From NCBI GenBank assembly GCA_015654675.1, contig JAATGM010000035.1, positions 1 to 64,000 on the forward strand: DNA of 64,000 nucleotides, in the 5' to 3' direction. Under the pieces are notes generated by a model that saw only the letters and a list, made by a program, of their open reading frames with translations, was not told the DNA's origin and did no database searches. The first letter of the stretch is position 1. Each line of letters begins with the position of its first letter. The translations under genes were made by a program, and so were the position numbers. Source of the DNA: Planctomycetota bacterium (GTDB lineage Bacteria; Planctomycetota; Phycisphaerae; UBA1845; UTPLA1). Below, piece by piece: positions 1 to 64,000 of the stretch.

Positions 1-151
1 CCTTCACCGCCGCCGCCGGAGTCTGCCACAGCCCGGTGTAAATGACTTCCATCCCCGCGTCGCGAAAAGCGCGCGCCAGCACGCGCACGCCGCGGTCATG
101 CCCATCAAGGCCGACCTTGGCAAGAAGAATGCGAATCGGGGAGTTCTGCAT
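1..151 (-). CDS. Methylmalonyl-CoA mutase-type cobalamin-binding subunit, 5' part only
   Basis: Fifty codons are visible from an ATG at 151; the gene then runs off the left edge. The translation contains [10 protein letters not shown], the DxHxxG motif whose histidine is the lower cobalt ligand in methylmalonyl-CoA mutase B12 domains, followed by [12 protein letters not shown], the usual continuation of that fold. Only about ten residues precede the motif region, so this looks like a stand-alone B12-binding subunit (about 130-140 residues in the family) rather than the tail of a fused mutase. GAGGGA lies about 10 bases upstream of the ATG. The role in acyl-CoA carbon-skeleton rearrangement is family knowledge. 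No large mutase subunit is present in this window. Confidence 0.85.
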
Positions 152-249
152 CGGGCTTCGTCCCTCGCGCGAATGGCGCGGTCACATGCGGCGTCCGGCC
201 GCGTCCAAGGGACCGGGTATGTTCTCGGATTAAGGGCCACGCGCCAAGC

Positions 250-278
250 TTCGCACGCCGAAACGCGGGGTTTACAAT
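250..278 (+). promoter_or_regulatory. Possible promoter of the debranching enzyme gene
   Basis: TTCGCA at 250-255 and TACAAT at 273-278 are separated by 17 bases and lie about 95 bases before the ATG at 374. The -35 is weak (4 of 6 consensus positions). The rest of the 222-base divergent gap (152-373) shows nothing else recognisable. Confidence 0.35.
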
Positions 279-373
279 CATCTGCGGCGGGCAGAGAATA
301 CAGGCGAGTCCTATTACCTGAATCAGCGCGGTGACGCCCTCCTGCACTCGGGGCATTCTCCAGGATCAACAGC

Positions 374-2428
374 ATGGGTTCTATCGTTCTCGGACCGGCT
401 CGACTTCGACAACTCGCAACTGCACGCAGCGCCGAATGGATCCTGACCAACGGCCGCGGCGGATTCGCCATGTGCTCCGCCGCCAATATCCTCACCCGTC
501 GCTATCACGGCCTGCTCGTCGCAGCCGTAAAACCACCAATCGATCGCTGGGTCCTCCTCGCTAAACTCGATCCGTCCGTCATCATCAACGGGCAGTCGAT
601 AGACCTTGCGACGAACGACTACCCCGCGATCGTCCACCCCACCGGCCACCAATATCTTGAATCGTTTACCGTCTCCCCGATCCCGACCTGGCGATTCCGG
701 CTCGACGGCGGCGTCCTCATCGAACAATCCGTTTGGATGGTGCCACAGGCCGATACCGTCTTCACGCAGTTCCGGCTGCTTGAGGGCCAGTCCGATCTGC
801 CCTTCGAAGTGCGTCCGCTGTGCACCAGCCGCTTCATGCACGAGTTGCTCGAACGCGGCGATCTCGGTGATCCAAAGCTCGATGCCGGCCGCAGCGGCTT
901 CACGCTCCGTTGGAACGGTCGCCCCGCGCTCTTCCTCGACAGCAACGCTGCGTTTGCGGCATTGCCGGATTGGTATTACCAGTTCGTGCTCACCGCCGAA
1001 GACGCCCGCGGCCAGGATGACCGGCAGGATCTCTTCATGCCGGGCCCGATCCGCACCACGCTCAAACGCGGCGATACAACCGGCCTCGTCATCGCGGCCT
1101 CAACCAACACAGTCAGCTGGAGCGATTGGCAGATTCAGCGCGAACGTGCAATTAGGCATCGCGGCGCCGCCCCACTTCCGGAAGCAGTCGACGACTCGCT
1201 CGCGCAGGCCCTGTCGCGCGCCACCGACGCCTTCATCGTCGATCGAGGCGACAAAAAAACGGTCATCGCAGGTTATCCATGGTTCGGCGACTGGGGACGC
1301 GACACGTTCATCTCGCTCCCCGGACTATGCCTCGTCACCGGCCGCCACGAAACGGCCCGACAGATCGTCGACACGTTTTGCGATTTCGTGGATTCCGGCC
1401 TGATCCCTAATCGTTTCCCCGATGTCGGCGAGAAACCCGAATACAACACCGTCGATGCGTCGCTCTGGTTCGTCCACGCCATCGACCGCTACGTCGCGTA
1501 CTCCGGCGACTGGGACTTCGTCGAAGAGCGTCTCTTTGACGTGATCGCCACCATCCTCGACGCCCACGAAGCCGGCACGCGCCATCGCATCAAGGTCGAT
1601 CGCGACGGCCTGCTCGCCGCCGGCGAACCCGGCGTCCAGCTCACCTGGATGGACGCAAAGTTCAAGGACTGGGTCGTCACGCCGCGCACCGGCAAACCGG
1701 TCGAGATCAACGCCCTCTGGTTTAACGCCCTGCGGATCGCGGCCGCCTTCGCGAATCGCCTCGGCCGAAAGTCAAAGGCCGATCATTGGACGGAATTGGC
1801 CGATCGCGCCGCCGCCTCATTCAATGCCCGCTTCTGGAATGCCGCCGACGGTTGCTGCTACGACGTTGTCGACTGCGATCACATCGCCGGGACAAGCGAT
1901 GCGTCGATCCGCCCCAATCAGCTTTTCGCCGCGAGTCTCACCCACCCGGTGCTCGACCGTTCGCACTGGCCCTCGATGGTCCGCGTCTGCCAGACCAAGT
2001 TGCTGACGCCGATCGGCATGCGAACACTCGACCCCGCCCACCCCGACTACAAGCCGCTCTACGCCGGCGACATGCGGCAGCGCGACGGCGCCTATCACCA
2101 GGGCACAGTCTGGCCATGGCTGATCGGATCATTCATTACCGCGTTCGTCCGCGCCGGCGGTTCGACACCAGCTGTGCGGACACAAGCCCGCACGCTGCTC
2201 GAAGGCATCGAAGTTCACCTCGCCGAGGCCGGACTCGAAAGCGTGTCGGAAGTCGCCGAAGCCCAACCGCCGCATCGCCCGGATGGCTGCCCGTGGCAGG
2301 CATGGAGCGTCGCGGAACCGCTGCGAGCGCTCGTCGAAGATGTCCTCGGGATCCAGCCCGACCCGGCGCCTCGCGCGGAATCCTCACCGCGCCGCACGAT
2401 CGAGCGCACCCGCGCCTCAACGACCTGA
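374..2428 (+). CDS. Glycogen debranching enzyme (amylo-alpha-1,6-glucosidase, GH133-like)
   Basis: This 684-residue protein matches the bacterial/archaeal glycogen debranching family, which hydrolyses alpha-1,6 branch stubs during glycogen breakdown in the cytoplasm. The N-terminal substrate-binding domain has the family opening NGRGGFAM and RRYHGLLVAA (about residues 27-56). The C-terminal (alpha/alpha)6 barrel has AGYPWFGDWGRDTFISLPG (about 300-318), TWMDAK and DGAYHQGTVWPW, where the family keeps its acidic active-site residues. Length is normal for the family. There is no signal peptide. The ATG at 374 puts the conserved region close to the N-terminus. The gene converges on the TauE-type gene with three bases between stops. 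The last 30 residues are polar and unconserved-looking. Confidence 0.9.
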   Translation: MGSIVLGPARLRQLATARSAEWILTNGRGGFAMCSAANILTRRYHGLLVAAVKPPIDRWVLLAKLDPSVIINGQSIDLATNDYPAIVHPTGHQYLESFTVSPIPTWRFRLDGGVLIEQSVWMVPQADTVFTQFRLLEGQSDLPFEVRPLCTSRFMHELLERGDLGDPKLDAGRSGFTLRWNGRPALFLDSNAAFAALPDWYYQFVLTAEDARGQDDRQDLFMPGPIRTTLKRGDTTGLVIAASTNTVSWSDWQIQRERAIRHRGAAPLPEAVDDSLAQALSRATDAFIVDRGDKKTVIAGYPWFGDWGRDTFISLPGLCLVTGRHETARQIVDTFCDFVDSGLIPNRFPDVGEKPEYNTVDASLWFVHAIDRYVAYSGDWDFVEERLFDVIATILDAHEAGTRHRIKVDRDGLLAAGEPGVQLTWMDAKFKDWVVTPRTGKPVEINALWFNALRIAAAFANRLGRKSKADHWTELADRAAASFNARFWNAADGCCYDVVDCDHIAGTSDASIRPNQLFAASLTHPVLDRSHWPSMVRVCQTKLLTPIGMRTLDPAHPDYKPLYAGDMRQRDGAYHQGTVWPWLIGSFITAFVRAGGSTPAVRTQARTLLEGIEVHLAEAGLESVSEVAEAQPPHRPDGCPWQAWSVAEPLRALVEDVLGIQPDPAPRAESSPRRTIERTRASTT

Positions 2429-2431
2429 GCG

Positions 2432-3169
2432 TCAACCCAGGCAGAGCTTTGCCGCTGCGACGACCAGCACAGCCGCAAGCACGCGTCGCAACGACTCAAG
2501 ACTCAATCGTCGGCTCCCCATGTACGATCCCAAAACTCCGCCCGCCACTGCGGCGACCGCCCAGATCGGCGCCATCGCTGGAAACGTGCCGGTGCTGCGC
2601 AGATCGCCAAGCAGTCCCGCAACTGAATTGATGAGAATAAACGCGGCCGAAACCCCGGCAGTCGTCCGCACATCCGACCACCCCGCCAACAGAATAAGCG
2701 GACTAAGAAATATCCCGCCGCCCACGCCGACCATTCCCGATACGAGGCCGATCACGCCACCGCACACAATTGCGACGCCTGTCGGCAGCGGCTTAATTGG
2801 CCGTGCCGGCCACGACACCACGAGCCGCAGCGCCGCGACCACCAGCGCGACCGCCAGGATCGGCTTGAACACGGCGTCCGAAAGCCGGATATGCCCTCCC
2901 AAAAATGCGAGCGGAACAGAACTGATTGCGAATGGCCAGAATAACTTCCAGCTAAACGCCCCGGCCCGCGCGAATTGCACCGTCGCGATCAGTGCGACGG
3001 CGATATTGAACGACAACGCGGTCGGTTTGATGACGGCCGGCGCGATGCCCGCCAGCGTCATGACCGCCAGATAACCCGAAGCCCCGGCGTGCCCGACGCA
3101 CGAATACATCAGCGCCGCGACGAATATCAGTGCGCCAATCCACACAGTCTGCGAATCCATCGCGCGCAT
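2432..3169 (-). CDS. TauE/SafE-family membrane exporter
   Basis: A 245-residue hydrophobic protein with about eight predicted membrane segments. It opens with GALIFVAALMYSCVGHAGASG, cut here to the part typical of TauE/SafE permeases: a hydrophobic helix followed by GHAGASGYLAVM. The second half has VGVGGGIFLSPLILL, the repeat-equivalent glycine-rich signature of the family. Members export small organic or sulfur-containing anions such as sulfite or sulfoacetate; the substrate here cannot be read from sequence. A second in-frame ATG at 3160 is an equally plausible start. It is divergent from the M50 peptidase gene (52-base gap) and convergent with the debranching enzyme gene. Confidence 0.8.
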   Translation of the reverse strand: MRAMDSQTVWIGALIFVAALMYSCVGHAGASGYLAVMTLAGIAPAVIKPTALSFNIAVALIATVQFARAGAFSWKLFWPFAISSVPLAFLGGHIRLSDAVFKPILAVALVVAALRLVVSWPARPIKPLPTGVAIVCGGVIGLVSGMVGVGGGIFLSPLILLAGWSDVRTTAGVSAAFILINSVAGLLGDLRSTGTFPAMAPIWAVAAVAGGVLGSYMGSRRLSLESLRRVLAAVLVVAAAKLCLG

Positions 3170-3221
3170 TCTATCGCGGGCCTGCGTTGGACGCCGCCTG
3201 CAACGCGGTTACGCTGCGGAC

Positions 3222-3968
3222 ATGAGTAGCCCGTTCAGATCACGGCCCGCACCGCAAGGCACGCTCCGCCTCTTTCGCTTCAAGGGAATCGACGTCTTCC
3301 TGCACTGGAGCTGGGCCGTCGTCGCCGTGATCGATCTGCAAACGCGCCACAACGAATATCGATCGCCGATCTGGAACGTCGCCGAATACCTCTCGCTCTT
3401 CGCCATCGTCCTGCTGCACGAGTTCGGCCACGCCTTTGCCTGCCGATCTACCGGCGGACGGGCCGACACCATCCTCCTCTGGCCGCTCGGCGGCGTGGCG
3501 TACGTGAATCCGCCCTTTCGGCCGAAAGCATGGCTGTGGGGCATCGCGGCGGGACCGCTCGTCAACGTGGCCCTGATACCGGTGACATTCGCGGCAAGCT
3601 GGTATTTCGGCGTCGAGCATGCAGTGCGCCCGACCGATTTTCAGCGGTTCGTCTCGACCGTCACATTCATCAATCTGGCCTTGCTCATCTTCAACATGTT
3701 GCCGATCTACCCGCTCGACGGCGGACAGATCGTCATGTCCATTCTCTGGTTCTTTGTGCCGTTCGAACGCGCGCTATCGATCTCGGCCTACGTCGGCATG
3801 GCGGGCGCAGCGGTCGGTCTGGCGTTCGCCATTCATTGGGGCAATTACTGGATGGTCGCCATCGCGCTGTATGCGGCGTGGAACTGCTGGCGCGGAATTC
3901 AACTCGCCGAGTCAATCCGGCAGATGCGCCGATTGAACGAACCGAGCTACGCGCGTCGCGGCTTATAG
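3222..3968 (+). CDS. Site-2 protease family membrane metalloprotease (M50)
   Basis: A 248-residue polytopic protein with the zinc motif HEFGH inside a membrane helix (about residues 67-71) and the third-ligand region NMLPIYPLDGGQI (about 160-172), corresponding to the NxxPxxxLDG motif of site-2 proteases. Five to six hydrophobic segments are visible. There is no PDZ or CBS domain, so this is the minimal SpoIVFB/Rv-like form. Such enzymes cut within the membrane, often releasing regulators, but the substrate here is unknown. The start ATG at 3222 is preceded by no clear ribosome-binding site. Confidence 0.85.
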   Translation: MSSPFRSRPAPQGTLRLFRFKGIDVFLHWSWAVVAVIDLQTRHNEYRSPIWNVAEYLSLFAIVLLHEFGHAFACRSTGGRADTILLWPLGGVAYVNPPFRPKAWLWGIAAGPLVNVALIPVTFAASWYFGVEHAVRPTDFQRFVSTVTFINLALLIFNMLPIYPLDGGQIVMSILWFFVPFERALSISAYVGMAGAAVGLAFAIHWGNYWMVAIALYAAWNCWRGIQLAESIRQMRRLNEPSYARRGL

Positions 3969-3978
3969 AGCTTGTGGG

Positions 3979-5142
3979 CTAAAACGCCGGGTGGCCGGTG
4001 ATCTCGCGCCCGACGACTAGTTCGTGGATCGTCTCGGTCCCTTCGTAGGTGATCACGCTTTCAAGATTCAACATGTGCCGGATCGGGCAGCACTCCACGC
4101 TGATTCCGCCGGCTCCGAGGATGTCGCGGCAATCGCGGGCGATATCGAGCCCCATGCGCACGTTGTTCCACTTTGCCAGCGACACCTGGCTGTGATGCAG
4201 CTTCCCCGCATCTTTGAGCCGACCGAGCTGTAAGCTCATCAGCTTCGCGGCCGTGATCCGCCGCACGCAATCCGCCAGCCGCCGTTGAATCGTCTGCGTG
4301 TGCGACAGCGGCCGGCCGAACAGCACGCGCTGCTTCGTAAACGTCAGCGCCTCGTCCAGACATGCCTCAGCCGCCCCGATCGCTCCCCACGTAATGCCAT
4401 ACCGCGCCTGCGTCAGACACGACAGCGGCCCACCCAACCCGGCCGCCTTCGGCAATCGACTCGCCTCGGGAACGCGGACGTTCTCGAAGAACAGCTCGCT
4501 CGTCACGCTCGCCCGCAGCGACATCTTTCGCAGGATGTCGCGCGATGTGTAGCCCGGCATGCCCTTCTCGATGATGAACCCGCGCACGCCTTCATCGGTG
4601 CTGGCCCACACGATGGCAATGTCGGCGATCGTGCCGTTCGTAATCCACATCTTGGCCCCGTTGATGACCCAGTCGCCGCCCTGCTTCTTGGCGTGCGTCT
4701 TCATCGTCCCCGGGTCCGACCCGCCGTCCGGCTCAGTTAGGCCGAAGCAGCCGATCACGCGGCCGCGGTGCATCTGCGGCAGCCACTTTTTCTTCTGCTC
4801 TTCGGTGCCGTAGGCGTGGATCGGATACATGCACAGCGAGCCCTGCACCGACACAAAGCTGCGGATGCCGCTGTCGCCGCGCTCCAGTTCCTGGCAGATC
4901 AATCCGTACGAGACGTTATTCAGCCCCGGGCAGTCGTACCCCTCGAGGTTGCAGCCCAGCAGCCCCATCTCGGCGATCGTCGGAATCAATTCCTTCGGAA
5001 ACCGATGCTCCTCAAACGCATGTGCAATGACCGGCAGCACCTTCTCATCAACGAATCGCCGCACCATGTCCTGAACTTGTCGCTCCTCGTCTGACAGAAG
5101 CGCCCGCGTGTCATAGAAGTCGTGTACGTTTGGAGATTCCAT
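3979..5142 (-). CDS. Acyl-CoA dehydrogenase, glutaryl-CoA dehydrogenase-like
   Basis: A 387-residue FAD enzyme of the acyl-CoA dehydrogenase family. Visible features are the N-terminal helical domain, the FAD/substrate region GCFGLTEPDGGSDPGTMKT, WITNGTIADIAIVWA and the C-terminal TYEGTETIHELVVGREITG. The latter is the form that carries the catalytic glutamate and ends GREITGHPAF, as glutaryl-CoA dehydrogenases do. The likely reaction is oxidation and decarboxylation of glutaryl-CoA to crotonyl-CoA in lysine/tryptophan catabolism, though a related short/branched-chain substrate is possible. ATG at 5142 was chosen over an upstream in-frame start at 5193 because AAGGGA lies 8 bases before it and the family begins near there. 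Confidence 0.85.
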   Translation of the reverse strand: MESPNVHDFYDTRALLSDEERQVQDMVRRFVDEKVLPVIAHAFEEHRFPKELIPTIAEMGLLGCNLEGYDCPGLNNVSYGLICQELERGDSGIRSFVSVQGSLCMYPIHAYGTEEQKKKWLPQMHRGRVIGCFGLTEPDGGSDPGTMKTHAKKQGGDWVINGAKMWITNGTIADIAIVWASTDEGVRGFIIEKGMPGYTSRDILRKMSLRASVTSELFFENVRVPEASRLPKAAGLGGPLSCLTQARYGITWGAIGAAEACLDEALTFTKQRVLFGRPLSHTQTIQRRLADCVRRITAAKLMSLQLGRLKDAGKLHHSQVSLAKWNNVRMGLDIARDCRDILGAGGISVECCPIRHMLNLESVITYEGTETIHELVVGREITGHPAF

Positions 5143-5243
5143 GAAACTGTCCCTTGATCCCGGTCGGCAAACGACCGCACGCCCGATTTTCAACGGGCAT
5201 CAGTATAGGGCTGATGGATGCGAATCAGAAGCGCAGTGACCGC

Positions 5244-8200
5244 CTACGAAGGCCGCGTGGCCGGCTGTGACGCGGGTGTCGCGACCAGCGAATCCAGTTG
5301 CCGGCGATACTGACCGGCCTGATCAGCTCGCCCCGTGGCTTCGTAGAAATGAATGACCCGCTCGGTCGCCTGCCGGCGGCGACGAAGCGGCGCGGCCGCA
5401 CTCTTTAGGATGGGCGGAAGCGACTCCGTAAGCAGCTTTCCCGCCTCCGCAAGCCGGTTGCTCTTGTCCTCGGCCGACAGCGCAGGATCGAGCAAGGCTA
5501 CGCACAGCTCCGCCTCGCCCAGTCCATTGCGCCCATGCGCAAGCCGCCAATCCTCGGCGGGCATGATCTTGCCGCGGGCGACAATATTCTCGCGCAGCAG
5601 TTCCTCCGCCTCCCGCGCTTTCTTCAACGCAAACTCTTTTCGATCCTCGCGCGCCTGCCAGGCAGAATCGGCCATCAGTAGGCCCAAAGACGTGCGGCAC
5701 GCCAGTCCTTCCGCATCATTCGGCGACGGAGTTTGGCTTAGTAACTCGCATTCGCCCCGATGAAACGCCTCGGCGTCATCGAGCCGTCCTTCATCCGCGA
5801 GAATCTGAGTCAGCGTTGCAAACTGATTTGCCGTCGACGCAATCAGTTGAGCCGCCGTCAGCGGCGGATCGCCGGGCTTGATGCGTTGCAATATCGCCAA
5901 TCGCTGCCGCGCCACATCCTCCGCCTGCGGCAGCTTGCCGGCCGACTGCAACGTGACCGTCAGGTTCCCCAGGATGATGAGCTTCGACGGATGATCCCCC
6001 GGAAATGTCGCGTCCAGCAGAGTCAGCGATTCGCGCTCCAGCGCTTCGGCTTCATCGAGCTTTCCGAGCCGCCGCATCGTGTCGCCCAGGTTCATCAGAT
6101 GTCGCGACAGTTCGTCACCCCGACCGCCGGTCAGTCGACGCATCATTTCGGCGCTCTTCCGAAGGTAGGGCTCGGCTCCCGCAAAGTCGCCGGCGTCCCA
6201 GTGCAGCATTCCAATGCTGTCCAACGTGGCGGCCACGTCAGTGTGATCGCCGCTGAACAATGCCTGCTGCATCCGCAACGCGTCGTCAAAGTGCGCCGCA
6301 GCCGAATTCCGGTCGTCGATCGTCTTCTCCAATTCTCCAAGATTACGCAGCGCCCGAGCGATTTGCGGATGCTGAGAAGGAAACAGCCGTCGCAGCATCG
6401 CGATCGCTTCGTTGTAATTCTTGCGGGCCTCGTCCTTCTTGTTCTGATGATTCAGATAGACCGCCTGATTGAGCAGACTCGTCGCAATCTCATCATGGTC
6501 GCCCGAGAACAATCGCCTGCGCATCGCCAGCGCCTCGCGCGAGCGATCCTCGGCGAGCTGGTAGTTCCCGGCCCGGTCGTAAAGCACTGCCAGATTATCG
6601 AGCACGACTGCAATTTCGGGATGATCGCCCGCAAAAGCCCGCTTGCGAATCGCCAGCGACTTCTCGCCGCACGCCGTCGCCTCGGCTATTTCGCCGCGCC
6701 CCGTCAGTACCACCCCGACATTGCTCAGGTCTGCCGCCACCTGCAAATGATCGGGCCCGAATAGTCGCTGGTGCATCGCCAGCGCGGCCCGGTAGCTCGC
6801 CTCCGCCTCCGACAGATTCCCGCGCGCCATCTGCGCCTCGGCCAGAACGCCCAGCGCCGACGCCACCTCATCACGATCGCCGGGGTACCGCCGGCGATAA
6901 ATCTCCAGCGCCTCGCGCGCCTGAGTCTCGGCCGTCGCGGAATCGGCTCGGCGCAGGTTCAACAGCGCCGACGCCTGAAGCACCGAAGCCAATTCAGGGC
7001 TCTTCGCTGAATAAGTTCGCCGCGCAAGCATCACGGCCGGGGCGAGCATTTCCGCGGCCCGGTCGAACGCCGCCAGGTCGCGATATGTCGTCCCGATGGT
7101 TTCGCGCATTCGGATCTCGGCTTCCGGCGCCTGCGATAACTCTCCTCGATTAATCCGATCGGCCGCCGTATCCATCATCTCGCGCAGCATCGTGGTGTCG
7201 CGCCCCCGCGCCACCGACGGCCCCGCGCCCGCCAGCGTCTGCTGCATGAAATCGGCGACTTTCTCCGTCTTCTCTTTTTCACTTCGCGCCCGGATGAACC
7301 CGTAAGTCGCCGATGACAAGCCCGCCACCACGGCCACACTCACCGCCGCCGAAGCCACCACAAACGCGCGGTGCCGCCGCACAAACTTCTTCATCCGATA
7401 CGCCGTGCTCGGCGGCGTCGCCAGAACCGGCTCGTCATTCAGATACCGCCGCACATCCGCCGCCAACTCCGACGCTGACGCATATCGCCGCGTGCGATCC
7501 TTCTCGACGGCCTTCAGCGTGATCCAATCCAGGTCGCCGCGAATCTGCCGGATAAGCGTATCCGGATCGGTATTGCGGTTGTGCGCGATCGATGGCGTCG
7601 AATCCCGCCGCGTCTGCAGGAGCGTGCTCGGTTTCTGCGCATCCTGTTCCCGAATCGCCCGCTGCACCGCCAGCGGCCCGCCCATTCGCAATGACGCCGA
7701 ATCAAACGGCAGCGTCCCGATCAAAAGCTGATAAAGCACGACGCCCAGCGAGTAGATATCCGCGCGCGTGTCGATATCCAGCCCCGACATCTCCGCCTGT
7801 TCCGGGCTCATGTACTCCGGGGTCCCGATCAACTGACCGCGCTCGGTATGCAGCGTGTGATCCGTCAGTTTCTGGTGCAGCGCCTTGGCGATCCCGAAGT
7901 CGATCACTTTGGGCGCCGGCTTCTCGTCCTGCATCGTGACCATGATGTTCGACGGCTTGAGATCGCGATGAATGATCCCCTTCTGGTGCGCATGCTGCAC
8001 CGCCTCACACACGCGGATGAACAAGTCCAGCCGCTCGCGATTCGACAACCGGTTCTTGTCGCAATAGTCCGTGATCGGCACGCCCTGCACGTACTCCATC
8101 GCGAAGTACGGCCGGCCCATCTCCGTCGTTCCCGCGTCGAAGACGTGCGCCACGCCCGGATGATCCATCAGCGCCAGCGCCTGCCGCTCCGCCTCGAATC

Positions 8201-8642
8201 GCGCCAACACCTCCGGTGTGTCCATGCCCAGCTTGATGATCTTCAGCGCCACGCGCCGCCGAACCGGCTCCTCCTGCTCGGCCAGGTACACAACCCCGAA
8301 TCCCCCCTGCCCGATTTGTTCCACGATGCGAAACGGCCCGATTCGCTCAGGCAGCCGGCGCTTTGCCTTATCCGGCGATTCCGCCCCGATGCGAACTTCC
8401 ACCCGCCGCGCCCCGACGTCCACCGGCGACGACTGATCAGGAATCGCCTGATCCGCTTCGGCAACCGCGCCGCGCGAATGCATCTCAATAAAGAATTCCA
8501 CTTCACCGCGCAGCGTCGGCTTATCGGCGCACCGTCGCTCCAGAAACTCAGCCCGAGCGCCCGGCTCCAGTTTCAACGCCTCGCGACCGATCGCTTCAGC
8601 ACTCAGCAGGTGCTCAAGATCCAAGACCGACCTCCCGCCCAC
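5244..8642 (-). CDS. Ser/Thr protein kinase with transmembrane segment and TPR tail
   Basis: A 1132-residue signalling protein of the architecture abundant in Planctomycetota. An N-terminal helical region (1-100) is followed by a Hanks-type kinase domain (about 103-370) with GQGGFGVVYLAEQ, the catalytic loop HRDLKPSN, DFGIAKAL and GTPEYMSPEQA, so the catalytic residues are intact. A single membrane helix (AFVVASAAVSVAVVAGLSS) sits near residue 430, and about a dozen TPR-like repeats of the kinesin-light-chain type (ALAMHQRLFGPDH, ALAMRRRLFSGDH) fill the extracytoplasmic half. Targets are unknown. The first in-frame start is GTG at 8642 with no well-placed Shine-Dalgarno. A TTG at 8624 has GGGAGG five to six bases upstream and may be the true start. 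Confidence 0.9.
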   Translation of the reverse strand: MGGRSVLDLEHLLSAEAIGREALKLEPGARAEFLERRCADKPTLRGEVEFFIEMHSRGAVAEADQAIPDQSSPVDVGARRVEVRIGAESPDKAKRRLPERIGPFRIVEQIGQGGFGVVYLAEQEEPVRRRVALKIIKLGMDTPEVLARFEAERQALALMDHPGVAHVFDAGTTEMGRPYFAMEYVQGVPITDYCDKNRLSNRERLDLFIRVCEAVQHAHQKGIIHRDLKPSNIMVTMQDEKPAPKVIDFGIAKALHQKLTDHTLHTERGQLIGTPEYMSPEQAEMSGLDIDTRADIYSLGVVLYQLLIGTLPFDSASLRMGGPLAVQRAIREQDAQKPSTLLQTRRDSTPSIAHNRNTDPDTLIRQIRGDLDWITLKAVEKDRTRRYASASELAADVRRYLNDEPVLATPPSTAYRMKKFVRRHRAFVVASAAVSVAVVAGLSSATYGFIRARSEKEKTEKVADFMQQTLAGAGPSVARGRDTTMLREMMDTAADRINRGELSQAPEAEIRMRETIGTTYRDLAAFDRAAEMLAPAVMLARRTYSAKSPELASVLQASALLNLRRADSATAETQAREALEIYRRRYPGDRDEVASALGVLAEAQMARGNLSEAEASYRAALAMHQRLFGPDHLQVAADLSNVGVVLTGRGEIAEATACGEKSLAIRKRAFAGDHPEIAVVLDNLAVLYDRAGNYQLAEDRSREALAMRRRLFSGDHDEIATSLLNQAVYLNHQNKKDEARKNYNEAIAMLRRLFPSQHPQIARALRNLGELEKTIDDRNSAAAHFDDALRMQQALFSGDHTDVAATLDSIGMLHWDAGDFAGAEPYLRKSAEMMRRLTGGRGDELSRHLMNLGDTMRRLGKLDEAEALERESLTLLDATFPGDHPSKLIILGNLTVTLQSAGKLPQAEDVARQRLAILQRIKPGDPPLTAAQLIASTANQFATLTQILADEGRLDDAEAFHRGECELLSQTPSPNDAEGLACRTSLGLLMADSAWQAREDRKEFALKKAREAEELLRENIVARGKIMPAEDWRLAHGRNGLGEAELCVALLDPALSAEDKSNRLAEAGKLLTESLPPILKSAAAPLRRRRQATERVIHFYEATGRADQAGQYRRQLDSLVATPASQPATRPS

Positions 8643-8922
8643 CGTTCGTTCGGAACCCGATCCTCCATCCTAACACCCGAAATCACCGCCGACACCCCGT
8701 GCCCTAACTCCCCTCATTAATGGATTTATGCTATTTTCCTTAATTCTCGGGCCTGCGACCCGGGAAGTTTCTGACAGCGACCGCCGCCGCCCGCCGTCTG
8801 CATTTCTGAACCTCGCACAGGAAGTCGAGTAGTTTCACGCTCAAAGCGAGCGCGATCCGCTTTGCAGACGCTTTTGGACTGATTCATTATTCCTGACTGA
8901 TCGCACGCAAGGGTGAACGAAA
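8643..8922. other. Divergent intergenic region between the kinase and the MoxR operon
   Basis: These 280 bases hold no credible gene. An A/T-rich patch around 8717-8745 (TTAATGGATTTATGC...TTTTCCTTAATTC) is the obvious place for promoters of both flanking transcripts, but no hexamer pair with correct spacing stands out. The moxR start is preceded by AAGGGTGA. Confidence 0.5.
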
Positions 8923-9915
8923 ATGAGCCAACTGGATGTCAAACAGATCGGAGCACAGGTTCAGGTCGCCAGCCAGCCCTTCCGCCGGCTGACCGAGCAG
9001 ATGGGACGCGTCATCATTGGCCAGGCCGAGATGGTGCGGCACATGCTCGTCGGCATTTTGTCGAACGGGCATATTCTGTTGGAAGGCGTGCCGGGCCTCG
9101 CGAAAACAACCGCCGTGGCGAGTCTCGCACGCGGCGTGAGCACCGGCTTCCGCCGATTGCAGTTCACGCCCGACCTGCTCCCCGCCGACCTCATCGGCAC
9201 CATGATCTACCAGCCGCAGAGCGGTGCCTTCACCACGAAAAAGGGCCCGATCTTCTCGAACATTATTCTCGCCGACGAAATCAACCGCGCCCCCGCTAAG
9301 GTCCAGAGCGCGTTGCTCGAAGCCATGCAGGAGCGGCAGGTCACCATCGGCGATCAGACCCACAAGCTCGACGATCCGTTCCTCGTCATGGCCACGCAAA
9401 ACCCCATTGAGCAGGAAGGCACCTATCCGCTGCCCGAAGCGCAGGTCGACCGCTTCATGCTCAAGACCGTCGTGACCTATCCGTCACCGGCAGAGGAACG
9501 CAAGATTCTCGACCGCATGGCCGTCACCAAGCCCGAGCTGGGCATCGACCCGGTCATGACGCCGAAGGACATCGTCAACGCCCGCGCCGTCGTCGATGAG
9601 ATTTACATCGATGACAAGATCAAGGACTACATCGTCAACCTCGTCGTCGCGACGCGCAAGCCGGCCGACTTCGGTCTCGACCTCGGCAACCTGATCCAAT
9701 ACGGCGCGTCGCCGCGTGCGACCATCTTCCTCACGCTCGGCTCGAAGGCCTGCGCCTTCCTGGCCGGCCGCGGATTCGTCACCCCGCAGGACGTCAAAGA
9801 CATCGCACCGGCCATCCTTCGCCACCGCGTCATCGTCAGCTACGAGGCCGAAGCCGAAGAGAAGACCAGCGACGCCATCGTGAAGGACATCCTCGACCAC
9901 GTCCCCGTCCCCTAA
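8923..9915 (+). CDS. moxR: MoxR-family AAA+ ATPase
   Basis: A 330-residue ATPase with Walker A GVPGLAKT (about residues 51-58), Walker B region IILADEINRAP and sensor motif ATQNPIEQEGTYPLPEAQ, all typical of MoxR proteins. It lacks a membrane segment and acts in the cytoplasm. MoxR proteins act as chaperone-like ATPases for maturation of von Willebrand A (VWA) metal-binding proteins; the VWA genes five and six places downstream support that role here. A good ribosome-binding site (AAGGGTGA, about 6 bases) precedes the ATG. It is the first gene of a nine-gene operon-like run. Confidence 0.93.
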   Translation: MSQLDVKQIGAQVQVASQPFRRLTEQMGRVIIGQAEMVRHMLVGILSNGHILLEGVPGLAKTTAVASLARGVSTGFRRLQFTPDLLPADLIGTMIYQPQSGAFTTKKGPIFSNIILADEINRAPAKVQSALLEAMQERQVTIGDQTHKLDDPFLVMATQNPIEQEGTYPLPEAQVDRFMLKTVVTYPSPAEERKILDRMAVTKPELGIDPVMTPKDIVNARAVVDEIYIDDKIKDYIVNLVVATRKPADFGLDLGNLIQYGASPRATIFLTLGSKACAFLAGRGFVTPQDVKDIAPAILRHRVIVSYEAEAEEKTSDAIVKDILDHVPVP

Positions 9916-9942
9916 CAAAAAGAAAGCGACGGGAGACGAAAA

Positions 9943-10818
9943 ATGAATCATAAAGAGCTGTTGAAGAAGGTGCGGCGCATCCACATCCGCACGCTGCACA
10001 TGGCGAACGACTTGTTCGCGGGCCAATATCATTCCGCCTTCAAGGGCCGCGGTATGGAGTTCGAAGAGGTCCGCGAGTACCAGCCCGGCGACGACGTCCG
10101 TACGATCGACTGGAACGTCACGGCCCGCGCCGGACACCCGTTCGTCAAGCGCTTCCGCGAAGAGCGCGAGCTGACGGTCATGCTGGTGGTCGACGTGAGC
10201 CCGTCGCAGGGCTTCGGAACGCACACGCAGCTAAAGCGCGATCTGGTTGCCGAGGTGTGTGCGACGCTGGCGTTCTCCGCGATTTCGAATAACGACAAGA
10301 TCGGCCTGATCGCCTTCTCCGATCGGATCGAGAAGTACATCCCGCCCAAGAAAGGCACGTCGCACGTGCTGCGGGTGGTCCGCGAATTGGTGTCGCTCGA
10401 GGCCAAGGGCCACGGCACCGACGTCTCGGCGGCCATGGATTACCTCAATCTCGTCGTCCGGCGAAAGGCCGTCGTCTTTGTCGTCAGCGATTTCCAGGCC
10501 AGCGGCTACGAAAGCCCGATGCGGATTGCCCGCCGCCGGCACGATATCATCCCCATCACCGTGACAGACCACCGCGAAGTCGAATTGCCGAATGTGCGAT
10601 TCATGGACCTGGTCGACGGCGAGACCGGCGAGATGATCACGGTGGACACATCCAGCCGCGCCTTTCGCGATGAGTATCGCCGCCGCGCCCAGGGCGTCTT
10701 CGAATCGCGAAAGAAGGAATTCCGCCGCATGAAGATCGACCCGATCGATCTCTTCACCGGCCATTCCTTCGTCGAGCCGTTGCAGCGGTTCTTTCACGCC
10801 CGCGAGACCCGTGCCTGA
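9943..10818 (+). CDS. DUF58 domain protein of the MoxR/Bat operon
   Basis: A 291-residue soluble protein with the DUF58 core GRGMEFEEVREYQPGDDVR followed by IDWNVTARAGHPFVKRF and ELTVMLVVDVSPSQ. The C-terminal half resembles a VWA fold, with DVSPS in the MIDAS position and KAVVFVVSDFQ later. DUF58 proteins are nearly always encoded next to moxR and are thought to cooperate with it. GGGAGA lies 6 bases before the ATG, and the gap from moxR is 27 bases. A second, more distant DUF58 gene lies at 44218-45126. Confidence 0.9.
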   Translation: MNHKELLKKVRRIHIRTLHMANDLFAGQYHSAFKGRGMEFEEVREYQPGDDVRTIDWNVTARAGHPFVKRFREERELTVMLVVDVSPSQGFGTHTQLKRDLVAEVCATLAFSAISNNDKIGLIAFSDRIEKYIPPKKGTSHVLRVVRELVSLEAKGHGTDVSAAMDYLNLVVRRKAVVFVVSDFQASGYESPMRIARRRHDIIPITVTDHREVELPNVRFMDLVDGETGEMITVDTSSRAFRDEYRRRAQGVFESRKKEFRRMKIDPIDLFTGHSFVEPLQRFFHARETRA

Positions 10819-10869
10819 TCGGGCGGGCCGCCGACAACTGATTATCAAAGAGTGGGAGATTCTCGCATC

Positions 10870-12282
10870 ATGGATAGACCCAACCTGACCATTCCGCAGC
10901 GCGCCGCCGCACCGAGGCCCCTCCTGGACGGCCGCACCATTCTGTTCGCGGGCCTCATCGCCGTCTGGCTGGGCGTGATGGGTTGGCAGCAGTATCGAAC
11001 CCCGGGCCGACCGCGGGGCGCGCCGGCCAACACCACTTCGACGCTCTCACAGGCAGATCTCGAACAGCTCGCCCTGCGGCTCGAAGACAAGAATCTCTCG
11101 TCCGCCGCCGCAAACACATGGAATGAGTATCTGGCTGCCGCCAGTGTCCCCGCCGAGCGCGAAGCCCAGATTCGCGTGCGAATAGGTCGCCTCCTCCAGC
11201 AGGCCGGCCAGAACGAACAGGCCGTCGCCAACCTCTATCGCGCCGAAGCGCTCGCCGGCACAAACAAGGCGATTCTCGGTGAAGACTTCGCCGTTCGCGT
11301 CCGCGACTGTTTCCGCGAGATGGGCCGCTACGGCGAACTCACCCGCGAAGTCGAGGAGCGCACCTCGATCGCCAGCAACAACGGCGATCTCGCTGGTCGG
11401 CAGATCGTGGCCGAGATCGGCAGCGAGAAGATCACAACCGCCGACCTCGATCGCATGCTGCACGACGAAGTCGAAAGCATGATCCGCAGCTCACCCGGCA
11501 TCACGCCTGACCAGGTGTCCCAAGTTCGAAAGATGGCGCAGGAGCAATACGGCAACGCCGAGGCCCGCGGCCAGCTGCTTCAGCAGATCGTCATGCAACG
11601 CGTCCTCGCCCGCGAAGCTCGCGAGCGTAAGATCGACCAGGACGCCGCCTACCGCGACCGCCTCGTCCACGAGGCCGACACGCTGCTTGCGTCCGCGCTG
11701 ACAAACAAAGTTACCGAAGAACGCGCCAGCATCACTCCCGCCGACATCGAACGTTTCTACGCCGCCAATAAGCAGCACTACGAAACACCCGCCCGCGGCC
11801 AACTCGCCCAGATCGTCTGCAAATCAAAGGACGACGCGGCTAAGGTAATCGAACTTCTCGACGGCGGCGCAAAATTCGAAAAGCTCGCCCAGGATCGCTC
11901 AACTGACGCTAGTACCAAATCCGCCGGCGGCGCCCTCCGCGACCCCCTGCGGGCCGACGGAAACGATGTTCCCGGCGCGGGCGAGAATAAGGACCTTCAC
12001 GCCAAACTCTGGAATCTCAAGTCCGGTGAATACACGAAAGATTCCTGTCAGGTCGGCGACAACTGGATCGTCTATCTGATGGTGGACAAACAAGACGCCC
12101 ATACGCCGAAGCTCGCCGACATCCACGATCGCGTTGAAAGCGATTGCCGTCAGGCCCGTCGCGGCGAAATCCTCCAGCAATACGTCCAGGAGATGTTCAA
12201 GAAGTACGACGTGAAACTCCATCGCGGCGCGGTCGCCGCCACGTCGCAGTCCGCTCAAACCGCACAGGCGAAGGGATCATGA
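10870..12282 (+). CDS. Membrane-anchored parvulin-type peptidyl-prolyl isomerase (PpiC/SurA-like)
   Basis: A 470-residue protein with a short cytoplasmic N-terminus, one membrane helix (TILFAGLIAVWLGVMG, about residues 18-34), a helical SurA_N-like region (KITTADLDRMLHDEVESMI), and a C-terminal parvulin domain (YETPARGQLAQIVCKSKDDA, then AGGALRDPL). Such proteins assist folding of exported proteins. Its location between DUF58 and the BatD-like lipoprotein suggests it folds the extracytoplasmic parts of the Bat complex; this is inference. ATG at 10870 was chosen over GTG at 10852 because GGGAGA sits 10 bases before it. The stop overlaps the next ATG by four bases. Confidence 0.85.
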   Translation: MDRPNLTIPQRAAAPRPLLDGRTILFAGLIAVWLGVMGWQQYRTPGRPRGAPANTTSTLSQADLEQLALRLEDKNLSSAAANTWNEYLAAASVPAEREAQIRVRIGRLLQQAGQNEQAVANLYRAEALAGTNKAILGEDFAVRVRDCFREMGRYGELTREVEERTSIASNNGDLAGRQIVAEIGSEKITTADLDRMLHDEVESMIRSSPGITPDQVSQVRKMAQEQYGNAEARGQLLQQIVMQRVLAREARERKIDQDAAYRDRLVHEADTLLASALTNKVTEERASITPADIERFYAANKQHYETPARGQLAQIVCKSKDDAAKVIELLDGGAKFEKLAQDRSTDASTKSAGGALRDPLRADGNDVPGAGENKDLHAKLWNLKSGEYTKDSCQVGDNWIVYLMVDKQDAHTPKLADIHDRVESDCRQARRGEILQQYVQEMFKKYDVKLHRGAVAATSQSAQTAQAKGS

Positions 12283-13334
12283 CTCGTCGAATCGTTCTGA
12301 CATCCTGCATGGCGCTGGCCGTCGCACTGCTCGCGTCCGGTTGCAAACGCGAACAGGCCAAAGGCGTCGCCTCGACCCAGCCCGCCCCGCAACCCGTCGT
12401 GAAGACGGGCGAGCGCGGCCCAGTCAAGGTCACTGTCCGGCTCGATCGCGATCGCACCAGCGTTGCTGACCCGATCGAACTGTCAATCGAAGCGAAAACC
12501 GAACCCGGCGTCGACATTCGCATGCCCAAGTTCGGCGAGGTCGCGCAAGGCCTCAGCATCCGCGACTTCACCGACAAGACTCCGAAGCCCGCAGACAAAA
12601 CGCCAACCTGGACGCGCACCTACAAGCTCGAAAGCTTCGTCTCCGGCAAGGTCGATCTGCCGCCGGTCAAGGTCGAGTTCACCGATAAGCGCCAGCGCGA
12701 CGCCGCAACGACGCAGCCCGCCATCGCCTCGTCCGTCGAAGTCGAACCGATCACCCTCACCGTCGAATCGCTCCTGGCCGGCAAGTTCGACCCGCAGAAA
12801 TTCAACGACGTCAAAGGCGCCGTCGCGCTTCAGCGGCCGCGCTCGTGGATTATCCTGGCATGGGGAGCCGGAGCCGTCGCCGCGCTGCTCGCCGTTGGGG
12901 CAACGGTGTGGTATCTGCGGCGGCGGCATAATATTCAACGCCAGGTGCAGATGCCGCCCCATCAGTGGGCCCTCATCGAGCTGCACCGCCTGCTGGCCGA
13001 AGATCTGGTCGGCAAAGGCATGGTCGCCGACTTCTACTATCGACTTAACGCCCTGCTCCGCCGCTACATCGAGCTGCGCTTCGGCCTCAACGCCGCAGAG
13101 CAGACCAGCGAAGAGTTCCTCCGCGCCCTGCAGACCGACGACCGGCTGCCGCGCGAACACGCCGGCGCGTTGCGAGACTTCATCTCCGCCTGCGACCCGG
13201 TGAAATACGCCCGCTATCAGCCCGATCGCGAGGAGATCGAACAAGTGTTCAACGCAGCCCGCGACTTCATCCTCAGCACGCAGCAGCGCGAGCTTGAGAT
13301 CGAAGTCGAACCCGTAGAGGCGGTGGCAGCATGA
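12279..13334 (+). CDS. BatD/DUF4381-like lipoprotein with one membrane helix
   Basis: A 351-residue protein starting MTRRIVLTSCMALAVALL and then ASGCKR, a lipobox with the cysteine at about residue 22. The following beta-rich domain (VKVTVRLDRDRTSVADPIEL) resembles the start of BatD-type domains. Next come a membrane helix (IILAWGAGAVAALLAVGATV, about residue 190) and a C-terminal cytoplasmic helical domain with FYYRLNALLRRYIELRFG, as seen in DUF4381-like proteins of MoxR operons. Combining a lipobox with an internal membrane helix is unusual; both are visible, but cleavage is inferred. Overlaps of four bases on both sides imply translational coupling. Confidence 0.75.
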   Translation: MTRRIVLTSCMALAVALLASGCKREQAKGVASTQPAPQPVVKTGERGPVKVTVRLDRDRTSVADPIELSIEAKTEPGVDIRMPKFGEVAQGLSIRDFTDKTPKPADKTPTWTRTYKLESFVSGKVDLPPVKVEFTDKRQRDAATTQPAIASSVEVEPITLTVESLLAGKFDPQKFNDVKGAVALQRPRSWIILAWGAGAVAALLAVGATVWYLRRRHNIQRQVQMPPHQWALIELHRLLAEDLVGKGMVADFYYRLNALLRRYIELRFGLNAAEQTSEEFLRALQTDDRLPREHAGALRDFISACDPVKYARYQPDREEIEQVFNAARDFILSTQQRELEIEVEPVEAVAA

Positions 13335-14500
13335 CGCTTCATTCCCCCTGGTTCTTGCTCGGCCTGCTAATGCTCCCGCTCATCTGGTGGCGCTGGTGGG
13401 ATCCGGCCCGCCGAGCTGCGATCGTCTTTTCCGATATCTCGCGCCTCAAGCTCAGCGCCGGCAGCTGGCGGACGCACCTGCGTCTCCTTCTGCCCATGCT
13501 CCGAACGGTCGCGGCAACGGCACTCGTCGTCGCCCTCGCCCGCCCGCAGCAGGGCAACGAGCAGACCCGCATTTTCAGCGAAGGCGTCGCCATGCAGCTC
13601 GTCGCCGACGTCTCCGGCAGTATGAACGCCATGGACTTCGAGTTGGATGGCAAGCCCGCCTCGCGCGTCGATGTCCTCAAGAGGGAAGTGACCGACTTCG
13701 TCAAAGGTAACGGCAAGGATTTGCCCGGCCGCCCAAACGACCTGCTCGGCCTCATCACCTTCGCCCGCTACGCCGACAGCGCCTGTCCGCTGACCCTCGA
13801 CAATGCCAACCTGGTCAACATCGTTAGCAAGACTCGCGCGAAGAACGACATCGAAGACCAGCGCAAGCTCCGCGAGATCGAGCTCGAATTCCGCCGCCGC
13901 CAGCTCTCGGGCGCTTCCGAGTCCGAGCTCCGCGAAATTCAAAACCAGTACCGCCTCATCGCCGAAGAAGACGGCACCGCCATCGGCGACGCCATCGGCC
14001 TCGGCCTCGAACGCCTCGACCAGGCCACCAAGGGCAAAGCCGCCTCAGGCAAGGCCCCCATCAAGAGCCGAGTCCTGGTGCTCATCACCGACGGCAAGCA
14101 GACCGTGCCCGACTCGATCGACCCGGTCGAAGCCGCCAAGATCGCCAAGCCGCTCGGCATAAAGATTCACACGATTCTCGTCGGCCGCGAGGCCAACGTC
14201 CCCGTCCAGCGTCTGAACCCCATCACCGGCGAGCCCGAATACATCGCCGCCAATTTCGAAGTCGACGAGGACACCCTGAAGGAAGTCGCCAACGAAACTG
14301 GCGGCAAGTTCTTCCGGGCCACCGATACCGACGCACTGCACGACATCTGCCGCGACATCGACAAAATGGAGCGCACCAAGACCGACGAAAAGCGCTATAT
14401 GCAATACACCGAGAAGAGTGGCCCGTGGCTCTGGGCGGCCTTCGCGTGCATCGCCGCCGAGATCTGTCTGGCCAACTCCTTCCTCCGGAAGATTCCATAA
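13331..14500 (+). CDS. batA: BatA-like von Willebrand A membrane protein
   Basis: A 389-residue protein with two N-terminal membrane helices (FLLGLLMLPLIWWRWW and a second near residue 55), a VWA domain and a C-terminal helix (PWLWAAFACIAAEICLANS). The MIDAS residues are intact: DVSGSMN, the threonine in DGTAIGDAIG, and LITDGKQT. Between the PLTLDN strand and the TAIGDA loop there is an extra charged helix-like stretch of about 40 residues (roughly RAKNDIEDQRKLREIELEFR onward) that I do not expect in BatA. Bat proteins are linked to stress tolerance in Bacteroides and to envelope complexes elsewhere. It starts inside the preceding stop (ATGA). Confidence 0.88.
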   Translation: MTLHSPWFLLGLLMLPLIWWRWWDPARRAAIVFSDISRLKLSAGSWRTHLRLLLPMLRTVAATALVVALARPQQGNEQTRIFSEGVAMQLVADVSGSMNAMDFELDGKPASRVDVLKREVTDFVKGNGKDLPGRPNDLLGLITFARYADSACPLTLDNANLVNIVSKTRAKNDIEDQRKLREIELEFRRRQLSGASESELREIQNQYRLIAEEDGTAIGDAIGLGLERLDQATKGKAASGKAPIKSRVLVLITDGKQTVPDSIDPVEAAKIAKPLGIKIHTILVGREANVPVQRLNPITGEPEYIAANFEVDEDTLKEVANETGGKFFRATDTDALHDICRDIDKMERTKTDEKRYMQYTEKSGPWLWAAFACIAAEICLANSFLRKIP

Positions 14501-14511
14501 GGGATGACCCA

Positions 14512-15549
14512 GTGAACGCCATCCGTTTCGACAATCTGCAATACCTTCACCTGCTCTGGCTCGTGCCGGTGCTGGCCGGCGTCTTCGCCGCGGGTTTCGC
14601 CCTGAAGGATCGCGCCCTCCGCGCCTTCGCATCGGCCAACCTGTTCGGAACGCTGATGCCCAACGTCAGTCGCGGTCGACAGTGGTTCAAGGCCGGCCTC
14701 GTCCTGGCCGCTCTTGCCTTGCTCATCGTCTCCCTCGTCGGCCCGCGCTGGGGCACCTACTGGGAAGACGTCCACGCCAAAGGCCTCGATCTGATGATCT
14801 GTCTCGACGTATCCAAGAGCATGCTCGCAAGCGACGTGAAGCCCAACCGCCTCGATCGCGCCAAGCAGGACATTCGCGACCTCGTCTCGGCCCTGCCCGG
14901 CGACCGGGTTGGCCTCGTTGCCTTCGCCGGCAAGCCCAGCATGAAGTGCCCGCTCACAATCGACTACGGCTTCTTCCGCCTCGTTCTCGACGACATCACC
15001 ACCGGCGCCGCCCCGCTCGGCGGCACCAACATCGGCGATGCCATCCGTGTCGCCGCCGATTCCTTCGACGACCACGTCAAAAATCACAAAGCCATCGTCG
15101 TCATCACGGACGGCGAAGATCAGGAAAGCTACCCGGTCGAGGCCGCCGAAAAAGTCTTCCGCGACAAAGGCATCCGCGTCTTCACCATCGGCCTCGGCGA
15201 TGCCGGCCACGGCTCACGCATCCCCGCGGCTGAAAAAGGCGACTTCGTCATGCACGAAGGCCAGCAGGTCTGGTCCAAGATGAATCCCAAGGCCCTGCAG
15301 GACATCGCCCTCGCCGGCCACGGTGCGTATGTCCCCGCCGGCACGCAAAACATCGAACTCGATCGCATCTACAATGAAAAAATCGCACCGCTCGACAAGC
15401 GCGAATTCGAAGCGAAGAAGGTTCAGCGGCAATACGCTCGCTACCAGGTCTTCGCCGCAATGGCGCTGCTGCTCCTCCTGGCGGAGACGCTGATGAGCGA
15501 GCTTCGCGGTGGCAAGCGGGCCGCTCCGCCCGCGGGAGCGGTGGCATGA
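14512..15549 (+). CDS. batB: BatB-like von Willebrand A membrane protein
   Basis: A 345-residue second VWA protein: two N-terminal helices, a VWA domain with intact MIDAS (CLDVSKSM, GGTNIGDAI, VVITDGEDQ), and a C-terminal helix near residue 320 (VFAAMALLLLLAETLM). It lacks the long insertion of its neighbour. The GTG at 14512 is the best start: AAGGGATG lies about 8 bases upstream and the next residues (VNAIRFDNLQYLHLLW) match family N-termini. The VWA pair presumably assembles with BatC, BatD and BatE in the envelope (family knowledge). Its end overlaps the next gene by four bases. Confidence 0.88.
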   Translation: MNAIRFDNLQYLHLLWLVPVLAGVFAAGFALKDRALRAFASANLFGTLMPNVSRGRQWFKAGLVLAALALLIVSLVGPRWGTYWEDVHAKGLDLMICLDVSKSMLASDVKPNRLDRAKQDIRDLVSALPGDRVGLVAFAGKPSMKCPLTIDYGFFRLVLDDITTGAAPLGGTNIGDAIRVAADSFDDHVKNHKAIVVITDGEDQESYPVEAAEKVFRDKGIRVFTIGLGDAGHGSRIPAAEKGDFVMHEGQQVWSKMNPKALQDIALAGHGAYVPAGTQNIELDRIYNEKIAPLDKREFEAKKVQRQYARYQVFAAMALLLLLAETLMSELRGGKRAAPPAGAVA

Positions 15550-16556
15550 CGCCGATGACTTCACTCAATATGTACTCGAATCGATCGATCGCCCGCTTTG
15601 CGTTTGCCGTCGCTCTGACGGCCGCCTTCTCCGCGTCCGCCAGAGCCGACAGCCGCCTCGCCGCCGCCGAAGCGGTCGCGCAAGGCAAGCAGCTCCTCGA
15701 AGCCGGTAAGTACGATGATGCCCTCGATTATTTCAAAAAGGCCGAGGTCGATCTCCCCGATTCAGCCGAGATTGCCTACGACCGCGGCATCGCCCTCTAC
15801 CGCAAGGCCGAGTTCGACAAGGCCAAAGACGCCTTCATGAACGCCCTGCGAACCCGCGAGCCGGCCTTGGAGGCCAAGTCGAAGTTCAATCTCGGCAACT
15901 GCGCCTACTCGACGGCATTGCAGAAGCTCACCGACCTCTCGGGCGCAATCGACGAGTTGCGTAAGGCGATCACCTACTGGCGCGATTCGCTCGATCTCAA
16001 TCCGGAGGATGCCGAAGCCCGGCAAAACATCGAAACCGCGCAGCTCCTGATCAAGGACCTTCTCGATAAAGAGAAGAAGCGCCAGGAAGAAGAGCAGAAG
16101 AAACAGCAGGACGAGAAGAAAAACCCGGAAAGCCAGCCGACTTCGCAGCCCGATCAGAAGGACCAGAAGGACCAACAGCAGCAGGACCAGCAACAAAAGG
16201 ATCAGCAGAAGCAGGATCAACAGAACAAAGATCAGCAAAACAAGGACAAGCAGAAAAACGACCAGCAGAAAAACCAGCAAAACCCGCAGCAGCAGAAAAA
16301 GCAGCAGCCCAAGCAGGACCCCAAGGACCAGAAGGGCAAGGACAAAGACAAGGAAAAGCAGAAGCAGGAAGAGCAGAAGAAGAAGGACCAGCAGCAGCAG
16401 CGCGAGCAGGCCCAGATGAAGCGCGATCAGATGTCGCGCGAAGATGCCGAGCGAAAGCTGCAGGCCATCCGAGACAAAGAACGCGCCCGACGCGAAGATA
16501 AGCGCAAACGCGAAGCCACTGAGGCCGGCCGCATGCCGGTCGATCGAGACTGGTAA
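15546..16556 (+). CDS. batC: BatC-like TPR protein with a Q/K-rich low-complexity tail
   Basis: A 336-residue exported protein: signal peptide (FAFAVALTAAFSASARAD), three to four TPR units (residues 40-170, e.g. GKYDDALDYFKKAEVDLP), then about 130 residues made almost entirely of Q, K, D, E and N (DQQQQDQQQKDQQKQDQQ and similar). It ends with a basic helix. This layout, and its position between two VWA genes and BatD, match BatC. The charged tail is probably an extended coiled or disordered linker. GGGAGCGG lies about 6 bases before the ATG. The repetitive DNA at 16060-16400 is simply this coding tract. Confidence 0.85.
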   Translation: MTPMTSLNMYSNRSIARFAFAVALTAAFSASARADSRLAAAEAVAQGKQLLEAGKYDDALDYFKKAEVDLPDSAEIAYDRGIALYRKAEFDKAKDAFMNALRTREPALEAKSKFNLGNCAYSTALQKLTDLSGAIDELRKAITYWRDSLDLNPEDAEARQNIETAQLLIKDLLDKEKKRQEEEQKKQQDEKKNPESQPTSQPDQKDQKDQQQQDQQQKDQQKQDQQNKDQQNKDKQKNDQQKNQQNPQQQKKQQPKQDPKDQKGKDKDKEKQKQEEQKKKDQQQQREQAQMKRDQMSREDAERKLQAIRDKERARREDKRKREATEAGRMPVDRDW

Positions 16557-18334
16557 TGACTAATCGTGCAACACTGCTGCTGACCGCGACCCTCGCGGGC
16601 CTGTGCGCTGCCTCGGCGTCGGCGGGGGCGATCCAGGTCTCCGCCAAGCTCTCCAGCGTCACCGCCCGTGTCGACGAGGAAGTCGTACTCACCGTCACCA
16701 TCCGGGATGCCCAGGTCGTTAAGACCCCGATCATCCAAAGAGTCGACACCATGCAGATCGCGCTCGTCGGACTCCCCAGTCGCTCAAGCGGCATGAATAT
16801 CGACAACGGTCGCGTTCAGCAGTGGAACGAGTGGTCTTATCGCTTCTCAGTCATCCCTAAGAAAATGGGTCGGCTTACCGTCCCGGGCGTCCGAGTCCGC
16901 GCCGACAACAAAGACTACACCACCAGCCCCCTCACCCTCGTCGTTGGCCGCGGCGAATCGGGCAAGCCGCTCATCGTCGAAGTCGAAACCACTTCGCGCG
17001 AGGCCTACGTCGAGGAGCCCATTAAAGCCACCCTCCGCATCTGGCTCCGCGTCTATCGCCAGGATGATCTGACCCTGAATCCGCGACAGATGTGGAGCAT
17101 CGTTGACGGCCGGGCCAGCGACTTCGGCGTCTTCGGCGAACCCGCCTACGTCGACATGCGCGTCCGCGAGGAAAGCGACGGCAGCGCCGCCAGCTACTAC
17201 GTCTTCGAAAAAGAGGGAACGATCTACCCCGATCAACCCGGACCGCTCAAACTCGGCGACATCCACGTCACCGTGAACTACCCGCAGTTTCTGTCGCAGG
17301 GAGTCTTCGGCGACCTCCAGATGACGCGTAGCACGCGCATCGCCGGCGTGCCGGGCACCGTCAACATTGTCGTCAAGCCGCTCCCCGACGACGGCCGCCC
17401 CGCCGACTTCAATGGCGCCGTCGGCCGCTTCACCATCGCTTCATCGGCTACGCCTACCAGCGTCACGGTTGGCGATCCGATCACCCTGACCCTTGAGATC
17501 CGGGGTGCCGGCCGGCTTGAGCGCGTCAGCGCCCCGTTGCTCAGCAAGGTCGAATCCCTCTCACGCGAATTCAAGATCCCCGACGAGCCGCTCGCCGGAA
17601 AAATCCGCGGCGACGCAAAGGTCTTCACCCAGACCATTCGCGCAGCCAACGATTCCGTGAAGGAAATCCCGCCCATCCCGTTCAGCTTCTTTGACACGAG
17701 CACCGGGCGCTTCGAGACCGCCTACTCGCAGCCCATCCCGCTCAAGGTGATGGCCGGGAACAACCTCTCGCTATCGCAGGTAGTGGAAGCCGAGCCGGCC
17801 AGAACCCGGCCCGCCAAACCAATCGTCGAACGCAACGAGGGCCTGCTCGCCAATTACATTGACGACGCCGATCTGCTCAAGACGCAGCGCATCGAGTTCG
17901 GCTGGCCCTGGGCCGCCGCTGGTCTCGGATTCCCGCTGGCCTACATGGGCCTCGTCGTCGTCCAGCGTCGCAACGACCGCATCGCCGGAGATTCCGCCTA
18001 CCGCCGCAGGACGCGAGCCGAGAGCGAAGCCCGCCGTCGACTCTCCGCCGCACGATCATTGGCCGGCGCGCCCGCCGCCTCGCAACTCGCCGCTGCCGTC
18101 ACCGGCTACCTGGCCGATCGGCTGAACGTCCCCGGCGAAGCCATGACCCGCGATGAAGCCCGCCGCCTCCTAGCCGACAAGAACGCGAATCCGACTGTCG
18201 CCGCGGAAGTGGACGGTCTCCTCGCCGACCTTGAACTCGCCCAATTCGCCGGTCTCGCGGCTGCGCCATCGTCCGACCTCATCGATCGAGCGACGGGCTG
18301 CCTCGACAATCTGGAAAGCGAGCGCCTGCGATGA
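16556..18334 (+). CDS. batD: BatD-like protein
   Basis: A 592-residue protein with a signal peptide (TLLLTATLAGLCAASASAG), several immunoglobulin-like beta domains (starting KLSSVTARVDEEVVLTV; later TPTSVTVGDPITLTLEIRG), one membrane helix near residue 455 (GFPLAYMGLVVV) and a helical cytoplasmic tail. This is the BatD (oxygen tolerance) arrangement. It is longer than the upstream BatD-like lipoprotein at 12279, so the operon carries two related proteins. Its start codon overlaps the preceding stop by one base (TAATG). Confidence 0.85.
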   Translation: MTNRATLLLTATLAGLCAASASAGAIQVSAKLSSVTARVDEEVVLTVTIRDAQVVKTPIIQRVDTMQIALVGLPSRSSGMNIDNGRVQQWNEWSYRFSVIPKKMGRLTVPGVRVRADNKDYTTSPLTLVVGRGESGKPLIVEVETTSREAYVEEPIKATLRIWLRVYRQDDLTLNPRQMWSIVDGRASDFGVFGEPAYVDMRVREESDGSAASYYVFEKEGTIYPDQPGPLKLGDIHVTVNYPQFLSQGVFGDLQMTRSTRIAGVPGTVNIVVKPLPDDGRPADFNGAVGRFTIASSATPTSVTVGDPITLTLEIRGAGRLERVSAPLLSKVESLSREFKIPDEPLAGKIRGDAKVFTQTIRAANDSVKEIPPIPFSFFDTSTGRFETAYSQPIPLKVMAGNNLSLSQVVEAEPARTRPAKPIVERNEGLLANYIDDADLLKTQRIEFGWPWAAAGLGFPLAYMGLVVVQRRNDRIAGDSAYRRRTRAESEARRRLSAARSLAGAPAASQLAAAVTGYLADRLNVPGEAMTRDEARRLLADKNANPTVAAEVDGLLADLELAQFAGLAAAPSSDLIDRATGCLDNLESERLR

Positions 18335-19140
18335 TGATCTCCCTGTTAACGATGCTCGCCCTCAGTGCCAACGGCATCAGCACCGCGCCCAGCTCGATCG
18401 AACACCAGCGCCAGACGCTCGCTGCCGCGAAGCAGTCCTTCGATGACGCCGCGAAGATCGGCTCGCGCGATCCCGACGCCGCCCGTCGCGGTTACCAAAA
18501 CGCCGCCAACAACTTCGAATCCCTCATCGACTCCGGCGTCGAAAACGGAAAGCTCTACTACAACCTCGGGAATACCTACGTCCGTCTCGGCAAGATCGGC
18601 AAAGCCATCGCCTGCTACCGCCGCGCCGAGCGGCTCAGCCCCGGCGACGCAAACCTCGTCGAAAATCTCCGCTTCGCCCGCTCCCTCCAGCAGGATCGCA
18701 TTGCCCAGCCGGCCACCGTCGACGCCCTCCGCTACCTTCTCTTCTGGCATTATGGACTGCCCCTAAATCTCCGCGCCTGGGCCGGCGCCTCCGCCTACAT
18801 CGCGCTCTGGCTCCTGCTCGCCATCGGCCTCTACTTCCGACCGCGACCGACCGCCCTCAAATGGGCGACCGCTAGCTGCGCGCTGGTCGCCGTTTCGCTC
18901 GCCGCGTCTGTCGCCTTCGATCTCTACGCCGGCCACGCCTCGCGCGCCGGCGTCCTCACCGCAGACAGTGTCATCCTTAGAAAAGGCAACGGCGATTCCT
19001 ACGAGCCCCGCTTCGATTACCGCTTCTCCGACGGCGTCGAATTCACAGTCGACGAGCCGCCCCGCGGAGATTGGATCCATGTCCGCCTGGCCGATGGCAA
19101 AGACGGCTGGATCCGTCGCGATCAGGCCGAGCTGATCTGA
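18331..19140 (+). CDS. batE: BatE-like TPR/SH3 membrane protein
   Basis: A 269-residue protein with N-terminal TPR units (NGKLYYNLGNTYVRLGKIG and KAIACYRRAERLSPGDANL), two membrane helices (residues 145-200) and a C-terminal SH3-like domain (ADSVILRKGNGDSYEPRF, then GDWIHVRLADGKDGWIRRD). TPR, two helices and SH3 is the BatE layout. It overlaps batD by four bases and ends the tightly coupled part of the operon; the following gap is 122 bases. Confidence 0.85.
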   Translation: MMISLLTMLALSANGISTAPSSIEHQRQTLAAAKQSFDDAAKIGSRDPDAARRGYQNAANNFESLIDSGVENGKLYYNLGNTYVRLGKIGKAIACYRRAERLSPGDANLVENLRFARSLQQDRIAQPATVDALRYLLFWHYGLPLNLRAWAGASAYIALWLLLAIGLYFRPRPTALKWATASCALVAVSLAASVAFDLYAGHASRAGVLTADSVILRKGNGDSYEPRFDYRFSDGVEFTVDEPPRGDWIHVRLADGKDGWIRRDQAELI

Positions 19141-19262
19141 CATCCCGCCAAACCGCCCTCCGCCCCATATTTCCTTTTCGTGAATGCCAAACCAGCGCTT
19201 GGCATGCTGCGACATCGCGTGATATCATTAAGAGGAAGAGTGGCAGCCGGGATGCAGCTTCC

Positions 19263-19781
19263 ATGGGTGCACAAACACCGGTCTCTGGCGGTTCCGACGT
19301 GGCGGTGAACATCCCCGCGCGTCGTGGTCCCCTGTCCGGCGCACTCGGCCTGCTCGTCGTCGTCGTCCTGCTCTCCGTCGCCGGCTTCTCAACCTACAAA
19401 CTTTTCACCGCACCACCCGATGCCCCCGCTCAGCCGCAATTCGTCGAAGCCATCTGCTCCGTCACATTGAAGCATTTCTCGCATCAGCGTGAAGCCGGCG
19501 AGAACTACCCCTTCTATTCGCCGTTCACCAAAGAGCGGACTGCCTATCCCGCGGAAATGTGCTACTGGACGAGGGATGGAAAGGCCAAGTCCGAACCGAC
19601 TTACGTTCTGCTGAACGAATACATCAAGAAGCCCGGGCCGACCATCTGCCCGGATTGCGGCCGTCTCGTCGAGGCCCATAACCCCCCGCCGCCTCCCGAG
19701 TTGATGGCTGCGGCTAAATCGGGCGCCCCCTCACAGCCCGCCCCCGCCGGAGCCGTGAATGCACGAAGCCCAAACAACTAA
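19263..19781 (+). CDS. Single-pass membrane protein with conserved cysteines (first of a tandem pair)
   Basis: A 172-residue protein with one membrane helix (ALGLLVVVVLLSVAGFSTY, about residues 25-43) and a downstream domain containing EAICSVTLKHFSH, PAEMCYWTRDGKAK and GPTICPDCGRLVEAHNPPPP. The four cysteines plus histidine could bind zinc. The next gene has the same pattern, so the two are paralogues. I do not recognise the family. The upstream region carries a TATCAT-like -10 near 19223, so it may have its own promoter although it follows the Bat operon. The ATG at 19263 lacks a strong ribosome-binding site. Confidence 0.75.
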   Translation: MGAQTPVSGGSDVAVNIPARRGPLSGALGLLVVVVLLSVAGFSTYKLFTAPPDAPAQPQFVEAICSVTLKHFSHQREAGENYPFYSPFTKERTAYPAEMCYWTRDGKAKSEPTYVLLNEYIKKPGPTICPDCGRLVEAHNPPPPPELMAAAKSGAPSQPAPAGAVNARSPNN

Positions 19782-20211
19782 ACAGCCGTCACAGTTCCGC
19801 CAGCTCATGGCCGGCCCATTGGGAATGGTGCTGGGTGTCGTCATGCTCGCAGCCGCCGGCGTCGTGATATGGTTTTTCTTCCACGGGACCGATGCAGGCG
19901 ACGCGTCCGCCAACCGGAATTTCATGTGCTCCGAAACGAATAAGCCCTTCAACCACCGAATCGAGGATGGCGAAACGTATCCCATTATCTCCCCGTTCAC
20001 GAAACGCCCGACCGGCTTTCCAGCCGAAAGGTGCTATTGGACAAAAGATGGCAAGGCAAAACTTAACCCGACACTGGTTATACTGAATACGTACCTTGAG
20101 AAGGACGGCCCGACGATTTGTCCCGATTGCGGCAAGATCGTGAGGCCCCACAATCCGCCACCACCGGCAGAAGCAATGGAAGAGGCAAAACAAGCGAACA
20201 GGCAAAGCTAG
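19759..20211 (+). CDS. Single-pass membrane protein with conserved cysteines (second of a tandem pair)
   Basis: A 150-residue paralogue of the preceding gene, overlapping it by 23 bases. It has one membrane helix (MVLGVVMLAAAGVVIWFFF), then NFMCSETNKPFNHRIEDGE, PAERCYWTKDGKAK and GPTICPDCGKIVRPHNPPPP. The shared positions are C-S, FxH, YP(x)2SPFTK, CYWTxDGKAK, TICPDCG and HNPPPP. This suggests a small metal-binding ectodomain or cytoplasmic domain duplicated in tandem. Function unknown. The long overlap implies coupled translation and perhaps a heterodimer. Confidence 0.78.
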   Translation: MHEAQTTKQPSQFRQLMAGPLGMVLGVVMLAAAGVVIWFFFHGTDAGDASANRNFMCSETNKPFNHRIEDGETYPIISPFTKRPTGFPAERCYWTKDGKAKLNPTLVILNTYLEKDGPTICPDCGKIVRPHNPPPPAEAMEEAKQANRQS

Positions 20212-20228
20212 CACCCGAGGATTCGAGT

Positions 20229-21374
20229 ATGCGCAATTCAGTCCAGACGCGATCCTGTAGTCGATGTGTTCGCAATGCCTTCACCCTCATCGAACTGCTG
20301 GTCGTCATTTCAATCATCGCACTATTGATTTCAATCCTCCTTCCCCAGCTCGCCTCCGCCCGGCGCGTCGCCCGTCGTGTTTACTGCAACACCAACCTGC
20401 GCTCGACGATCCAGGCCATGCAGAACTATGCCACCAGCAATGACGATTCCATCGCCGGCTCACCTAATACGACCGGCACCTATCTGAAAGTCCGGGCGTT
20501 GATCGCCCCCGGATCTGTTTCGGCGTTTTCGTTTCCAGGTCCGGCGACCAGCCCTTGGGACTTCATGGGACCTCTCGCTCGCGAAAACGGCATGGAAGAC
20601 GTCATGACCGAGAATCTGCCGCGCCGCTATGACATCCTCCGCCGAATCAAGAGCTACCAGTGCGCGGAAAACAACATTCTTGCCGGTCCCTACTCTTCTT
20701 TGCCGGCTGCGCAATTCTCAACCGGCCCGATGATCGCGCAGAATACATGTCGAAACTTTATGTATCTGGGCGACGTCGGCCGACTAACCGTCCCGCAGAC
20801 GGAACCTCTGCCGCCCTTGGTTGATCAACTCGACCAGCCGCAATTCGATGTCATTGCCGGCAGTTGGGAGGAGAGACTGCCTAAGAGTTATTCGCCGCGA
20901 CTTTCAGTGCTCGGCGACGCCTCGATGAAGGTCTTCGTTGGAGATGGCGCGCGTTACTCCACCGTCAGCATCCAACCCGACTACGACATTGGACTTGCAT
21001 CGTCGTACGGTTCGGCCTACTCGGATTCCGGGCCATACACAACCTTTTCGAGATCATGGGACCGCACGGGAGCGCCCGGCAATCTCTTCGCCGCACAGGC
21101 CTGCACAACGCCTGGCTGGGTCGATGCTCGGCAATACGGATATCGACACAGCACGCAAATCACGCCGGGGTGCGCTGCCGCACCGAACACCTACGTAGGT
21201 AATTTTGGATTCTTTGATGGACACGCGGAATCTTTGGGTGATCTCAAGTCCGCAAATCCGTTCATGTGGCTGCCGGCACGCAGTACATTGACGGTCAACT
21301 CATCAATGCACCCCGATGTACAACGCGAGTATGCCGCCAGCATCATCAGTGGAAAAATGAACATCAACAACTGA
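20229..21374 (+). CDS. Type II secretion-like pseudopilin (prepilin N-terminal methylation motif)
   Basis: A 381-residue protein whose N-terminus, after a short basic leader, reads AFTLIELLVVISIIALLISI. This is a prepilin peptidase site followed by the hydrophobic helix, in the form found in many copies per genome in Planctomycetota. Near the C-terminus is VGNFGFFDGHAESL, the FxDGH motif of the planctomycete pseudopilin-like families. GAGG lies about 8 bases before the ATG at 20229. It probably assembles into a pseudopilus or is an exported surface protein. The gene is a little less GC-rich than its neighbours. Confidence 0.88.
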   Translation: MRNSVQTRSCSRCVRNAFTLIELLVVISIIALLISILLPQLASARRVARRVYCNTNLRSTIQAMQNYATSNDDSIAGSPNTTGTYLKVRALIAPGSVSAFSFPGPATSPWDFMGPLARENGMEDVMTENLPRRYDILRRIKSYQCAENNILAGPYSSLPAAQFSTGPMIAQNTCRNFMYLGDVGRLTVPQTEPLPPLVDQLDQPQFDVIAGSWEERLPKSYSPRLSVLGDASMKVFVGDGARYSTVSIQPDYDIGLASSYGSAYSDSGPYTTFSRSWDRTGAPGNLFAAQACTTPGWVDARQYGYRHSTQITPGCAAAPNTYVGNFGFFDGHAESLGDLKSANPFMWLPARSTLTVNSSMHPDVQREYAASIISGKMNINN

Positions 21375-21508
21375 AGCACCCGCTCGAATGCCGGTATTCC
21401 AGGGGATCGCGGGGCGCGACCAGTTTGAACTTCCAATACATCCGCGGGTATCCTGATATCTGATATCTGAGGAACCCGTATTCTCACCCCCCACAAGAGG
21501 TGCTCGCC

Positions 21509-23521
21509 ATGCGCCCGTTCAGTCATCGGCCCGCGTTCCTTGCGGCACTCGCGCTCAGCTTCATCCCCCTCCCGGCCCTCCGCGCCGCCGAAAAGCACCG
21601 CGACTCCGCCGCCCTCTTCTCCGCCGCCGCCTACGAAAAGCATATCCGCTATCTCGCCTCCGACGAGCTCGCCGGCCGCGGCATCGGTCCTCCCGGAATC
21701 GACGAAGCCGCCAAATACATCTCCGAGCAATTCGAGTCCCTCGGCGTCACCCCCGCCGGGACCGACGGCTACTTCCAGCCCTTCACCGTCTCCGTTACCA
21801 ATCGCATCGGAGACAACACCCGCCTCGCCGTCCGCGGCGAAGATCGCTCCGTCCTTGAACTGAACCGCGACTTTGTCCCCCTTCCCTTCTCGAAGAAAGG
21901 CGGCTTCGACGGCCCGGTCGTCTTCGTCGGCTACGGCATCGACGACTCAGACGACAAGAAATACAACGATTACGAAGACGTCGACGTCAAGGGCAAGGTC
22001 GTCCTCATGCTCCGCTACCAGCCCGCCTGGTGGACCGCAGGAGATGACGACGACAACAAGTCATCCCCCGAAGACCGCCCGCGCCGCCGCGACCGCTCGC
22101 CGCAATCCTTCTTCATGACCAAGGCCGGCCAGGCCATCAAACACGGCGCCAAGGCCATCCTCATCGTCAACCCCGCGACCCTCACCGGCAAAGCCCCGCC
22201 CGACAAACTCTACGACTTCACCGCCGGCCGCGCCCCCGCCGTCGCCATCCCCATGATGAACATCACCCGCCGCGCCGCCGACGACATGCTCGCCGACGCC
22301 GACCTCCCCTCCATCCGTCAGCTCCAGCGCGCCATCGAAAAGCACAAGTCCCCGGCCTCGGTCGAATTGAAGGGCGTATCAGTCAACGGCTATGTCGACA
22401 TCGATAAGCAAAAGACCCCGGTGAAAAATGTCATCGGCCTCATCCGCGGCAAAGGCCCGCTCGCCGACGAATTTGTCGTCGTCGGAGCCCACTACGACCA
22501 CCTCGGCATCACCCGCAACTGGCGCAAACCCAATGACACCAAGGAATACATCCACAACGGCGCCGACGACAACGCGTCCGGAACTACTGGCCTGATCATC
22601 CTCGCCCAGGCCCTCAAGGCCGGTCCGCCGCTCAAACGCAGCGTGCTGCTCATGGCTTTCACCGGCGAAGAAAGCGGTCTCCTCGGTTCCAAACATTGGG
22701 TCGATCACCCCACCATCCCCATCAAGGAGGTCGTGGCCATGCTCAACATGGACATGATCGGCCGCCTGAAAGACGACATTCTCCAGGTCGGCGGCATGGG
22801 CACTGGCGTTGGTTTCAAAGACCTCGTGGACAAGTTCGCCGAAAAGTACGATCTCACCATCCACAACGGCGGCGGCGGACGTGGCCCGAGCGACCACTCC
22901 TCGTTCTACGGCGCCGATATCCCGGTCCTCTTCTTCTTCACCGGAATGCACCCCCAATACCACGCCCCGGATGACGACGTCGAACTGATCAATGCCGAAG
23001 GCGCCTGCCGCGTCACCCACCTCGTCGCCGACTTGCTCGACGAAATCGCCGACGCCGACGACCGCCCCGAGTTCAAGAAGGACTCGACCCGCTTCAGCCC
23101 CGAGCGCCAGAAAGACGGCAGCCCGCGGGATGAAGGCCGTAAGACCGACGCCAAGAAGCCCGCCAAGGCGGAACAAAAATCCGTTCACGACAACGCCCCG
23201 AACGACGACTCAGACGACTCCCGACCGGCCATGCCGCGCGTCCGCCTCGGCATCGCGCCCGGCAACTACGGTGACGCGGAAGGCAAGGGCTTGCCCATCG
23301 AGTACGTCGTCGAAGGCGGCCCCGCCGAACGCGCCGGCCTCCGCGACAAAGATCGCATCATCAAAATCGGCGACCGCGAAGTCACTGACATCAGCACTTA
23401 CATGTCTGCCCTGGCGCGTTTTAAACCCGGCGACAAAGTCAAAGTCGTCGTGCTGCGCGGCGAAAAGGAAATGACCTTCACCATCCAGCTCGACGAATCC
23501 CGCCGCAGCCAGAACGAATAA
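21509..23521 (+). CDS. Secreted M28-family zinc aminopeptidase with PA-like insert and C-terminal PDZ
   Basis: A 670-residue exported peptidase: signal peptide (FLAALALSFIPLPALRAAE), then FVGYGIDDSDDKKYNDYED in a PA-like region. The M28 catalytic domain carries all the usual zinc and catalytic motifs: VVGAHYDHLG, GADDNASGT, FTGEESGLLGS, NMDMIGR and FFFTGMHPQYHAPDDD. A linker rich in D, K and E leads to a PDZ domain (VVEGGPAERAGLRDKDRI). The likely activity is removal of N-terminal amino acids from peptides outside the cytoplasm. ATG at 21509 follows AAGAGG by 8 bases; an in-frame GTG at 21500 is less likely. Confidence 0.9.
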   Translation: MRPFSHRPAFLAALALSFIPLPALRAAEKHRDSAALFSAAAYEKHIRYLASDELAGRGIGPPGIDEAAKYISEQFESLGVTPAGTDGYFQPFTVSVTNRIGDNTRLAVRGEDRSVLELNRDFVPLPFSKKGGFDGPVVFVGYGIDDSDDKKYNDYEDVDVKGKVVLMLRYQPAWWTAGDDDDNKSSPEDRPRRRDRSPQSFFMTKAGQAIKHGAKAILIVNPATLTGKAPPDKLYDFTAGRAPAVAIPMMNITRRAADDMLADADLPSIRQLQRAIEKHKSPASVELKGVSVNGYVDIDKQKTPVKNVIGLIRGKGPLADEFVVVGAHYDHLGITRNWRKPNDTKEYIHNGADDNASGTTGLIILAQALKAGPPLKRSVLLMAFTGEESGLLGSKHWVDHPTIPIKEVVAMLNMDMIGRLKDDILQVGGMGTGVGFKDLVDKFAEKYDLTIHNGGGGRGPSDHSSFYGADIPVLFFFTGMHPQYHAPDDDVELINAEGACRVTHLVADLLDEIADADDRPEFKKDSTRFSPERQKDGSPRDEGRKTDAKKPAKAEQKSVHDNAPNDDSDDSRPAMPRVRLGIAPGNYGDAEGKGLPIEYVVEGGPAERAGLRDKDRIIKIGDREVTDISTYMSALARFKPGDKVKVVVLRGEKEMTFTIQLDESRRSQNE

Positions 23522-23528
23522 GCAGCCA

Positions 23529-24374
23529 ATGCCAAACAACACATCCGATCGCGACCGCGCCCACAGCGCCTACGTCGCGGTCCATTCCGGCTGGGCCCGC
23601 TGGGAGGCCCAGTTCGTCGCCTTCACCTGGCCAGTCACGCTGCGCCTCGTCCTCGAATCGCGCCTCGCCGCCGGCGCGCGCGTCCTCGACCTCGGCTGCG
23701 GAACCGGTGAGCCCGCACTTGCCTTCGCCTCCGCCATCGGCCCGACTGGCCGCGTCACCGCGACCGACCTCACCGATGAAATGCTCAGTGTCGCCCGCGA
23801 CCGCGCCGCCGCCCTTAAAATCAAAAACGTCGATTTCGTCCACACCGCCATCGAAGACCTGAACTTCCCCGCCGCCTCGTTCGATGCCGTCGTCAGTCGC
23901 TGGGGCCTCATCTTCGCCGAAGATGTCCCCGCCCAACTCCGTCGCATCCGCTCCTGGCTCCGCCCCGGCGGCCGCATCGCCCTCGCGACATGGACGCCGA
24001 TGGAAGACTCCCCCGGCTTTCACGTGATGAACCAGGCCGTCTCCCGCCTGCTCAATCTCCCACCGCCCAACCCGGACGAACCGGGTATGCAGAATCTCTC
24101 GCGCCCCGGCGCCCTCGCCGCCGCCCTCCAATCCACCGGCTACAACGACGCACACACCGAATTCGTGAACCTGTGCACCGTCGTAAGAAGCGGCCAGGAA
24201 TACTGGGAACTCTCGCGCGACACCGGCGCATCACTCCGCGCTGTTCTCAATCGCATAACCCCCGATCAGCTCACCCAGCTCACCCGCGAAGTCTCCGACG
24301 CCGTCGAACGCTTCCGCTCCGGCGAACTCCTTCGCATCCCGGCCCTCGCACAGGTCGGCTCGGCCAGCGCATGA
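23529..24374 (+). CDS. Class I SAM-dependent methyltransferase
   Basis: A 281-residue protein with the SAM-binding motif GARVLDLGCGTGEPALAFA (about residues 46-64), motif II acidic residue in TATDLTDEMLSVARDRA, and post-motif VSRWGLIFAEDVPAQLRRI. The arrangement matches Methyltransf_11/25 enzymes of the UbiE/CoQ5-like type. The substrate is not predictable. It starts seven bases after the peptidase stop, so it is probably cotranscribed with it. Confidence 0.88.
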   Translation: MPNNTSDRDRAHSAYVAVHSGWARWEAQFVAFTWPVTLRLVLESRLAAGARVLDLGCGTGEPALAFASAIGPTGRVTATDLTDEMLSVARDRAAALKIKNVDFVHTAIEDLNFPAASFDAVVSRWGLIFAEDVPAQLRRIRSWLRPGGRIALATWTPMEDSPGFHVMNQAVSRLLNLPPPNPDEPGMQNLSRPGALAAALQSTGYNDAHTEFVNLCTVVRSGQEYWELSRDTGASLRAVLNRITPDQLTQLTREVSDAVERFRSGELLRIPALAQVGSASA

Positions 24375-24407
24375 CAGGCCCGCCCATTTCCGTTCTCATT
24401 TAGAAGC

Positions 24408-25604
24408 ATGCCCGCCGATTCCCAGCACGTCCTCATCATCGCCGCCGGCGCGGCCGACGAGCCCGTCGAAATCCTCGACGGCCGCACCCCGCTTGAAGCC
24501 GCTTCGACGCCCGCCCTCGACGAAATCGCCGCCAGCGGCAGGCTCGGAACCATCCGCACCATTCCCCCCGGCTTCGCCGCCTCGCGCGACGTCGCAACCC
24601 TCGCCCTCTTCGGCTACGACATCCGCGACAGCTACAGCGGCTACGCCGGCCTCGAAGCCCTCGGCCGCCGCATCATCCTCCGCGAACACGAACTCGCCTT
24701 CCGCGCCAACCTCGTCAACATCACCGATGGCATCCTGGTTGACGTCAACGCCGGCGGCGTCACCGGCGACGAAGCCTCCGAACTCGTCATCGCCCTCGAA
24801 CAAGCCCTCGCCCCCAAAGGCGTGCGCTTCCACGCCGGCCTCGCCCATCGCGCCATGATGCTCACGACCAACGCGTGGGACCAAACCGTCTGCACGCCCG
24901 CCCACGACATGATCGGCGAACGCATCGATCGCCACTGGCCCAGCGGCCGCGGCGGACGCGAGCTCCGCGATCTGATCCAGTCCGCCCAGACCGTTCTCGC
25001 CGCGCACCCGCTCAATCGCGCCCGCGTAACCGCCGGCCGCCCTCCCGCGAACTCGATCTGGCCCTGGGGCCAGGGCGTGCTGCCCCGCGTGCAACGCTTC
25101 CGCGAACGCTGGCGATTACGCGGCGCAGCCGTCGGCGCAGTCGACCTCTTCCGCGGCGTAGCCCGCCTCGCCGGCCTCAATGTGCTCGACATCCCCGGCG
25201 CGACCGGCAGCACCGACACCGATTACGCCGCGAAAGCCGCCACCGCCACTGCCGCCTTGGACGACCACGACGTCGTCATTATCCACATCGAAGCCCCCTA
25301 CGAAGCCGCCCTCGCCGGCGACGCCCCCGCTAAGGTCCGCGCCATCGAAAGCATCGACGCCCGCATCGTCCAACCCGTCCTCGATCGCATCTCCCGCGCC
25401 GAGCGCTGGAGTCTCGCCTTCGTCGCCGACCTGCCCGTCAGCACCGAGCGCCGCCGCCAGGGCAGCGAGGCCGTTCCCCTTTGCCTCGCCGGCACGGCCG
25501 TCGCCGCCTCCGCCCGGCGCGACTTCGGCGAATCCGCCGCCCGCCAGTCCGACCTCCACATCGACCACGGCTGGGACTTCATGGAGTACTTCCTCCGCGT
25601 CTGA
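24408..25604 (+). CDS. ApgM-type phosphoglycerate mutase homologue with a degraded active site
   Basis: A 398-residue member of the archaeal-type 2,3-bisphosphoglycerate-independent phosphoglycerate mutase family. The scaffold is well kept: GRTPLEAASTPALDEIA, GRPPANSIWPWGQG, AVDLFRGVARLAG and GATGSTDTDYAAK. By alignment from memory, six of the seven metal/nucleophile positions differ: Ala13 for the Asp of DGxxD, Arg60 for the Ser nucleophile, Tyr298 and Leu302 for the DxxxH pair, Leu342 for the His of DH, and Gln351 for the last His. Only Asp341 remains. It is therefore probably not a mutase, but a pseudoenzyme or a protein with a new activity. It could bind phospho-sugars or regulate the real enzyme. 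Confidence 0.8.
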   Translation: MPADSQHVLIIAAGAADEPVEILDGRTPLEAASTPALDEIAASGRLGTIRTIPPGFAASRDVATLALFGYDIRDSYSGYAGLEALGRRIILREHELAFRANLVNITDGILVDVNAGGVTGDEASELVIALEQALAPKGVRFHAGLAHRAMMLTTNAWDQTVCTPAHDMIGERIDRHWPSGRGGRELRDLIQSAQTVLAAHPLNRARVTAGRPPANSIWPWGQGVLPRVQRFRERWRLRGAAVGAVDLFRGVARLAGLNVLDIPGATGSTDTDYAAKAATATAALDDHDVVIIHIEAPYEAALAGDAPAKVRAIESIDARIVQPVLDRISRAERWSLAFVADLPVSTERRRQGSEAVPLCLAGTAVAASARRDFGESAARQSDLHIDHGWDFMEYFLRV

Positions 25605-25633
25605 CGCCCAGGCCGCCCGCCGCGCCGCGCGCA

Positions 25634-25639
25634 TATACT
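25634..25639 (+). promoter_or_regulatory. Possible -10 element of the HtrA-type protease gene
   Basis: TATACT at 25634-25639 lies about 25 bases before the ATG at 25665, and an AGGAG ribosome-binding site lies between them. No matching -35 is visible. Confidence 0.35.
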
Positions 25640-25664
25640 TCCCCAACTCTAGGAGTCGTTTCCC

Positions 25665-26690
25665 ATGCCGCGCATCGACGAAGCCCCGGCCCGATTGCTC
25701 CAGCTAATCCACTCGCAGTCCGAACCCAACAATACCGCCGCGACCCCCACCGGCGCTTCTGTCGCTGCCGACGCCAACCTCCTCGACGCCTACTCGCAAG
25801 CCGTCGTCAACGTCGTCGATCACGCATCCCCCTGCGTCATCGGTGTCTCGCCCCGCGGTAACGGCCGCGGCGGTCAGGGTAGCGGCTTCCTCCTCACACC
25901 TGACGGCTACGCCCTGACCAACAGCCATGTCGTCCACGGCCGCGCCAAACTCCGCGGCACGACGCGCGAAGGCGATGATCTCGACGCCACCCTCGTCGGC
26001 GACGACCCCGCCACCGACCTCGCCCTCATCCGCCTCGAAGCCCGCGACCTGCCCTTCGCTCAGCTCGGTGAGTCCGAAGCGCTCCGCGCCGGCCAGCTCG
26101 TCATCGCCCTCGGCAACCCACTCGGTTTTCAGTCCACCGTCTCCACCGGCGTCGTCTCAGCCGTTGGTCGCGCCATGCGAAGCCAGGAAGGCCGCCTCAT
26201 TGAAAACATCATTCAACACACCGCCCCGCTGAACCCCGGCAACTCCGGCGGCCCGCTGCTCGACTCGCGCGGCCGCGTCGTGGGCGTCAACACCGCAATC
26301 ATCCATATGGCCCAGGGCCTCGGATTCGCCGTCCCCGCCGCCACCGCGCGCTGGGTCGTCGGCGAGCTGATCACTCACGGCCGCGTCCGTCGCCCCTATC
26401 TCGGCATTTCCGTTGGTGTCGCCCCGCTCAACCGCCGCCTCGCCCGCGAACTCGACCTGCTCAACGACCACGCCGTTGAGGTCAACGCCGCCGACCCCAA
26501 CGGACCCGCCGCCCGCGCCGGCATCAGCGCCGGCGACCTCATCGTCGCCATCGACGACCGCATCGTCGCCACCGTCGACGATCTGCACCGCGCCCTTACC
26601 CGCGCCCCCGCCGGCCAGGTCCTTACGCTCACCGTCGTCCGCGACGATCGCCGCATTGAGGTGCCAGTCGAGATTCGATTCCCCGACTGA
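25665..26690 (+). CDS. HtrA/DegP-like serine protease with one PDZ domain
   Basis: A 341-residue S1C protease. The catalytic triad is visible as TNSHVV (His), DLALIRLE (Asp) and NPGNSGGPLLD (Ser). One PDZ domain follows (RPYLGISVGVAPLNRRL, then AGISAGDLIVAIDDR). Unlike most HtrA proteins there is no signal peptide or membrane anchor at the N-terminus (MPRIDEAPARLLQLIHSQ), so it may act in the cytoplasm. AGGAG lies about nine bases before the ATG. Substrates are probably misfolded proteins. Confidence 0.88.
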   Translation: MPRIDEAPARLLQLIHSQSEPNNTAATPTGASVAADANLLDAYSQAVVNVVDHASPCVIGVSPRGNGRGGQGSGFLLTPDGYALTNSHVVHGRAKLRGTTREGDDLDATLVGDDPATDLALIRLEARDLPFAQLGESEALRAGQLVIALGNPLGFQSTVSTGVVSAVGRAMRSQEGRLIENIIQHTAPLNPGNSGGPLLDSRGRVVGVNTAIIHMAQGLGFAVPAATARWVVGELITHGRVRRPYLGISVGVAPLNRRLARELDLLNDHAVEVNAADPNGPAARAGISAGDLIVAIDDRIVATVDDLHRALTRAPAGQVLTLTVVRDDRRIEVPVEIRFPD

Positions 26691-26735
26691 CCCGCACTAT
26701 CGAGTCGTGTTGCCCGCCGATAGCATGCGCTGACA

Positions 26736-28319
26736 ATGAACGCCGCCGCCGACACCGAACGCGACTACTTCCGCTTCTGCCCCGGCGAAGAACAGATCAA
26801 GCTTTCCAACGCCGTCTGCCGCGGCCGCCGCCGCACCAATTTCATCAAGTGCAAGGGCTGCCAGTTCAACGACGACGAACGCGAAGCCGCCCGCATCCAA
26901 CAAGCCGGCCCGACTCCCGATCCCAACGACGCCCTCGCAAAACTCTTCAAGGCCTACGACGTCCGCGGAATCGTCCCCGATCCGCTCAACGAAACCGCCG
27001 CCTGGCGAATCGGCTACGCCGCTGCCCAATTCCTCCGCACCAAAATCAACGCCGCCGACATGGCCTCACCCAACGCCCGCACCGTCGTCTCCGGCCGAGA
27101 CATGCGCACCCACAGCCCCGAGCTTCAGGCCGCCCTCGTCGATGGCATCCGCTCCGGCGGCCTCGACGTCATCGATATCGGCCTCGTCGACACCTCGCAG
27201 ATCTATTTCGCCGTCAATCATTTCTCGGCCTGCGGCGGTATCCAGACCACCGCCAGCCACAACCCAGCCAATTACAACGGCTTCAAAATCTGCGGCGCCG
27301 CCGGCCGCCCCGTCGGCGCCGGCACCGGCCTCGAATCCATCCGCGACATCGCCTGCCGCGTCCCGAAACACCGCACGGGCACGCTCGCGAAACTCACCGA
27401 CCACGACATCAGCGAGCCCTACAAACAATTCGTCCGCCGCTTCCTCAACGACAGCCCCGCGCTAAACCGCCCGCTCAAAGTCGTAGTCGACGCGTCTAAC
27501 GGCTGCGCCGGCAAGTGGTTCCCCATCCTCTTCGACGAAGTCCCCGGCCTCACGACCATCCCGCTCAACTTCGAGCACGACGGCACCTTCGTCCACGAGC
27601 CTAACCCGCTCGTCGACTCAAACCTCGCCATGCTCCGCGACGCCGTAAAGCGCGAAAAGGCCGATCTCGGCGCATGCTTCGATGGCGATGCCGATCGCTG
27701 CGCCTTCGTCGACGAAAAAGGCGGCATACTCCGCTCCGATTTCATCACCGCCCTGCTCGCTCGCGTCTTTCTCGAAAGGTCACCCGGCGCAGTGATCACC
27801 TTCGACCTCCGCTCTAGCCGCGTCGTAAAGGAAGAAATCGAAAAGGCCGGCGGCATCCCCATCCGCGATCGCGTCGGCCACGCCTTCATGAAGAAAACCC
27901 TCGCCGAACGCAACGGCGTCTTCGGCGGCGAGCTCTCCGGCCACTACTACTTCCGTGACAACTGGTTCTGCGACTCCGGCATGCTCGCCTTCGCCCACGT
28001 CGTCAATCTCCTCGCCGGCGCGACAAAGAAAATGAGCGAACTCATCAAGCCCCTCCGCCGCTACCACGCCACCGGCGAAATCAACTTCCAGAACACCGAT
28101 CCCGATGCCACCATCCAGCAAATTCTCCAGAGCTATCACGATGCCGAATGCGACCAGCTCGACGGTGTCACTGTTCAGTATCCCGATTGGTGGTTCAACG
28201 TCCGCAAGAGCAACACCGAGCCGCTCCTTCGCCTCAACCTCGAAGCCAACAACAAAAAGCTGATGGACCAGAAGCTCTCTGAAATCGCCGCCCTGCTGGG
28301 CCGCCGCGTCGCCCACTGA
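26736..28319 (+). CDS. Phosphomannomutase/phosphoglucomutase with a cysteine-containing N-terminal extension
   Basis: A 527-residue alpha-D-phosphohexomutase. Conserved parts are KAYDVRGIVPD (about residue 72), the phosphoserine loop TASHNPANYNGFK, the metal loop FDGDADRCAFVD, the sugar-binding GELSGHYYF and the phosphate-binding RKSNTEPLLRLNLE. It interconverts hexose 1- and 6-phosphates for glycogen and surface-sugar synthesis. The first 68 residues are unusual: they carry Cys15, Cys28, Cys39 and Cys42 in FRFCPGEEQ...NAVCRG...IKCKGCQF, which could form a small metal site. It starts 45 bases after the protease gene. Confidence 0.9.
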   Translation: MNAAADTERDYFRFCPGEEQIKLSNAVCRGRRRTNFIKCKGCQFNDDEREAARIQQAGPTPDPNDALAKLFKAYDVRGIVPDPLNETAAWRIGYAAAQFLRTKINAADMASPNARTVVSGRDMRTHSPELQAALVDGIRSGGLDVIDIGLVDTSQIYFAVNHFSACGGIQTTASHNPANYNGFKICGAAGRPVGAGTGLESIRDIACRVPKHRTGTLAKLTDHDISEPYKQFVRRFLNDSPALNRPLKVVVDASNGCAGKWFPILFDEVPGLTTIPLNFEHDGTFVHEPNPLVDSNLAMLRDAVKREKADLGACFDGDADRCAFVDEKGGILRSDFITALLARVFLERSPGAVITFDLRSSRVVKEEIEKAGGIPIRDRVGHAFMKKTLAERNGVFGGELSGHYYFRDNWFCDSGMLAFAHVVNLLAGATKKMSELIKPLRRYHATGEINFQNTDPDATIQQILQSYHDAECDQLDGVTVQYPDWWFNVRKSNTEPLLRLNLEANNKKLMDQKLSEIAALLGRRVAH

Positions 28320-28332
28320 ACCCGCCCGACGT

Positions 28333-30699
28333 ATGATCGATCCGATGGCCGATCCCAAGCCGCAGCCGATACGACGAACGACATCGCGACGCCGCAAATG
28401 GGCCTTCCGCCTTGCCGCCCTCCTCCTCATCCCCCTCCTCTTCTTCGGTATTCTCGAACTCGCCCTCCGTCTCGCCGGTTTCGGTTACGACACGCACTAC
28501 TTCATCAAACTCCCTGACCAGAAAACCGTCGCCGGCAATCCGCGCTTCGGCTGGCAATTCTTCCCGCCCGCGATCGCCCGCATGCCCGGCCTCTTCACCT
28601 TCCCCGCCGAAAAGGCGCCCGGGACGTACCGCATCTTCGTCCTCGGCTCCTCCGCCGCCCTCGGCTTCCCGGACACTTCCTACAGCTTTGCCCGCATCCT
28701 CGAAGCCATGCTCCGCGACCGCTTCCCAAAAACGAATTTCGAGGTCATCAACACCGCGATGGTCGCCATCAACTCCCACGCCCTCGTCCCCATCGCCCGC
28801 GAGTGCCTCGAATTTCAGCCCGACCTGCTCATCGTCTACGAAGGCAACAATGAGGTCGTCGGCCCCTACGGCGCCGGCACCGTCTTCGGCGGAATGTCCC
28901 CCGCCCTCTGGATGATCCGCGCCAAACTCTGGCTGAAGGGCCTCAAGCTCGGCCAGGCCATCGAGTCCATCGCGGCAAAAATCGGCAGCAGCGCCGCCCC
29001 GGCCACCGAGTGGAAAGGTATGGAGTTTTTCATCGATCACCCCGTCCCCGCCGACGATCCACGCCTCGCAAGCGTCTACACCTATTTCGAGAAAAACCTC
29101 CACGACATCGCCGAGTCCGCAAACGCGGCGCACATCCCAGTCATACTCTGCACCGCCGGCGTGAATCTCGCCGACTGCCCACCCTTCGGAACGCAGCACC
29201 GCCGCGATCTGTCAGAAGCTGACAAAAAGCAATGGCAGCAACGCTACGACGCCGGCGTGCGACTAGAAGCGACGAACAACCCCACCGCTGCAATCGACGA
29301 GTTCCTCGCCGCCAACAAGATCGACGACCAGTTCGCTGAACTCCACTTCCGCCTCGCCCGCTGCTATGCCGCGACGAAGCAACTCGATAAAGCCCACACG
29401 GAGTTCGCTCGCGCCCGCGACCTCGACACCCTCCGCTTCCGGACTGATTCCCACCTGAACGAAATCACCCGAACCATCGCCGCCCACGCCCCCAATGCGC
29501 GCTTCGTCGACACAGAACAGTCCTTCGACACCGCATCGGCCGCAGCAAACAACATCACCGGCAGCAACTTCTTCTACGAACACTGCCACATGACGTTTGA
29601 AGGCAACTATCTCATCGCCGCGGCCCTCTTTTCCCAGGTCGTCTCCCTCCTGCCCGACACCCTCACCGGCCCGAACCGCATTATCTCGCCACCCACCCTG
29701 GAAGAATGCGCCAACCGCCTCGCCTTCACCGATTGGGACAAACGCGCCATCGCCAAATCCGTCGCCGCACTCGTCGAGCGCCCGCCGTTCACCTCGCAAC
29801 TCCACCATGCCGCTCAAGTCGCAATCCTGCAACGCGAAGCCGCCGCCCTTCAGGCCGCTAATACCCCCGAAACCATGGCGCGTGCCCTCCAAACCTATCG
29901 CGCTGCAGTTGCCGCGGCCCCCGATGACATCCAGCTCCGCCGCAAAATCGCAATCCTGCTCGGCCAGGCCAAAGATGTCACCGCTGCCCAAGACCAGCTA
30001 CGCGCCGTAGTCGCCGCCGTCCCGTTCGACCTGCGCGCCCGGATTGATCTGGCCAGCATCGACCTCTCGCGTGGCGCATTCCGGGAAGCCGCGGCTCAGT
30101 ACGCCGCCGTGCTCGATTCCCCAAATTGCGATCGCCTCTGCCAGGCCGAAACACAATTCAACCTGGCGGTCGCCGAGGAGCGCCAGGGCCGCCCCTTGGA
30201 GGCCCTCAAGCACTATCGCGAAGCCGTCCGCCTCACTCCCCGCGATGCAAAGCCCCGCACCAACCTCGGCCTGCTCCTCGCGCGCCAAGGCGACCTCCCG
30301 GCCGCGATCGAACAGCATCGCGCCGTCATTGAAATCGACCCCTCGCTCCCGATAGGTCACGTCAACCTCGGCTTCGCCCTCGCTGCCGCCGGATCCCACG
30401 CCGAAGCCGCCGCGAAGTTTCGCGACGCGCTCCGACTCCGGACCAACGACGCGGGCATCCATCGCGCCCTCGCCGAATCGTGCCTCCATCTCGGACAAAC
30501 CGAGGAGGCAATCTCCCAAGCTCGCGTCGCCATTCGCCTCAAACCTGATTCGGCCGAGGCGTTTAATACGCTCGGCCGCGCCTTCGCCGCGCAGGGCCAC
30601 CCGTCCGAAGCCGCCACCGCATACACCCAAGCCCTCAAGCTGAAACCCGATTATGCGGACGCCAAGCAAAACCTGGCTCAGCTCAGACCCCACCCCTGA
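28333..30699 (+). CDS. Membrane-anchored SGNH-hydrolase-like protein fused to TPR repeats
   Basis: A 788-residue protein with an N-terminal membrane helix (LAALLLIPLLFFGILELAL, residues 28-46). Next is an SGNH-like domain with FVLGSSAALGFPD (nucleophile block, about 105), VINTAMVAINSH, VYEGNNEVVGPYG and, after an inserted helical region, FYEHCHMTFEGN in place of the DxxH block. The C-terminal third (about 500-780) is a row of TPR units (AALFSQ..., then NLGLLLARQGDLPAAIEQH). Such proteins are common in Planctomycetota and may act on acetyl or acyl groups of surface polymers. The acid of the DxxH motif appears to be Glu, so activity is uncertain. It may be cotranscribed with the mutase (13-base gap). 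Confidence 0.75.
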   Translation: MIDPMADPKPQPIRRTTSRRRKWAFRLAALLLIPLLFFGILELALRLAGFGYDTHYFIKLPDQKTVAGNPRFGWQFFPPAIARMPGLFTFPAEKAPGTYRIFVLGSSAALGFPDTSYSFARILEAMLRDRFPKTNFEVINTAMVAINSHALVPIARECLEFQPDLLIVYEGNNEVVGPYGAGTVFGGMSPALWMIRAKLWLKGLKLGQAIESIAAKIGSSAAPATEWKGMEFFIDHPVPADDPRLASVYTYFEKNLHDIAESANAAHIPVILCTAGVNLADCPPFGTQHRRDLSEADKKQWQQRYDAGVRLEATNNPTAAIDEFLAANKIDDQFAELHFRLARCYAATKQLDKAHTEFARARDLDTLRFRTDSHLNEITRTIAAHAPNARFVDTEQSFDTASAAANNITGSNFFYEHCHMTFEGNYLIAAALFSQVVSLLPDTLTGPNRIISPPTLEECANRLAFTDWDKRAIAKSVAALVERPPFTSQLHHAAQVAILQREAAALQAANTPETMARALQTYRAAVAAAPDDIQLRRKIAILLGQAKDVTAAQDQLRAVVAAVPFDLRARIDLASIDLSRGAFREAAAQYAAVLDSPNCDRLCQAETQFNLAVAEERQGRPLEALKHYREAVRLTPRDAKPRTNLGLLLARQGDLPAAIEQHRAVIEIDPSLPIGHVNLGFALAAAGSHAEAAAKFRDALRLRTNDAGIHRALAESCLHLGQTEEAISQARVAIRLKPDSAEAFNTLGRAFAAQGHPSEAATAYTQALKLKPDYADAKQNLAQLRPHP

Positions 30700-31040
30700 C
30701 CTGTGCAATCCGGCCAAACCGCCGGAACACATCTACCGCAGAACGCAAGACTTACGATACGCCTTCTGCGACCCCGTTTGTCGGATTAAGACGACGTTTA
30801 GTGCTTATCGGGATTGACCTTAGACGCATTTTAGACCCTGCGAAAATTGCCAATTGCCACTTGTATTCGAAGGGCGATTCTGATAGAGTGAAAGCAGTGA
30901 CGCAGAGTTTGCGACAACTCGCGAACTCCGCACGAGATTACGAGAAGTTTGGTTCGCACTAAGTGCGAGGCCGTGAACCGAGGAGGCGGAAGAGGCAAGC
31001 GCCACGCCCCGGGGATCGGAAAATCTGAGGGAGGATTGCG
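30700..31040. other. Intergenic region and long leader of the PEP-CTERM gene
   Basis: These 341 bases contain no gene. After the promoter at 30861 the leader holds an inverted repeat TCGCACT-A-AGTGCGA at 30954-30968, flanked by GGTT and GAACC that could extend the stem, and several G/A-rich runs. The last of these (GGGAGGA) is the ribosome-binding site of the next gene. Confidence 0.5.
30861..30889 (+). promoter_or_regulatory. Likely promoter of the PEP-CTERM protein gene
   Basis: TTGTAT at 30861-30866 and TAGAGT at 30884-30889 are spaced by exactly 17 bases in an otherwise gene-free, A/T-richer stretch. Transcription would begin near 30896, giving a leader of about 145 bases. Confidence 0.55.
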
Positions 31041-31742
31041 ATGCGAAAACTGTTGTTTAGTGGAGTTGTCTTGGCATTGGCCACTAGTGTTGCGTCCGCG
31101 CAGCTCTACACCGGCCCTTCGGGTAATCAGCGTGGCTGGCAGGCGCCGGTCACCGCTCAGCCCGTCAGCCCCCGCCAGGGAGTGGTTTGCACGTTTGGAA
31201 TTGGGCCCGGCGGAATTGAGAGCAACGACGGCGATGCGTTCTTTGGCGAAGATCCGTTCGGAATCAACATTCTCGAGACGGTCGATCTAACGGCCTGTGC
31301 CGGCGGTTCGCCTGGCCAGCAGGTCGCCATCACCGGCATCGGCTGGGATGTCACCCTGTTCGCCGATGCAAACGTCGGCCCCTTCGGCGGTAGCTGGCTC
31401 TCCGAGCCGACCGTCCGCTTCGACGATGCAACCTTCCCGGTTGACAGCCCGTCGGTCAATGCAATCAATCTGGCCCCGGGAACTGACCAGGAGCCGGGCA
31501 TCGGCACCTATTCCAGCGGTGGCATCCTCAAGCTGTCGGACTTCGGCTTCGACGACATCCAGCTTTCGACTGGCGTCGCCTCTCTCTACTTCTTCGAGGG
31601 ATTCGATGACGAAACCGGCGTCACGGACGGCATGTGGCTGTCTGGCAGCCTTTTCCTCCAGGTCGCTCCGATTCCCGAGCCGGCGACGATGTCGCTCCTC
31701 GCGATCGGTGGCTTGGCCCTCATTCGCCGCCGCTTCCGCTAA
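31041..31742 (+). CDS. PEP-CTERM-anchored secreted protein
   Basis: A 233-residue exported protein with a signal peptide (LLFSGVVLALATSVASAQ) and a classic PEP-CTERM sorting tail IPEPATMSLLAIGGLALIRR: PEP motif, hydrophobic helix and arginines. The body is beta-rich with many Asp and Gly, and no recognised domain. PEP-CTERM proteins are processed by an exosortase and placed on the cell surface; no exosortase gene lies in this window. GGGAGGA is five bases before the ATG. A strong terminator follows the stop. Confidence 0.88.
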   Translation: MRKLLFSGVVLALATSVASAQLYTGPSGNQRGWQAPVTAQPVSPRQGVVCTFGIGPGGIESNDGDAFFGEDPFGINILETVDLTACAGGSPGQQVAITGIGWDVTLFADANVGPFGGSWLSEPTVRFDDATFPVDSPSVNAINLAPGTDQEPGIGTYSSGGILKLSDFGFDDIQLSTGVASLYFFEGFDDETGVTDGMWLSGSLFLQVAPIPEPATMSLLAIGGLALIRRRFR

Positions 31743-31770
31743 TCGGCGGATAGTTTGATCTGATTCTTCG

Positions 31771-31808
31771 GACGGCCGCGACCCCTCGTCGCGGCCGTCT
31801 TCTTTTTC
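31771..31808 (+). terminator. Rho-independent terminator after the PEP-CTERM gene
   Basis: A perfect 12-bp stem, GACGGCCGCGAC (31771-31782) with GTCGCGGCCGTC (31788-31799), a five-base loop CCCTC, and then TTCTTTTT. It lies 29 bases after the stop at 31742. Confidence 0.9.
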
Positions 31809-31855
31809 AGAAGCTGCCAACTACTAAAACCAAATCCCGCAGCCAGCTGATTCGA

Positions 31856-31861
31856 TACAAT
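31856..31861 (+). promoter_or_regulatory. Possible -10 element of the dockerin-like protein gene
   Basis: TACAAT at 31856-31861, 32 bases before the ATG at 31894 and just after the terminator of the preceding gene. No convincing -35. Confidence 0.35.
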
Positions 31862-31893
31862 GGTAAGTGGGTTACCCGGACCGAAACTCCAAA

Positions 31894-33312
31894 ATGAACC
31901 ACCACAGGCTCCTCATTGCGATTCCGCTGATCGGGCTGTCCGCGATAAACGCTGTTGCGCTTGCGCAGGCCGGCCCGCGCTCAAGTGGGCCAGACGTCAT
32001 CGTCGGCGACCTCATCGGCAATCCGCTCACGCACGAGCCACCGAGCACCTGGGGTGTTCAATCCGGGATCGCCGCATACTCGGTGGGTACCACGTCGTGC
32101 AATATCGGCTCATCCCCACTCCAGTGGATTGCCGTCGGCCAGCTGCATCCCGTCATCGGGCAGAATCTCTTTCGATACGCCAACACCAGCGGTGCCGGGC
32201 GCTTTGAGCAAATCGGCCAGAGCTGGGTCAAGCACGCCTACTGCGCCACCCAGGGCACCATTTGCTCCACTTGCACCCCCTACGGCGCCGGCTGCTCCGA
32301 TCATCTCGGCGTTGGCTGCTCAGATCCCTACGGCCCGCAAGGAAACGGAAATCAGACTCGCCTCGGTCCCAAATCTGAGGTCAATGCCGCCACCGGTATT
32401 TTCAACTGGCCATTTTCCAGTTCCACGCCCCAGTGCGGCACGGGCGGCATCTGCGGCCGAATGCAGGCCCACACCGATGACATCGATCCGGCCCTCAACC
32501 CGGGGGCCGCCTATTTCGCCGAAGCCCAATACGTCACACAAGACGACGCCGCCGCTGGCAACGCCAATAACAATGCCTCCTACCGCCGCGTTCAGTTCTC
32601 GGCCGCTCCCGACTTCATCATGAACCTGGCCTCCGGCTATTCCGTCGCTCGCGAGTCGCCCGCCATCCTCGCCTGGCAATCCCTCGACCCAGCCGTCTCG
32701 ATCATCAACATCGACATCCCTGCCGACGGCCGCCTCATCGTCGCATACAAGGTCACCGCCGTCGCGCCCGGTCAGTGGCACTACGAATACGCCCTGCACA
32801 ATCTCAACTCCGATCGTTCGGCCGCTTCATTCTCGCTGCCCCTCCCCGCCGGAGTCGCCGCGACCAACTTCGGCTTCCACGATGTGGACTACCACAGCGG
32901 CGACGGCTACGTCGTCGGCACAAACTACGACGGCGCCGACTGGCCCGCCCAACTCGCCGCCGGCTCGCTCACCTGGTCGCTCATCCCTGCCTCGCCCCCC
33001 GAAAACTCCAATGCCCTCCGCTGGGGCACCCTCTACAACTTCCGCTTCGATTCCGACCGCCCGCCGAACGACGCCACAATCACCATCGGCCTATTCAAAC
33101 CCGGCAGCCCCGCCAACATGACCGTCACTGCCGCCACCCCGTGCCCCCGCGCGGGAGACTTTGATGCCAGGGGCAGCGTCACATTGACCGACATCCCTCC
33201 CTTCGTCGATCATCTCCTCGGACTGTCGTCCGCCGCTCCCTGCATTGCCGACATCAACGGCGACGGTGCAATCGACGGCCGCGACATCCCCGGCTTCGTC
33301 GCCGCCCTCTAG
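31894..33312 (+). CDS. Secreted protein with C-terminal dockerin-like repeats
   Basis: A 472-residue protein starting with a signal peptide (LLIAIPLIGLSAINAVALAQ). The large central region has a cysteine-rich patch (CATQGTICSTCTPYGAGCSD) and no family I recognise. The C-terminus has two calcium-loop-like repeats, GDFDARGSVTLTDIPPFVDH and ADINGDGAIDGRDIPGFVAA, which is the dockerin type I pattern that ends many planctomycete secreted proteins. It may bind a cohesin-like partner or simply be a calcium-stabilised tail. ATG at 31894 was chosen because the signal peptide starts there; an upstream GTG at 31867 adds nine residues without support. Confidence 0.8.
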   Translation: MNHHRLLIAIPLIGLSAINAVALAQAGPRSSGPDVIVGDLIGNPLTHEPPSTWGVQSGIAAYSVGTTSCNIGSSPLQWIAVGQLHPVIGQNLFRYANTSGAGRFEQIGQSWVKHAYCATQGTICSTCTPYGAGCSDHLGVGCSDPYGPQGNGNQTRLGPKSEVNAATGIFNWPFSSSTPQCGTGGICGRMQAHTDDIDPALNPGAAYFAEAQYVTQDDAAAGNANNNASYRRVQFSAAPDFIMNLASGYSVARESPAILAWQSLDPAVSIINIDIPADGRLIVAYKVTAVAPGQWHYEYALHNLNSDRSAASFSLPLPAGVAATNFGFHDVDYHSGDGYVVGTNYDGADWPAQLAAGSLTWSLIPASPPENSNALRWGTLYNFRFDSDRPPNDATITIGLFKPGSPANMTVTAATPCPRAGDFDARGSVTLTDIPPFVDHLLGLSSAAPCIADINGDGAIDGRDIPGFVAAL

Positions 33313-33336
33313 CAACACCGCGCCCGGAACGCATGC

Positions 33337-34056
33337 ATGGAAAGCCCGCCCATCATCCGCCCCGATTCCCTTGCGTCCGGCTTCGCCGCGGCGAAGCGCC
33401 CAACCTGGGCCACCGTTATCGCAGTCATCGGAATCGTCTTCGCCGTCCTCGAACTCCTCTCCGCCATCGGCACGCCGCTGCAAATCATCATGCAGCGCTT
33501 CCAGCAGGAACTTTTCACCAACCCGAAGTTCCTCGCCGCGCTCACCACCAACCCAGCGACAACAACCGCCGCCGCCACCGAGCCCGACGTCTCCGCCAAC
33601 GTCAGCGCCTCAACCACTCACATCCGCACCTCCTCTCACGCCGGCCGCAACGCCAATAGCCAGGTCGATGTCGCAATCCCCCCCGTCATCACCGATCTCC
33701 TCCACCAGATCACCACCACGCCACCGTGGTTCAACTCCTACCTCGTCGTCAATGGCGTCGAATGCCTCATCGCCGGCGTCCTCCTCCTCGTCGGCTCCGT
33801 GCTACTCCTCCAACAGCGCTCCGCAGCGCGGCCCTGGCTCTTCGCCTACGCCGCCGTCTCGCTGCCCTGGTCCGTCGCCGTCATCGCCCTCGCCGCAATG
33901 GCACAAAACATGTCCTTCGCCAACCAGGCCATGTGCGCCACAAGCTGCGGCGCTCCACTCCCCATCGTCCTCATCATCATGTTGTTCCTCCCCGGCCAGC
34001 GCCAGTGGTTCATCCATCGCCGCGCCCTCGAACGCACCGCGTCGCCCGCCCTGTGA
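33337..34056 (+). CDS. Membrane protein of unknown function, four helices
   Basis: A 239-residue protein. The first helix (ATVIAVIGIVFAVLELLSAIG) is followed by a Thr/Ala/Ser-rich loop of about 80 residues (TTNPATTTAAATEPDVSANV) that is probably extracytoplasmic. Three more helices lie in the C-terminal half (VECLIAGVLLLVGSVLLLQ, LFAYAAVSLPWSVAVIALAA, IVLIIMLFLPG). No family recognised. It starts 24 bases after the dockerin-like gene and is followed at once by the ABC-F gene, which has its own -10-like element. Confidence 0.65.
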   Translation: MESPPIIRPDSLASGFAAAKRPTWATVIAVIGIVFAVLELLSAIGTPLQIIMQRFQQELFTNPKFLAALTTNPATTTAAATEPDVSANVSASTTHIRTSSHAGRNANSQVDVAIPPVITDLLHQITTTPPWFNSYLVVNGVECLIAGVLLLVGSVLLLQQRSAARPWLFAYAAVSLPWSVAVIALAAMAQNMSFANQAMCATSCGAPLPIVLIIMLFLPGQRQWFIHRRALERTASPAL

Positions 34057-34062
34057 TACACT
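34057..34062 (+). promoter_or_regulatory. Possible -10 element immediately before the ABC-F start codon
   Basis: TACACT at 34057-34062 is six bases from the ATG at 34069, so transcription would start at or next to the ATG (leaderless mRNA). No ribosome-binding site is visible. Confidence 0.4.
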
Positions 34063-34068
34063 GACCCA

Positions 34069-35988
<1,920 letters not shown>

Positions 35989-36576
35989 CTACTTCTTCTT
36001 CGGAGTGGTCGTGCCCTTCTTGACCGCCTTGTCGAGCGGTGTCTCCATGTCCTTCGGCAGACCGATCCACGCGATCTCCCCGTCGCGATCGATGATGAAC
36101 ACCGCCGGCAGCTTGTCCACGCCCGCCGCGTCCATCCAGTCGCCCCGCATCTTCCCCTTCGTCTCATACCCGACGTGATAGTTGACCTTGTCCCCCTGCG
36201 CCTTCACGAAGTCCTCGATCGCCTTCGGCTTCGTGATGCGGTCGCTGCTCGCCACCGCCATCACCGTCGCCGTCTTGTGCTTCTTGGCCGCCTCATGCAT
36301 GTACGGCAGCGCCTCGACGCTCGGCGGATTCACCAGCCCCCAGAACTCCACCACATAAACCTTCCCCTTCTCGAACGACTTCGCGCCTTCACCCTTCACC
36401 CACTTGTCGATCGTGATCGCCGGCGCTTTGTCGCCGACCTTCAGCGTGGCCGCCTTCTCGTCCTTTTTCGCCGGCTTCATCGGAGCGGGCTTCTTCGGCG
36501 GCTCGAACGCCATGGCCGGCAGTGACAGCGCAAAGCCCAACGACAGCGCCAACAAACTCATGGTCGCCTTCTTCAT
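35989..36576 (-). CDS. Exported TlpA-like thioredoxin-fold protein lacking the CxxC active site
   Basis: A 195-residue protein with a signal peptide (TMSLLALSLGFALSLPAMAF), a Lys/Pro-rich linker and a thioredoxin-like domain: LKVGDKAPAITIDKWVKGEG, VYVVEFWGLVNPPSVEALPY and KLPAVFIIDRDGEIAWIG. In TlpA/ResA proteins the FW is followed by ATWCGPC; here the corresponding stretch is GLVNPPS, so both cysteines are replaced. It therefore cannot do thiol-disulfide exchange in the usual way. The cis-proline position (LPAVFIID) is kept. AAAGGAGA precedes the ATG by about five bases, a strong start. Confidence 0.85.
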   Translation of the reverse strand: MKKATMSLLALSLGFALSLPAMAFEPPKKPAPMKPAKKDEKAATLKVGDKAPAITIDKWVKGEGAKSFEKGKVYVVEFWGLVNPPSVEALPYMHEAAKKHKTATVMAVASSDRITKPKAIEDFVKAQGDKVNYHVGYETKGKMRGDWMDAAGVDKLPAVFIIDRDGEIAWIGLPKDMETPLDKAVKKGTTTPKKK

Positions 36577-36694
36577 GCAAATCTCCTTTCAAGATTGATG
36601 GACGCCCTATTGTTCAATTGCCGGCCGATTGTCGCAAGTCGCCAAAGTTTGTCCGAAATGCCGCCATCAACGCAACTATCGACAAGCAATCAAT

Positions 36695-38962
36695 TTAGGG
36701 CGAGCCGTTTACGCCGTCCCGCAGCGTCTTACGGAAGAACCCCGCAATCCGCTCCTCCACCAGAATCTTCGTCGCCGCGTCCGGAACCATGTGCGTGTAC
36801 CCCGCCAGCGGCACAAACTCATACGCCTTCCCCGCCCGCATTAGCGCGTCCGTCAGCTTCAAAGAGTTGGCAAAGTACACATTGTCATCCGCCGTCCCAT
36901 GAATGATCAGCAGCGGCCGCTTCAGCTCCCCCGCGTACGTCAAAATCGAACTCCGCTTATATCCATCCGCGTTCGCCGTCGGCAGATTCAAATACCGCTC
37001 CGTGTAATGAGTGTCATAGTCCGACCAGTCCACCACCGGCGCGCCGGCCGCCCCTGCCGCAAACACATCCCCGCGCCGAATCGTCGCAATCGCCGTCTCA
37101 TACCCGCCGAACGACCAACCCTTGATCCCGACGCGCCCCATGTCCATCTCGCCAAACTTCGCCCCCAGCGCCCGCAACGCCGTCACCTGGTCCTCCAGCG
37201 GAACATCCGCAAAGTTCCCATAGATCGCCCGCTCCCACGCCCGCCCGCGCCCCGAGATCCCTCGATTATCCGAGCTCACCACCACGAACCCCTGATCCGC
37301 ATACCACTGCGGCAGGAAGTACGGCCGCGCATCCTTCTTCACCACCCCCTCGCTCGGCCCGCCATACACATCCACAATCACCGGATACTTCCGCCCCGCC
37401 TCAAAGTTCCGCGGCCGCACGATCGACGCGTCAAACTCCCCCTTCGGCCCCACGCGCGTGAACTCCACCTGCGGCGCAAACGGCGGCTCCTCGGCCACCG
37501 ACGGCAATTGCCCGCCGCCCGCCCGGCCATCCAGCCGCCGCACATAACTCCGCGGCATCGATCGCGGCCCGCTGATCGTCACGATCCCCGTGCGCTGATC
37601 CTTCGACACCGTCAGCGTCGTGAAGTCCGCCACCTGTTCGTTGAACCCATCCTTCGGCGTCGGCCGCTCTACCCGCAGCGCATCCAGCCCCAGCACCCAC
37701 ACATCCCGCGTCGTCGGGTCCTTCGCCCCGCTCACCCAGACAATCTTCCCCGCCTCATCCACGTCGATCACGTTGTCCAGCCGAAACGAATCATCGTTCA
37801 GCGCCAGCACCGCCCGCCCGTCCGCGTCATGCAGCCACAGCCGCACCTCGCCATCCTTCTCCGTAATCCACAAAAACCCGCTGCCCGACTCCAGCCACCG
37901 CGGCATCCCACGATACAAATTCACCCACGTATCATCATGCTCGCGCAGCAGCTCGCTCGTCGCGCCGCTCGCCGCATCCACGCGCAACACCAACTCATCC
38001 TTCTGATCGCGCGACTGCACCACGATCGTCAGCGGCGCATTCTTAGCCCAGGTCACCGCCGCCAGATACGGATACCGCTCCACATCCCACTTCACCTCCG
38101 TCCGCGCATCAGCGCCCGGCCGCAAAATCGTCAGCCCAACCTTTGCATTGTTCGTCCCCGCCCGCGGATACCGCCACGACTGCGGCGCACGGTTCGCATG
38201 CGCCGGATCAGGAATGTACAGCGTCTCCACGTCGCGCAAATCCGAATGCTGACATACAATCAAATCGCTCTCCGGCGACCACCAGTACCCCGCCGTCCGA
38301 TCCATCTCCTCCTGCGCCGCAAACTCCGCCAGCCCGTTCGGCGTGTCCACCGTCCCGCCCGTCGTCAGCCGCTCGATCGCCCCCGTTCGCCAGTCAATCC
38401 GCTGCAGGTCGTATTCCGCCACGTACGACACCCACCGCCCATCCGGCGAAAACCGCGGATCAAGCGCGTCGCGCACCCCCGTCAGCTCATGCACCGCCCC
38501 GCCGACCCGCTCCACCACGTACAACTTCCCCGACAGCGGCACCAGCAGCAGCCCACCATCCTGCGAAAGTTGATACCCCGCGATCCCCTGCGCCGTCACG
38601 CGTTGCCGCTCGCGCCGCGCCTTCTCCTCCACGCTCAGCGACTCGCTCCCGCCGCCCAGCAGCTTCGCCGCCGTCAGCAACTCGCGCGTCTGCCCGCTCG
38701 CCACGTCATATTGATACAGATTCTGCACCCGATCGCGCGGCCCCGACCGCAGAAACAACGCCGCCGACCCGTCCGGCGTCAGCTTCATCGCCGTCGGCCG
38801 CCCCAGCATGTACGACCGCGTCTCGACAATGTCGCGCAGCGCCGCGTCGCGCTGCTCCGCATTCCGAAACATCGAGCCGTGCGGTCCGCCGCACCCGCCC
38901 GCCAACCCCAGAGTGAATGCCGCCGCCCCGATCGCCAGTACGAAAGTTCGTTTCAGGTACAT
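36695..38962 (-). CDS. S9-family prolyl oligopeptidase (DPP IV-like) lipoprotein
   Basis: A 755-residue exported peptidase. It starts MYLKRTFVLAIGAAAF and then has a lipobox LAGGC, so it is probably a lipoprotein. An eight-bladed propeller region (about 60-500) includes AEYDLQRIDWRTG and WWSPESDLIVCQHSD, as in DPP IV. The alpha/beta-hydrolase domain has KGWSFGGYETAIA (Ser nucleophile), HGTADDNVYFANS (Asp) and AGYTHMVPD (His). It probably removes Xaa-Pro dipeptides from peptides. ATG at 38962 is preferred to upstream in-frame starts up to 38995 because the signal sequence begins there. It is the second minus-strand gene upstream of the TlpA-like gene. Confidence 0.9.
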   Translation of the reverse strand: MYLKRTFVLAIGAAAFTLGLAGGCGGPHGSMFRNAEQRDAALRDIVETRSYMLGRPTAMKLTPDGSAALFLRSGPRDRVQNLYQYDVASGQTRELLTAAKLLGGGSESLSVEEKARRERQRVTAQGIAGYQLSQDGGLLLVPLSGKLYVVERVGGAVHELTGVRDALDPRFSPDGRWVSYVAEYDLQRIDWRTGAIERLTTGGTVDTPNGLAEFAAQEEMDRTAGYWWSPESDLIVCQHSDLRDVETLYIPDPAHANRAPQSWRYPRAGTNNAKVGLTILRPGADARTEVKWDVERYPYLAAVTWAKNAPLTIVVQSRDQKDELVLRVDAASGATSELLREHDDTWVNLYRGMPRWLESGSGFLWITEKDGEVRLWLHDADGRAVLALNDDSFRLDNVIDVDEAGKIVWVSGAKDPTTRDVWVLGLDALRVERPTPKDGFNEQVADFTTLTVSKDQRTGIVTISGPRSMPRSYVRRLDGRAGGGQLPSVAEEPPFAPQVEFTRVGPKGEFDASIVRPRNFEAGRKYPVIVDVYGGPSEGVVKKDARPYFLPQWYADQGFVVVSSDNRGISGRGRAWERAIYGNFADVPLEDQVTALRALGAKFGEMDMGRVGIKGWSFGGYETAIATIRRGDVFAAGAAGAPVVDWSDYDTHYTERYLNLPTANADGYKRSSILTYAGELKRPLLIIHGTADDNVYFANSLKLTDALMRAGKAYEFVPLAGYTHMVPDAATKILVEERIAGFFRKTLRDGVNGSP

Positions 38963-39081
38963 CCCGGCGATTCTAACCCCCGCCATTGCCCCCACGCACG
39001 CCGCCGCGATACCCTATTGATCCATCGCGGGGCGTTCGTCCGATGAAAAAGCGGGATTCATCCGCCGGAAAGAGTCACGAC

Positions 39082-39579
39082 ATGCTCCTGGGCGTCCTAT
39101 CCGACAGCCACGGCGACGCCGACGCCACCCGCCTCGCCCTCGACCTCCTCGCCGCCCGCGGTGCAACCACCTTCATCCACTGCGGTGACGTCTGCGGCGA
39201 ACGCGTCCTCGACCAGCTCGCCGGCCACAACGCCCACTTTGTCTGGGGCAACTGCGACGACCCCTCGCCGCTCCTTCGCACCTACGTCAAACAACTCGGT
39301 CTCCCCTGGCCCAGCGGCCCGCTCCACCTCGAGCTCGCCGGCCAGCGTATCGGCGTCTTTCACGGCCACGAGCGCGAGTTCCGCGCCGCCCTCCAAAGCC
39401 CCGACCTCGACCTCATCTTCTTCGGCCACACGCATCGCTTTGAAGACAACAACAAGGGCGGCGTCCGCGCCATCAACCCCGGCGCGCTCTTCCGCGCCAA
39501 CCCGCGCACCTGCGCCCTCATGAATCTCACCACCGGCCACGTCACCTTCCTCACCCTCGACGGCCGCGAACTCGCATGA
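39082..39579 (+). CDS. YfcE/MJ0936-type metallophosphoesterase
   Basis: A 165-residue enzyme with the metallophosphoesterase motifs: LGVLSDSHGD, HCGDVCGE, WGNCDDP, FHGHE and FFGHTHRFE. These coordinate two metal ions for phosphodiester hydrolysis. Members are small cytoplasmic phosphodiesterases with loosely defined substrates. ATG at 39082 (GGAAAGAG about seven bases upstream) puts the first motif at the N-terminus as usual in the family; an in-frame ATG at 39043 would add 13 residues. The stop overlaps the next start by four bases. Confidence 0.88.
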   Translation: MLLGVLSDSHGDADATRLALDLLAARGATTFIHCGDVCGERVLDQLAGHNAHFVWGNCDDPSPLLRTYVKQLGLPWPSGPLHLELAGQRIGVFHGHEREFRAALQSPDLDLIFFGHTHRFEDNNKGGVRAINPGALFRANPRTCALMNLTTGHVTFLTLDGRELA

Positions 39580-40037
39580 CACAGCCCGGCCCGCACGGCC
39601 TCCAGCTCGAAGACGAGCGCCGCATCTTTCACGCCGGCCTGCAGCTCTTCAACGAAGGCCAATATTTCGAAGCCCACGACACCTGGGAAGAAATCTGGCA
39701 CCAAGTCCAGGACCGCCGCCGCGAAAAGTTCTACCGCGCACTCATCCAGGGCGCGGTCACGCTCGAACTACTCCGCCGCGGCCGAGCCGAAGGCGTCCGC
39801 CAGGTCTTCCTCTCCAGCAGCGAACTCTTCAAAGGCCTCCCCGAAACCTTCATGGGCCTGCACATCCCAACGTTCCTGGCAAACCTGAAAAACGCCATAG
39901 CCCCCGCCCTCGCAGACCTCGACGCAAAACAAACAAAGATAGATCCCACCCGCCTCTTCACCATCGAGCTCACCTACGACCCGTTCGAACAGTCACGAAA
40001 CGGCGAATCCTGCGAACTCCCGCCGCCCCGAAATTGA
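39576..40037 (+). CDS. DUF309 domain protein
   Basis: A 153-residue helical protein with the DUF309 signature: FHAGLQLFNEGQYFEAHDTW, EEIWHQVQDRRREKFYRALI and GAVTLELLRRGRAEGVRQVF. The conserved E/H residues (EAHDxWE) resemble a metal or ligand site, but function is unknown. It is translationally coupled (ATGA overlap) to the phosphodiesterase, which suggests a shared task. Confidence 0.85.
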   Translation: MTQPGPHGLQLEDERRIFHAGLQLFNEGQYFEAHDTWEEIWHQVQDRRREKFYRALIQGAVTLELLRRGRAEGVRQVFLSSSELFKGLPETFMGLHIPTFLANLKNAIAPALADLDAKQTKIDPTRLFTIELTYDPFEQSRNGESCELPPPRN

Positions 40038-40105
40038 TCGCGCCAAGCCGTGCCTAGAGCCGAGGCAACATCTAACGCCGACGACACCCTAGCGCCATTT
40101 TCTCT

Positions 40106-40135
40106 TGAACTCTGTAAGGTTCGCTGAGTAGAATG
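40106..40135 (+). promoter_or_regulatory. Promoter of the tandem PEP-C paralogues
   Basis: TTGAAC at 40106-40111 and TAGAAT at 40130-40135 with an 18-base spacer. Because the first in-frame ATG (40133) lies inside the -10, translation must start later, which supports ATG 40187. Confidence 0.6.
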
Positions 40136-40186
40136 GGTCTACAGATTGGAGCGGCTGCAACGGGTCGCCCAATGGTCGCCTCCGGA

Positions 40187-40927
40187 ATGAGGTGGTTCTT
40201 GCGCACACGCTTTCTACACTCAGTTGTTAGCCTCATTTTGGCATCGTTCGCGGCGCCTTATCATTCACTCGCCGCCGAACAAGCCGATATTCTTTTGCAT
40301 CGACAGGCACCCGGGCGGACATTTGGACTAACGTCCGACACTTCATACCTCGACGATTCCGGCAATCCTACTGGAGCGTTGCATGCGGACGGTTTCACTC
40401 TCGCGGCACCCGCTTCCGTATGTCGCATGAAGGCATGGGGGTTTTATGGCAGTTCGCTAGCGCAGACGCCCGAGCCAGCGCCACCAAACGAAACGATTCG
40501 CGTACGCGTGTACGAAGATTTAGATAGTCTCCCTGGCGCAATCGTTTATGAGAGCATCGTGAGCAATCCGTCACGAATGGCCACTGGATTTTCGGTCGCG
40601 ACCGGATCTGGGCCACCAGAATTCCTCTATGACGTCCCCCTCCAGGGTTGTTTCTTGGCACAAGCCCAAACAACATATTGGATCGAATTCGCCCAGTTAG
40701 GGCTTCTGGAGTCACGATTCCGGTGGGAAAATTCAAACACGGCGGGCGGATACGCAATCCAATTTCCTATTGGAACGCCGTGGCATGTCAACAACAACGG
40801 TCAGATGGCCTACGAACTTTGGACCCCTGAGCCGTGCAGCGGCGCGCTGCTGGCTTTGGGTTGTGGTTGCATTCTGCGCCAAACGACTTGGAATCAGACC
40901 TCAACAAACAAGAGGGTGGAGGCATGA
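40187..40927 (+). CDS. Secreted protein of unknown family with PEP-C tail (paralogue 1)
   Basis: A 246-residue protein with a signal peptide (RFLHSVVSLILASFAAPYHS) and a beta-rich domain opening ADILLHRQAPGRTF. It shares ATGFSVATGSGP, TTYWIEFAQLG and QFPIGTPW with the next gene, its tandem paralogue. Near the end is PEPCSGALLALGCGCILRQ, which looks like a PEP-CTERM-type sorting signal with cysteines. The usual arginine cluster is missing: after ILR the protein continues QTTWNQTSTNKRVEA. This may be a decayed or frameshifted tail. The DNA is clearly less GC-rich than neighbouring genes. ATG 40187 was chosen on the signal peptide and promoter position. Confidence 0.7.
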   Translation: MRWFLRTRFLHSVVSLILASFAAPYHSLAAEQADILLHRQAPGRTFGLTSDTSYLDDSGNPTGALHADGFTLAAPASVCRMKAWGFYGSSLAQTPEPAPPNETIRVRVYEDLDSLPGAIVYESIVSNPSRMATGFSVATGSGPPEFLYDVPLQGCFLAQAQTTYWIEFAQLGLLESRFRWENSNTAGGYAIQFPIGTPWHVNNNGQMAYELWTPEPCSGALLALGCGCILRQTTWNQTSTNKRVEA

Positions 40928-41607
40928 TGAAGATTGGATGGTCCATCATCTGCTCCTTCCCATTATGGTCAGCTGCTTATGCGGCGAACCAGACCGACAT
41001 TTTGCTTTATCGGCAGGCGCCCAGCCGCACATTTGCTTGGGACGCAGACACTGCGAATATGAACGATCTTGGGAATCCAAGCGGTCAAATCATTGCAGAT
41101 CGATTCAGCATACCAACTACATCCAGTATTTGCCGCTTGCGTTGGTGGGGAGCATACGGAAGCGACTTTGCTCAGGTTCCAGAACCGCCGCCCTCTGGCG
41201 AAACAATGCGAATACGAATTTTCAATAATGAAGATGGCCTTCCCGGAAGTCTGTTGAATGAAAGTGTTTTACTCAATCCATTGAGAGTTGCTACTGGTTT
41301 CTCGATTGCGACAGGATTCGGCCCTGCAGAATACTTGTATGACGCTTCGCTGGACAATTGTTTTTCAGCACAAGCCGGCATGACCTATTGGATTGAAATC
41401 TCTCAGCTGGGCTCGCAGGATTCACGATGGCGTTGGGAGGGGTCTAATGGAGCAGGCGAATTTGCGGTTCAATTCCCGATTGGCACACCGTATCGCCTAA
41501 TCACCGGCCTGGGTCAGCTGGCATACGAGCTTCGAAGCCCCGAGCCGTGCAGCGGCGCGCTGCTGGCTCTGGGCTGTGTTTACATACTTCGACGTCGTCA
41601 CCGCTAA
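40924..41607 (+). CDS. Secreted protein of unknown family with PEP-C tail (paralogue 2)
   Basis: A 227-residue paralogue of the preceding gene, overlapping it by four bases (ATGA). It has a short signal peptide (WSIICSFPLWSAAYAANQ), the same domain (TDILLYRQAPSRTFAWD, ATGFSIATGFGP, MTYWIEISQLG, VQFPIGTPY), and the tail PEPCSGALLALGCVYILRRR. The tail has the order of a sorting signal: PEP, hydrophobic segment, arginines. The two genes are probably a recent tandem duplication. Either ATG of ATGATG (40924 or 40927) may be used; AGAGGGTGGAGG lies just upstream. Confidence 0.75.
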   Translation: MMKIGWSIICSFPLWSAAYAANQTDILLYRQAPSRTFAWDADTANMNDLGNPSGQIIADRFSIPTTSSICRLRWWGAYGSDFAQVPEPPPSGETMRIRIFNNEDGLPGSLLNESVLLNPLRVATGFSIATGFGPAEYLYDASLDNCFSAQAGMTYWIEISQLGSQDSRWRWEGSNGAGEFAVQFPIGTPYRLITGLGQLAYELRSPEPCSGALLALGCVYILRRRHR

Positions 41608-41706
41608 CGGCGCAACTTCATACCTGATTTGAGAACCGACACACTCGGTCGCACGGAAGGTCCGCGCGCCCGGAAGGTTTCATCCCTTTTTTTGAAGGAG
41701 TCATTC

Positions 41707-42349
41707 ATGAATGGACTTTCTCGCACGAGAGCCCTTCCGATCATCCTGATCGCGAGCATGCTTGGCTTGACCGCTTTCCTTCCGATTGCCCGAAGTGACG
41801 AAGAAGAAACCGAATCGCCGCCGGCGTGCACGCAAGTTGCCTCAACCATCATCGAGCGACAGGTGACCACGCGTCCCGCCATTCGCGACAGCTCAATTGG
41901 CATCGACCGTTGCGGACGATACGTCATTGCCTTTCAAGACAATTACGGCCCAAGCGGCATAAATCAAAGACATGTCCGCTTTCTGCGATATGACGCCGAC
42001 TGCACGACGCAGCCCTATTCGGGCGGTGCCGATGGAACCCCGCTCTCGACGCTATCTGGCGGCGGCGGGTGTACGGGCGCCGAGACGGTTAATACGGGAA
42101 TCTCGATTGCAATGGGGGCAGGATCCTCGACCGCCTCTCCGCCGCTCTTCGCGAGCTGGACAGGTTCCCATTATCTTCATGCTACGTTTCCGGGTGAGTG
42201 GCACCTAGAGAGGGGTGGGTGGACTTACGATCAGGCCAGCCCGCCAACGCCGACTGCCGTTCCAGACTGCGAGGGACCGGCCGACCTGCCATACAATTCG
42301 AGCGGGTTGAGCGACGGTGTCAGCGCGACGATTCGGACATCGGGCAAAA
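41707..42349 (+). pseudogene. Secreted-protein gene truncated by a RAYT transposase insertion
   Basis: An ATG at 41707 with GAAGGAG seven bases upstream starts a protein with a signal peptide (LPIILIASMLGLTAFLPIAR) and an Asp/Gly-rich body (SIGIDRCGRYVIAFQDNYG, FASWTGSHYLHATFPGEW) resembling secreted sialidase/BNR-like repeats. From about 42350 the frame enters the transposase module: the remaining translation to a stop at 42858 is low-complexity (PEPPEPPSAESATTSSTAAT) and simply reads the transposase gene in another frame. The 3' part of the original gene was not found downstream. Expression of the truncated 220-residue product plus an irrelevant tail is possible. Confidence 0.65.
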
Positions 42350-42351
42350 AG

Positions 42352-42387
42352 GGGACATTCTACTTTTTGACACGCCAAAACTGTCCC
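42352..42387 (+). repeat. Inverted repeat at the 5' edge of the RAYT module
   Basis: GGGACA at 42352-42357 (within AAAAAGGGGACATTCTACTTTTT) is complementary to TGTCCC at 42382-42387, 24 bases apart, ending 14 bases before the transposase ATG. A related but not identical block, AAAAAACGTCCGCTACTTGAC, lies after the transposase near 43106-43126. Confidence 0.5.
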
Positions 42388-42401
42388 GCTAACTTCTCTC
42401 C

Positions 42402-43070
42402 ATGCCCCGAACCGCCCGAGCCGCCGTCGGCGGAATCTGCTACCACGTCCTCAACCGCGGCAACGGCCGCGCCCGCGTCTTCCACAACGACGCCGACTAT
42501 CGCGCCTTCCTCGACCTCATCGCCCAGGCCGCCGAACGCATCTCCATGCGCGTCCCCGCCTTCTGCCTCATGCCAAACCACTTCCATCTGCTCCTTTGGC
42601 CCAGACACGACCAGGACCTCAGCCGCTTCATGCAATGGCTCCTCACCAGCCACGTCCGACGCCACCACCGCAAACGCCGAACCACCGGCCATGTGTGGCA
42701 GGGCCGCTTCAAGGCCTTTCCCATCCAGCAGGACAGCCATTTCCTCACCGTCTGCCGCTATATCGAACGCAACCCGTTGCGTGCCGGCCTCGTCAATCAC
42801 GCCGAACGCTGGCCCTGGTCGACCCTCGGAATCGCAACTCTTCCCGACGCCCCCGTAATCCCCAGCACCGCGCCAATCGACCGCTCGCGCGATTGGATAA
42901 CGCGCGTCAACCGCCCCGAATCCCCGGCCGAACTCAAGGCCCTGCGCCACTGCATCTTCCGCGGAACCCCCTACGGAACCCCAATCTGGACCGCCCGCAT
43001 CGCCGACCGCCTCGACCTGCAATCCACACTAAACCCCCGCGGCCGCCCCAGAAACGATCCCAAGAAATAG
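42402..43070 (+). CDS. REP-associated tyrosine transposase (RAYT, IS200-like Y1 family)
   Basis: A 222-residue HUH-type transposase. It starts PRTARAAVGGICYHVLNRGN, has the metal-binding HUH in LMPNHFHLLLW, and the catalytic tyrosine region CRYIERNPLRAGLV, all typical of RAYTs. These domesticated single-copy relatives of IS200/IS605 transposases nick REP hairpins. Codon use is as GC-rich as the chromosome, unlike the gene it interrupts. No second IS gene or long terminal inverted repeats are present. One REP-like hairpin is at 51004-51022, but a link is unproven. Confidence 0.9.
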   Translation: MPRTARAAVGGICYHVLNRGNGRARVFHNDADYRAFLDLIAQAAERISMRVPAFCLMPNHFHLLLWPRHDQDLSRFMQWLLTSHVRRHHRKRRTTGHVWQGRFKAFPIQQDSHFLTVCRYIERNPLRAGLVNHAERWPWSTLGIATLPDAPVIPSTAPIDRSRDWITRVNRPESPAELKALRHCIFRGTPYGTPIWTARIADRLDLQSTLNPRGRPRNDPKK

Positions 43071-43121
43071 AGTGTTCCGGATACCCGCTCTCCAACCTAC
43101 CCATCAAAAAACGTCCGCTAC

Positions 43122-43149
43122 TTGACATGACCAAACACAATACTAACAT
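43122..43149 (+). promoter_or_regulatory. Promoter-like hexamer pair in a gene-poor region
   Basis: TTGACA, 16 bases, TAACAT. A perfect -35 is rare in this GC-rich window. What it would transcribe is unclear: possibly the 35-codon ORF at 43157 or a non-coding RNA. Confidence 0.4.
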
Positions 43150-43326
43150 CCACGGAATGCCCCCGCCCGTAATGTCGGCGGCGCGGGAAATCGACGCCCT
43201 TATTGCGCTAATCCCCTCAGCGTTGGGACGTGCTAAAGGTGCGCCCACGACGGCCGATCTTTGAAAACCGAATATGCGTGCCACATCAATCCGGCTCGCC
43301 GGCTTCCCGCCCGGGATCGGGACGCT

Positions 43327-43360
43327 CGTCTCACGCGTCTCATGAGACGGCGTCTCACGA
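43327..43360. repeat. Cluster of CGTCTCA repeats around a 14-bp palindrome
   Basis: CGTCTCA occurs at 43327, 43336 and 43351; the middle copy forms a perfect palindrome CGTCTCATGAGACG at 43336-43349. The outer two copies extend to CGTCTCACG. It looks like a multi-site operator or a remnant of mobile DNA. Confidence 0.6.
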
Positions 43361-43662
43361 CCCAGAGCCGAAATTACGCTGAACCTGCGCCGGCGAAGGG
43401 AATTGCGCGCAGATTCCGACAGGCGATGTCCAATGGAATCTCACGAATCTCATCGCGCCTCAAGCGTCCGAATAACCAATTATCACTTTTATCACTGCCA
43501 CATTCGGCGCGCTGGGAGTGCCCGATGGTCTCGGCGTCTTGACGTGCCGGATGCTAACCCCGGGATTCCCCGGGGGCCTGACATCCAGTTGAATTCTCAT
43601 TTTGGGTTTTTGGTTGGTCGAATACCTGTCGCGTCCGGCCGATTCCTCAGCCCCCGCCCCGA

Positions 43663-43992
43663 CTACTCATCCGGCTCAATAGTGACCGTCAAACTCGCCG
43701 ACTGGAACTGCTCCAGATAAAGCTCGGCCCGCTCCTTGTGCGTCACCAGCACCAGCGCACATCCCTGCTCATGCGCCTCGACCGTCCGCTGGATCGACTC
43801 CTGCTCGCTCAAATGCGTCAGGTTCAGCAGCGTCACGATCACATGTTCAAAGGTGTTCCGGTCATCGTTGTGCAGGATGACCTTGTAAGGCGGCAGCAGC
43901 TTCGGCTTATCAACCTGCGGCCGCGCCTTGGAAAGGGACTTCTGGATGGTCGCTGTCGAACTTGAATCGGTGCCGAGAACTTTTTCCGCCAT
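43663..43992 (-). CDS. clpS: ATP-dependent Clp protease adaptor ClpS
   Basis: A 109-residue adaptor. After a disordered N-terminal 30 residues it has the ClpS core: LLPPYKVILHNDDRNTFEHV, VTLLNLTHLSEQESIQRTVE and AHEQGCALVLVTHKERAELY. The HNDD pair contributes to the N-degron pocket. ClpS delivers N-end-rule substrates to ClpAP. ClpA is not in this window. GGGAGCG lies about nine bases before the ATG. Confidence 0.93.
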   Translation of the reverse strand: MAEKVLGTDSSSTATIQKSLSKARPQVDKPKLLPPYKVILHNDDRNTFEHVIVTLLNLTHLSEQESIQRTVEAHEQGCALVLVTHKERAELYLEQFQSASLTVTIEPDE

Positions 43993-44217
43993 GCAATAGC
44001 GCTCCCGTCAACCAACCCGGATCAGATAAGCCCAGTATAACATCGGCACAAGCCCGCCCGCAAGCCGCCCGACCAGCAGGTCGCAACTCGCAGGCCGCTC
44101 CAAAGGCCGGCCGCCACCCGCACCAGCTCCCCGCCCTCGCCCCCAATCTGCCCCCCAGTTATTCTAGTTCCGGCTGCGCCCCCTGTGCCGCGCCAAATTG
44201 GCCTGAGCCCGCCTCCC

Positions 44218-45126
44218 ATGCCGAAAACTGCAACTTCAACTGCCGCCGAAATCAAGCTTCTCGACCCCGAATTCATGACCCGCCTCGAGCAGCTCGAAAT
44301 CGTCTCGCGCAAAATCTTCGCCGGCAAAACCAAGGGCGAGCGCAAAAGTCCGCGCAAGGGCGAGTCCGTCGAGTTCGCCGACTACCGCCCCTACGTCATC
44401 GGCGACGACCTCCGCTTCCTCGACTGGAACATCTACGCCCGCCTCGACGCACTATTCCTCCGCCTGTTTCTGGAAGAAGAAGACCTCAACGTCACCGTCC
44501 TCGTCGACGTCAGCAAGAGCATGGACTTCGGCGAACCGGCCAAGGGCCTCTACGCCCGCCGCGTCGCCGCCGCCGTCGCCTACATCGGCCTCGTCAACTA
44601 CGACCGCGTCAACGTCTACGCCTACGCCCACCGCATCGTCGGCGCCGTCCGTGGCCTGCGCGGCCGCCGCCAGGCCAGCCGCATCGTCAGCTTCCTGCAG
44701 GACACCCCCGTCGGCGGCGCGACCGCCTTCCCCGAGGCCGCCCGCCAGTTCGCCTTGCAACACACGCAAAAAGGCGTCGTCCTCATCATCAGCGACTTCC
44801 TCGACAAGAACGGCTACGAAGAAGGCATCCGCTATCTTCTCGGACGCCGCATCGACGGCTACGTCCTGCAAATACTGGCACCCCAGGAAGTGGACCCCGA
44901 ACTAGCCGGCGACCTGCGACTCGTAGACTGCGAAGACGGCGACCACGCCGAAATCACCATCTCCCGCCCCCTGCTCACGCGCTACAAAGCCAACCTGGAG
45001 TCCTACTGCAAAGAACTCCGCGACTACACCGTCCGCCGGGGAATGACCTACCTGCTAGCCACCACCAAAGTCCCCTTCGACCAACTGGTAATCAGCTACC
45101 TACGCCAACGCGGCCTGATCCGCTGA
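44218..45126 (+). CDS. Second DUF58 domain protein, not next to a MoxR gene
   Basis: A 302-residue protein with the DUF58 core KGESVEFADYRPYVIGDDLR, FLDWNIYARLDALFLRLF and a VWA-like half starting VTVLVDVSKSMDFG, with DVSKS in MIDAS form. It is about as long as the DUF58 protein of the Bat operon but diverged. No moxR or VWA partner is adjacent: clpS is divergent upstream and the four-paralogue membrane array converges downstream (13-base gap). It may use the MoxR encoded at 8923. ATG at 44218 was chosen over GTG at 44185, since no ribosome-binding site supports the latter. Confidence 0.85.
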   Translation: MPKTATSTAAEIKLLDPEFMTRLEQLEIVSRKIFAGKTKGERKSPRKGESVEFADYRPYVIGDDLRFLDWNIYARLDALFLRLFLEEEDLNVTVLVDVSKSMDFGEPAKGLYARRVAAAVAYIGLVNYDRVNVYAYAHRIVGAVRGLRGRRQASRIVSFLQDTPVGGATAFPEAARQFALQHTQKGVVLIISDFLDKNGYEEGIRYLLGRRIDGYVLQILAPQEVDPELAGDLRLVDCEDGDHAEITISRPLLTRYKANLESYCKELRDYTVRRGMTYLLATTKVPFDQLVISYLRQRGLIR

Positions 45127-45139
45127 CAATACCGAGCAA

Positions 45140-46174
45140 CTAAGCTAGATCCGAAAGCTGCTCTAGAACCGGTGGCGCCAATGGACTCATCCACGCGCGT
45201 ACTAACAACTCCGCCTCCGCCCGCGTCAGCGAAAATTGAACGCACTCATCAGTGTCCGCCGCGATAACTGAAATCGTCTCATTCTCGCCCGAGTCGATCA
45301 ACCAGAGCGCCGCCGCATTCGCCGCGAACAGGTGCCGCGTCCATCGCCGAGAAAACAACCTGCACCGCCGAGACAGCAGCCCGGCAGGCGCTACGAAAAA
45401 CTGTCGTGAGCCGACGCTCAAGATCATCCATACAATGAACAGCGCGAATGACACGCTGAATGCGAGTTGAATGTAATTCGCTGGATTGAAAAGCCCCCGC
45501 AAGACAGAAAAATTGATTCCGAAGAACAGAAGAGTTGGTAACGTTCGCTCCGACCCAAACACCTGCCGCCCCAGGCGCCGAATCCAAACCACAATTCCAA
45601 GACCGACAGCTACCCCACTCCCGGCGTCCGACACGGGATCGTCCTCGTTGGTTGCCGCCTGCAACGCACGAAACCCTTCGTCGAGTTCGTCCAGTCGTCG
45701 CGGTTCAAACTCTATCTCGATCACCTCGCCGCGAGGCGCCCATTTGCACCCAAAGCCCTGAAGCACGACGACCTCCGGTGGCCTCCCACGCCGCATCATC
45801 TCGCGCTGAATCGTCCCAAATTCTCCACGCGCGCCCCACGTCCTCCAATCTTCGCGGATGGCTGCGATCAGCAATTCAATCGGACCCTCCCATCGTTCCG
45901 AGAAGATCGTCCGAATCCGGTCACGAGCGCGCCGCCGGAACTGCCACAGCGAAAATTGAGACGTCAACACGACGATCCCCAGCCCCACAAGTAACTGAGT
46001 CTTCCCCGGAAAGCCGTACGTCGCAAACCACCACACCCCCACAAGCAGACTCCCTAACCCCACTAGCAACGCCGGCGTCCAATACGGATCAGGCGTGGCG
46101 AAATAATCCGGTCCAAGCTGAACCACGCTCACGCGAGCTTCAACTCCGTCCGCCTTATCCGCCGACTCCACCAC
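45140..46174 (-). CDS. Membrane protein, member 4 of a tandem four-paralogue family
   Basis: A 344-residue protein with two pairs of membrane helices (about residues 30-75, PALLVGLGSLLVGVWWFATY; and about 200-250, AFSVSFALFIVWMILSVGS). The middle loop contains VIEIEFEPRRLDELDEGFRA. After the second pair comes FFVAPAGLLSRRCRLFSRRW, the degenerate form of the family's PGGV.VR motif, and the end is LVRAWMSPLAPP. It is the most divergent and last member of the minus-strand run. The start is GTG at 46174, 14 bases after the neighbour's stop. Function unknown; the post-helix domain has the look of a bacterial PH-like fold, but this is speculative. Confidence 0.75.
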   Translation of the reverse strand: MVESADKADGVEARVSVVQLGPDYFATPDPYWTPALLVGLGSLLVGVWWFATYGFPGKTQLLVGLGIVVLTSQFSLWQFRRRARDRIRTIFSERWEGPIELLIAAIREDWRTWGARGEFGTIQREMMRRGRPPEVVVLQGFGCKWAPRGEVIEIEFEPRRLDELDEGFRALQAATNEDDPVSDAGSGVAVGLGIVVWIRRLGRQVFGSERTLPTLLFFGINFSVLRGLFNPANYIQLAFSVSFALFIVWMILSVGSRQFFVAPAGLLSRRCRLFSRRWTRHLFAANAAALWLIDSGENETISVIAADTDECVQFSLTRAEAELLVRAWMSPLAPPVLEQLSDLA

Positions 46175-46188
46175 GCGCCAAGACTCTC

Positions 46189-47217
46189 CTAAGCCAGATC
46201 TCCCAACCGCTCCAACTCCGGCGTTTCCGCCTCACTCAACCACGCCCGCAACAGCATCTCACATTCGATGCCGTTGAGCCCGATCAATTCACTACCCAGT
46301 CCGCTCCGTAAGAGCGCTCTCCAGGCACGCCGTCCGCCCCTCTTCCCGCGCCAAACCACGACAACCGAATCATTTCGACTGAATAACTTGCGCCGCCACG
46401 CCTTCCCGGTACCGCGCGACTTGCGAACCAGAACTCCGCCCGGCACCAGAAACATCTGCCGCTCATCTAGAAGCGCACGCTCGAATTGAACGCCCAGCCA
46501 GACCAGGAGAATGCTCCCGCCGATCACCTTCGGTGCGAGCCCACCCGCGTTCAACAGCATCACCATCGAAAACGCCACCGTGAAAATATCGACGATAATC
46601 CTCCCCAGCCGATCCGACTGCAGCGACCAGCGCCGCGAACTGCCGTCGAGGTTGCCATTCTCCGCCCGCTCGAAATCAATCGCCTCGACAAACCGCTGAA
46701 ATCCCTCGTCCATCGATTCGAGCTTGACCGGCTCAAACACCGACGAAACCGGCACGATTGGCACAACGTCATCGGTCGCACAAACCCGAATCGCTCGCCC
46801 GGCCATTCCCTCGCGCACCATCCGAAGCCCGAGCTCGTCCGCCATCGCTGAGATCGTCCAGCTTCCAATCGGACGCCCCGAGGCTCCCAGAATCGCTCCA
46901 ATATCAACCAGGCGCGCATCTCCCGGACCCCAGTACTCGTCCATTGCAGCCCGAAATCTCCGCCGCCGCTGCCAGCGATCGAACCCGAACACGCCGAATG
47001 CCGTCAACGGCAGCACGCAGATCGCCACCATGACAACCGCGATCGACATATCGAATAGCCAGATGGCGAGTAGCACCGAAATCCCAAGCACCACGAGCAG
47101 CCCGACCCAGACAACCGCAATACCTGCCTGCGCCTCGCCCGCCGCCGCAGCATCCCACCGAACCTCAATCAAGCGCGGCGATGCCGCCGGCACGGACGCA
47201 TCCACACCCTCGCTCAT
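46189..47217 (-). CDS. Membrane protein, member 3 of a tandem four-paralogue family
   Basis: A 342-residue paralogue with the same plan: a helix pair (GIAVVWVGLLVVLGISVLLA and a second), a loop with VVPIVPVSSVFEPVKLESMD, a second helix pair (TVAFSMVMLLNAGGLAP, GGSILLVWLGVQF), then MFLVPGGVLVRKSRGTGKAW and FSRNDSVVVVW, and the end MLLRAWLSEAETPELERL. The ATG at 47217 overlaps the stop of member 2 by four bases, so the two are coupled. Confidence 0.78.
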   Translation of the reverse strand: MSEGVDASVPAASPRLIEVRWDAAAAGEAQAGIAVVWVGLLVVLGISVLLAIWLFDMSIAVVMVAICVLPLTAFGVFGFDRWQRRRRFRAAMDEYWGPGDARLVDIGAILGASGRPIGSWTISAMADELGLRMVREGMAGRAIRVCATDDVVPIVPVSSVFEPVKLESMDEGFQRFVEAIDFERAENGNLDGSSRRWSLQSDRLGRIIVDIFTVAFSMVMLLNAGGLAPKVIGGSILLVWLGVQFERALLDERQMFLVPGGVLVRKSRGTGKAWRRKLFSRNDSVVVVWRGKRGGRRAWRALLRSGLGSELIGLNGIECEMLLRAWLSEAETPELERLGDLA

Positions 47218-48269
47218 ACCAAATCACTCAACATCCCCGCCTCCGGCGGCTCCAACGGACTCAACCACGCCCGCAGCAGCAATTCAAGCTCCGCCATCGT
47301 GCAGTTTCGCTCAAACCGTAAGTCCGGCTCCGCAACGATGACATGCCACAGTCCTCTCACCTCGCGAAAAGCACACAAGACGGCACGACTCCGCGCCAAC
47401 ACTTCCACCTTCCACGCCTTGCGCCGCCAACGCCGCGAGCGAACGGCCACGCCGCCCGGAATCACCAACCACTGCGTCGACGAATCCGACCAACTCTTCG
47501 AAGACCTCAGCATCCACCACGCCGCAATAATCGGCCACGCAAGCACAACATACGCAAATCGCGTAGCCCGAGCCGCACTGATCATCATTTGAAGCGTGAA
47601 GATCGCAGCGAATACGAATCCGATCCACCCTCCGGACTGGCGAAAGCGGGCACGCATCTTCCGAATCACCCGCCGCTCCTCGCCCGTTTGAGCAGCGCCG
47701 TTATCGCCTGGCGGCCCGCGACAAACATCCGCAAGTTCTTCAAACGCATCGCTCGTCTCGTCAAGCGGAATCGGCTCAAACGGAACAACCAGCGCTTCCA
47801 CCGGATTCGCATCCACCGGAGCACCGAGTCGCAGCGTCACATTGCGTCCGCCCCCGGATAGAACTTCGGTCACGAGTCGTCCTAATAGCTGCGCTATGGG
47901 CGGCCCGCCTTCTTCGCTGATCACCCTCCGAATCCAGACTCCCACGTCGCTGTCCCGACTGCTCGCAATAATCGAATCACCGCGACGAACGATGTGCCGG
48001 TCATACACGAAAAAAGATCCCAGGATCGCGAATGCGACCGAACCGCCCACCACGTACTGCCACAGCAGCGACAGGTTCACCAACACCACGATCAATACGA
48101 TCGTCCCCGGAATCAGCAGTAGCAGCGTCAACCCAGCGCCCGTCCCCCACCGCCGCATACTCATCTGGCGCTGCGTCTCGAGCGCGTCCCGCGGAACATC
48201 GATCAGCGCGCCAATCGGCTGCATCCCAGCCGCGGGCTCGGTGCTCTGCGCATCGCCGACTCGCATCAT
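47214..48269 (-). CDS. Membrane protein, member 2 of a tandem four-paralogue family
   Basis: A 351-residue paralogue: a helix pair at about 45-90 (GLTLLLLIPGTIVLIVVLVN), a loop with EALVVPFEPIPLDETSDAFE, a helix pair near 220-260 (FAYVVLAWPIIAAWWML), then WLVIPGGVAVRSRRWRRKAW, RSRAVLCAF and the end LLLRAWLSPLEPPEAGMLSD. ATG at 48269 (of GTG-ATG-ATG) is taken as start; no clear ribosome-binding site is visible. It is closest in its tail to member 1. Confidence 0.78.
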   Translation of the reverse strand: MMRVGDAQSTEPAAGMQPIGALIDVPRDALETQRQMSMRRWGTGAGLTLLLLIPGTIVLIVVLVNLSLLWQYVVGGSVAFAILGSFFVYDRHIVRRGDSIIASSRDSDVGVWIRRVISEEGGPPIAQLLGRLVTEVLSGGGRNVTLRLGAPVDANPVEALVVPFEPIPLDETSDAFEELADVCRGPPGDNGAAQTGEERRVIRKMRARFRQSGGWIGFVFAAIFTLQMMISAARATRFAYVVLAWPIIAAWWMLRSSKSWSDSSTQWLVIPGGVAVRSRRWRRKAWKVEVLARSRAVLCAFREVRGLWHVIVAEPDLRFERNCTMAELELLLRAWLSPLEPPEAGMLSDLV

Positions 48270-48312
48270 CACGTCACGCGAATAACCAGGGGCCTACTCT
48301 GCCACTCTCTTC

Positions 48313-49383
48313 TCAAGTTAAATCACTCAACATCCCCGCTTCCGGCGGCTCAAGCGGACTCAACCACGCCCGCAACAGCATCTCCGTCTCCGCCCGCGTA
48401 AAGGCCCGCGCCGCCCGCAGCCCCGCCCCACTCACCATCACCATCCAAAGCTTCCGGGGCAGCGTGTACGCACACAACACGCTCTCGCGCCGCGAATACA
48501 CCGTCACATCCCAGTCGTGCGTCCCGCGCCGCGCCCGCCGCACCGCCACCCCGCCCGGAACCGCAAACCACTGGTTCGATCGAAACCCGCTCCCCGACAG
48601 TCGCATCACCCACATCGCGATGACCGCCGTCCACACAAACAGCCCAACCGAAATCCGCCCAAACCGCGCCAGCTCGACGAAATACCGCGCCGAAAAAACC
48701 GCAGCCATCACCAGCGGTCCCCACCCGCCAAACTGCCGCAGCCGCGACTTCAACCGCCGGATCGACCGCCGCTCGCCTGCCGTCTGCGCCGGCCCCTCGC
48801 CGGCCGTTGCCGCTCCATCCTCGCTCGCCTCCATCAACTCGACGAACGCATCTTCCGCCTCATCCAGCACCACCGGCTCAAACCGATGAACAATCGGATC
48901 AATCCCAATCGCCAACTTCGACTTGCACACCCGAATCGTCGCCCCCACCAGACCGGCCGCGACAATCTGCCCGAAACATTCGGCGATCATGACATCCGCC
49001 GCGGCCGGCTTCTTCACGCCCAACGCCGCCGTTACCCAAGTCCCAGGGTCGCCGCGCTTTTGCGCCGCAACAAACTCGCGAACCCGCCGCTTCGCCCGTC
49101 GCGTTAGCCACATCAACAACCAGATCAGCAGCCCGCCGGCAACAGAAAAGCCCACGATCCGAAACACGAGCGAAACCTGGCTCAGCAGGAACGTCAGGAA
49201 AGCCAGAAGCGGCACCACCAGAAACAACCCAACCGCAACCCCCTTCACTAATCGAACTCCGCTGAAGTGCGTCTGCGACTCGGCCACGTCAAAATCAATC
49301 TGTGACAGCGTCCCCGGCGCGCCCTCCGCTGCCTCCGCTCCGCCCTCGTCTTCTGCCAAATCCTCAATCAACCCATCACCCAC
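48313..49383 (-). CDS. Membrane protein, member 1 of a tandem four-paralogue family
   Basis: A 356-residue paralogue: an acidic N-terminus, helices at about 65-110 (GVAVGLFLVVPLLAFLTFLL), a loop with DPIVHRFEPVVLDEAEDAFV, a short helix pair, then WFAVPGGVAVRRARRGTHDW, YSRRESVLCAY and the end MLLRAWLSPLEPPEAGMLSD. GTG at 49383 is inferred as start because it gives the same length as the other members; longer in-frame starts would overlap uvrC on the opposite strand. It is the first gene of the four-gene minus-strand run and is divergent from uvrC. Confidence 0.72.
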   Translation of the reverse strand: MGDGLIEDLAEDEGGAEAAEGAPGTLSQIDFDVAESQTHFSGVRLVKGVAVGLFLVVPLLAFLTFLLSQVSLVFRIVGFSVAGGLLIWLLMWLTRRAKRRVREFVAAQKRGDPGTWVTAALGVKKPAAADVMIAECFGQIVAAGLVGATIRVCKSKLAIGIDPIVHRFEPVVLDEAEDAFVELMEASEDGAATAGEGPAQTAGERRSIRRLKSRLRQFGGWGPLVMAAVFSARYFVELARFGRISVGLFVWTAVIAMWVMRLSGSGFRSNQWFAVPGGVAVRRARRGTHDWDVTVYSRRESVLCAYTLPRKLWMVMVSGAGLRAARAFTRAETEMLLRAWLSPLEPPEAGMLSDLT

Positions 49384-49423
49384 ATCGCAACCGCCACTCC
49401 GTCGCCATCCACCCGATCCCGAA

Positions 49424-49429
49424 TAGAAT
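49424..49429 (+). promoter_or_regulatory. Possible -10 element immediately before the uvrC start codon
   Basis: TAGAAT at 49424-49429, six bases from the GTG at 49436, with no ribosome-binding site between: a leaderless uvrC transcript is likely if this is used. Confidence 0.45.
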
Positions 49430-49435
49430 ACAAGC

Positions 49436-50956
49436 GTGTCCGACCCCCATTCCATCCCCCTCCCCCAGCTCGACCCGCGTATCACCGCCCTGCGCGAAAA
49501 AATCGCCCACCTCCCCAAGTCACCCGGCGTCTACCTCATGAAAGACCCCGCCGGCGTCGTCCTCTATGTCGGAAAAGCCAAGGACCTCCGCTCGCGCGTC
49601 GCCAGCTACTTCCAGGACGCCGCCGACCTCCTCACCTCCCGCGGCCCCGAAATCTCCCGCATGGCCGCCAAGGTCATCGACTTCGACTTCCTCGAATGCG
49701 AAACCGAAGTCGACGCCCTCCTCACCGAAAACCGCCTCATCAAGGACATCCAGCCCGAGTTCAACGCCCGCCTCAAGGACGACAAAAGCTTCCCCTACCT
49801 CGAAATCACCACCAGCGACGACTTCCCCGGCGTCTTCGTCACCCGCACCCCGCGCCTCAAGGGCAGCAAGCTCTACGGCCCCTTCACCACCGCCGGCGGC
49901 CTGCGCGACGCGGTCAACGCCCTGCAGAAAGTCTTCAAATTCCGCACCTGCGAACTCGAAATCCGCGCCGACGACGACAAGCGCCGCTTCTTCCGTCCCT
50001 GTCTGCTCTACTCCATCAATCAGTGCACCGCCCCCTGCGCCGACCGCGTCACCCCTGAAGATTACGCCGCCGACATCGACCGGCTGAAGCGCTTCCTCGC
50101 CAGCAAGCGCAGTGTCGTCATGCGCCAGATGGAAAAAGAGATGCAGGCCGCTGCCGCCGAACTCCGCTTTGAAGACGCCGCCCACCTCCGCGACCGCATG
50201 AAGGCCCTCCAAAACCTGAATCTCGCCGGCGACGTCGACGAGCACGTCCAGCCCGAGGTCTTCTACATCGACCCGCGCGAAGGCCTCGAACGCCTCGCCA
50301 AAGTCCTCGAGCTCGAAGCCGCCCCGCGCATCCTCGAAGGCATCGACATCGCCAATCTCCAAGGCGGCGAGTCAGTCGGCTCCCTCGTCTGCTTCATCGA
50401 CGGCGTCCCCTTCAAGTCCGGCTACAAGCGCTTCCGCATCAAGACAGTCGAAGGCCAGGACGACTACGCCATGATCCGCGAGGTCGTCACCCGCCGTTAC
50501 CGCCACGCCGGTGAGGGCGAAGAGCTCTACCCCGACGTCGTCCTCATCGACGGCGGCCTCGGCCAGCTCCACGCCGCCATGGCCGCCTTCACCGACATGT
50601 TCATCAAGCCCCCCATGGTCATCTCGCTCGCCAAGCGCGAGGAAGAGATCTATATCCAGGCCAAGAGCCGCCCCATCAAGCTGCCACGCAACGACCCCGC
50701 CCTCCGCCTCCTCCAACAAATCCGCGACGAAGCCCACCGCTTCGCGCAACACTACCACCACATCCTGCGCCGCAAGAAAATGTTCGACGAAGACGTAGCC
50801 GCCGGCCGAAAACCCCCAAGAGCCGCACGCGGCAAAATCCCGCGCCGCCCAACCGCAGACCTGTCGGCGACAGAAAATGCAATCGAACCGCAGCCACCAC
50901 CCGCACAAATAGACCCCGACCCACCCGAAGACCAAACCCCACACCCGGATGAATAA
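49436..50956 (+). CDS. uvrC: UvrC excinuclease subunit lacking the C-terminal HhH domain
   Basis: A 506-residue protein of nucleotide excision repair. The GIY-YIG nuclease is at about residues 22-100 (KSPGVYLMKDPAGVVLYVGK, AKDLRSRVASYFQ). The UVR motif for UvrB binding follows (MEKEMQAAAAELRFEDAAHL), then the RNase H-like second nuclease (GIDIANLQGGESVGSLVCFI, VVLIDGGLGQLHAAMAAF, AQHYHHILRRKKMF). UvrC usually continues with two helix-hairpin-helix motifs to about 600 residues. Here the protein ends in about 60 Pro/Arg/Asp-rich residues (RAARGKIPRRPTADLSATEN). The start is GTG at 49436. Confidence 0.92.
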   Translation: MSDPHSIPLPQLDPRITALREKIAHLPKSPGVYLMKDPAGVVLYVGKAKDLRSRVASYFQDAADLLTSRGPEISRMAAKVIDFDFLECETEVDALLTENRLIKDIQPEFNARLKDDKSFPYLEITTSDDFPGVFVTRTPRLKGSKLYGPFTTAGGLRDAVNALQKVFKFRTCELEIRADDDKRRFFRPCLLYSINQCTAPCADRVTPEDYAADIDRLKRFLASKRSVVMRQMEKEMQAAAAELRFEDAAHLRDRMKALQNLNLAGDVDEHVQPEVFYIDPREGLERLAKVLELEAAPRILEGIDIANLQGGESVGSLVCFIDGVPFKSGYKRFRIKTVEGQDDYAMIREVVTRRYRHAGEGEELYPDVVLIDGGLGQLHAAMAAFTDMFIKPPMVISLAKREEEIYIQAKSRPIKLPRNDPALRLLQQIRDEAHRFAQHYHHILRRKKMFDEDVAAGRKPPRAARGKIPRRPTADLSATENAIEPQPPPAQIDPDPPEDQTPHPDE

Positions 50957-51003
50957 GGCAAGCAGGACGGGTATCAGTGGGTGGCGCAGGCAACTGCGGA
51001 TGA

Positions 51004-51022
51004 CACGGGCATTTTGCCCGTG
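51004..51022. repeat. REP-like perfect hairpin between convergent genes
   Basis: CACGGGCA-TTT-TGCCCGTG, an 8-bp stem with a 3-base loop, lies 48 bases after the uvrC stop and 70 bases before the DUF4279 stop. There is no T-run on either side, so it is either a weak bidirectional terminator or a REP-type element. Confidence 0.5.
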
Positions 51023-51091
51023 ATTGGACATTCAGAAAGCCGTCGCGCCCAAATCAAAGCCCCAACCGAAGGGCGCGAAAATCCAATGCCT

Positions 51092-51502
51092 TCAGTCGTT
51101 TTCATCAGCGTGGGAGTAAATGTCAAAATGCAGGTCAATCCCGCGCTCGGCCAGCATCGAAGCAGTGAGTGCGCTAACTGAATCCCCTTGATTGAACGAC
51201 GTTACAAACAGGCCCATGAAAATGTCCGGCTTAAATTGAGCCAGCGATTGCCATGTGGTGCGATCCTGTGACACACGCGGCAATAGTGCTGTCACGTGTT
51301 CATCAATGGTCGCCGTCTCTGGTGCGCCCGACCCTAGGCCCCAGAAACTCACTCGCCTCGAACCTCGGCCATCCTTCGTAACCGGATCACCCTTGCGGTA
51401 TTTCATGGTGGGCGCGCAGCCGAGTACGCGACTAATCTGATCAGGATCAAGTTCCTCGCCAGCCAGCCGGAGACTCGCTTTTGTTCGGCCGATCTTACCC
51501 AT
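51092..51502 (-). CDS. DUF4279 domain protein
   Basis: A 136-residue cytoplasmic protein with the DUF4279 pattern: ASLRLAGEELDPDQISRVLG, PTMKYRKGDPVTKDGRG, WGLGSGAP, DEHVTALLPRVSQDRTTWQS and ERGIDLHFDIYSHADE at the end. Function is unknown; the family is often found near toxin/immunity loci, which are not seen here. ATG at 51502 was chosen over a GTG at 51523. The gene is less GC-rich than average, which fits acquisition. Confidence 0.8.
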   Translation of the reverse strand: MGKIGRTKASLRLAGEELDPDQISRVLGCAPTMKYRKGDPVTKDGRGSRRVSFWGLGSGAPETATIDEHVTALLPRVSQDRTTWQSLAQFKPDIFMGLFVTSFNQGDSVSALTASMLAERGIDLHFDIYSHADEND

Positions 51503-51719
51503 ACATTCCGTCCGGCCGCTCACCCTGCGCAGGAAGCCACTCGGTCTTTCGAGCGAGGCTTTTCGGCAACCAATCGAACCCTCCAGAACTTTCCGTCACG
51601 CCAAAGAGTTTACCCGATTCCCCGTCGCCCCAGATGGGCTACCTCCAATGCGATGCGAATGATGTCTGCGGCCTTGCGACAATTCGCCGCGTACCATACA
51701 GCTGTCGCAAAGGTACGAA

Positions 51720-53381
51720 ATGTCGCAACCACCAGTGTCCATCACGCCCGCCCCTCTCCCGACTCCACAATCACCCCTCGCCCGCATCACAACCTGGACC
51801 CTCTGCCTCACCGCGTTCACCGCATTGCTCGCCTGGTCCTACCAATCCGCCAAACCAACCTTCCTCCGCGCCGAATCCGGCGAATACCTTGTCGTCGCCG
51901 CCTCAGACCCCCAAACCATCAAATGGTTCCTCACCGAACGCCTCAAACACCCCATCGCCGGCCATTACACGCCGCTCGCATTTGCGACCGAACTGCTCTT
52001 CGCCAAAGCGTTCGGCCCCACCGGCCACCTATGGCACGCCCGCCAGGTCTTCCTCCTCGCCATCCTCGCAACCGCCCTCCTCCGCCTCGCCATCACCTTC
52101 ACAAGAACATGTGTCGCCGACGCAAAATCCCGCTGGCTGATCAGCATCACCTTCGCCCTGCTCATCGTCATGCAGCCCTACTTCGCCGATTTTGTCTCCT
52201 GGCCCTACATGGGAATCCAGTTCGTCTGGATGATCCTGACCGTCCTCGCCGCCACCTCGCTCCTCCGCACGGCCGCGCGCGACTCCATCACCCTCAGCGC
52301 CATCATCTGCCCGATCCTGCTTTCCTACGCGGCCCTTCACACCCTCGGCCTCGGCCTCGCCACCGCCGCCGCAACCCTCATCGCCCTCGCAGCGATCTGT
52401 TATGTCCGCCGCGATCAGCTCGCCTTCGCGCATCGCCCCGCCCGCGCCTGCCTGATCATCGCCATCCTGCTGCTCGCGATCCTCCTCCACGCCGCGATGA
52501 TGACGCGCGGCGACAACCCCGCCCCAACCGACCCGACCGTACCTCCGCCGTCGCTGAAAGCCCTCGTTGCAATCTACGGCGGCCTGATCATCGCCGCCCT
52601 GCACGCCGGCTTCCGAAGCGTCTGGGCCCCCGACGCGTACTTCTGGCCAAACGGCGGGGCCGTCCGCTTCGATTGCATCTACGGTTTCGCGACCATCGCC
52701 CTCGCTTCGTTCGCGGTTCTGCTCATGTTCAAACGTGCAAACCGCACCCGCTCACCCGCCGACCGCGCCCGCGCCGCCCTCTTCACCTTCGCCCTCGTCG
52801 CACTCCTCGCCCTCGCCGCCATGATCTGCCTGCGCCTGCGCGCCGAACCGCAAAACCCCGGCCTCGCCGCCAACTTCCTCATCGGCGCCCGCTATCTCCT
52901 CCCGCTCAACCTGTTCTGCGCTGCCGGCGCCCTCTCCCTCATCGCCGTAGCCGGACGCATCGACCGCCGCGCCGTCTGGATCACCTGCGGCGTCATCGCG
53001 TTCGCTGCTGTCGCCAGCCAGAAGATCTACATGCAGCGCGTCATGCCAAATTTGTGGCCCCGCAGCCAGGTCTCGCACGACGCATGTTGGCAATTACTGC
53101 TGAAAGGTGTGCAGGAATCCCAGCAGGCGAATCTCCCAATCCTCGATCTGCCCGACGCCGCGCTGGCCGACGAGTTCGCCAAAACCATGCGCGTATTCGA
53201 ACCGCTCATTCTGAAGGAACTCGGCCTCCCCCGATCGCAAACACTACGCTGGGCCCGCCCCGACGAGCTTTCCCCCGCCGACCTGCAGCGCTACTTCACT
53301 AGCTGCCCCTCCATGAAATCCTTTGCCGCGGCAACCGAGAATCAGAAGTTCCTCACCGCCACCAGTCCGCCCAACCCCTGA
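51720..53381 (+). CDS. Polytopic membrane protein, GT-C glycosyltransferase-like
   Basis: A 553-residue protein with about ten membrane helices and short loops (WTLCLTAFTALLAWSYQS, VFLLAILATALLRLAITF, FVWMILTVLAATSLL, ATIALASFAVLLMF), ending in a soluble 110-residue tail (LKGVQESQQANLPILDLPDA). The first extracytoplasmic loop contains FLRAESGEYLVVAASDPQT, an acidic motif such as those used by lipid-linked GT-C transferases. The architecture suggests transfer of sugars on the outer face of the membrane, but no diagnostic motif proves it. AAAGG lies about seven bases before the ATG. It converges with the PepSY-like gene. Confidence 0.6.
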   Translation: MSQPPVSITPAPLPTPQSPLARITTWTLCLTAFTALLAWSYQSAKPTFLRAESGEYLVVAASDPQTIKWFLTERLKHPIAGHYTPLAFATELLFAKAFGPTGHLWHARQVFLLAILATALLRLAITFTRTCVADAKSRWLISITFALLIVMQPYFADFVSWPYMGIQFVWMILTVLAATSLLRTAARDSITLSAIICPILLSYAALHTLGLGLATAAATLIALAAICYVRRDQLAFAHRPARACLIIAILLLAILLHAAMMTRGDNPAPTDPTVPPPSLKALVAIYGGLIIAALHAGFRSVWAPDAYFWPNGGAVRFDCIYGFATIALASFAVLLMFKRANRTRSPADRARAALFTFALVALLALAAMICLRLRAEPQNPGLAANFLIGARYLLPLNLFCAAGALSLIAVAGRIDRRAVWITCGVIAFAAVASQKIYMQRVMPNLWPRSQVSHDACWQLLLKGVQESQQANLPILDLPDAALADEFAKTMRVFEPLILKELGLPRSQTLRWARPDELSPADLQRYFTSCPSMKSFAAATENQKFLTATSPPNP

Positions 53382-53420
53382 TAACAACCATCACGCACCC
53401 AACCCTTCGCTTCCCCTCAA

Positions 53421-53456
53421 CAAACAAAACGGACCGCGGCGTCTCCACCGCGGCCC
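53421..53456 (-). terminator. Terminator of the PepSY-like gene
   Basis: On the minus strand GGGCCGCGG and CCGCGGTCC form a stem with one mismatch around an eight-base loop, followed by GTTTTGTTTG. It lies 31 bases past the stop at 53488. Confidence 0.65.
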
Positions 53457-53487
53457 GCGTCAGCATTTCAATTTCGAACCAGTAGAC

Positions 53488-54009
53488 CTACTGCTTCACC
53501 AACGGCTTCACCTCCGTCTTGATCGTCCGCCCCGTCGGCGAAACGACCAGCTTGTGCCGCTGATCCCCCTGCTTGTACTTCGCCTTGTAATGCACCTCGG
53601 TCACCTTCTCATACTGCAACTCATTGCTGCCGGCAGCCGCCTTCGCGGTCGCCGCCACGGCCGCCGGAACCGCGTCCGCCGTGACAACCTCTTCCATCTC
53701 GACCACGTCGCCCTGCGCCGTCACCAGCACTTCCATCTTGCCGTTGGCGCCCTTCCACTGACCCTCGTAAAAAGTCTCCCCGTTCTCCATTTCCTCCTCA
53801 TACTTCGCAATCTGCGCCCCGCCCGCCATTCGCTTGATCGCCGCCACGGCGCCGGCCGGAACCTCCGATTCCTTCACCACGCGCTCATGCTCCGCACCGG
53901 CCGGCTGGCCCGACGGGTTCGCGCTCGTCTTCGCCTGCAATCCGGTCAGCAGCAAAACAGCGCCGACTGCCACCAGCGCCGTGGCGATAATCCGACAATT
54001 CTTCGTCAT
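53488..54009 (-). CDS. Exported PepSY-like protein
   Basis: A 173-residue protein with a signal peptide (IIATALVAVGAVLLLTGLQA) and two PepSY-like units: EVPAGAVAAIKRM with YEEEMENGETFYEGQW and MEVLVTAQGDVVEMEEVV, then AVPAAVAATAKAAAG with YEKVTEVHYKAKYKQGD and HKLVVSPTGRTIKTEV. Such domains are found in periplasmic inhibitors and sensors. The specific role is unknown. ATG at 54009 follows GAGGAGAT by seven bases. A terminator follows. Confidence 0.78.
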   Translation of the reverse strand: MTKNCRIIATALVAVGAVLLLTGLQAKTSANPSGQPAGAEHERVVKESEVPAGAVAAIKRMAGGAQIAKYEEEMENGETFYEGQWKGANGKMEVLVTAQGDVVEMEEVVTADAVPAAVAATAKAAAGSNELQYEKVTEVHYKAKYKQGDQRHKLVVSPTGRTIKTEVKPLVKQ

Positions 54010-54177
54010 GAAATGATCTCCTCTATCGAATTTGTTGCGACCGCATTCCCTCACATGAGGCGATTTCTCTCGATGCGGCTCTACGATTTGATTGTGGGTT
54101 CGTGCATGGCCAGCGACAACGCAAAACTGAATGAATAACCCGTCATATGCCCCAGTCGCCCCGCGCGAATTGTTTTA

Positions 54178-54186
54178 TGTTAGAAT
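54178..54186 (+). promoter_or_regulatory. Extended -10 promoter for the candidate small RNA
   Basis: TGT-TAGAAT, an extended -10 element (TGn then the hexamer at 54181-54186). The start of transcription would fall at about 54193, exactly where the RNA's first stem begins. No -35 is visible. Confidence 0.5.
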
Positions 54187-54190
54187 ACAA

Positions 54191-54274
54191 GTGCTCGTCA
54201 GATGCCTCGCCGCACGGTGAGTCTCTGATGGGCAGGGGGCGGCTGTTGAGTGTGCCAGTCGCCCCCGCTTTTTT
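54191..54274 (+). ncRNA. Candidate structured small RNA (about 82 nt) with its own terminator
   Basis: GCTCGTCAGA (54193-54202) pairs with TCTGATGGGC (54224-54233) over 10 positions with two G-U pairs. Inside, TCGCC (54207-54211) pairs with GGTGA (54216-54220) around the loop GCAC. A second hairpin GGGGGCG (54235-54241) with CGCCCCC (54260-54266) is followed by GCTTTTTT, an intrinsic terminator. Together with the promoter this is a complete small transcription unit. No known riboswitch or sRNA consensus was recognised. It could alternatively be a leader/attenuator for the ricT-like gene, which starts 270 bases downstream. Confidence 0.55.
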
Positions 54275-54340
54275 CCTCACTTCAATCCGCTGTACGAAAC
54301 CCAGTTCCCTTCTCTCTCCGCCTGCTTTGTGCAGTAGTCC

Positions 54341-54390
54341 CCTTCGTGCCTTCGTCCCTTCGTGCCTTCGTGCCTTCGTGCCTTCGTGCC
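54341..54390. repeat. Six-copy tandem repeat of an 8-mer
   Basis: CCTTCGTG is repeated 6.25 times with one base change (the second copy reads CCTTCGTC). On the minus strand it reads as GGCACGAA repeats. It lies in the leader region between the small RNA and the ricT-like gene and is in no credible reading frame. Confidence 0.85.
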
Positions 54391-54425
54391 TAACCATATA
54401 CGTGCCCCCGCCCCTCCCCCCGGGT

Positions 54426-54431
54426 TATAAT
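54426..54431 (+). promoter_or_regulatory. Possible -10 element of the ricT-like gene
   Basis: A perfect TATAAT, about 110 bases before the ATG at 54542. No -35 is visible. The 54010-54541 gap otherwise holds only the small RNA and the 8-mer repeat. Confidence 0.4.
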
Positions 54432-54541
54432 GCCCATGCGGCCAGCGATTTCGCCGAGCCGCCTGATACGTCGCCGCGATCCGCCTGCGAGCGGCTCGTG
54501 TGTGCGACGGTTTTCATATACCCGGATGTGAGCAATGCAAC

Positions 54542-55801
54542 ATGGTCTCAAACAGATACGAACTGCCGCAGGTGCCCCCCAAGAGCGGCGGCGGAGGATG
54601 TGATCCGAACTCCCGCTGCGGAAACGGCTTGGAGAAAATCTATCCCACCTGCGCCGTCCGTTACGGTTACATGCGCTTCATCGGCGAGTTCTCCTACGCC
54701 CCCGGCGTGCTCTTCGGTTGCCAGAACAAGGTCGTCGTCCAGACCGACCGCGGCACCGAAATCGGCGAGCAGGTCAGTCTCACCTGCACCGGCTGCGAAA
54801 AGAGCGTCAACCGCGACCAGATGCGCGCCTATGCCAAAAACTCAGGCACCGACTTCTTCCGCCTGAAGAATGGCCGCATCCTCCGCGTCGCCACCCCCTC
54901 CGACCTCCTCGAAGACCGCAAGCTCCACGAAGAAGGCGACGAAAAGCTCGACTTCGCCCGCCAGCTCGTCCGCGAGCGAAAAGTCCCCATGAAGCTCGTC
55001 ACCTGCGAGCAGCTCTTCGGCGGCGAGCGCGTCGTCTTCTACTTCATGGCCGACGATCGCATCGACTTCCGCGATCTCGTTCGCGACCTGGCACACGAAT
55101 ACCACACCCGCATCGACATGCGCCAGATCGGCCACCGCGACGAGGCCCGCCTCGTCGCCGATTTCGAAATCTGCGGTCGCGAGTGCTGCTGCAAGAACTT
55201 CCTCAAGACCCTCCGCCCCGTCAGCATGCAAATGGCCAAGCTGCAGAAATCGACTCTCGACCCCTCCAAGGTCTCCGGCCGCTGCGGTCGCCTCCGCTGC
55301 TGCCTCCGCTACGAGCATGAAGGTTACGAAGAATTAACCAGAAAGCTCCCGCGCGTCGGCTCGCGCGTCCGCGTAACCGACGGCCCGGCTACCGTCGTCG
55401 ATCGCCAGATTCTCACCCAACTCGTCATGCTCGAATTCGATAGCGGAAAGCGAATGACCTTTCCCCTCGAGGATCTGCTCGAACGCGATCTCCCCAAGCC
55501 GCCACCACTGCAACCCCAACAGCCGCAACAACCCAACCCAGGTCCGAGTAACACAAACCAAGCGGCCGGTAACCAGCAGGGCGGCGGACGCGGTCCCAAT
55601 CGTGGCCGCCCGCAAGGCCGAGGCCGCCAGCAAGGACCGCAACAACCCGGCCCGCGCCCCGAGGGCCGCCCGCAACAGCCGCGCCGCCAAGATCGACCAC
55701 CCGCGCCAGATAGCGGACCTCCGCAGGCGCAGCCGCCAACTTCTAACGATTTACCGCGCGATGTCAGTGATTCGGGTGATGCATCGCAAAACGAAAATTG
55801 A
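54542..55801 (+). CDS. PSP1-domain protein, RicT/YaaT-like, with Q/P/R/G-rich tail
   Basis: A 419-residue protein. The core (about residues 40-290) matches RicT: RFIGEFSYAPGVLFGCQNKV, GREC-CCKNFLKTLRPVSMQM, then SKVSGRCGRLRCCLRYEHEG, which contains the conserved cysteines that hold an Fe-S cluster in the RicT/RicA/RicF complex. RicT acts with RNase Y in mRNA processing in Bacillus. The last 120 residues are rich in P, Q, G and R (GGGRGPNRGRPQGRGRQQ), probably disordered and RNA-binding. The start is uncertain: ATG at 54542 or GTG at 54500. Confidence 0.85.
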   Translation: MVSNRYELPQVPPKSGGGGCDPNSRCGNGLEKIYPTCAVRYGYMRFIGEFSYAPGVLFGCQNKVVVQTDRGTEIGEQVSLTCTGCEKSVNRDQMRAYAKNSGTDFFRLKNGRILRVATPSDLLEDRKLHEEGDEKLDFARQLVRERKVPMKLVTCEQLFGGERVVFYFMADDRIDFRDLVRDLAHEYHTRIDMRQIGHRDEARLVADFEICGRECCCKNFLKTLRPVSMQMAKLQKSTLDPSKVSGRCGRLRCCLRYEHEGYEELTRKLPRVGSRVRVTDGPATVVDRQILTQLVMLEFDSGKRMTFPLEDLLERDLPKPPPLQPQQPQQPNPGPSNTNQAAGNQQGGGRGPNRGRPQGRGRQQGPQQPGPRPEGRPQQPRRQDRPPAPDSGPPQAQPPTSNDLPRDVSDSGDASQNEN

Positions 55802-55845
55802 TAGAATACATTCTTGAACCGCGTTCTTGAGGCGCGTAGAGAATC

Positions 55846-56388
55846 ATGGCGTCAACCGCACCACCAACAACACCCATCAGTCAGAGCGACCGGAACTTTC
55901 CGCCGGGCGCCGTCGAGTTTTTGTTCGAAGGTCTTTCCTACACCGCCGAAAAAACTCACGGACCCACGCCCGAGGGCTGGCGCGACGTCGCAACCTGGCT
56001 CCAGGCCAACGAGCACGACCTCACCGACGTCCCCGGACTTCTCAGCGCGAAAAAGCTCCCTTCCGGAATCGCGAAAATCATCTTTCAGCTCGGCGGCCCG
56101 CAGGCCTTCGACCGCCACGTCTCGGGTGAGCAACTCTGCTGGGGCCTGCGCGACCTCGCCGTCGAACGCTGGGGCATGTTGGCCGCCACCGTCCTGCGAA
56201 GCTGGAACATCCGCCGCACGCGCGACATCGGTCAGCTCGTCTTCAGTCTCATCGCGGCTGGCCGCCTCCAGAAACAGCCCACCGATCGCATCGAGGAGTT
56301 CGAGGCCGTCTTCGATTTCCGCGACGCGTTCGGCCACTACCGCATCGATCTCACCGCCGAGCCGGCCCCCGCCGCCGAGGAGTCCTGA
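55846..56388 (+). CDS. Minf_1886 family protein
   Basis: A 180-residue protein with the family pattern: AVEFLFEGLSYTAEKTHG, then HVSGEQLCWGLRDLAVERWG, MLAATVLRSWNIRRTRDIGQ and LVFSLIAAGRLQKQPTDRIE, ending in FDFRDAFGHY. The family is conserved in Planctomycetota and Verrucomicrobiota and has no known function. TAGAAT at 55802-55807 is a possible -10. It is followed after one base by a small membrane-protein gene. Confidence 0.85.
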   Translation: MASTAPPTTPISQSDRNFPPGAVEFLFEGLSYTAEKTHGPTPEGWRDVATWLQANEHDLTDVPGLLSAKKLPSGIAKIIFQLGGPQAFDRHVSGEQLCWGLRDLAVERWGMLAATVLRSWNIRRTRDIGQLVFSLIAAGRLQKQPTDRIEEFEAVFDFRDAFGHYRIDLTAEPAPAAEES

Positions 56389-56389
56389 A

Positions 56390-56557
56390 GTGGTCGATCC
56401 AGCTCACCAACTCCCCGCCGATGACCACGCCTGGGAAACCGCCGACGCCCCAAAAATCTCCACCACCCGAATGATGCTCACGCTCAGCGTCTTCGTCCTC
56501 TGGCTCGCATTTCTCGCCTGGATGTCCGCCCGCCGCTGGTTCGGATCGCTCCTCTAA
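56390..56557 (+). CDS. Small single-pass membrane protein, 55 residues
   Basis: GTG at 56390 follows GAGGAG by seven bases, and the preceding stop lies one base before it, so it is almost certainly translated with the Minf_1886 gene. The first 27 residues are polar and acidic (PAHQLPADDHAWETAD); one membrane helix follows (MLTLSVFVLWLAFLAW) and then MSARRWFGSLL. The gene is short and easily missed. Function unknown; it may anchor its neighbour at the membrane. Confidence 0.7.
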   Translation: MVDPAHQLPADDHAWETADAPKISTTRMMLTLSVFVLWLAFLAWMSARRWFGSLL

Positions 56558-56576
56558 CGTAACCTCTCCGATCGTC

Positions 56577-58241
56577 ATGCGCGAATCGGAGTCGTTCGAA
56601 TCAAATCTCGCCGCCCTTCGAAGACAAGATCTAGCGCTCGCCCAATTGCTCGAATCCGTCCCGCTCCCGCCCGCCGCCAAACCAACCCCGACACGCGACG
56701 GCCGCATCTCATTCTCCTGGGGCACTCCTGACGCTCCGCAATGGCTCGGCGGCACCAGCGTTCCCTCCGCGCGCGCCCGCGGCCTCCTCGACAACTTCCA
56801 AGCCGGATCAGGGAACGTGCTCTTCATCGGAATCGGCGCCGGCACGGAAGCCGCTGAACTCCTCGCGCGCACGCCGCACACCACCGCCCTCTTCGTCATC
56901 GAACCCGACCCGGCCGCAGTTGTCATGGTGCTCCGCGTCGTCGACCTCTCCGCCGCCCTCGCAGCCCAGCGGCTCGTCCTGATGGTTGGCGAAGATGGCT
57001 GGTCCCGCCTGCAGCAATTCCTGACCGCTAACCCCGGCTTCCTCGCCCCGCAGCGAGTTCTGGCCTGGCCATGGCTCACGCGTGACGCACAACACGATGT
57101 CGCATCCCGACTCACAACCCTGGCCGCCAACATCAGCGCAGCCCGAGAGACGCCCGCTCAGCGTAACACCGCGTCAGCACCACGCACCGGCCAGGCGATC
57201 GCCATCGTCTCCCTCTCGCCCGATCCGCAGGACTCGCATCTCGCCGCCGGTATTGCATGGGGCGTCGAGCAGCTCGCGCGCTCCGCCAAAATCTTTTGCG
57301 CAGACGCACCGGCCAGAATGCACCCCGCAGCACTTACTCAATTTCTGTCAGACCCCGCCCTCGCCGAAGCCATTTTCCTCAACGCCACCGCCGCCGACCT
57401 GGCCCAGTTCACGCCCGCGCCGCTGCCCGTACGAACGTGGCTAACGCCCAACTTCCCCGTCGCGGCCGACTTCGCCGCTCGCGTCGGCGACCATGCCTCG
57501 ATCATCGTCTCGACCTCTGCGCAACAAGACATGCTGATAAGCGCCGGCGTCAGCCCTCGCCAGATCACCCTCGCCCCACCCGCTGCACACCCCACCCCGA
57601 CAACTCGGCGCAAGCCGCTGTTGGTGCTCGCCCCCAACGCCGACGACCGCCCCGAGAGTTCCGGCCTCCACCTCACCACCCACCTGGCACTCTGGAACGC
57701 CGCGCGCCAAATCATCGCGCAGCAAGCGGAACAATTGTGGGCCGACGACATCCCTGCCGCCTTCGCTCAAGCCGAAAAAAATAGTTCCGTCCGAATCAGC
57801 GACCCGGCCGTTCGCCAGGGCCTGCTCGATCGCGTCCAAAACGCCCTCGCACCGGCCATCCTTCGAGGTGCTTTTGTCGAGATACTTCGCGCCGCCGAAA
57901 TTGACTTCGATCTCGTCCCGACCGGCCAGCTCCCCGGTTCCACGACGGCCTACGCCGCGGTCCTTCAACTCTCTCTCGCCGGCGAGCCAACCTGCGAATT
58001 CCTCGACGCCATCGCCAACGGCGCCCAGCCTACCATCCGAACGCGCCAAGGCCGCCTCCCGCCCGCCATCGCCCCTTACCTGCCAACGGCATGCCTCACG
58101 CCAATCGCATCCGCCGACGAATTGATCGCATGCGTGCGCCGCCTCGCCAACGCCCCCACCCCCGCGGCCGCGCGCGACCACATCCTCAAATATCACACCT
58201 GGCGCGAAAGACTCCGCGACGTGCTCAAAAAAACAGCATGA
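56577..58241 (+). CDS. Maf/DUF115-like N-terminal domain with a glycosyltransferase-like C-terminal half
   Basis: A 554-residue cytoplasmic protein. The N-terminal part has a Rossmann-like core: GNVLFIGIGAGTEAAELLAR, ALFVIEPDPAAVVMVLRVVD and AAQRLVLMVG, reminiscent of Maf motility-accessory or MptE-like proteins. The C-terminal half (from about residue 205) has alternating strand/helix segments (ASIIVSTSAQQDMLISAGVS, KPLLVLAPNADD) and ends YHTWRERLRDVLKKTA, as GT-B-like enzymes with a C-terminal HTWxxR do. It may glycosylate an envelope or filament protein. It overlaps the convergent gene by 17 bases. Confidence 0.5.
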   Translation: MRESESFESNLAALRRQDLALAQLLESVPLPPAAKPTPTRDGRISFSWGTPDAPQWLGGTSVPSARARGLLDNFQAGSGNVLFIGIGAGTEAAELLARTPHTTALFVIEPDPAAVVMVLRVVDLSAALAAQRLVLMVGEDGWSRLQQFLTANPGFLAPQRVLAWPWLTRDAQHDVASRLTTLAANISAARETPAQRNTASAPRTGQAIAIVSLSPDPQDSHLAAGIAWGVEQLARSAKIFCADAPARMHPAALTQFLSDPALAEAIFLNATAADLAQFTPAPLPVRTWLTPNFPVAADFAARVGDHASIIVSTSAQQDMLISAGVSPRQITLAPPAAHPTPTTRRKPLLVLAPNADDRPESSGLHLTTHLALWNAARQIIAQQAEQLWADDIPAAFAQAEKNSSVRISDPAVRQGLLDRVQNALAPAILRGAFVEILRAAEIDFDLVPTGQLPGSTTAYAAVLQLSLAGEPTCEFLDAIANGAQPTIRTRQGRLPPAIAPYLPTACLTPIASADELIACVRRLANAPTPAAARDHILKYHTWRERLRDVLKKTA

Positions 58242-58737
58242 CCATCCCGCTCAAGGCGGCAGTCATCAGTCCGGCGCGAAACAGGAATGCCGACCACCCC
58301 TGCCCCGAAGCAATCACATAGTCCATCATGTGCTTCAAGAAAAACAGGTTTACGACCGACACGAGCACGCCGCGCACCACCAACAACGTAAACCCGGGAC
58401 CCACCCACGGCCCTACAATCCCCGCCGTTAGCGCGATCAACCCCACGCAGAATTTCACGCGGTCCCAGGCCACCGCCCGCACATCGTCGATCTCGCTAGT
58501 CGGAACAATCGTCACGTTCCGGCCCGCCGCGATCGAAAACCCCGTCCCGCACTCCGGACAACGCCGCGACAACAACCCGGTCAGGTTGTAGCCGCATGCC
58601 GTGCAGGTGCGCACCGGGACCGCCGGCACCGGAATCGCCGCCGGATCGGACGACTGCGTCGATCGCACGAGTTTCGAATCGAGCTCAACGAGCTCGTACT
58701 CATCCTCGGGTTCTTTGTCCGCCCCGTCGGATTTCAT
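58225..58737 (-). CDS. Membrane protein with N-terminal zinc ribbon
   Basis: A 170-residue protein with an acidic N-terminus, a zinc ribbon RTCTACGYNLTGLLSRRCPE followed by CG (four cysteines, residues about 45-64), and three membrane helices (FCVGLIALTAGIVGPWVG, LLVVRGVLVSVVNLFFL, FLFRAGLMTAALSGMVMLFF). This CGYNLTGL ribbon is characteristic of planctomycete membrane proteins. Function unknown. It lies nine bases downstream of the UbiD gene on the same strand. Confidence 0.8.
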   Translation of the reverse strand: MKSDGADKEPEDEYELVELDSKLVRSTQSSDPAAIPVPAVPVRTCTACGYNLTGLLSRRCPECGTGFSIAAGRNVTIVPTSEIDDVRAVAWDRVKFCVGLIALTAGIVGPWVGPGFTLLVVRGVLVSVVNLFFLKHMMDYVIASGQGWSAFLFRAGLMTAALSGMVMLFF

Positions 58738-58746
58738 AACGCCCCA

Positions 58747-60336
58747 TCATTTTGCGGCCGGCCCCTCGCCCAATCCATATTCCGCCCAGCGCCGCTCCAC
58801 CAACCGCCGCACAGCTTCGCTCATTTCCAACTCGCGCGGCCACTCCCGCACAACGCCTTCTCCGCCAATCTTCCGCGTCGCATCGATCCCGATCTTGCTC
58901 CCCGCCCCGCAATACGGCGCCGCATGATCGAGTATGTCCAGCGGCCCCTCCACGATCACCGTATCCCGCCGCGGATCGACATTCGCCCCCACCTGAAACA
59001 TCACCGCCTGCTCGTCGTGCACGTCCACATGTTCGTCCACGACCACGATGAACTTCGTCAAGCTCATCTGCCCCGCCCCCCAGATGCTGCTCATCACGCG
59101 CCGCGCCTGATACGGATACTCCTTGCGAATCTTCACAAACGCGAAGTTATGAAACGCCCCCCACTGCGGCAGATGGTAGTCCACGATGTCCGGCACGATC
59201 ATCTTCAACAGCGGCAGAAATACTCGCTCCGTCGCCTTCCCCAGGTAGTAATCCTCCATCGGCGGCTTCCCGACGATCGTCGTCGGATAGATCGGATCGC
59301 GCCGATGCGTGATGGCCGTCACCCGGATCGGATGGAATTGATCGGCAAGACTATAGAAGCCCGTATGGTCGCCGAACGGCCCCTCGCGCACCGTCCGCTT
59401 CGAATCCACCCACCCCTCGATCACGATCTCCGCGTTCGCCGGCACTTCCAGCGGAATCGTCTTGCACGCAACCAGCTCAATCCCCGTCCCATTCAAAAAT
59501 CCGGCGAACAGAAGCTCGCTGACATTCGGCGGCAGCGGACACGTCGCCGCATACGGCAATACACTCTCGCCGCCGAGCACGATCGCGACCGGCATCTCCT
59601 CACCACATTCCGCATACATCCGCAGATGCCGTGCCCCATCATGATGCATATGGCAATGCAGAATCCCCGCTTTCGGCCCCGTCACCTGAATTCGATACAT
59701 CCCCAGGTTGCGCTCGCCGCCCACTTCCGCCGGCGGCTGCGTCAACACCGCCGCCAGCGTGATGTACCGGCCGCCCGAAGCCGCGGCCGCATCCCCACCC
59801 GCGCCCGCCCCAACAATCACATCCCGGTCCGCCCCACCGTCATGCGGCCAGCACTTGATGATCGGCAGCATCGACAGGTCCGCATCGTCCGTATGCACCA
59901 CCTGCTGGCACATCCCGCTCCGCACCACCTTGGCCGGATAGCTCGCGATCTTCGCCAGCTCCGGGATCATCTTCAGCTTCGCCAACAGCGTCGGCGGCGG
60001 CTCCGGCTTCACCAGCTTCTGCACCCGTTCCGCCAGCTCCTCAAACGACTCGCACCCCAGTGCGATCTTCACCCGCTCATAGCTGCCAAACAGATTAATC
60101 GCGCACGGCATCTTCGCCCCGCGCACCCGCTCAAATACCAGCCCCACGCCGCCGGTCCCGCCATGCACGCGATCCGTCGCCGGCGCCCCCGCCATCCCCT
60201 GCGGCGAAGGCGATTTGCTCACCCGATCCGCAATCGCGCTGATCTCCAGTTCCGCATCCACCTCCACGCGAACGCGCCGCAACTCCCCGCGCCGCTCAAG
60301 CTCCGCCACAAACGACTGCAAATCCGGGAATGGCAC
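58747..60336 (-). CDS. UbiD-family decarboxylase
   Basis: A 529-residue enzyme of the prenylated-FMN-dependent decarboxylases: ELERRGELRRVRVEVDAELE, MYRIQVTGPKAGILHCHMHH, ADIV-type IEGWVDSKRTVREGPFGDHT, GFYSLADQFHPIRVT and VEGPLDILDHAAP. The glutamates in IEGW and REGPFG and the arginine near MYRIQ correspond to the family's E-R-E active site. Members act on ubiquinone or menaquinone precursors or aromatic acids; the substrate is not decided by sequence. The cofactor needs UbiX, which is not in this window. The start is GTG at 60336. Confidence 0.92.
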   Translation of the reverse strand: MPFPDLQSFVAELERRGELRRVRVEVDAELEISAIADRVSKSPSPQGMAGAPATDRVHGGTGGVGLVFERVRGAKMPCAINLFGSYERVKIALGCESFEELAERVQKLVKPEPPPTLLAKLKMIPELAKIASYPAKVVRSGMCQQVVHTDDADLSMLPIIKCWPHDGGADRDVIVGAGAGGDAAAASGGRYITLAAVLTQPPAEVGGERNLGMYRIQVTGPKAGILHCHMHHDGARHLRMYAECGEEMPVAIVLGGESVLPYAATCPLPPNVSELLFAGFLNGTGIELVACKTIPLEVPANAEIVIEGWVDSKRTVREGPFGDHTGFYSLADQFHPIRVTAITHRRDPIYPTTIVGKPPMEDYYLGKATERVFLPLLKMIVPDIVDYHLPQWGAFHNFAFVKIRKEYPYQARRVMSSIWGAGQMSLTKFIVVVDEHVDVHDEQAVMFQVGANVDPRRDTVIVEGPLDILDHAAPYCGAGSKIGIDATRKIGGEGVVREWPRELEMSEAVRRLVERRWAEYGLGEGPAAK

Positions 60337-60385
60337 TCAACTTCTCCAAGTCCGATCGGATTGTACGCGACGCCGAATCGATTGC

Positions 60386-61066
60386 TTACACGCCCGGCCG
60401 AGTCACGGGCGGTGCATTGGACCTGATCGAATCCCCGCACTCCGGGCAAACGCCGCTCACGTTCCCGGCCAGATCGTACCCGCATCGAACGCATCGACCG
60501 GGGATAGCGGCACGATGCCAGGCGGCGGCGCGCGACGAAAAATGGTCGAAGGCATACCCGCTCTCAAAGGCGCGCTTCGGTATGGAATGTGCTGAAACTG
60601 AGGAAGCATAGATATAAATCGCGTCCGCGCTGCCAACGACCTTCTCGATCACGAACCACCGCACGAATGAATAACCGGCCTCGTGGTCAATTCGCATTCC
60701 ATCGGGGCTGATCGTCATGCGTCGACGCTTGTAAACCATTTCGTTCCGCCCCTCAGACAACATCTGCCGCAACAGCTTCGCCGGCGCCCGCGATCGCTGC
60801 AGCGCGCGATATCCCCCAAGAAATCCTGTCGCAATCACAAATGCCGCGGGCAGAAGGAGCGCTTCCCGCGAAGCACCCGAGAAAAGGGCTTGCGCAAAAG
60901 CCACGAAACCCAGCAGGACGAACGCAGCTAGCACGAAATAATATCGATTCCATTGCTTCCGCAAGGTGTGAGAGTGTGAGAGTAGAAAACGTTGCGACTG
61001 GATAATCTCGTCTTCCGTCAACTGAAACTCGACGGAAAGCTCCGTATCGTCGGCCGGCTCGCTCAT
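60386..61066 (-). CDS. Membrane protein with YcxB-like domain and C-terminal zinc ribbon
   Basis: A 226-residue protein: an N-terminal FQLTEDEIIQSQRFLLSH region, two membrane helices (YYFVLAAFVLLGFVAFAQAL and LLLPAAFVIATGFLGGY), a YcxB-like soluble stretch (MTISPDGMRIDHEAGYSFVR) and a terminal zinc ribbon RCVRCGYDLAGNVSGVCPEC. It looks like the neighbouring zinc-ribbon protein at 58225 with the parts in reverse order. Function unknown. ATG 61066 or 61075 are both possible starts. Confidence 0.75.
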   Translation of the reverse strand: MSEPADDTELSVEFQLTEDEIIQSQRFLLSHSHTLRKQWNRYYFVLAAFVLLGFVAFAQALFSGASREALLLPAAFVIATGFLGGYRALQRSRAPAKLLRQMLSEGRNEMVYKRRRMTISPDGMRIDHEAGYSFVRWFVIEKVVGSADAIYIYASSVSAHSIPKRAFESGYAFDHFSSRAAAWHRAAIPGRCVRCGYDLAGNVSGVCPECGDSIRSNAPPVTRPGV

Positions 61067-61126
61067 GGCCCCCATGGTACGCGCCCGGCCGCGTCGCGCC
61101 GCCGCGACCGCCCATCACTTCGGCGC

Positions 61127-61163
61127 AAAAAAAATGCCCACCCGGTCCAATGTCCGGATGGGC
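61127..61163 (-). terminator. Intrinsic terminator on the minus strand with no gene feeding it
   Basis: On the minus strand GCCCATCCGG (61163-61154) pairs with CCGGGTGGGC (61145-61136) with one mismatch, followed by ATTTTTTTT (to 61127). No minus-strand gene lies to its right in this window. The 61076-61399 gap has no other clear content except TAGAAT at 61307-61312, a possible -10 for the radical SAM gene. Confidence 0.6.
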
Positions 61164-61399
61164 TCACGATCACGAGTTGGCGAGCCGATTTAACCCGCGA
61201 TCGTTGCAATCAAATTGGCGCACCCGTCCCCCCGCGACAGGTGTCATTCAAGTAACTATCAACGAAACGGCTTTATTCCCGCACCCTCACGACCATCGCT
61301 TTCGGCTAGAATCACCGGATCGGACGGTCGCCGGAAATCCAACCCTAATACCATCAATACAAGCGACTTACGTCCCGTTCCGATACGCGAGAAAACCCG

Positions 61400-62275
61400 T
61401 TGGACGGCTCCATCCCACTACCCGCCTATCGCCACCACGAACGCCGCTGGGCCGACAATCAATATGTCTACGCCGTCGTCTCCCGCCGCAGCGGCGGAGT
61501 CTCCGTCGGAATCAACCTCAATCCCGACAAGGCCTGCAACTTCGATTGCATCTACTGCCAGGTTGATCGATCCACCCCGCCCGCCGTCCGCGACGTCGAT
61601 CTCTCCCGCCTCACGGACGAACTGAATACCGTCCTCACCGCCGAACGCGATGCCACCCTCTACACCGCCGCGCCCTTTGACGCGATCCCCGCGGCGCGGC
61701 GCGGCGTCTGCGATATCGCCTTCTCGGGCGACGGCGAGCCGACCACATACCCGCTCTTCGATCAGGCCGTCGCCATCGCGGCCGAGGCCCGCCGCCAGTT
61801 CGCCATTCCGCGCACCAAGTTGATCCTCATCACCGACGCCTGCTACCTGACCCGCCCCAACGTCCGCGCCGCTCTCGCCCGCATGGACGCCAACAACGGC
61901 GAAATCTGGGCCAAGCTCGACGCCGGAACAGAACCCTACTACCGCCTCGTCAATCGCCCCAACTATCCGCTACAACATGTCCTCGACAACATCCTCGACG
62001 CCGCGCGAACCCGTCCCGTCGTCATCCAATCCCTTTGGATGTGTGTTCACGGCGCCGCGCCGCCGGCCTCTGAAATCGACGCCTTCTGCGATCGCCTGCT
62101 GAACCTCCGCGCCGCCGGCGCACAATTCAAGCTGATCCAAGTCTATTCCATCGCGCGAAAAACGACCGAGTCCTTTGCCACCCCGCTCCGCGACGCCGAC
62201 CTCGACGCCATCGCCGTCACCGTGCAACAACGCACGTCGCTCCCGGTCGCCGTCTTCTACGGCCTTCATGACTGA
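61400..62275 (+). CDS. Radical SAM protein
   Basis: A 291-residue enzyme with the Fe-S cluster motif ACNFDCIYCQV (CxxxCxxC, residues about 52-59), DIAFSGDGEPTTYPLFDQAV (GEP motif), LILITDACYL and WAKLDAGTEPYYRLV. The layout matches the COG0731-like radical SAM proteins related to tRNA wybutosine synthesis, often with unknown substrates. The start is TTG at 61400 with GAGAAA upstream; no better start is in frame before the first conserved block. Confidence 0.85.
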   Translation: MDGSIPLPAYRHHERRWADNQYVYAVVSRRSGGVSVGINLNPDKACNFDCIYCQVDRSTPPAVRDVDLSRLTDELNTVLTAERDATLYTAAPFDAIPAARRGVCDIAFSGDGEPTTYPLFDQAVAIAAEARRQFAIPRTKLILITDACYLTRPNVRAALARMDANNGEIWAKLDAGTEPYYRLVNRPNYPLQHVLDNILDAARTRPVVIQSLWMCVHGAAPPASEIDAFCDRLLNLRAAGAQFKLIQVYSIARKTTESFATPLRDADLDAIAVTVQQRTSLPVAVFYGLHD

Positions 62276-62283
62276 TCGCGCGG

Positions 62284-62289
62284 TACAAT
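62284..62289 (+). promoter_or_regulatory. Possible -10 element of the FAD oxidoreductase gene
   Basis: TACAAT at 62284-62289, 24 bases before the ATG at 62314, with GGAGG at 62303-62307 between. No -35 is visible. Confidence 0.4.
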
Positions 62290-62313
62290 GTCCCCGGGGA
62301 TCGGAGGACGACC

Positions 62314-64000
62314 ATGGTCAATCGCCGAATGTTTCTGAAGGGCGGACTTTCCGCCCTCGGACTCGGACTCGCTCAGCGCCGCGCCCTCGGCCTCGCCCAG
62401 TTCGACACCCCCATCGGCAGCCATGGCCCGCTGCTACAGTCGCGCCCGTTCGCCCAGATCCCGCTTCATCCCAAGTCGACCATCGTGAACGAACTCCCCT
62501 TTGCCGACTGGTTTACAGGCGACAGCTACAGCAACAATAAAATACCCTTTCACCTCACCCCGTCGCTCAAAGATGGCCCCCCGTCACCGACCGAAGACGT
62601 CGACGTCGCCATCATCGGCGGCGGAATCTCCGGCCTCGCCACCGCCCTCCTGCTGCGCCAATACCGCCCGGTGCTCTTCGAACTCAGACCGCGCTACGGC
62701 GGCAATGCCCAGGGCGAAATCTGGGGCGGCGCGCCCTTCTCGCTCGGCGGCGCCTATTTCATCACCCCCGATGAGGGCTCCTTCCTAGATCATTTCTATC
62801 GCTGGCTCGAACTTGATCGCGTGGTTCGCGTCGACACCGGTGAAAACCCCGTCGAACTCGGCGGAAAAATCATCGACGGCTTCTGGGACGGCGCCGGCCA
62901 GCCCCCCGAGAGCGTCCTCGCCTTCAAACGCTATGCCGAAATCGTTCAGTATTACGCCGACCTGAGCTACCCCGAAATCCCGCTCCCCGAAGGCCAGGAC
63001 AATCAGTGGATCATCGACCTCGACACCAAGACGCTGCGCGAAGACATCGAAGAAAAAATGAACGGCCTCCCGATTCCGCCCCTCCTCGCCGCGGCGATTC
63101 AGGGATACTGCTACTCCTCTTTTGGCATCGGCTGGGACGACCTCTCCGCCGCCGGCGGCTGGAACTTCATCGCCGCCGAGGAATTCGGCCGCTGGGTGCT
63201 ACCCGGCGGAAACGCATATCTCGTGGATGCCATGTGGCGGAAACTTCTCGCCCTCGAACGCCCCAATCAGTCTCCGCGGCTTCGACCCGGCTGCCAGGTA
63301 ATTGATGTCCGCATCGCCCCCGGCGATCGAGTCCTGGTGACTTACCTCGAACCGTCCGGCGCCCTGCGCTCCATTCGCGCCCGACGCGTCGTCATGGCCA
63401 ATTCCAAACACATCGCCAAGTACCTGATCCACGAGCTTCGTGAGCGCGACCAGCTCAAACTCGATGCGATGAACGCAATCGAAAACATGGCTTATGTCGT
63501 CGCCAATGTCTTGCTCAACCGGCCGATCCCCGATCTCCCCTACGACACATTTCTGCTTCGCGACGGCAACCTTCCCATGACCCCCGACAGCTTCGCCGCC
63601 AATTCCCATTTCGTCGATATCGTCAACGGCAGTTTCACGCGCAACCGACTCGCGCAGCGATCAGTCCTGACCCTGTACTGGCCGCTCCCCTGGTTTCAGG
63701 GCCGATACTCACTCTACGTTGACGACTGCTGGCACGATTACGCCCAGCGCATCGCGCCCGACATTCGCGCCGCGCTCGCCCTTTATCGCCTCTCACCTGC
63801 CAGCGTCGAACAGATCCGCCTCACCCGCTGGGGTCACCCCATACCCGTCTGCGCCCCGCGCCTCATCGCCGACGGAACCGTAGCCAACCTCCGCCGCCCC
63901 TTCGAAGGACTCATCTATTTCGTCAATCAGGACAACTGGGCACTGCCCGCCGTCGAGAACTCCCTGCTCGACGCGAAGATTTTCTCCGACCGGATCGCAA
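62314..64000 (+). CDS. Tat-exported FAD-dependent oxidoreductase, 5' part (runs off the right edge)
   Basis: At least 562 residues are coded without a stop to the end of the window. The N-terminus VNRRMFLKGGLSALGLGLAQ is a twin-arginine (Tat) signal, so the folded flavoprotein is exported. The FAD-binding Rossmann motif is DVAIIGGGISGLATALLL (about residues 96-113), followed by FELRPRYGGNAQG. The middle has amine-oxidase-like features (VLPGGNAYLVDAMWRKLLAL) and a substrate-domain stretch GFWDGAGQPPESVLAFKRYA. The substrate is unknown. ATG 62314 follows GGAGG by about six bases. Confidence 0.85.
   Translation, partial: MVNRRMFLKGGLSALGLGLAQRRALGLAQFDTPIGSHGPLLQSRPFAQIPLHPKSTIVNELPFADWFTGDSYSNNKIPFHLTPSLKDGPPSPTEDVDVAIIGGGISGLATALLLRQYRPVLFELRPRYGGNAQGEIWGGAPFSLGGAYFITPDEGSFLDHFYRWLELDRVVRVDTGENPVELGGKIIDGFWDGAGQPPESVLAFKRYAEIVQYYADLSYPEIPLPEGQDNQWIIDLDTKTLREDIEEKMNGLPIPPLLAAAIQGYCYSSFGIGWDDLSAAGGWNFIAAEEFGRWVLPGGNAYLVDAMWRKLLALERPNQSPRLRPGCQVIDVRIAPGDRVLVTYLEPSGALRSIRARRVVMANSKHIAKYLIHELRERDQLKLDAMNAIENMAYVVANVLLNRPIPDLPYDTFLLRDGNLPMTPDSFAANSHFVDIVNGSFTRNRLAQRSVLTLYWPLPWFQGRYSLYVDDCWHDYAQRIAPDIRAALALYRLSPASVEQIRLTRWGHPIPVCAPRLIADGTVANLRRPFEGLIYFVNQDNWALPAVENSLLDAKIFSDRIA

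Follow-up and report, generated by a model that had tools for sequence, protein, structure and literature searches.

An ApgM-fold protein with a dismantled active site, probably an inactive ThrB2-type homologue kept as a folded protein in a planctomycete

Results

The forward-strand gene at 24408-25604 encodes a 398-aa protein of the ApgM-fold family in which most active-site residues are replaced. We consider it probable that a ThrB2-type enzyme has here become inactive and has been retained in folded form following replacement of its pathway. The window, by which we mean the whole 64,000-nucleotide stretch that was analysed, belongs to the genome of a Planctomycetota bacterium (GCA_015654675.1), labelled G000 here. 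The genome most often set beside it, G105, comes from another genus of the same family (f1). A search of the G000 genome found no second copy of the gene, and a search of the accessible literature found no pseudoenzyme already described in this family. The gene, its neighbours and the seven site codons are as follows.

23529-24374 (+): class I SAM methyltransferase, upstream neighbour, 33-bp gap
24408-25604 (+): gene of the ApgM-fold protein, 398 aa, predicted inactive, of predicted ThrB2-type (TIGR02535) descent
24444-24446 (+): codon 13, Ala (GCC) for the metal-binding Asp; identical codon in G105
24585-24587 (+): codon 60, Arg (CGC) for the Ser/Thr nucleophile; identical codon in G105
25299-25301 (+): codon 298, Tyr (TAC) for Asp; Asp kept in G105
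25311-25313 (+): codon 302, Leu (CTC) for His; likewise Leu in G105
25428-25430 (+): codon 341, Asp, the only one of the seven that is kept
25431-25433 (+): codon 342, Leu (CTG) for His; Val in G105
25458-25460 (+): codon 351, Gln (CAG) for His; His kept in G105
25665-26690 (+): HtrA-type trypsin-like/PDZ protease, downstream neighbour, 60-bp gap

Site replacement and predicted fold

The reading frame begins with ATG, contains no internal stops and has a GC3 of 0.87. A mis-assembly or frameshift artefact was considered and rejected, given the single open frame, the GC3 value and the substitutions common to G105. The protein matched both Pfam PhosphMutase and Metalloenzyme past the Pfam cut-offs. 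It scored above the cut-off for TIGR00306 (apgM; 372 bits, cut-off 320), and below the cut-offs for TIGR02535 (389 bits, cut-off 446) and PRK04200.

To read the site columns, the protein was aligned to over 80 non-redundant homologues that have an intact site. The homologues read D-S/T-D-H-D-H-H across the seven columns, whereas the 398-aa protein reads A13 R60 Y298 L302 D341 L342 Q351, which confirms the preliminary description's count of six changed metal-binding or nucleophile positions out of seven. Elsewhere in the protein, 50 of 60 near-invariant positions are kept, compared with one of the seven in the site (Fisher p = 0.0005), so the replacement is not just general divergence of the protein. 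Several of the ten non-site changes flank site motifs or are conservative (T344V, P345S, V262I, I118V), and the kept conserved residues include R99, N101, R148, H166, D167, D246, K276 and E295. The order-wide alignment also contains a large subclade of intact copies in which the nucleophile is Thr, not Ser.

The AlphaFold2 model has a mean pLDDT of 95.6 and matches the archaeal ApgM of Pyrococcus (2zkt) over its whole length (TM 0.84/0.87; Z 47.7, rmsd 2.5 Å over 369 residues for 2zkt_B). Together, the conservation counts and the model agree with the earlier claim of a conserved fold bearing a dismantled catalytic site. With its catalytic residues lost and its fold, as modelled, kept, the protein is a candidate pseudoenzyme. 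Compared with archaeal ApgM (TIGR00306; 2zkt, 3kd8, 3idd), it has the same full-length fold and passes the family cut-off, but lacks the nucleophile and the two-metal site. ThrB2/TIGR02535 proteins of the BT2402 type align over the full length and share its scaffold motifs and lineage context, with ~40–47% identity to intact members from the same order; the differences are the six replaced residues and the score under the family cut-off. Classical iPGM (GpmI) shares the alkaline phosphatase superfamily core (Z ~22), yet carries another inserted domain. The GpmI of G000 itself is a separate, intact protein whose known site motifs, read by eye, are kept, and it would cover the glycolytic step.

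Because both metal sites and the nucleophile are lost, neither a phospho-Ser/Thr intermediate nor two-metal binding would be expected, and we infer from the sequence that the protein is inactive as a two-metal phosphotransferase. Eight Asp, Glu, His or Cys residues have been gained at columns that rarely hold one, and none of them, by this sequence proxy, lies inside a site motif; H7 is the closest to the site motifs in sequence, and H147 takes the place of an invariant Tyr. Ligand rescue by distant residues keeps some small likelihood, the pocket having been judged from alignment columns. As a guess, a salt bridge between R60 and D341 might replace a metal. The protein could also still be an enzyme by some other chemistry, metal-poor or metal-free, in which Arg60 could hold a phosphate and the conserved residues named above would be put to use. 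Such an enzyme would suit G105, which has no other recognised homoserine kinase, but it would have to work with the nucleophile and both metal sites gone, no gained residue in a site motif, and site positions that vary within the ortholog pair. We therefore regard it as very improbable.

A partly dismantled ortholog in a sister genus

A match was detected in 87 of the 114 genomes of the order. The closest relative of the 398-aa protein is the G105 gene, at 55% identity. No ortholog beyond G105 scored above the canonical level in a class-wide search of 397 genomes, and a wider contig scan found no closer one, only canonical relatives from other phyla. Orthologs with the same substitutions were proposed earlier as a check, and G105 answers it in part: A13, R60 and L302 are shared and position 342 is again not His (V342), whereas D298 and H351 are retained, along with D341. 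The dismantling is therefore conserved in its core only. Since iPGM independently places G000 and G105 as sisters, the losses common to both are most simply ancestral; A13, R60, L302 and a non-His residue at 342 would date to the common ancestor, with Y298 and Q351 added later in the G000 lineage.

The G105 gene is flanked by glcDEF-like genes and pyruvate kinase, and canonical copies in five further genomes (G103, G104, G106, G108 and G113) likewise precede pyruvate kinase. This linkage, common to G105 and the canonical f1 copies, identifies the same locus by synteny. The G000 gene instead lies between the methyltransferase and the HtrA-type protease, so the locus was moved or rearranged in G000.

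Other dead-site copies in the order

In f3, dead-site copies with other substitutions were found in G025, G027, G007 and G013 and, as an additional copy, in G020; G077 (f8) likewise has one as its second copy. The preliminary description had held that random variation at the site positions would speak against its reading, and such variation was seen in part, as the f3 dead-site homologues vary freely. Quick trees joined these f3 copies to the G000/G105 pair with a support of 98, at a meeting of long branches. A clade of the pair with the canonical f1 copies was not rejected and outscored the free tree (p-AU 0.66). The dead-site copies may have arisen once or several times; one ancient clade uniting the pair with the f3 copies was not adopted, as long branches meet there and synteny and the clade test allow the pair to descend from f1 copies.

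In three f3 loci (L156:9883-11070, L157:8994-10184 and L158:8713-9903) the dead-site homologue precedes apparent VgrG genes, with LysM/PAAR-like genes after these in L156 and L157. The degenerate second copy of G077 (L143 / L159:8118-9356) has S13, C60, E298, R302 and G351 and adjoins murE/murF-looking genes. Single-site variants, D13N and D13G, were observed in two-copy genomes (L070, L114). Separately, contig C26 of G000 encodes a PF00300 histidine-phosphatase-fold protein (L068:1474-2100, +) whose RHG catalytic motif reads PWG; it apparently lacks the catalytic His, and its gene comes after pgk-like and rpe-like genes.

Rate of evolution and constraint

Selection was estimated from the G000/G105 pair, that is, from two genera, with one genome of the G000 genus. 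The pair has a dN of 0.36, compared with 0.14 for their iPGM and ~0.17–0.20 for canonical pairs. Its dS is saturated, and omega = 1 was rejected (2dlnL 236). The stem branch of the pair measures 0.68 against 0.13 for iPGM, and the end branches 0.64 and 0.46, where iPGM has 0.25 and 0.17 (~2.6 times iPGM), while canonical pairs run at ~1.3 times iPGM. Both genes thus evolve at about twice the rate of canonical copies with their frames open, so the pattern is one of a burst at the time of site loss followed by faster yet constrained evolution. It speaks against plain decay and identifies no role. The faster evolution is also compatible with partial relaxation.

These rates bear on whether the protein is a relic, a redundant enzyme without a present role that is drifting to loss with its frame still intact by chance. 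The doubled rate and the stem burst would fit a relic, as would the differences between G000 and G105 at site positions 298, 342 and 351 and the many genomes of the order that lack the gene. Neutral drift since the split should, however, have left stops, and instead both genes are open at saturated synonymous divergence, with 55% identity, most of the scaffold residues intact and omega = 1 rejected. A relic is accordingly unlikely. Of the earlier proposal of a pseudoenzyme with a selected non-catalytic role, retention under purifying selection is borne out and a specific role is not; a selected non-catalytic role of some kind is likely.

Ancestral function

TIGR02535 is titled 'proposed homoserine kinase' in TIGRFAMs, and the family has been put forward as a homoserine kinase substitute; BT2402 mutants require threonine, and BT2402 did not rescue a thrB mutant of E. 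coli (PMC7311316). In gut genomes, ThrB2 and ThrB are complementary in occurrence (PMC9026213). Every A1 member matched TIGR02535 strongly, and the canonical relatives in the order fit TIGR02535/ThrB2, as predicted homoserine kinases. In two f7 genomes, as read from the sequences, the canonical gene comes directly after a putative homoserine dehydrogenase gene, and an aspartate-kinase-like gene is close by. The canonical f1 gene has pyruvate kinase and sel genes around it and no threonine genes.

True ThrB was found in 11 of the 114 genomes (at least 156 bits; nine over the cut-off), none of which has an intact ThrB2-type copy. This exclusion has a Fisher p of 6.5e-7, not corrected for kinship, and a within-family product of 3.9e-6. 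Another 24 of the 114 genomes have neither ThrB, an over-cut-off HSK2, nor an intact ThrB2-type gene. G000 has a thrB-thrC-hom-lysC operon that reads complete. Within f1, one ThrC class, defined by score and match range only, accompanies intact ThrB2-type copies (G104: fragments only), and by the same measure it was not found in G000, G105, G107 or G110. HSK2 (TIGR00938) did not exceed its cut-off anywhere in the order and was dropped as a replacement in G105. Having no ThrB either, G105 has no recognised homoserine kinase; replacement by ThrB cannot explain its loss, and only loss of the pathway would.

The preliminary description named the protein a phosphoglycerate mutase. The ApgM fold stands, TIGR00306 being passed, and a mutase ancestor is probably wrong, since the canonical relatives go with TIGR02535/ThrB2 and G000 has its separate iPGM. 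A genuine phosphoglycerate mutase as ancestor, superseded by iPGM, would be in keeping with the pyruvate kinase beside the f1 gene and with the presence of iPGM in all six genomes whose sole detected ApgM-type copy is degenerate. But iPGM is also present in 59 of the 81 genomes with non-degenerate copies, so it does not predict degeneration and was rejected as the cause of the loss, and the ThrB exclusion and the hom/lysC context indicate threonine synthesis. Mutase descent thus appears quite improbable.

Discussion

On the ThrB2-type reading that we favour, the 398-aa protein would descend from an ApgM-fold phosphotransferase of the TIGR02535/ThrB2 type whose native function was lost in the ancestor common to G000 and G105. 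The site would have gone in order, first Asp13, the nucleophile, His302 and His342 in that ancestor and then Asp298 and His351 in G000, where the complete thrB-thrC-hom-lysC operon would now supply the pathway. This different threonine gene set may be why the activity could go while the gene stayed. As purifying selection has maintained the frame, the fold and the conserved residues outside the site, persistence as a non-catalytic protein is most likely, for example as a phospho-metabolite binding protein or a partner protein. The substitutions, the predicted fold, the co-occurrence pattern, the thr operon and the constraint are observed; that pathway replacement drove the loss is inferred, as is any present role. 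Against this stand the unproven status of the ThrB2 activity itself, the 24 genomes with neither ThrB nor intact ThrB2, the f1 context free of threonine genes, the score below the TIGR02535 cut-off and the undated order of site loss and operon acquisition.

The ThrB2 fold may even have given rise repeatedly, after pathway replacement, to metal-free proteins that sense phospho-metabolites or act as partners, in the f1 pair and in the f3 group beside VgrG. We hold this broader idea to be speculative and on balance unlikely; if true, it would make the passage from displaced enzyme to pseudoenzyme a recurrent route in the order. That none of the 114 genomes combines ThrB with an intact ThrB2 lends new and independent weight to the proposal, as yet unproven, of homoserine kinase activity for ThrB2. 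The 398-aa protein is a natural example of a fold that has outlasted the apparent takeover of its reaction; the sister genus preserves an intermediate stage.
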